IMG/VR virus record: IMGVR_UViG_3300025646_000304
Location: 1-26,487 of that record
Length of the DNA: 26,487 nt
From: a virus
Strand: one strand, 5' to 3'
The position numbers and the translations under genes are program-made. Below are positions 1 to 26,487 of this stretch, piece by piece (position 1 is the first letter of the stretch; each line of letters opens with the position of its first letter). The notes beneath the pieces were generated by a model. The model did no database searches. It saw only the letters and a program-made list of their open reading frames with translations, and was not told where the DNA came from.

Positions 1-2
1 GC

Positions 3-248
3 GAAGCCAGCGAGGAGCGCATACACGCTGCGCTGGAGAGTGCCGCCGAGTTGTGGGGCCACTATATGTTCGGCGATGTGTACGGCGCGACTGTTGAGCG
101 CCTCGTGCCTAACGGCCCAGACGACGCAGAGTGGGAGGAAGTGGACTCCTGCTGGGGATTCTATGGGCCAGACCACGACAAGTCTGGGTTGAATGAGTTT
201 GTACGCGATGCGCTGCGCGCGGACGGTGGCTTGGAGGAGGCCGCTTAA
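3..248 (+). CDS. Hypothetical phage protein, 5' truncated by window edge
   Basis: The reading frame is open from base 3 to the TAA at 246-248 and has no convincing start. The TTG at 51 and ATG at 66 lack a ribosome binding site and lie inside an already coding-like stretch, so the gene almost certainly begins before the window. The visible 81 residues are acidic and rich in aromatic residues in the middle (ELWGHYMFGDVYG, then DSCWGFYGPDH). I do not recognise the family. It sits 2 bases upstream of the next gene, whose GGAGG lies inside its last codons, so the two are probably translationally coupled. Confidence 0.6.
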   Translation, partial: EASEERIHAALESAAELWGHYMFGDVYGATVERLVPNGPDDAEWEEVDSCWGFYGPDHDKSGLNEFVRDALRADGGLEEAA

Positions 249-250
249 CC

Positions 251-754
251 ATGAACATTTTCGCAGTACACAAAAGCCCAGCGGCGGCAGCCATGCACCT
301 GTGCGATGCCCATGTGAACAAGATGATTCTTGAGACGGCTCAGATCATGTCTACTGTTCACGGCCTGCACGGTGAGTACAAGGACTGGATGTACAAGCCG
401 ACACACAGACACCACCCGTCCGTGCTATGGGCAGCGGAGAACAACTGTAACTATGGCTGGTTGTGGTATCACTGGCGTGCGTTGTCCGCAGAGTTCATGC
501 TCAGGTTCAAGAAGAAGCACGCGTCGTGGGAGAAACTAGGCAGTAGGCTGGAGTTCCCGCCCATGAGTATCGAACACACCGACACGCAGACACCGTTCGC
601 ACTTGCCATGCCAGACCAGTACAAATTTTTTGACTCGCCGGTAGACTGCTACCGTGCGTACTACGCAGCGGAGAAGGCAAGCAAGCCGTGGTTCAGATAC
701 ACCAACGCGCACGCGCCGGACTGGCTGGCGGAGTGGCAGGAGCGGTTAGGATGA
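251..754 (+). CDS. Conserved phage hypothetical protein (HVNKMILETAQ family)
   Basis: A 167-residue protein starting at an ATG 12 bases after GGAGG (234-238). The N-terminus has the pattern MNIF-x-HKSPxxAA-xHLCDAHVNKMILETAQIMST, followed by a YKPTHRHHPSVLWA segment. I know this pattern from a widespread family of about 150-200-residue phage proteins that pair a conserved His/Lys-rich helix with a KPTH-xxHP motif. Some databases attach a pyrimidine-dimer glycosylase-like label to such proteins, but nothing I can see proves an activity. The many conserved His, Trp and Tyr residues would suit a nucleic-acid enzyme, which is inference. The TGA stop lies inside the first copy of a 20-bp tandem repeat. 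The downstream terminator at 968-991 suggests this is the last gene of its transcription unit. Confidence 0.8.
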   Translation: MNIFAVHKSPAAAAMHLCDAHVNKMILETAQIMSTVHGLHGEYKDWMYKPTHRHHPSVLWAAENNCNYGWLWYHWRALSAEFMLRFKKKHASWEKLGSRLEFPPMSIEHTDTQTPFALAMPDQYKFFDSPVDCYRAYYAAEKASKPWFRYTNAHAPDWLAEWQERLG

Positions 755-787
755 GATACCGCGTAGCGGGATGAGATACCGCGTAGC
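751..787 (+). repeat. 20-bp tandem direct repeat, two copies
   Basis: The unit ATGAGATACCGCGTAGC plus three bases occurs at 751 and again at 771 with 17 identical positions. The first ATG overlaps the TGA stop of the preceding gene. Each copy reads as a seven-codon micro-ORF beginning MRYRVA, the first ending in TGA and the second in TAA. AGGAG at 739-743 would be a usable ribosome binding site for the first. Translation is untested and may be coincidental. Confidence 0.7.
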
Positions 788-1016
788 TAATTAAGGGTGG
801 CGACCATCGCTGGGTGAGTGCGTAGTGCCCTTGGGGTTTTTGCTGGATGCGTTGGCTTCCCATGCTTTCGCCACGCTCCAAAGTTTCCCCCTCTAACACG
901 CACAGTCGGCACAGGGTAGTGCATACCTCGCACTGGATTACTCCATGTCCTCTGGGAACCGACCGAGTGGCTCACGAGACGAGCCATTTTTAACTGGACA
1001 CGCTTAGTGTTCCCAC
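755..1016. other. Gene-free control region upstream of the main promoter
   Basis: This stretch holds no convincing gene on either strand. Antisense frames of 68-81 codons run through it but have no good ribosome binding site and encode Arg/Pro/His-rich, non-conserved-looking protein. It contains the end of the 20-bp tandem repeat, a small AGTGC/GCACT inverted repeat near 930-946, and the terminator at 968-991. With the promoter and leader at 1017-1134 it forms the longest non-coding stretch of the left half. Confidence 0.6.
968..991 (+). terminator. Intrinsic terminator
   Basis: TGGCTC (968-973), a 7-base loop and GAGCCA (981-986) form a 6-bp stem followed directly by TTTTT (987-991). It sits between the end of the upstream gene and the promoter at 1017, where insulation of two transcription units is expected. 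The stem is short, so efficiency may be modest. Confidence 0.65.
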
Positions 1017-1045
1017 TTGAATACTTAAACAAGAAGTAGTATAAT
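1017..1045 (+). promoter_or_regulatory. Sigma70-type promoter
   Basis: TTGAAT (1017-1022) and a perfect TATAAT (1040-1045) are separated by exactly 17 bases in an A/T-rich spacer. The predicted start is near 1051-1053. This is the best promoter in the window. It follows a terminator and precedes the operon starting at 1135, so it probably uses host RNA polymerase to drive early expression of the AAA+/VWA block. Confidence 0.8.
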
Positions 1046-1055
1046 ACGCAGTATT
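1043..1055. promoter_or_regulatory. Operator-like dyad over the -10 and transcription start
   Basis: AATAC-GCA-GTATT is a perfect 5-bp inverted repeat whose left arm begins inside the TATAAT box and whose right arm covers the expected start site. A protein bound here would block polymerase. No binder is known from the sequence; the double-HTH protein at 6125 is one candidate by inference only. Confidence 0.45.
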
Positions 1056-1059
1056 AGAT

Positions 1060-1113
1060 GGGGGAATACACCCCCGCTACAGGGCGAAAGCCCACAACAC
1101 AGGGCGAAAGCCC
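1060..1113 (+). promoter_or_regulatory. Structured 5' leader with three hairpins
   Basis: Just after the predicted start come GGGGG-AATACA-CCCCC (1060-1075) and then two identical GGGC-GAAA-GCCC hairpins (1082-1093 and 1102-1113). GAAA is a stable GNRA tetraloop. The two hairpins are produced by a 20-bp tandem duplication (1081-1120). The ribosome binding site for the 1135 gene (GGAG at 1124-1127) is left free 11 bases further on. Such 5' hairpins commonly protect mRNA from 5'-dependent decay, which is inference here. Confidence 0.65.
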
Positions 1114-1120
1114 ACAACAC
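1081..1120 (+). repeat. 20-bp tandem direct repeat, two perfect copies
   Basis: AGGGCGAAAGCCCACAACAC is present twice head-to-tail with no mismatch. Each copy carries one GNRA-loop hairpin and a CACAACAC tail. Perfect identity indicates a recent duplication or strong maintenance. Confidence 0.9.
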
Positions 1121-1134
1121 TTCGGAGTTACAAC

Positions 1135-1407
1135 ATGGCTACTACCAGACCTTCACCGGCCAAGTCTATGGCCGTCATTCAGATTGGGTGGCACGAATAT
1201 GTGCTGCCTGTAAAAGACGCAGCCGCAATCATGGCCGCACTCGAATCAGCTGAGCGGTATGACACCAAAGGGTACGGCGACGACAAGCTGCACTTCATTG
1301 GCGGCGAAGCCCCACGCGTGCGCCTTGAGTTGATCGACGAGGCTACCTACCTTCAGGGGAAATTCGCTGGCCCCTATGTACCTGAAACCACCAGCGAAGA
1401 CAGCTAA
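1135..1407 (+). CDS. Small hypothetical protein
   Basis: 90 residues, starting at an ATG preceded by GGAG (1124-1127). It is the first gene behind the 1017 promoter. Sequence: a basic N-terminus, then IQIGWHEYVLPVKDAAAIMAALESAERY, which reads as a short beta-strand plus amphipathic helix, and a mixed charged C-terminus with RVRLELIDEATY. I do not recognise the family and see no catalytic motif or membrane segment. Its TAA stop is the first three bases of the 18-bp repeats that follow. First position behind a strong promoter suggests an early, abundant product, which is inference. Confidence 0.75.
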   Translation: MATTRPSPAKSMAVIQIGWHEYVLPVKDAAAIMAALESAERYDTKGYGDDKLHFIGGEAPRVRLELIDEATYLQGKFAGPYVPETTSEDS

Positions 1408-1440
1408 CAGGGCACACCGTGTTAACAGGGCACACCGTGT
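1405..1440 (+). repeat. 18-bp tandem repeat, two perfect copies
   Basis: TAACAGGGCACACCGTGT occurs at 1405-1422 and 1423-1440, joined directly to a related 27-bp dyad at 1441-1467. The core ACAC-C-GTGT is a dyad. The first TAA is the stop codon of the preceding gene. Confidence 0.9.
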
Positions 1441-1467
1441 TAACAGAAGCACACTGTGCTTTCGTTA
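1441..1467 (+). repeat. Dispersed 27-bp dyad repeat, copy 1
   Basis: Starts TAACAGAAG and ends TTTCGTTA, with the perfect 15-bp dyad AAGCACACTGTGCTT in the centre. An identical 27-bp copy lies at 4805-4831 and a 24/27 copy at 7562-7588. It sits in the intercistronic gap before the AAA+ ATPase gene. It could be an mRNA hairpin (RNase site or stabiliser) or a protein-binding operator. Confidence 0.85.
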
Positions 1468-1503
1468 GATATTCAATACTTAAATCCAATTAGGAGTTCT
1501 CAA

Positions 1504-2547
1504 ATGACTACATCAGTATCACTCTCTCAAGCCGTTCACCTCGTGGAAACCTGCGGCAAAGACAACACCTTTATCTTTGAAGGCGAGCCGGGGATTGGTA
1601 AGTCGGCCATGCTCAAGATGCTAGGTGAGCGACTGAATATGCCGACGCGCTACTTCGACTGCACCTTGCTGGATCTCGGCGATCTTCAGATGCCTAAGAT
1701 GGACCACAAATGGGTGTCGTTCGTTCCCAATAAACTGTTCATGGCTGACGCGCCAACGATTTATATGCTGGACGAGATCGGCAAAGCGCAGCAGGCAGTA
1801 ATCAACGGAATGCTCCCTGTTCTGTATGAGCATCGGATCGGTCAGTATCACTTGCCCGAAGGCTCGATTGTGTTCGGCACGACCAACCTCTCGACTGATG
1901 GCGTCGGTGATCGACTGCAAGCGCACGCCAAGAACCGCGTGACATTCGTGAAGATCAAGAAGCCAACCGCTGACGAATGGATCGAATGGGGCGTTGAGAA
2001 CGGCATCGAACCGACTCTCATGGCTTGGGTTCACGAGTACCCGCACTGCATGGCGTCGTACACCGAAGGCGACGAATCAGCTAAGGACAACCCTTACATC
2101 TTCAACCCGAGAAGCACCAAGCCGCAGGGCGCGTTCGTGTCAGGCCGCTCACTTGAGCACGCCTCGCACATCCTCAAGATGCGACCACACCTCGATGACG
2201 CGACGCTTATCTCTGCGCTATCAGGCACAGGTGGTGAGTCATTCGCTCGCGACCTGCAAGCCTACTTGTCGATCGCTGACGATGTCGTGCCGTTTGCCGT
2301 GTGCGTGGAGAAGCCCGACACCGCTAAGGTCCCAGACAATCCGATCGGTGGTGTGATCCTTGCGCTCGGTGCAGTCATGCGCGTTGACAATTCAAACATC
2401 AACAACTGGATGAAGTACCTGCGCCGCTTACGCCCCGAGACGCAGTTCATGTTCGTGCAGGCTGTGATGCGCTCAAGCAAAGCTGGCATGGTCGCTCGCG
2501 CTGCCGAGTTCACTAAGTGGGCGCGTGATAACAGCTGGGCCGTGTAA
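1504..2547 (+). CDS. MoxR-like AAA+ ATPase
   Basis: 347 residues from the ATG at 1504, chosen over the in-frame GTG at 1456 because AGGAG (1492-1496) is ideally placed and the GTG lies inside the dyad repeat. Walker A is GEPGIGKS (27-34), Walker B IYMLDE (86-91), and the sensor-1 region FGTTN (124-128). This layout, with a short loop after Walker A and a DEIGKA Walker B, fits MoxR/CbbQ/NorQ-type AAA+ proteins. Known members act as ring ATPases that remodel a partner, usually together with a VWA-domain protein. Here the next gene encodes exactly such a VWA protein, so the two probably form one machine. The substrate is unknown; an ATPase acting on host or phage complexes early in infection is inference. 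Confidence 0.9.
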   Translation: MTTSVSLSQAVHLVETCGKDNTFIFEGEPGIGKSAMLKMLGERLNMPTRYFDCTLLDLGDLQMPKMDHKWVSFVPNKLFMADAPTIYMLDEIGKAQQAVINGMLPVLYEHRIGQYHLPEGSIVFGTTNLSTDGVGDRLQAHAKNRVTFVKIKKPTADEWIEWGVENGIEPTLMAWVHEYPHCMASYTEGDESAKDNPYIFNPRSTKPQGAFVSGRSLEHASHILKMRPHLDDATLISALSGTGGESFARDLQAYLSIADDVVPFAVCVEKPDTAKVPDNPIGGVILALGAVMRVDNSNINNWMKYLRRLRPETQFMFVQAVMRSSKAGMVARAAEFTKWARDNSWAV

Positions 2548-2565
2548 TGGCACAACCGTGTATGG
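2545..2565 (+). repeat. Degenerate post-stop dyad of the same family
   Basis: TAATGGCACAACCGTGTATGG begins at the stop codon of the AAA+ gene. It resembles the 18-bp unit at 1405 (GGCAC-ACCGTGT core, one extra base). It is weaker than the other copies but in the same position relative to a stop codon. Confidence 0.45.
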
Positions 2566-2574
2566 AGAACAACA

Positions 2575-3891
2575 ATGGCAACTAAACTAACCAGACGCCA
2601 GCGACTAGATCGCGGGCATATTCAACTGATGCGCTCACCGAAGTTCGCTCAACTGTCCGGCATTATGATGCTCGGTGAGAGCGAGGTGAAAGACCGCGTG
2701 CCTACTGCGTACACCAACGGACGCGACAAGTATTACGGCGCGGCGTTCATGGACAGGATGGACGAGAAAGAGTTGAACTTCGTCATCGCACATGAGAACT
2801 ACCACATCGCGTATCGACACCTCGTCACATGGCGACACCTCGACAAGATCGACCCCAAGCTGACCAACGCAGCGTGCGACTATGTAATCAACCTGCAAAT
2901 CGTTGAGCAGGATCCACAGGGTGAGATCGTGCGTATGCCTAAGATTGGCTTGCTCTACGACACGCGCTTTCGTGGGTGGCATACCGGCCAAGTCTTTGAC
3001 TATCTAAAGAAGAAGGTTGAAGAGAAGCAGAAGCAGCATCAACAGCAGCAAGAGCAGGGGCAATGCCAAGGTGATGGCGATGGTGGGAGCGACCAGCAGG
3101 ACGATAGCAACCAGCAGGACGATAGCGGCCAGCAAGGGCAGCAAGAGCGTGGCCCTGTGGATGCAGACGAGTTCGCTGAGAACTACGCACGCGGCATGGC
3201 TAACGACTCGCTCGACGAGCACGACTGGATCAGCGCCAATGACCTGTCACCAGAAGAGCGCGACGCGTTAGAGCAGGCGATCGACCAAGCCATTCGTCAG
3301 GGCGACATACTCGCAGGCAAGCTGAACGGCACTACATCGCGCGATCTAGGCATGCTGCCTGAGCCGAAGGTTGACTGGCGTGAGCAGCTGCGTGACTTCG
3401 TGACCAGTGCAACAAAGGGGCGCGACTCGTCTACATGGCGCCGTCCGAACCGTCGCTGGCTGGCACAGGGTCAGTACATGCCTAGCCCATACGCTGAGAG
3501 CATCGGCCCTATTGTTGTAGGCATCGACACCTCGGCGTCTATCGGCCACGAAGAGATCAACGCGTTCATCGCCGAGATCAAGTCGATCGCTGACACCATG
3601 CCACCTGAACGCTTGCACCTGCTGTATTGGGATACAAAGATCGCAGGCGAGGAGACTTATGTAGCTGGTGAGTACGATGCGCTTGAGCACAAGACCAAGC
3701 CTGCCGGTGGTGGTGGCACTGACCCGCGCTGCGTGCAGGACTTCGTGCACAAGATGAACACGCCGCCTGACTTTGTGCTGATGCTATCGGACGGTTATGT
3801 GGGCGGCGCATGGCCTGAGTTTGGTGTGCCTACGATGTGGGCTATGACCTCGGACGAAACTGCACCTAACGCAGTCAACATTAGACTTTAA
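2575..3891 (+). CDS. VWA-domain protein with HExxH metallopeptidase motif (DUF2201-like)
   Basis: 438 residues from an ATG 8 bases after GGAG. The N-terminal domain contains HENYH (73-77) in a helix followed by AYRHL, the zinc-binding signature of the predicted metallopeptidases of the DUF2201/COG3864 type. A Gln/Asp/Gly-rich linker (about residues 145-195) contains a repeated QQDDS unit. The C-terminal VWA domain has a MIDAS-type DTSAS (D318, S320, S322), followed by a GGGGTD segment and LMLSDGY. In bacteria such proteins are encoded next to MoxR AAA+ ATPases, as here, and the VWA domain is thought to contact the ATPase or substrate. Peptidase activity is predicted by motif only. The linker repeat is also a 15-bp DNA repeat and may vary in length between relatives. 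Confidence 0.88.
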   Translation: MATKLTRRQRLDRGHIQLMRSPKFAQLSGIMMLGESEVKDRVPTAYTNGRDKYYGAAFMDRMDEKELNFVIAHENYHIAYRHLVTWRHLDKIDPKLTNAACDYVINLQIVEQDPQGEIVRMPKIGLLYDTRFRGWHTGQVFDYLKKKVEEKQKQHQQQQEQGQCQGDGDGGSDQQDDSNQQDDSGQQGQQERGPVDADEFAENYARGMANDSLDEHDWISANDLSPEERDALEQAIDQAIRQGDILAGKLNGTTSRDLGMLPEPKVDWREQLRDFVTSATKGRDSSTWRRPNRRWLAQGQYMPSPYAESIGPIVVGIDTSASIGHEEINAFIAEIKSIADTMPPERLHLLYWDTKIAGEETYVAGEYDALEHKTKPAGGGGTDPRCVQDFVHKMNTPPDFVLMLSDGYVGGAWPEFGVPTMWAMTSDETAPNAVNIRL

Positions 3892-3913
3892 TTATCCAAC
3901 AAGGAGTTCTCTC

Positions 3914-4807
3914 ATGGCATTTGGTATTTCAACACGCAACACGCTCGCAATACGCGGCTTCGATCAAGCGGAGCATCTATTCAACACAACTAAGGAGATT
4001 CGCGGGACGAATAAGTACGCCGTCGGTGTGCCGCTGCAATACAGTCGCCGTGACTGGCAGCACAAGGCGTTGGTCAAGGTCAGCGACGATGCGTACGCAG
4101 CCAAGCTGTACGAAACCAATGTAATCACTTGGCATCGTGACGGTGGCGTGGAGGTGAACATGTCGTACGGCTCTGTGTCGACCGACACATTCGCCAACTA
4201 CTTCCTCCATGCGTCTAGGTTCCGCTGCAATATCCACTCCAACCATTCTGTTTTGAGCGGCTATGTCAGCGCGTTCAGCAAGCCTATCCGCGATCGTGTG
4301 TGGGCTGAAAACGATATGGAGTGGCCCAAGAATGAGTGGTGTCAGTTCGTGTCTAAGCGCATGGACAAGATCATGCTGCGTAAAGACTCGGAAGGCCATG
4401 TCCTGTTCGAGTTCGACGACATCGCGCAGGTGGGTTCGACTTATGTAGACAAGTCAAAAGCAGCCGAGTTACGCAAGCCGTTCGAGCCATTGTTTGACTA
4501 TCTAAAAATCTTCGAGGCGTACCCAATGTCTGATGTGGATGAGTTCGCCTCTGTACTGACGACCAACCGTGTGGTTAGAGAAGTAGTAGACGCGCCTGAC
4601 AATGACGCGCTATGGGCTGACCTCGCCGCTGCGTACCACGCTAACTCGTACGGGTATATAAACGGAGTCTTTGGCCGCAATCTGCGCTTCGCTGGTGTCG
4701 CTGCCATCAAGAAGGACTTGTACCCACTTCTGTACAAGAAGGCTGGCGCTAACTTTATCAAACCCCTGCCGTTTGGCGTACTGCGCGACCGCTGGGTTCG
4801 CGTGTAA
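3914..4807 (+). CDS. Phage hypothetical protein in the AAA+/VWA cassette
   Basis: 297 residues, ATG preceded by AAGGAG (3901-3906). I do not recognise a domain. It is soluble, mixed alpha/beta by appearance, with a His/Asn-rich stretch RFRCNIHSNHSVLSGYVSAF near residue 102 and a C-terminal region rich in Tyr and Phe (AYHANSYGYINGVFGRN). It lies 22 bases behind the VWA gene and in front of the DUF3150-like gene. By position it is likely a component or substrate adaptor of the AAA+/VWA machine, but this is only context. Its stop TAA forms the first bases of the second 27-bp dyad repeat. Confidence 0.75.
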   Translation: MAFGISTRNTLAIRGFDQAEHLFNTTKEIRGTNKYAVGVPLQYSRRDWQHKALVKVSDDAYAAKLYETNVITWHRDGGVEVNMSYGSVSTDTFANYFLHASRFRCNIHSNHSVLSGYVSAFSKPIRDRVWAENDMEWPKNEWCQFVSKRMDKIMLRKDSEGHVLFEFDDIAQVGSTYVDKSKAAELRKPFEPLFDYLKIFEAYPMSDVDEFASVLTTNRVVREVVDAPDNDALWADLAAAYHANSYGYINGVFGRNLRFAGVAAIKKDLYPLLYKKAGANFIKPLPFGVLRDRWVRV

Positions 4808-4831
4808 CAGAAGCACACTGTGCTTTCGTTA
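4805..4831 (+). repeat. Dispersed 27-bp dyad repeat, copy 2
   Basis: Identical over all 27 bases to 1441-1467, beginning at the TAA stop codon of the 3914 gene and ending 20 bases before the next ATG. The central 15-bp AAGCACACTGTGCTT is a perfect dyad around one base. Confidence 0.9.
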
Positions 4832-4850
4832 TCAACTTCGGAGAATAGCT

Positions 4851-5735
4851 ATGAACGACACTAACAACACCAACAGTATTTCTATTTCGTCCAGCGCCAT
4901 GTTGGTTGACCTGAACATCGGCACATGGACCGCACGCAAGATGGACAAGAGCGCAAGCTCCGCCATCAACAAGATGAACAACGCGGACGATGATGTTGCA
5001 CGCGTACACAAGGGCCTGTTGTCTGGCACGGATCAGCTGGCACGCGTCATTAAGTACAGCGCGATGGTGCGCAACTGGGTCTACAAAAAGACTCTGCCGT
5101 GGTCAGATAGCGGGCTGCGTCTGATCTCTACCGCTGACTATTTTGAATTTAAGCGGGAGATGGACGAGTACCAGCAGGAGTTCTACCGCATGGTCGACAA
5201 CTTCCTGACCTACTACCCGACGCTCATCAGTGCGCAGGCGTTCAAGATGGGGGCTATGTTCAACCGTGACGAGTACCCAACCGTCGACGACATTCGCCAC
5301 AAGTTCCGCATGAGCGTGTCGTACCTGCCTGTGCCAGAGGTGGGCGACTTCCGCGTAGACATTGGCAACGAGGCTACGGCTCAGCTTCGTGCTGACTTCG
5401 AGGCGGACTACAAGCAGCGCATGGGCAGCGTGCTGGCTGAGATCAAGGGCCGCCTGATCGACAACTTGCGCCATGTGTCCGAGCGGTTCACCGACGATGA
5501 GAACGACGGTAAGGAACGCAAGCGTTTCCGCAACGACATTCTTGAGAAGTTAGCAGAGCAGCTATCTACCATCCGCCAACTACAACTGACAAAAGATGAG
5601 GCCGTCAATGCACTTGTTCAGCAGTCTGAAAAGGTTATTAAGAATGTCACGATCGACGAGATCAAAGAGAACGCCAAAACACGAGCAGATGTTCGCGCTA
5701 AGGTTAATTCGATCCTCGAATCTTTTGCAATCTAA
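4851..5735 (+). CDS. DUF3150-like phage protein
   Basis: 294 residues from the ATG at 4851, chosen because GGAG (4840-4843) precedes it. The longer open frame to 4671 overlaps the previous gene and the dyad repeat. After a Ser/Asn/Thr-rich N-terminus comes AMLVDLNIGTWTARKMD, which resembles the opening of DUF3150 proteins, followed by a mostly alpha-helical charged body and a helical C-terminus with coiled-coil character (about residues 185-290). DUF3150 proteins are of unknown function and, to my knowledge, occur in phages and prophages beside AAA+/VWA genes, which fits this neighbourhood. The family assignment is from memory of the motif and needs a profile search. Confidence 0.7.
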   Translation: MNDTNNTNSISISSSAMLVDLNIGTWTARKMDKSASSAINKMNNADDDVARVHKGLLSGTDQLARVIKYSAMVRNWVYKKTLPWSDSGLRLISTADYFEFKREMDEYQQEFYRMVDNFLTYYPTLISAQAFKMGAMFNRDEYPTVDDIRHKFRMSVSYLPVPEVGDFRVDIGNEATAQLRADFEADYKQRMGSVLAEIKGRLIDNLRHVSERFTDDENDGKERKRFRNDILEKLAEQLSTIRQLQLTKDEAVNALVQQSEKVIKNVTIDEIKENAKTRADVRAKVNSILESFAI

Positions 5736-5751
5736 AGGCGGACGACACCCC

Positions 5752-5958
5752 ATGCTAATCGTCTACCGCGACCAAGATCAAGAGTGGTGGGTTGAGAACG
5801 AAGCGGACACCCCGAAGAAGTATGGGGCGCTGGAAAACTTACCCAACGATCTAGTCGACAAGATAGTAGCCCTTCAACATGTATCTCCTCGGACGCGATT
5901 GGACGGCATTGGAGTGCGTGTTGGGGAGGCTCGCTACTGGCTCGATGAAGGCTTATGA
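5752..5958 (+). CDS. Small hypothetical protein
   Basis: 68 residues, beginning MLIVYRDQDQEWWVENEAD. The start is the ATG at 5752, with AAAGGCGG about 10 bases upstream, only 16 bases after the preceding stop. The in-frame opening further upstream runs inside the previous gene and is not used. It is an acidic protein with a predicted strand-helix pattern and no known motif. Its stop TGA lies within a perfect 7-bp inverted repeat (5948-5964). Confidence 0.65.
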   Translation: MLIVYRDQDQEWWVENEADTPKKYGALENLPNDLVDKIVALQHVSPRTRLDGIGVRVGEARYWLDEGL

Positions 5959-5964
5959 AGCCTT
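5948..5964 (+). other. Hairpin over a stop codon
   Basis: AAGGCTT-ATG-AAGCCTT is a perfect 7-bp inverted repeat spanning the TGA stop of the 5752 gene. There is no T-tract after it, so it is not a typical intrinsic terminator. It may mark the 3' end of the operon or pause ribosomes. Confidence 0.5.
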
Positions 5965-6010
5965 GTGATAGCAACTGCGATACAAAGGAAAAATAAATGT
6001 TTAAGAAGGG

Positions 6011-6039
6011 TTGACACCCCCAAACACCTCGGCTACAAA
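6011..6039 (+). promoter_or_regulatory. Possible sigma70 promoter for the HTH gene
   Basis: A perfect TTGACA (6011-6016) is followed after 17 bases by TACAAA (6034-6039), a weak -10. It lies in the 166-base gap before the 6125 gene, which otherwise holds only small hairpins (GGCT/AGCC, GTGC/GCAC). The strong -35 and weak -10 would suit a regulated promoter. Confidence 0.45.
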
Positions 6040-6124
6040 GCCAAGTGCTGAGCACAAAACAGCAACAATGACAACTACTTTTGTCACCCACGAGACCAGT
6101 GTTTTTACTTAAAGGAGTACTCAA

Positions 6125-6637
6125 ATGGTTAAACAATCAACCACGAAGTCCAAGCGCAAGACCAAGGTGTTTCTAACACCGAAGCAAAGAGTCGAGGTCG
6201 TTCGACTGAAAAACAAAGGCGAGACCGTCAAGGAACTAGCCGCTGCCTACAATGTGTCGATCAACACAATCCGTGGCATCTGCCGCAGCAGCGTTCGCAA
6301 GCCTCGCACAGAAGTGACCGCTGCGATGGCTGATGAGATGCTGGAGCTGCGCATCGCTGGTAAGACCTACCAGCAGATCGCCGACCTTCTTGGGATCGCA
6401 GAAGCAACCGTGAGCCGCCACATCAACAAACTGGGCGACCCGATGAAGGCGCATGTTGGAAAGAAAGTAGCAGAGCCGGCGCGCATCATCCACACCGATG
6501 ACGGCCCATACCTTGCACACCCGCTGACCGACAAGAAGGGCGACGACCTCATGGAAGGGCTGAAGATCACGCTCGGCATCGCTGCTGTGATTGGCCTCGT
6601 GCTGCTGGCTCTGGGTCAGGCGGGGGTGCTGTCGTGA
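6125..6637 (+). CDS. Double helix-turn-helix protein with C-terminal membrane anchor
   Basis: 170 residues, ATG after AAAGGAG (6111-6117). A basic N-terminus (KSKRKTK) leads into a first HTH at about 33-56 (VKELAAAYNVSINTIRGIC) and a second at about 78-103 (TYQQIADLLGIAEATVSRHI), both of the Hin/resolvase-like or HTH_38 type. Residues about 147-168 (ITLGIAAVIGLVLLALGQAG) form one convincing transmembrane segment at the extreme C-terminus. A DNA-binding protein tethered to the inner membrane is implied, with the N-terminus in the cytoplasm. Possible roles are regulation of phage promoters or tethering of the genome at the membrane for replication; both are inference. It overlaps the next gene, a 37-residue membrane peptide, at GTGA. 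Confidence 0.8.
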   Translation: MVKQSTTKSKRKTKVFLTPKQRVEVVRLKNKGETVKELAAAYNVSINTIRGICRSSVRKPRTEVTAAMADEMLELRIAGKTYQQIADLLGIAEATVSRHINKLGDPMKAHVGKKVAEPARIIHTDDGPYLAHPLTDKKGDDLMEGLKITLGIAAVIGLVLLALGQAGVLS

Positions 6638-12426: not shown

Positions 12427-13983
12427 ATGGAAGTTATTGATAATAGAGGGCTATTGGTCCGCGTCCGCGACCCAAAAAAATACACCACTGCCATCCAGCA
12501 GAGCCGCTACCTCGGCCAAGTCGGGGAAGACTCCCACGAAGTGCTGGTTAAATGGAGTCTGGATAACGCCCGCCGCTTAGCTAACCTCGGAGTGCGTAAA
12601 GCCCCGAGCCCCATCCTGCGGGACTACGACTGGCCGGGCGCCTTCAAGCCTTACGACCACCAGAAGCAAACTGCTAGTTTTCTAACTGCGAACAACCGGG
12701 CCTTCTGCTTCTCCGAGCAGGGGACTGGCAAGACTGGCGCAGTCATCTGGGCGGCTGACTACCTGATGAAGATTGGCGACATCAAGCGCGTGCTGGTTGT
12801 CTGCCCGCTGTCGATCATGCAGTCGGCGTGGATGAAGGACATTTTCACCATCGCCATGCACCGGTCTGCTGCCGTAGCCCACGGCGGCAAGGAGATTCGC
12901 CGTAAGGCAATCCACGGCCCGAACGACTTCGTCATCATCAACTACGACGGCGTACCCACGGTGGTCGAGGACCTGAAACAGGGGAGCTTTGACCTCGTGG
13001 TTTGCGACGAGGCTAACTTCGTCAAGACGGCTACCACCCGCCGCTGGAAGTCGCTGAACAAGGTCATCACCCCGATGACTAAGCTGTGGATGCTGACCGG
13101 CACACCTGCCGCCCAGAGTCCGGTCGACGCGTTCGGGCTGGCTAAGATGGCAGTACCGCAGCGAGTACCGAATTACTACACCACTTGGCGCGACAAGGTG
13201 ATGGTCAAAGTCACCCAATTCAAATGGGTGCCAAACTCCAACGCCACGAAGCTGGTCAACGCAGCACTCCAGCCAGCGATCCGGTTCACCAAGGCCGAGT
13301 GCCTCGATCTGCCTCCGATGACATACCAGACCCGTGAGGTGGAGCTGACCCCGCAGCAGAAGAAGTACTACAAGGAGCTCAAGAAGCAGATGATGGTGCA
13401 GGCTGCCGGGGAGCAGATCACCGCTGTCCATGCGGCGGCTGGCCTGAACAAGCTGCTCCAGCTGTCCTGTGGGGCGGTTTACTCAGACGACGGCGAGACT
13501 GTGCAGTTCGACGCCAAGAACCGCCTAGACGAGATCGTGGAGGTGGTGAGAGAGGCGGCACACAAGGTAATTGTGTTCGTGCCCTTCCGGCACGCCATCG
13601 AGATTGTGGTAGACCGGTTGAGGAAGGAGGGCTTCACGGCTGAGGTCATCAACGGTGCTGTCCCAATGAAGGTTCGCACTCAAGTGTTCAAAGATTTTCA
13701 AGAGACGGAGGACCCACGCGTGCTGGTCATCCAGCCTCAGTCCGCAGCGCACGGCGTGACGCTCACCGCAGCGGATACGATCGTTTGGTTCGGCCCGGTG
13801 GCCTCAGTGGAGACTTGGCTACAGGCGAATGAACGAATAAATAGGCCCTCACAGCAAAATAAAATGACTGTGATAAAAATTTACGGCTCAGAGGTTGAAA
13901 AGAGAGTCTATGACACGTTAGAATCAAAGGAAGCTAACCAAAAAGACTTGGTAGCACTGTACGAACAAGAACTTAGCAGCTAA
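12427..13983 (+). CDS. SNF2-family DEAD/DEAH helicase
   Basis: 518 residues from the ATG at 12427, with AGGA five bases upstream. An alternative GTG at 12376 would add 17 residues but has no ribosome binding site and follows a hairpin immediately. A short N-terminal domain precedes the helicase core: Q-like KPYDHQKQTASFL, Walker A EQGTGKT (G99-T103), motif II DEAN (194-197), motif III LTGTPAAQS, and in the second RecA lobe a motif VI QANERINRPSQ (466 on, R470 and R473). This is the compact SNF2/ATP-dependent translocase common in phages. It may remodel replication or recombination intermediates or dislodge proteins from DNA. DEAN in place of DEAH/DEAQ is a minor variant. Its stop is inside a GCAGC/GCTGC hairpin. 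Confidence 0.92.
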   Translation: MEVIDNRGLLVRVRDPKKYTTAIQQSRYLGQVGEDSHEVLVKWSLDNARRLANLGVRKAPSPILRDYDWPGAFKPYDHQKQTASFLTANNRAFCFSEQGTGKTGAVIWAADYLMKIGDIKRVLVVCPLSIMQSAWMKDIFTIAMHRSAAVAHGGKEIRRKAIHGPNDFVIINYDGVPTVVEDLKQGSFDLVVCDEANFVKTATTRRWKSLNKVITPMTKLWMLTGTPAAQSPVDAFGLAKMAVPQRVPNYYTTWRDKVMVKVTQFKWVPNSNATKLVNAALQPAIRFTKAECLDLPPMTYQTREVELTPQQKKYYKELKKQMMVQAAGEQITAVHAAAGLNKLLQLSCGAVYSDDGETVQFDAKNRLDEIVEVVREAAHKVIVFVPFRHAIEIVVDRLRKEGFTAEVINGAVPMKVRTQVFKDFQETEDPRVLVIQPQSAAHGVTLTAADTIVWFGPVASVETWLQANERINRPSQQNKMTVIKIYGSEVEKRVYDTLESKEANQKDLVALYEQELSS

Positions 13984-13990
13984 AAGCTGC
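13976..13990 (+). other. Small hairpin over the helicase stop codon
   Basis: GCAGC-TAAAA-GCTGC is a perfect 5-bp stem enclosing the TAA stop. No T-tract follows. It is another case of a hairpin placed at a stop codon in this genome. Confidence 0.5.
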
Positions 13991-14010
13991 ACACTTCAGA
14001 GGGACAACAC

Positions 14011-14406
14011 ATGGACACAGCAAAGCTGGTATCGGCTTATATTCGCATCCGTGACGCTCGCTCAGACCTCAAGCGCAAGTTTGACGATGAGGACGCAGCG
14101 CTCAAGGAGAAGATCGACATAATCGAAAACGCCCTGCTTGACCTTGCCAAGGAGCATGGGCTAGACAGTATGAAGACCCCGTACGGGACCGCCTCTAGGG
14201 TGGTGCGTACTCGGTATTGGGCCCCAGATTGGGACTCATTCAAAGACTTCCTGAAGGAGCAGGGGGACGACGGCTTCGACCTAGTTGAGCGCCGTATTCA
14301 CCAAGGCAACTTCAAGGAATTTCTGGAGAACCATCCAGATGTGGCACCGCCTGTTAATTCCGACAGTCGGTATTCAATCGTTGTACGAAGAGGGAACAAG
14401 CCGTGA
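14011..14406 (+). CDS. Conserved phage hypothetical protein of the replication block
   Basis: 131 residues with GAGGG upstream. The N-terminal half is a coiled-coil-like charged helix (IRDARSDLKRKFDDEDAALKE to about residue 48). It is followed by HGLDSMKTPYGTASRVVRTRYWAPDW, WDSFKDFL, LVERRIHQGNFKEFL and a final strand YSIVVRR. I recognise this pattern (long helix, then SMKTPxGTA, W-x-x-F and ER-x-x) from small phage proteins commonly encoded beside ssDNA-binding and recombination genes. It resembles Gam-like or SSB-accessory proteins, but its activity is not known. It overlaps the next gene by four bases. Confidence 0.75.
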   Translation: MDTAKLVSAYIRIRDARSDLKRKFDDEDAALKEKIDIIENALLDLAKEHGLDSMKTPYGTASRVVRTRYWAPDWDSFKDFLKEQGDDGFDLVERRIHQGNFKEFLENHPDVAPPVNSDSRYSIVVRRGNKP

Positions 14407-14600
14407 GCGACCTCGGACTATTCACCACCAAGGAAGCGGCCAAGATGCTCAGGCTATCGGAATCCGCACTAAACAAGCTGCGGTATGAGGGCAAGATCGC
14501 CTTCGTGCGGCTTGGTTCCAAGGTGCTTTTCACTAAAGAGCAGCTGGAGAACTTCGTTTCAGGCCAGCAATTTATTTACGAGCAAAAGGAGACCAAGTGA
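14403..14600 (+). CDS. Excisionase-like MerR/HTH_17 DNA-binding protein
   Basis: 65 residues, GTG start overlapping the preceding TGA. The sequence FTTKEAAKMLRLSESALNKLRYEGKIAFVRLGSKVLFTKEQLENFV covers a complete HTH_17 domain: helix-turn-helix (T-x-x-EAAKML...L-x-x-LR), wing (I-x-x-V-x-x-G-x-K-x-x-F) and a final helix. Such proteins include excisionases and small regulators. No integrase is seen in the window, so a regulatory or replication-initiation role is more likely than excision. It is followed directly by the probable SSB gene, whose AAAGGAG is within its end. Confidence 0.85.
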   Translation: MSDLGLFTTKEAAKMLRLSESALNKLRYEGKIAFVRLGSKVLFTKEQLENFVSGQQFIYEQKETK

Positions 14601-15502
14601 TGTCAGACATGACTATCTTTGAAGGCATGGGCAACACCATGCCAGCCCACCTCGCAGGTGGCGAACTTTCAGAAACCGCTAAGGCTTTGGCCGGTGGCGG
14701 CGGTGGCGGCCAGTCCCTGAAGCGCATCAGCTTCAAGGGTTCTGTATTCCGCATGATGCTGGGTAGCGAGGAAATCGCGCAGAACGAAGATCGTGCCATG
14801 AACATGATCGTCGTGAAGTCCGCTCCGGCTATCGCCCGCACCTACTACGAAGGCAGCTACAAGGAAGGCGTAGTCACCAGCCCAGCTTGCTGGTCTGACG
14901 ACGGCAACGCCCCGAGCTCAAACGTAGAGAGCCCGCAGGCCAGCCTGTGCGCTAACTGCCCGCAGAACGTGAAGGGTTCAGGTCAGGGCGACTCTCGCGC
15001 CTGCCGCTACTCTGCGCGTTTGGCAGTGGTACTGGAAGGCGACCAGAAGGGCGATGTGTACGGCGTAACCCTGCCTGCCACCTCGGTGTTCGGTAAGGCT
15101 GAAGACGGCAGCAAGTACGCTCCGCTTCAGGCGTATGTCCGCAAGCTGGCTGAGTTCGGATTTGACATTGTAAAAGTTGTCACCGAAGTGAAGTTCGACA
15201 CCAAGTCCCCGGTGCCGAAGCTGATGTTCCGTGCTGTTCGTCCGCTGAACGAAGACGAGTGGGCAACGGCTCAGGAAAAGGCTAACTCCTCAGAAGCGAA
15301 GGCGCATACCGGCGACCGTCAGTTCGCCAAGCGCGAGTCTGAAGAAGAGTTGAAGGCTAAGGACGGCTTCGAGAAGCCAGCCGCTGCTCCAAAGGCAGAA
15401 GCTGCTGCGGAAGAGCCGAAGGTAGTCAAGAAGAAGGCTGAGCCTGTGCAAGCAGAGAAGGCCGACGTGGCTTCCATTCTGGACGAGTGGGGCGACGAGT
15501 AA
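14600..15502 (+). CDS. Probable phage ssDNA-binding protein
   Basis: 300 residues from the ATG at 14600, eight bases after AAAAGGAG; the in-frame GTG three bases earlier is less well spaced. A Gly-rich loop (ALAGGGGGGQSLKRISFKGS) is followed by a core with four cysteines (SPACW, then SLCANC and ACRYSARL) that probably bind zinc. Further on are beta-strand-like repeats and an Ala/Lys/Glu-rich linker ending in the acidic tail SILDEWGDE. A central fold with zinc cysteines, flexible linker and acidic tip is the architecture of phage SSBs such as T4 gp32, where the tail recruits partners. The neighbours (polymerase, helicases, primase) fit. I infer SSB function; the family was not confirmed by search. 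Confidence 0.65.
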   Translation: MSDMTIFEGMGNTMPAHLAGGELSETAKALAGGGGGGQSLKRISFKGSVFRMMLGSEEIAQNEDRAMNMIVVKSAPAIARTYYEGSYKEGVVTSPACWSDDGNAPSSNVESPQASLCANCPQNVKGSGQGDSRACRYSARLAVVLEGDQKGDVYGVTLPATSVFGKAEDGSKYAPLQAYVRKLAEFGFDIVKVVTEVKFDTKSPVPKLMFRAVRPLNEDEWATAQEKANSSEAKAHTGDRQFAKRESEEELKAKDGFEKPAAAPKAEAAAEEPKVVKKKAEPVQAEKADVASILDEWGDE

Positions 15503-15696
15503 TGCAGTACACCAGCCTCAGCGATCGCGAAGTGTTGAGGCTGGTGAAGTCGGTTCTTGAGTACGACGGTAGGACATCTGTTGGAGTAAATAAGCAACTT
15601 CTTAACGAGCTTGCTGAACGCTTCGAGCTGATGCTATCTTCGGTTCCCCCTGCTAAGCAGGTCGAGGCCGACCCCAACCAGCTGAAATTATTCTGA
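15502..15696 (+). CDS. Small hypothetical protein
   Basis: 64 residues, its ATG overlapping the preceding TAA by one base. The product starts MQYTSLSDREVLRLVKSVLE and is helical and acidic, ending in NQLKLF. The terminal hydrophobic tail after a Pro/Asp-rich segment resembles a short peptide motif used to bind a partner protein such as a sliding clamp (QLKLF is similar to a QLxLF clamp-binding motif), which is inference. No domain is recognised. Confidence 0.65.
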   Translation: MQYTSLSDREVLRLVKSVLEYDGRTSVGVNKQLLNELAERFELMLSSVPPAKQVEADPNQLKLF

Positions 15697-15704
15697 GCCA
15701 CTAA

Positions 15705-15755
15705 GGGCGGCTAGGGCTTCGTGCCCGAAAACGGTAGGCGTAACCGCTGCCGCCC
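15705..15755 (+). promoter_or_regulatory. Three-way-junction-like RNA/DNA element before the primase gene
   Basis: The gap 15697-15778 contains GGGCGGC (15705-15711), perfectly complementary to GCCGCCC (15749-15755). The closed region holds two further hairpins: GGGC-TTCGT-GCCC (15714-15726) and CGGT-7 nt-ACCG (15732-15746), separated by GAAAA. This gives a compact three-way junction of 51 bases, 24 bases before the primase-helicase ATG. It could act as a 5' leader control element or, as single-stranded DNA, as a priming/origin signal. Confidence 0.55.
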
Positions 15756-15778
15756 ACTATTACTCGCCGGAACCACTG

Positions 15779-18643
15779 ATGAGTCCAACAACTGATTTTC
15801 TGCACGACGTTCTGCCGGAAGCCGGACGGTATTGTGTAGTCGGAATTAGCGGGGGAAAGGTCCTCCAAGAATTTGTAGATGACATCGACACGGTAGCAGA
15901 GCGCGCAGAGAGCTTTGCTGACCGCAAGATCGACGCGTATTTTGCCGTTGCCTCGTTCAAAGAAGGCAGCGAGAAGCGCACCCAAGAAAACGCCCAGTGG
16001 ATGAAGTCATTCTGGCTTGATCTCGACTGCGGGCCGGGCAAGCCATACCCAGACCAAGCGACAGCACTCGAAGCGCTTGAAGACTTTAGAGTTAAAGCCA
16101 AGCTGCCGCACCCAAGCATCGTCAACTCTGGCAACGGCGTTCATGTTTATTGGCTGCTCACGCAGTACATCCCAAGCTCGGCGTGGTCGCCAATCGCAGA
16201 ACGACTGAAGGCCGCGTGCGCACAGCTAGGGTTGAACGCTGACCCAGCAGTTACCGCTGACGAAGCGCGTATTCTGCGTGTACCGCAGACCCTGAACTTC
16301 AAAAATCCAAACGATCCGAAGTGGGTTACGCAGTATGAGAAAGGCGAGCCAGTCGACGTTGACCTGTTTGCAGACTGCCTAGCTGCGCTTGATCTGCCAG
16401 AACCAAAACGCGAGCGGGTCAAGGTAGACACCTCGCAGCTGAGCGAAACCGCTAAAGCCCTGCTGGGTAACAAGCAGTCGCGGTTCGGGCTTATCGTAGC
16501 CAAGACCAAAAAAGGTAAGGGCTGCAACTTCCTCAAGTACGCGATCGAAAACCAAGCTGAGTTAGAAGAGCCGCTTTGGCGAGCCAGCCTGTCTATCGCA
16601 TGGGCTTGTGATGATCGCGACACGGCCATACACAGAATATCTGAACGGCATCCGGGTTATACACCGGAAGACACGATTGAGAAGGCATGCCAGACCAAGG
16701 GGCCATACACCTGCGCGGTGATTAAGGGGCTAAGCGCTGACCTCTGCCAAGGCTGCACGCACAAGATCACCAGCCCGATCCAGCTCGGTGCTGAAGTTAA
16801 GCGTGATGCTAGTGAACTGTTTGAGGTGCCGGACGAGGATGATCCGCACGGTGATGGCACGATAGCAACGCAGGTGGTTGCACAGGCGCTGTTCAAGCCG
16901 CCGTTCCCGTACTTTCGAGGCGCCAACGGCGGTGTATATCGTGAAGACAGAGATGAGGACGGGGACAAGATTGAACAGTTAATTTACGAGCATGACTTGT
17001 ACGCGTCCACCAGACTTGTTGACCCGAACGACGGTGAGTGCGTGGTGTTTCATCACGTCCTGCCACGGGACGGAGAGCGCGAGTTCATGGTGCCCATCAA
17101 GGACATGCACTCGGCAGACCAATTCAAAAAAATCCTCGGCGGCAAAGGTGTCGCTGGTAGCAAAAAACAGATGAACGAAATTATGGACTACGCAATTCGC
17201 TATACAAAAGAACTTCAGATGCGGGAAAAGGCCAAGGAAGCTAGGCTGCAATTCGGTTGGCACGCTGGCAACACCGAGTTCGTAGTAGGCAACCGGGTGT
17301 ACACCAAAGACGGTGTTTCCCATAACTACCCAAGCAGCACCACGGCCAACATCATTGACTCTTTCAATGTGAAGGGCTCGCTGGAAACTTGGAAGAAGAT
17401 TTTCAACGTGCTGAATCAGCCGGGCATGGAAGCGTTGCAGCTAGTTGCCCTGTCTGGGTTCGGCGCCCCGATGATGAAGTTCACTGGCGTAGCTGGTGGC
17501 GTAATCAACCTAATCAGTAACCACTCCGGCACGGGTAAGTCGACCGCTGGCCGTCTCGCGCTAAGCGTGTTCGGACATCCTGAGAAAACCCTGCTGACGC
17601 AGCGGGACACTATGGCCTCTCGCCAGCATCGCCTTGGCGTGCACAACAACCTCGTTGCGCTGTCTGATGAAATGACAAACGCACCAGCTGAGTTCCTGTC
17701 TGATGAAATCTACGGCACATCTCAGGGCCGTGGCCGGAACAGAATGAACGCCACCAGCAACACCGAGCGCGTCAACGAGTCAACGTGGAACCTGATCCAC
17801 CTGATGAACTCCAATGCGTCGATGATTAGCAAGCTAGTTAAGTTGAAGGCTCGACCGGACGGCGAGCTGATGCGACTCATCGAAATTCCAGTTAAGCGCC
17901 AGACTATTGAGGGCGCAGATGCCCTGTTTGCGATGCTTGAGGAAAACTACGGAGTTGCGGGCGAAGTGTACGCCCCGTGGCTGGTGAAGAACGCTGAGAA
18001 AATACCCGAGCTGCTAGACCGTCAGCGCGAGCGTATCTGGAAGAAAGTAGACAAGCGGATCGAAGAGCGTTTCCACATCGGCACCTACGCGGCCAACCTC
18101 GCATCTGGGCATGTAGCCAAGGCTCTCGGTCTGATCGAGTTCGATCTTGAAAACTTAGAAAACTGGTGCTGCGAGTTGATTAAGACCAGCCGCAGCAGCA
18201 TGCAGGCAGAGGTGATCGACGCCTACGAGTTAGTCGGCGAATTTATTTACGAAAACCTCCGCCAGACAGCCGTGATTGGGACCGAGCAAAACGTAGTCTC
18301 TACGTTCGCCAACGATTACGCCACTATCACCCCGAACGGCGGCAGCTGCACAGTGCGCTACGAGGAGGATGGCAACATGCTCTACATAGCCTACAAAAAC
18401 CTACGCGACTACTGCACACAGCGCCAGTTCACCATCGACGACGTGCTGAACGGATGCTCGGTGGCTGGCGGACCATACACATTCCGAAAGAAAACCAAGA
18501 AGCGCATGCTGGCTAAGACCCGGTACACAATGTCTCCGCCGGTTGATGCAGTCGAGTTCCATGTTGCGCCTGAAGAAGCCGAAGCGTTCATAGCGTCTAT
18601 GGAGGAGCTGCCGGAATACGAAGATGCTGAAATGGAATCTTGA
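15779..18643 (+). CDS. Primase-polymerase / DUF927-type helicase fusion
   Basis: 954 residues from the ATG at 15779, with a weak CCGGAA site. The N-terminal third is an archaeo-eukaryotic primase (prim-pol) domain: FWLDLDCG (D81, D83) and the SGNGVHVYW motif (H122). It is followed by a linker and a Cys-rich segment (TCAVIKG...LCQGC) that looks like a zinc element. The C-terminal half resembles DUF927/SF3-like helicases: FGWHAGNTEFVVGNRVY, then Walker A HSGTGKST (K587), a Walker-B-like LVALSDEM and a sensor-like LIHLMNSNAS. Such fusions serve as the replicative primase-helicase in phages and plasmids. It follows the SSB and carries a three-way-junction-like element in its leader. Confidence 0.88.
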   Translation: MSPTTDFLHDVLPEAGRYCVVGISGGKVLQEFVDDIDTVAERAESFADRKIDAYFAVASFKEGSEKRTQENAQWMKSFWLDLDCGPGKPYPDQATALEALEDFRVKAKLPHPSIVNSGNGVHVYWLLTQYIPSSAWSPIAERLKAACAQLGLNADPAVTADEARILRVPQTLNFKNPNDPKWVTQYEKGEPVDVDLFADCLAALDLPEPKRERVKVDTSQLSETAKALLGNKQSRFGLIVAKTKKGKGCNFLKYAIENQAELEEPLWRASLSIAWACDDRDTAIHRISERHPGYTPEDTIEKACQTKGPYTCAVIKGLSADLCQGCTHKITSPIQLGAEVKRDASELFEVPDEDDPHGDGTIATQVVAQALFKPPFPYFRGANGGVYREDRDEDGDKIEQLIYEHDLYASTRLVDPNDGECVVFHHVLPRDGEREFMVPIKDMHSADQFKKILGGKGVAGSKKQMNEIMDYAIRYTKELQMREKAKEARLQFGWHAGNTEFVVGNRVYTKDGVSHNYPSSTTANIIDSFNVKGSLETWKKIFNVLNQPGMEALQLVALSGFGAPMMKFTGVAGGVINLISNHSGTGKSTAGRLALSVFGHPEKTLLTQRDTMASRQHRLGVHNNLVALSDEMTNAPAEFLSDEIYGTSQGRGRNRMNATSNTERVNESTWNLIHLMNSNASMISKLVKLKARPDGELMRLIEIPVKRQTIEGADALFAMLEENYGVAGEVYAPWLVKNAEKIPELLDRQRERIWKKVDKRIEERFHIGTYAANLASGHVAKALGLIEFDLENLENWCCELIKTSRSSMQAEVIDAYELVGEFIYENLRQTAVIGTEQNVVSTFANDYATITPNGGSCTVRYEEDGNMLYIAYKNLRDYCTQRQFTIDDVLNGCSVAGGPYTFRKKTKKRMLAKTRYTMSPPVDAVEFHVAPEEAEAFIASMEELPEYEDAEMES

Positions 18644-18815
18644 GGCCACCATCAGCGGCATGCGGGTGGGAGACAGTTTCTTCATCCCATGCCTTAAATG
18701 TTCAAACGTAGAATCCAGAATCCGTAGGCTATCTAGGGAGTTCGGCTACGAGTTCACGGTAAAAAATGTTACGGAAGAGTTCGTAAAAGGTGTACGCGCG
18801 TGGAGACTTCGGTAG
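18624..18815 (+). CDS. Small phage hypothetical protein, last gene of the rightward block
   Basis: 63 residues starting MLKWNLEATISGMRVGDSFF, overlapping the primase gene by 20 bases in another frame. The pattern MRVGDSFFIPC ... RIRRLSREFGYEFTVKNVTEE ... GVRAWRL resembles a common group of small phage proteins with a GDSFF-x-P strand and a final VWRL strand. They may have a compact DNA-mimic or DNA-binding fold, but the function is not known. It is the last gene before the terminator at 18897. Confidence 0.7.
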   Translation: MLKWNLEATISGMRVGDSFFIPCLKCSNVESRIRRLSREFGYEFTVKNVTEEFVKGVRAWRLR

Positions 18816-18839
18816 AATCGGCGCCACAGTGATTCTTCT

Positions 18840-18856
18840 GCCCATTCCTCATGGGC
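18840..18856 (+). other. Small hairpin in the convergent intergenic region
   Basis: GCCCAT-TCCTC-ATGGGC is a perfect 6-bp stem followed by ATCTTT. It lies 25 bases after the last + strand gene and may help termination, but the T-tract is poor. Confidence 0.45.
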
Positions 18857-18896
18857 ATCTTTCCTCCAGCAAGTGTCACTGGTCTCTGAAGTGGTT

Positions 18897-18923
18897 GCCC
18901 CCTCTAGCGAGGGGGCTTTTTTT
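18897..18923 (+). terminator. Strong intrinsic terminator ending the rightward operon
   Basis: GCCCCCTC (18897-18904), loop TAGC, GAGGGGGC (18909-18916), then seven T (18917-18923). This is a perfect 8-bp GC-rich stem with a tetraloop and U-tract, oriented for + strand transcripts. It ends three bases before the stop codon of the leftward virion gene. On the - strand the stem has no U-tract after it, so termination of leftward transcripts is not ensured by this element. Confidence 0.93.
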
Positions 18924-18926
18924 CGC

Positions 18927-21900
18927 CTAGAAGAAATCTCCCCGACCGGCCATTGCTCGCATTTCTTTGAGGTTCATGCCGCTGAGGATCTCATTTTCTA
19001 GCTGGCGAAGGTCAGAAATCATCTGTTCCTTCTCTTCAGAGTCACCGCTGGTCTTGGAAATCTGCCGGATCGCGGCACGGATCTTATTCAGACGGTTGGA
19101 GAGGTTACGCACCGCCTTAGCCATAGCCACACGCTGCGCATTTTCGTCGTCCGCCAAGAACGGATCGAGGTCTTCTGGGCGGTACTTCTGTAGCTCCAGA
19201 TACTCTTTGTACGACATGTTCACGTCGCGGGACATTTCGTAGAAGTAGCTGCGCATGCCAGAGCCTTCTTCGCGGTTCAAGAAGCGGCTGAAGCCCGGCA
19301 GGGCTGCTGCGTAATCCTGAATCGACCGTGACGGACGGATGCCTGCGTAGTCGCCGAGCAGGTTGGAGGTCCACAGAAGCGCACCACCCACAGAACCGAA
19401 GTAACCACGGATCAGCTGGTCTACCTTGATCGGAGACAGGCCCTCGCCACCGAATACGGCGTGAGAAGCATCGCCAATGAAGTTCGCCAGCTCGGAGGTG
19501 TATTCCGTCTGCTGGAGGTAGGCTGGCAGGCTTGCGTACGCCTGACTGACCAACGGGCGGCCAGTGAAGAAGTTGCGGTCGATTGCCACTTCCACCATAG
19601 GCTTGAGGATCTGCGGCACTGCCATCGGGCTGGCGACACCGTTCACTAGGGCAGTAGCCAGCGCATCACGGAAGGTACGACCGTCTTCCATAGCGTTGTC
19701 GGTCATCAGGCGGTAGCTGTGCTCTGCGATGATCTTCGGCAGGAGGAACAAGTCAGTACGCAACGGTAGGCCAAAGCCACCCATGCCCGGAATCATCAGC
19801 ATGCGGTCGCGGTACATCGGATCGAGTTCTTCGTAGTCTTCGTCGCCGCCCATCATCATGGCGTACAGCATCATCATGGCAGTAGCCATGCCGAGGTTCT
19901 GATACAGACGGGTGCGAGACGCCTCGTTCTTCGGGGAGATGCCTTCGCCAGTCAGCGTGGAAGCCTGCACATTCAACGCCTGCAACCAAGCGTTAAAGAA
20001 CGGAACCATGCGAGCCATACCGTGAATGATCGGAGAGGAGCCCTTGCGGCGGAAGTTGATGATCTCAAACGAACGCTCAACCGCTTCGGCCTGAGAGGTG
20101 CCATCAGCTATAGACAGGCTGTAGACCGCCTGACGCACAGCGTTATCTGACGCCATAGAAAAGTTTTCCATCTTGTCTAGGAGACTTTTCCAGCCAGACT
20201 TGTACTTGGACTTGCTAAGGCGGCTCTCGATGTCGTTCACCACAACAGCGGCACTGTAGTCTCTGGTGCCAACTGAGGCGAAGCGTTTCAGGAAGTCATG
20301 GGCTTCACTGGTGCCGCGCAGGGTCTTAATAAACTCTTTAATTACGTAGTACGGAATCTTGATCGCCTGCATCGGGCTCAAGCCAGACGTGAACATTGCA
20401 CCGAAGGCGTCCTGCGTCAGCTGGCCGATGGAGAAGATCGGGTTGAGTACAACGGATTTACGCAGGAAGTTGGTGAACCACGATGCCTGCTTGAGGTACG
20501 GGATGCCGAGGCCTTCCTGACCCTTGAACGCTTCAATGAACAGCGGGTCTTGAGCAACGAAGGTGCGCTTCTTGCCCTCCATGTACATCTCAACCTTGCC
20601 GCGCTTGTATTCTTCGATGTCGACCTTATGGGCAGCAGTTACTTCCTGCGCCATGCCGAGGTCGATCATCGTGTTCATTAAACGAACGCCGGAGTGATTA
20701 CGCACGGCTGCTTCTACGGAGTACTCAACCCACTTCGCCATGTTGTCGAAGATGTCGTTGACCTCGTTTTCAGAGCCCTTCATTCGCTTATCTTGATATT
20801 CAGCTTTAATGCCGCTGATGAAATCAGGTAAGCCTTCCTTGTCTTCAATCTGCTTAACGCGCTGGAACGGAACGTAGTCGACGTTATCCAACCACGCTTC
20901 CGCCTTTTCTTCAGTCAGCAAGCCACCCTGAACCATTACGTCCACGGCGTTCTTACGCATCTTGTTCCAAATCTCGACTACCTTGGCTGCTTCAGCGTTG
21001 CCTTCGTAGTTCTTGAGCAGAGCGTCTACTGCTGACTCTTTAACGTGCAGCTTGCGCTCTTTCAGTAGCTTTTTGAGCTTCCTGTACTCGGCGCTGCTGG
21101 CCTTGTTTTCGGTCTTCAGCTCGTCGAGGCGGCGCTGCTTCTTGCGGGTGTCTTCGTACAGAGACTTGAGACGCTTCATCTCAAGGTAGCGGTGCAGCAC
21201 GCGCTGCGCGCGGAACGGATCTAGGCCGACAGACTTACCAAACGCTTCAACGGCACGCATCAAGCTGGCGAAGTTAGCGTCGTCATCCACAGCACGCCAC
21301 TTGTACAGCTTCTCGTCGTACGTGATGTTGCCGTATTCAAGGAAATTACTCGCTACACCCTCAGCGTGGAACGTCTGGGAGGTCGAGATTTCTAGCATGC
21401 GACCGATGATTTCGGCCTCGGCATCCGGCATTTCGCGCATACGACGGCGGGCTTCACGCTGGGCGGCTGCATCAGCGGAGACGATCTTAGTAAGCTTTTC
21501 GTCCATCCAACGGCGACCAGACGCACGGTAGTCATCCACCGTCATGCGGACCATCTTGCCGTCGACTTCCTTGTACGCGAGCTTCTTGGCGCGATCGCGA
21601 ACAGTCTTCGGAGATTCTGGCTCGCCAATAACGCCGCCCGACTCAACGGTAGCCTGTACGAAATCCTGACCAGTCTTGGCACTCAGCATCGGGCCTTCGC
21701 GGGTAGCGTTGACCGCTGCGTCACGCAGCATCCAGTTTTTAGCCGCGCTGTGAGCTATGTCGGAGAGGTCGAACAGGATCTTGTCTACGTTGCGCTCAGC
21801 AATGGCCTGCTTCCAAGACTTAGGCAAGAAGCCAATGCCCTTCAGCCAGTTCATAATGCTGTTGATGAGGCGCTTGTAGAACGGGATGTCGGTGTGCTGG

Positions 21901-24900
21901 TCTACAACGTGCGCCAGCACTTCTTCCATTACCTCGCTCGGAGAAATCTTGTAGTCGGTCTTAACCCTTCTGTAGGCTTCGTAGATTACAGACTCGGTCT
22001 TGTTCAGCGGACGCCCCTGCTTTTCTACGCGGCGGATCGCCTGACGGATGAAGTTCTCCGCCTGCATGTAACTCTGGTCGCCCATCACACCACGCCAGCC
22101 AGCATGCACACCGGCCTCGTGCACCAGAACACGAAGGGTTTCGTTCGGGTTGATGTTGCTCGCTACGAGATAGACAACAGGCTCAGCCTTGGCATTCGGG
22201 TGAACGAAGCCACCGATAACCGCACCCTGCTCAGCACCAGCCTCAACCGCAGCACGAGTCTTGCGATCAAGGCGTGGGTCGTTCATGCTGTCCAGCAGCA
22301 CTACGCGACCGGAACGGATGCCAGCGTCTAGGGCGTCCTTGTCGAATTTGCGTTCGAGAACTGCACGCAGCTCCTCGGCGCTGTCGAACTGCGGGGTAGA
22401 TACCATGCGGTTCGCACGCAGGCTGGTCTGCTTAGACTTCCACGCTTCAGCGGCGTCGAGGTGCTCTTCCACGAACTCGTTAATGATGTCCTTGGCGTCG
22501 AGCATTTCCTCTGTGGTGGCGGTCTCGTCTTGGTAGATTTCAAGCGCGTCGGTGAGGCGCTCTACTTCCTCGTCAGAAACAATATCCGCCTGCGAAACGT
22601 AGTTCAGTACCTTCTCGCCGTTCTTGACTGCCTTTCTACGCAGCTGCTTAGACATGGCGTCACGGGCGAACTCGTTGGTCTCCTGATCCACCTGATCCTG
22701 CGTGACTTGCAGGCCGAAGCTGTCCTCTTCGTTGAACTGCTCAACGTCGCGAGTGTTACGGACGCTGAAGTCTTTCGACTTTTCAATAGCGTAGATAGCG
22801 TTCTGGTACTGCCTTGGGCTGAGCGTAGTGATGCGTTTGTCAGGCGTCTTGCCGCCGGATTCCTCCAGCAGAGTTGGCATGCGTGGCAGGGCGATGTAGA
22901 CCGGCCCAACCATAGACTTCGCGCGCTCTTCGCGCTCGATCCGAGCCTGTGCCTGTTTCTTGAGCGTATCTATTGTCGGACGAGAAACTCTAGACTTCTC
23001 GCTGTACTCGCCTGCTTTCTCACGGCGCTCTTGAGCAAGGCGATCAGCCGACTCTTTAATCTGACCGTAACGCGCCTCTTTAGCGACGCCCTTCTGAATA
23101 CCTGAATCACGCTTAATAGCGGTAATGTCAGAGAGTGCACGCTGTGCCTGTTCGAGTTCCGCGCGCACTCTGGAGCGCAGCATTGACGGCTTGCTTAGTT
23201 CAGCCTTCAGCCTGCTCACAGCCTTAGTGACGGTATCTTCAGCCAGCTTCTCAGCAACGTACGCGCCGATCAGACGCTCGGTGTCAGCAGGGGTCAACGG
23301 GGCACGTTTGCCCTGACGCGCACGCTTATTGGCCTTAATCTTGTTGGCGATGTCCGCCTGCACCCGAGCCGGGTCGACAATACCTTTCAGCGTCTTAACT
23401 GCTTCAGGCACGCGCATCGGCTTGGTTTCGATCTTCCGACCTTCTTCATCAGTGCCTACCGCCACTTTTAGACGGTTAGAGACGGCGCGGATCGCAGCGT
23501 CAATCTTGGCATCTACGATCGGCCCTTCGGTGTTTAGGTCTGAAATTTCAAATTCGGCGTCTTTAACCGCCTTGGTCACTTCTTCACGGACGACCTGCGC
23601 AGTGGCACCACCGCCGCCAAGGTTTCTGACCATGAACTGACTGGTCTTATCGACGATGTCGGCGTCAAACTCATCTAGTGCAGACGAGATAGCTCCTGCT
23701 CTTCCAGCGTCTCGTACAGGAGACAGGCCACGGCCTCCCACTCCAGCCGTTTCAGATGTCTTAGCCCCCTCGGTGGTACCGGATTCGGACTTAACTCCAA
23801 CCAATTCCACGCCCTCTCCAGTTGGCGCGCCGTCATCGGTAACTTTCTGTTTGCCACCCGGAACACCACGTACGGGTGTTGGCCCTTTGGCAACTTCATT
23901 GGCAGCCTCCTGAAAAATCGTTGCGCCTTCGTCGCCGTAGTTTCTACGCACGTTCTCGACCGCAGCGGCGATGTCACCGCCCTTGGTAACGAGCGCTGAG
24001 GCTTTTTCTTGCAGGCGTAGTTTGGTGTCTTCGTCTAGAGGAGCGACCTGTTTGACTTCTGCCGCCCCCTCGTCTACTGGCGCTACTGGCGCAGCTGGAC
24101 CAGCTGCCAAACGAGCCTTGATTTCGGAGGACAGTTTCGGAGCCCATTTGGTGTTTACGTTTTCTAGCTCAACGGCGTATGCCTCTGCTTCAGCACGACC
24201 AGCGTCAGATTCAAAATCTAAGTTGGCGACCTTGCTCGCTACTTCCGTATACCGCTTGCCCTTCTTAGGCAGCGCACCTTTCTCTTTTAAGGTATCAACG
24301 TCGAAGTCGTAGTCAATGTCTTCTACCTGCGGAACCGCCTGAGCTTGGGCGCCGGCAGGTGCGCCAGTTGGCGCAGTAGTAGGAGTTACTACAGGTGCTC
24401 TAGGCGCAGGCTTGCGGTCAACAGTTTCTGGAACCTGCGGGGCTTCACCACGTTGGGTTTCGCTCAACCAACGGGCGCGCTCAGCAGCGGCTTCCTGCTC
24501 GTTATAAACAGGGTCGCTAACAGTCCCATCAGGGAATGTGACTCGGTATCCGGGGTCGTAGCCAAGCTGCGGGCGTGCTGCGCGTTCAGCCTCTTCAGCT
24601 TCCTGCTTTTGTACGGCTGCTTCAGTAGCCTGACGAGCTTCTTCCAGCCTCTCGTTTAACTTTTTCGCAGCTTTCTGCGTCTGGTACGCATTCACTAAGT
24701 TAGACGGACCACCAAGACCGGCGCCGAGCATGAAGCCGGTAGCACCGGCTTTCCCAACACCTTCAAACACGTCACCTTCAGCACCAGCCTGAATCGCGCT
24801 GATGTTAGAGAGTAGCTGACCGCTGGCTTCTTCAGCGAACTCTTGTCCGCCTTCACCAAGCGCACCAATAGCCGTGGCTTTAGTCTTACCAAGCTTAGGC

Positions 24901-25754
24901 ACAGCCTGCTTAGTGATTTCTTTAGCAATCTGCTTAGCGGCTGGAGTGCCGATAACCGCACGTTCAATAGCCGTACCGCCCGGAATCAGGGCGCTGGTGC
25001 CTAAAGTAACAGTAGCAGCGATGGCAGCATCTTCACGCGCTGCGGACATAGCCTGTTCGGTAGCGGCTTTTTCATCTACGCCATCAGCCAAGAGCTGCTC
25101 TAACACTCGGTCGTAGGTTTCCATGCCTACATCTGAGGCATTTAGCCCGCCGCCAGCGGCTACGGCGCCAACAGTACCAGCCTTGGCGATAACTTTATCG
25201 GCGACATCCTTAGTCAGAACTTTAGTCAGCGCACGAGCTACAGTAGGAGTGTTTGCAGCGGCACTAGCTACGCGCCCAGCAGGGGCGATAACGCCGGCGA
25301 GTTGCGGAACCTGAGCCACGCCCATATCCGCCAAGTACATCGGGTTCTGCGCTAGGAACGCAGCTGTGTCCCAGAAGCCTTCAGTCTCGCCAAACAGCTG
25401 CTCTTGGGCTCTGATTTTTTCAGATTTAGAGGCTTGCAAATCTTCACGACCGCGCTCAAACGCTTCACGCATCTGAGTAGCTTCTTTCGGATCATAGCCG
25501 AGGAGTTGCATCAAGCCGACGGCACCGGACCCAATGTCCATGAGCCCTTGGCCGAGTGATTTGCCAGTATCCGTTACGAACTCACCAAGCCCACGAGTGC
25601 TGGATGCAGTCTGCTCAAGTTGAGCACGCTGCTGGTCCTCTTCGTAGATGCGGTACCGTGCAATCTCCTCGGCTTGCTGCCTCGTTAGTTGCTCCGGTGA
25701 CTCAAAATTTACTACGCGCCCATCAACTGTTTCTAGAGAGTACGAGTACGCCAT
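18927..25754 (-). CDS. Giant polyvalent virion protein with HExxxH metallopeptidase-like and LPD38-like regions
   Basis: 2275 residues; ATG at 25752-25754 preceded on its strand by AGGAG. Order: a short N-terminal domain (MAYSYSLETVDGRVVNFESP); a long Gly/Ala-rich, partly hydrophobic helical region (about 50-380) of the kind seen in ejected internal virion proteins; Pro/Ala linkers and charged helices (about 390-1150). Next is a zincin-like domain with HEAGVH (H1212, E1213, H1217) and a downstream EEVLAH near 1276. After that come a coiled coil (about 1525-1570) and an LPD38-like region (about 1885-2090) with MMMLYAMMMGG and PGMGGFGLPLRTDLF. This matches polyvalent proteins described for phages that are thought to be injected with DNA and act on host targets. 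It is in the virion module, opposite in strand to replication. Peptidase activity is motif-based only. Confidence 0.88.
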   Translation of the reverse strand: MAYSYSLETVDGRVVNFESPEQLTRQQAEEIARYRIYEEDQQRAQLEQTASSTRGLGEFVTDTGKSLGQGLMDIGSGAVGLMQLLGYDPKEATQMREAFERGREDLQASKSEKIRAQEQLFGETEGFWDTAAFLAQNPMYLADMGVAQVPQLAGVIAPAGRVASAAANTPTVARALTKVLTKDVADKVIAKAGTVGAVAAGGGLNASDVGMETYDRVLEQLLADGVDEKAATEQAMSAAREDAAIAATVTLGTSALIPGGTAIERAVIGTPAAKQIAKEITKQAVPKLGKTKATAIGALGEGGQEFAEEASGQLLSNISAIQAGAEGDVFEGVGKAGATGFMLGAGLGGPSNLVNAYQTQKAAKKLNERLEEARQATEAAVQKQEAEEAERAARPQLGYDPGYRVTFPDGTVSDPVYNEQEAAAERARWLSETQRGEAPQVPETVDRKPAPRAPVVTPTTAPTGAPAGAQAQAVPQVEDIDYDFDVDTLKEKGALPKKGKRYTEVASKVANLDFESDAGRAEAEAYAVELENVNTKWAPKLSSEIKARLAAGPAAPVAPVDEGAAEVKQVAPLDEDTKLRLQEKASALVTKGGDIAAAVENVRRNYGDEGATIFQEAANEVAKGPTPVRGVPGGKQKVTDDGAPTGEGVELVGVKSESGTTEGAKTSETAGVGGRGLSPVRDAGRAGAISSALDEFDADIVDKTSQFMVRNLGGGGATAQVVREEVTKAVKDAEFEISDLNTEGPIVDAKIDAAIRAVSNRLKVAVGTDEEGRKIETKPMRVPEAVKTLKGIVDPARVQADIANKIKANKRARQGKRAPLTPADTERLIGAYVAEKLAEDTVTKAVSRLKAELSKPSMLRSRVRAELEQAQRALSDITAIKRDSGIQKGVAKEARYGQIKESADRLAQERREKAGEYSEKSRVSRPTIDTLKKQAQARIEREERAKSMVGPVYIALPRMPTLLEESGGKTPDKRITTLSPRQYQNAIYAIEKSKDFSVRNTRDVEQFNEEDSFGLQVTQDQVDQETNEFARDAMSKQLRRKAVKNGEKVLNYVSQADIVSDEEVERLTDALEIYQDETATTEEMLDAKDIINEFVEEHLDAAEAWKSKQTSLRANRMVSTPQFDSAEELRAVLERKFDKDALDAGIRSGRVVLLDSMNDPRLDRKTRAAVEAGAEQGAVIGGFVHPNAKAEPVVYLVASNINPNETLRVLVHEAGVHAGWRGVMGDQSYMQAENFIRQAIRRVEKQGRPLNKTESVIYEAYRRVKTDYKISPSEVMEEVLAHVVDQHTDIPFYKRLINSIMNWLKGIGFLPKSWKQAIAERNVDKILFDLSDIAHSAAKNWMLRDAAVNATREGPMLSAKTGQDFVQATVESGGVIGEPESPKTVRDRAKKLAYKEVDGKMVRMTVDDYRASGRRWMDEKLTKIVSADAAAQREARRRMREMPDAEAEIIGRMLEISTSQTFHAEGVASNFLEYGNITYDEKLYKWRAVDDDANFASLMRAVEAFGKSVGLDPFRAQRVLHRYLEMKRLKSLYEDTRKKQRRLDELKTENKASSAEYRKLKKLLKERKLHVKESAVDALLKNYEGNAEAAKVVEIWNKMRKNAVDVMVQGGLLTEEKAEAWLDNVDYVPFQRVKQIEDKEGLPDFISGIKAEYQDKRMKGSENEVNDIFDNMAKWVEYSVEAAVRNHSGVRLMNTMIDLGMAQEVTAAHKVDIEEYKRGKVEMYMEGKKRTFVAQDPLFIEAFKGQEGLGIPYLKQASWFTNFLRKSVVLNPIFSIGQLTQDAFGAMFTSGLSPMQAIKIPYYVIKEFIKTLRGTSEAHDFLKRFASVGTRDYSAAVVVNDIESRLSKSKYKSGWKSLLDKMENFSMASDNAVRQAVYSLSIADGTSQAEAVERSFEIINFRRKGSSPIIHGMARMVPFFNAWLQALNVQASTLTGEGISPKNEASRTRLYQNLGMATAMMMLYAMMMGGDEDYEELDPMYRDRMLMIPGMGGFGLPLRTDLFLLPKIIAEHSYRLMTDNAMEDGRTFRDALATALVNGVASPMAVPQILKPMVEVAIDRNFFTGRPLVSQAYASLPAYLQQTEYTSELANFIGDASHAVFGGEGLSPIKVDQLIRGYFGSVGGALLWTSNLLGDYAGIRPSRSIQDYAAALPGFSRFLNREEGSGMRSYFYEMSRDVNMSYKEYLELQKYRPEDLDPFLADDENAQRVAMAKAVRNLSNRLNKIRAAIRQISKTSGDSEEKEQMISDLRQLENEILSGMNLKEMRAMAGRGDFF
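23675..23899 (-). CDS. Candidate nested gene, out of frame inside the giant virion gene
   Basis: A 74-codon frame on the same strand as the giant gene but in the +1 frame, from ATG (23897-23899) to TAG (23675-23677). On its strand the start is CAGGAGGCTGCCAATG, a perfect AGGAGG with six bases to the ATG. The product is MKLPKGQHPYVVFRVANRKL to start, then PMTARQLERAWNWLELSPNP, VPPRGLRHLKRLEWEAVACL and a helical end closing in SRLH. It has three Trp, regular hydrophobic spacing and a strand-helix-PP-helix pattern, like a compact folded domain. The host frame here (residues about 619-694) is Gly/Thr/Ser/Glu-rich linker. I have an impression of similar small phage proteins (an LPLT-x-x-QL-x-x-A start with an NPVPP-x-GL-x-HL-x-x-x-EW core), but that is memory, not a search. 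Confidence 0.62.
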   Translation of the reverse strand: MKLPKGQHPYVVFRVANRKLPMTARQLERAWNWLELSPNPVPPRGLRHLKRLEWEAVACLLYETLEEQELSRLH

Positions 25755-25772
25755 GAACGGCTCCTAGCGCGA

Positions 25773-26487
25773 TTATTTGAATGTGATGCCTTCGTACAAC
25801 GGAGGAGCCGTCATCATACCGGTACCGCCTTGAACGTCCAGAAGTCTGTTCAGCTCAGCGGTGTATTGTTGGATCATTTGATCTCTGTACTTATTGCCAG
25901 CCGCATCTGCTGGGTTATCAGCCTTGGCGCTTTGGAGATCGTTAATAGCCTTACGCAGCGTGTCAGCGCGAGAAGACGCAGCTGTAGCGTGGCGGTACAG
26001 AGCGGTTTCTCTAGAGCCTAGAACGTCAGTCATCTGCTTACGGATGTCCTTCTTACGCTCAGACTCAGCCTTACGGCCTTCGGCCATAGCCTTCAGACCA
26101 GCTACACCGCCTTCACCTGCGGCGCCCCAGAAATTCGGGTTGTCGCTCGCCATCATATTCAAGCCCATCGCCATGAGGAAATCGCTCATAGCGCTGCTCT
26201 TGTCTTCGCCACGTTCAGCACGCAGCTCGTTCAGATACTGGAGCAGCGGGTCGCCAGCGGCACGGCCTTCAGCCTTAACATCTTCATCGCGGTACTGGTT
26301 AGTAATAGTGTCCAACGCGCGCTGTCTAGCGGCGGCATCGGCCTCGGCAGCTACACGGGCACCTTCACGGGACCCCGGATGGTAAGACTTGGCAGCCTCT
26401 GCTTCAGCCCGCGCACGTTCCTGCTCGGCACGTTTAGATTCAGTGAACTTTCTAGCCGCAGCTTCGCGCTCTTCCTGAGTTTGCGCC
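25773..26487 (-). CDS. Coiled-coil virion-type protein, 5' truncated by window edge
   Basis: On the - strand the frame is open from the right edge to the stop at 25773-25775, giving about 238 visible residues. A TTG at 26313-26315 could be read as a start, but the frame continues without a stop to the edge with a strongly coding, Ala/Glu/Arg-rich coiled coil (QTQEEREAAARKFTESKRAE), so the gene is cut by the window. The C-terminal part (SDFLMAMGLNMMASDNPNFW, then GAAGEGGVAGLKAMAEGRKA) has a Gly/Ala-rich hydrophobic patch followed by a long helix. It looks like an internal or ejection-type structural protein encoded just upstream of the giant protein, 18 bases apart. No family assigned. Confidence 0.75.
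   Translation of the reverse strand, partial: AQTQEEREAAARKFTESKRAEQERARAEAEAAKSYHPGSREGARVAAEADAAARQRALDTITNQYRDEDVKAEGRAAGDPLLQYLNELRAERGEDKSSAMSDFLMAMGLNMMASDNPNFWGAAGEGGVAGLKAMAEGRKAESERKKDIRKQMTDVLGSRETALYRHATAASSRADTLRKAINDLQSAKADNPADAAGNKYRDQMIQQYTAELNRLLDVQGGTGMMTAPPLYEGITFK

Follow-up and report, generated by a model that had tools for sequence, protein, structure and literature searches.

A conserved +1 frame, very probably an overprinted gene, nested in the linker of a giant polyvalent-type phage protein

Does a 74-codon open frame that lies wholly inside the gene for a giant phage protein, and out of frame with it, encode a protein of its own, and if so, what might that protein do? 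The question is raised by the minus strand of the window (the whole stretch of viral DNA analysed here, 26,487 bases), whose plus strand carries replication genes (DNA polymerase, helicase, primase and exonuclease). The features concerned are the following.

18927-25754, minus strand: giant host gene, 2275 aa, a large polyvalent protein with LPD38 (open reading frame and Pfam)
19317-19844, minus strand: LPD38 domain, host residues 1971-2146 (Pfam PF18857, E 7.3e-24)
23675-23899, minus strand: putative nested gene, 74 codons, ATG start, TAG stop (23675-23677), +1 to the host frame (translation, profile matches and selection)
23675-23899, minus strand: host-frame linker over the nested gene, rich in Gly/Thr/Ser/Glu (host-frame residues)
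23906-23911, minus strand: AGGAGG Shine-Dalgarno site of the nested gene, 6 bases to the ATG

An earlier note on this DNA had described a complete same-strand gene in +1 inside the giant gene, beginning at an ATG behind a perfect AGGAGG with 6-base spacing, and a low-complexity Gly/Thr/Ser/Glu linker in the overlapped host frame; all of these are present as described. The peptides that it quoted from the product are also correct, although its "Trp-rich" amounts to 3 Trp in 74 residues. In the window, counting both strands, AGGAGG-N6-ATG is found at this one place. The surrounding +1 frame is open for 119 codons from stop to stop, and a GTG at 23977 is an alternative start that would yield 100 aa. 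The length of the open frame is ordinary and is no evidence for a gene, because synonymous-codon shuffles of the giant gene often equal or exceed it: +1 runs of at least 119 codons appeared in 186 of 500 shuffles, and the exact nested interval stayed open in 28 of 500 (in seven other carriers of the nested frame, the counts out of 500 were 65 to 475 for runs of equal length and 5 to 218 for an open interval). The evidence for gene status is comparative. On that evidence it is very probable that this is a genuine +1 overprinted gene in the linker of a giant ejection/polyvalent-type protein, expressed from its own Shine-Dalgarno site by internal initiation.

When viral contigs were scanned with the product, three loci, L004, L005 and L006, came up at 74-78% identity, alongside a near-identical record (99.9% over the 10,559 bases in common with the window). 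Relative to the window, identity in the nested and host frames is 0.82 and 0.49 for L004, and 0.74 and 0.17 for L006. A product search of 18 records added L008, L009, L012 and, weakly, L019; a profile found the nested frame in further giants that had been fetched solely for the giants' own conserved parts, and more scans added further carriers, all of these +1. The profile matches exactly once per record, on the giant's strand and in +1, in 50 of 50 carrier records (13,328 six-frame segments), a set of one locus per contig, window included, that was selected as carriers, holds near-copies and has some hosts cut by the contig end. Stops in these records are TAG in 36, TAA in 13 and TGA in one, and the distinct products number 38, with lengths of 55-89 aa.

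The overlap in related viruses that the earlier note proposed to look for was thus recovered by the profile search, in +1 on the same strand in all carriers; the stand-alone homologues it also envisaged were not found. Against GenBank phage records, tblastn gave none credible (E 4 for P0001, E 5 for L009 and E 6 for L023 as the best among the matches listed, and zero matches for the L017 and L077 products), a search of plasmids with P0001 likewise gave none credible (E 5 as the best among the matches listed), and two pattern scans of genome contigs found none. Weak matches outside giants in L131 and L013 were rejected, as they lie antisense to open frames of 308-315 codons.

Carriage is not universal. 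When loci were chosen on the giant's C-terminus (80 of 124 confirmed), 31 carried the nested frame, all in +1, 30 were without it and 19 were cut off before the place, in a sample that includes some near-copies and may lean towards carriers, as 6 of its 7 query sequences were carriers. A broader profile found nothing below E 0.067 in the remaining C-terminus-chosen loci. L021 is without the nested frame, which is also absent from 11 loci with distant giants in GenBank phage records (11 of 16 records matched). The gene is not required across the whole giant C-terminus family, because about half of the assessable C-terminus-chosen loci (30 of 61) are without it.

With nine pairs pooled, not all of them independent, differences read in the nested frame are 96 nonsynonymous over 1,377 sites and 146 synonymous over 351 (N/S about 0.17), and in the host frame they count as 206 nonsynonymous over 1,285 and 36 synonymous over 443 (N/S about 1.97). 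The host ratio above 1 is a product of frozen synonymous sites and is not evidence of positive selection; the nested frame, by these counts, is under purifying selection. The weakest pair is L008-L054, with N/S of 0.49 nested and 0.69 host, and there the identity over the whole open run is 0.71 for the nested frame and 0.76 for the host. In most pairs the nested frame is more conserved than the host frame at the overlap.

Across 23675-23899 the synonymous constraint in the host frame that the earlier note had proposed as a check takes the form of reduced change, weak or unseen in L008-L054, window-L006 and window-L012. Host 4-fold sites in the overlap changed at 3/22, 1/27, 0/15, 0/27, 0/37, 1/33, 0/22 and 6/28 in eight pairs, compared with 28-67% in the rest of the genes (28-45% for the five pairs at 0/15, 1/27, 0/27, 0/37 and 0/22). 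For window-L006 the figures are 7/9 in the overlap and 61% elsewhere, with a diverged host whose linker aligns at 17% identity, and for window-L012, where the host has also diverged, 6/17 and 59%. The host's lowest 60-codon stretch of synonymous change overlaps the nested gene in 7 of 7 pairs; in L014-L018 synonymous change is also low just upstream of it. Among the carriers, none of the signs that the note had listed as grounds for abandoning the gene was encountered, namely an unconserved frame, start or Shine-Dalgarno site, normal synonymous variation in the host frame, or +1 stops.

As a control, other alternative-frame runs of at least 58 codons were followed in five pairs. Stops in the relative break 62 of 93, and 5 of 93 are both open and at least equal to the host in identity, four of these in L045-L046; the nested run in the same five pairs is open in 5 of 5 and has identity above the host in 4 of 5. 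The nested gene is strongly retained, and the comparisons show it to be a selected coding sequence that possesses initiation signals of its own.

Low synonymous change was also seen elsewhere in the giants. L045-L046 has near-equal low stretches (2/52 to 2/58) at L045 host residues 1645-1750, away from the nested gene and alongside an open antisense run at 1641-1704; a recent exchange, or a further hidden element, may lie behind this. For window-L004 the lowest synonymous change outside the nested gene lies at about 20438-20708 on the minus strand (host residues about 1685-1775, 5/33 to 6/40), before LPD38. An antisense open frame, 20298-20681 on the plus strand, overlaps this stretch, but did not emerge from the control as a frame that is conserved.

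Probably small and soluble, the product would have a core of two helices, with a beta-hairpin ahead of it in the window member. AlphaFold models of two members both have two helices around a Pro-containing loop; the model of the window member, which adds the hairpin before the helices, has pLDDT 83.2 and pTM 0.67, and that of the second member pLDDT 78.0 and pTM 0.60. By these models the alternative frame over the host linker is apparently folded, as the earlier note had supposed. Conserved positions among the 38 members are A30 (35), P43 (37), W54 (34), L61 (38), E67 (34) and H74 (34). Hydrophobicity gives no strong membrane segment in any of the 38 (highest 19-residue mean 1.15), and the pI is 5.2 or less in 32 of them and up to 10.0 in the rest. 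No convincing match to the product was found in Pfam, PHROG, solved structures or GenBank phage records. Profile scans with the 38 members gave at best E 0.0083 in PHROG (phrog_29110, 3 members) and E 0.00086 in Pfam (DUF2922, 1 member); a profile search of PDB sequences reached E 0.7. Foldseek found no match at E <= 0.001 in PDB and BFVD (the unnamed BFVD entry A0A3Q9R534 has TM 0.64/0.72 but E 1.6), and the best VIA-align results, Z 2.0 (43 aligned, rmsd 10.5) and Z 4.2 (53 aligned, rmsd 4.4), are not significant.

The hosts of the nested gene are giants of about 1,760-2,670 aa, and all four of the relatives' giants that were scanned contain LPD38 or LPD39. Upstream, a DNA-ejection-protein gene (phrog_4287) is followed by one further gene and then the giant in each of the three relatives scanned there (L009, L022 and L107); the window's sole frame upstream of the giant, cut by the record end, has no PHROG match. 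Gene order suggests that the giant protein is probably injected, and delivery into the host cell has been proposed for phage polyvalent proteins (PMC5512222). In most hosts about a quarter of the giant precedes the nested gene. An HExxH motif (a pattern match only) is absent in 14 of 42 hosts, the window included; the nested gene precedes it in 26 of the 28 hosts that have it. In L126 (nested gene at 7363-7533) and L009 (11842-12087) the nested gene is downstream of HExxH, about half-way along the host. Elsewhere in the window, an int-alpA RNA (Rfam RF02996, 39.5 bits, gathering score 35.8) was recognized at 15704-15770 on the plus strand, just 5' of a primase/helicase-like gene at 15779-18643.

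With such a host, the likeliest role for the product would be one alongside the giant or neighbouring ejection proteins, for example as a chaperone of assembly or packaging whose synthesis keeps pace with theirs, a proposal to which something short of an even chance may be given. The earlier note's own proposal, an extra late protein that might be a partner in assembly or ejection, stands as a candidate of the same kind. The one tie between the product and the giant as partners is location, which could be just the product's birthplace. Also possible, if somewhat doubtful, is a product unrelated to the giant, a late or host-takeover protein (a regulator or anti-defence protein) that rides in the linker independently. 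Consistent with such independence, blastn shows the nested gene as a discrete island of DNA similarity, with little of the surrounding sequence matched, in 5 of 7 pairs: window 23670-23910 with L006 at 73%, L107-window at 74%, L107-L006 at 75%, L045-L046 at 94.5%, beginning 12 bases inside the gene, and L040-L042 at 94.8% over 290 bases, extending about 95 bases beyond the stop. For L014-L018 and L068-L070 the flanks are similar too and the island is not visible. Conservation of the nested frame above the host frame there in most pairs, the tolerance of the host frame to changes at the overlap, and a place that is not fixed (after HExxH in L009 and L126, before it in 26) point the same way. 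Against independence, every match to the product at E below 1e-3 in the loci scanned lay within a giant ORF. Two members matched nothing in an anti-phage defence library, a result with little bearing on anti-defence, and a role as DNA mimic is disfavoured by a charge that is not conserved (pI 4.1 to 10.0).

In L040 and L042, where the nested gene lies at 6983-7165 in both, the nested products are identical over 61 aa and the hosts are 44% identical outside; the identity may reflect recombination within the giant gene.

Whatever its partners, the nested gene is most likely translated from the mRNA of the giant gene, with ribosomes initiating internally, in the ordinary way, at the Shine-Dalgarno site of the nested gene itself, as its start regions suggest. 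The 38 distinct products start at ATG (25), GTG (7) or TTG (6). No sigma-70-like match that could serve as the gene's own promoter was found at 23500-24300. A frameshift out of the host frame, yielding a truncated host protein with an alternative C-terminus, is very unlikely, even if the frame is always +1 on the same strand, as transframe products can be. The Shine-Dalgarno sites of the starts are far stronger than those at matched places (mean -8.38 observed and -3.19 null kcal/mol, with 0 of 20,000 sets as low; 22 of 38 single loci at or below 0.05). In the null, random +1 places are each represented by their best site within an equal span, which offsets a bias, since the starts were chosen partly by Shine-Dalgarno strength; an earlier comparison without a matched null was biased by this choice. 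Furthermore, 20 of 38 have a +1 stop no more than 10 codons upstream of the nested start (immediately in front of it in L019, L020 and L023), and there is therefore little room for a frameshift origin.

That the conservation belongs to a DNA or RNA element (a packaging site or a structured RNA) and is not coding is more improbable still. The islands of nucleotide conservation in several pairs would be expected of such an element, but over the nine pairs 144 of 242 differences fall at nested codon position 3 (a share that is lower in L008-L054, 13/33, and L045-L046, 5/10), protein similarity of the product persists in frame down to 21-30% identity, and no Rfam family reaches threshold over the nested gene. 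The end of the gene also speaks for coding. The C-terminal residue is His in 34 of 38 products and Gln in 4, and the host codons at this place are NCA (CCA, GCA or ACA) in 38 of 38, followed by CTA, TTA or ATA in 37 of 38; these codons differ in their first base, and their other bases are the ones that the nested end and stop dictate. A chance open frame in a stop-poor gene, with which the ordinary length of the single sequence agrees, has almost no standing in the face of the profile matches, the selection, the Shine-Dalgarno strength and the stops that break most of the other runs in the control.

For a genuine overprinted gene, the question of age arises. Codon usage of the nested frame is atypical in most of the 38 members (mean z -6.3 relative to host windows), and that of the host frame in the overlap is atypical also (-3.0); the nested frame is the more typical of the two in 10 of 38, including the window (-2.6 and -3.9). 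A nested frame younger than the host frame is favoured by this codon usage, and is doubtful for the window's clade; GC-driven bias would be an alternative cause. A quick tree, with several long branches, was made of 81 giant C-termini; L124 (short) and near-copies sharing their first 300 residues had been left out of it, and L021 and ten known carriers brought in. Carriers cluster on this tree: their label needs 12 changes, where shuffled labels need 26.5 on average and 0 of 500 shuffles gets as low. Even without the cut-off rows at least 4 changes of label are needed, so that a single gain is a candidate only. Tentatively, the locus might be pictured as an old folded family, born de novo, that never left its birthplace over the giant's linker, is now more constrained there than its host, and serves as a dedicated assembly or ejection partner with its synthesis locked to the host mRNA.

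Annotation pipelines usually exclude genes nested in another frame (PMC5810103), and here a conserved protein family of uncultured viruses seems to have gone unseen for that reason. No report of the nested gene was found in the open-licence PMC literature on overlapping genes and polyvalent proteins that was covered. It appears to stand outside the description of LPD38 polyvalent proteins, in the main text of which the word "overlapping" is absent (PMC5512222). Overlapping proteins in general hold more disorder (PMC8227390). As a naturally overprinted locus, with a nested frame that is constrained and apparently folded lying over a linker in the host frame, it would allow origin and function to be put to a direct test.

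Overprinted genes are known from small viruses of the phiX174 type. What is shared with them is an out-of-frame gene over an older frame, with codon usage of the nested frame atypical in most members, as for a younger frame; the present gene differs in lying in a dsDNA genome of tailed-phage type, over a linker, and in being the more constrained and, according to the models, apparently folded frame. Tail assembly chaperone pairs such as gpG/gpGT involve a frameshift product encoded upstream of a long gene. The likeness here would be one of role, a small chaperone in step with a very long virion protein; the nested gene would differ in lying inside the long gene and in using internal initiation and not an upstream frameshift. 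The closest parallel in arrangement comes from fully embedded +1 phage genes, for example that of the lambda spanin Rz1, which in lambda and T7 is likewise small and wholly within a larger gene (Rz) on the same strand, in +1 in lambda (PMC6139136). The host of the nested gene is an LPD38/LPD39 giant and not an i-spanin, and its products are without the lipobox pattern (0 of 38 by a simple pattern, with any Cys in the first 35 residues in 5 of 38) and without a strongly hydrophobic segment. Its host, its product and its conservation set the nested gene apart from such known embedded phage genes.
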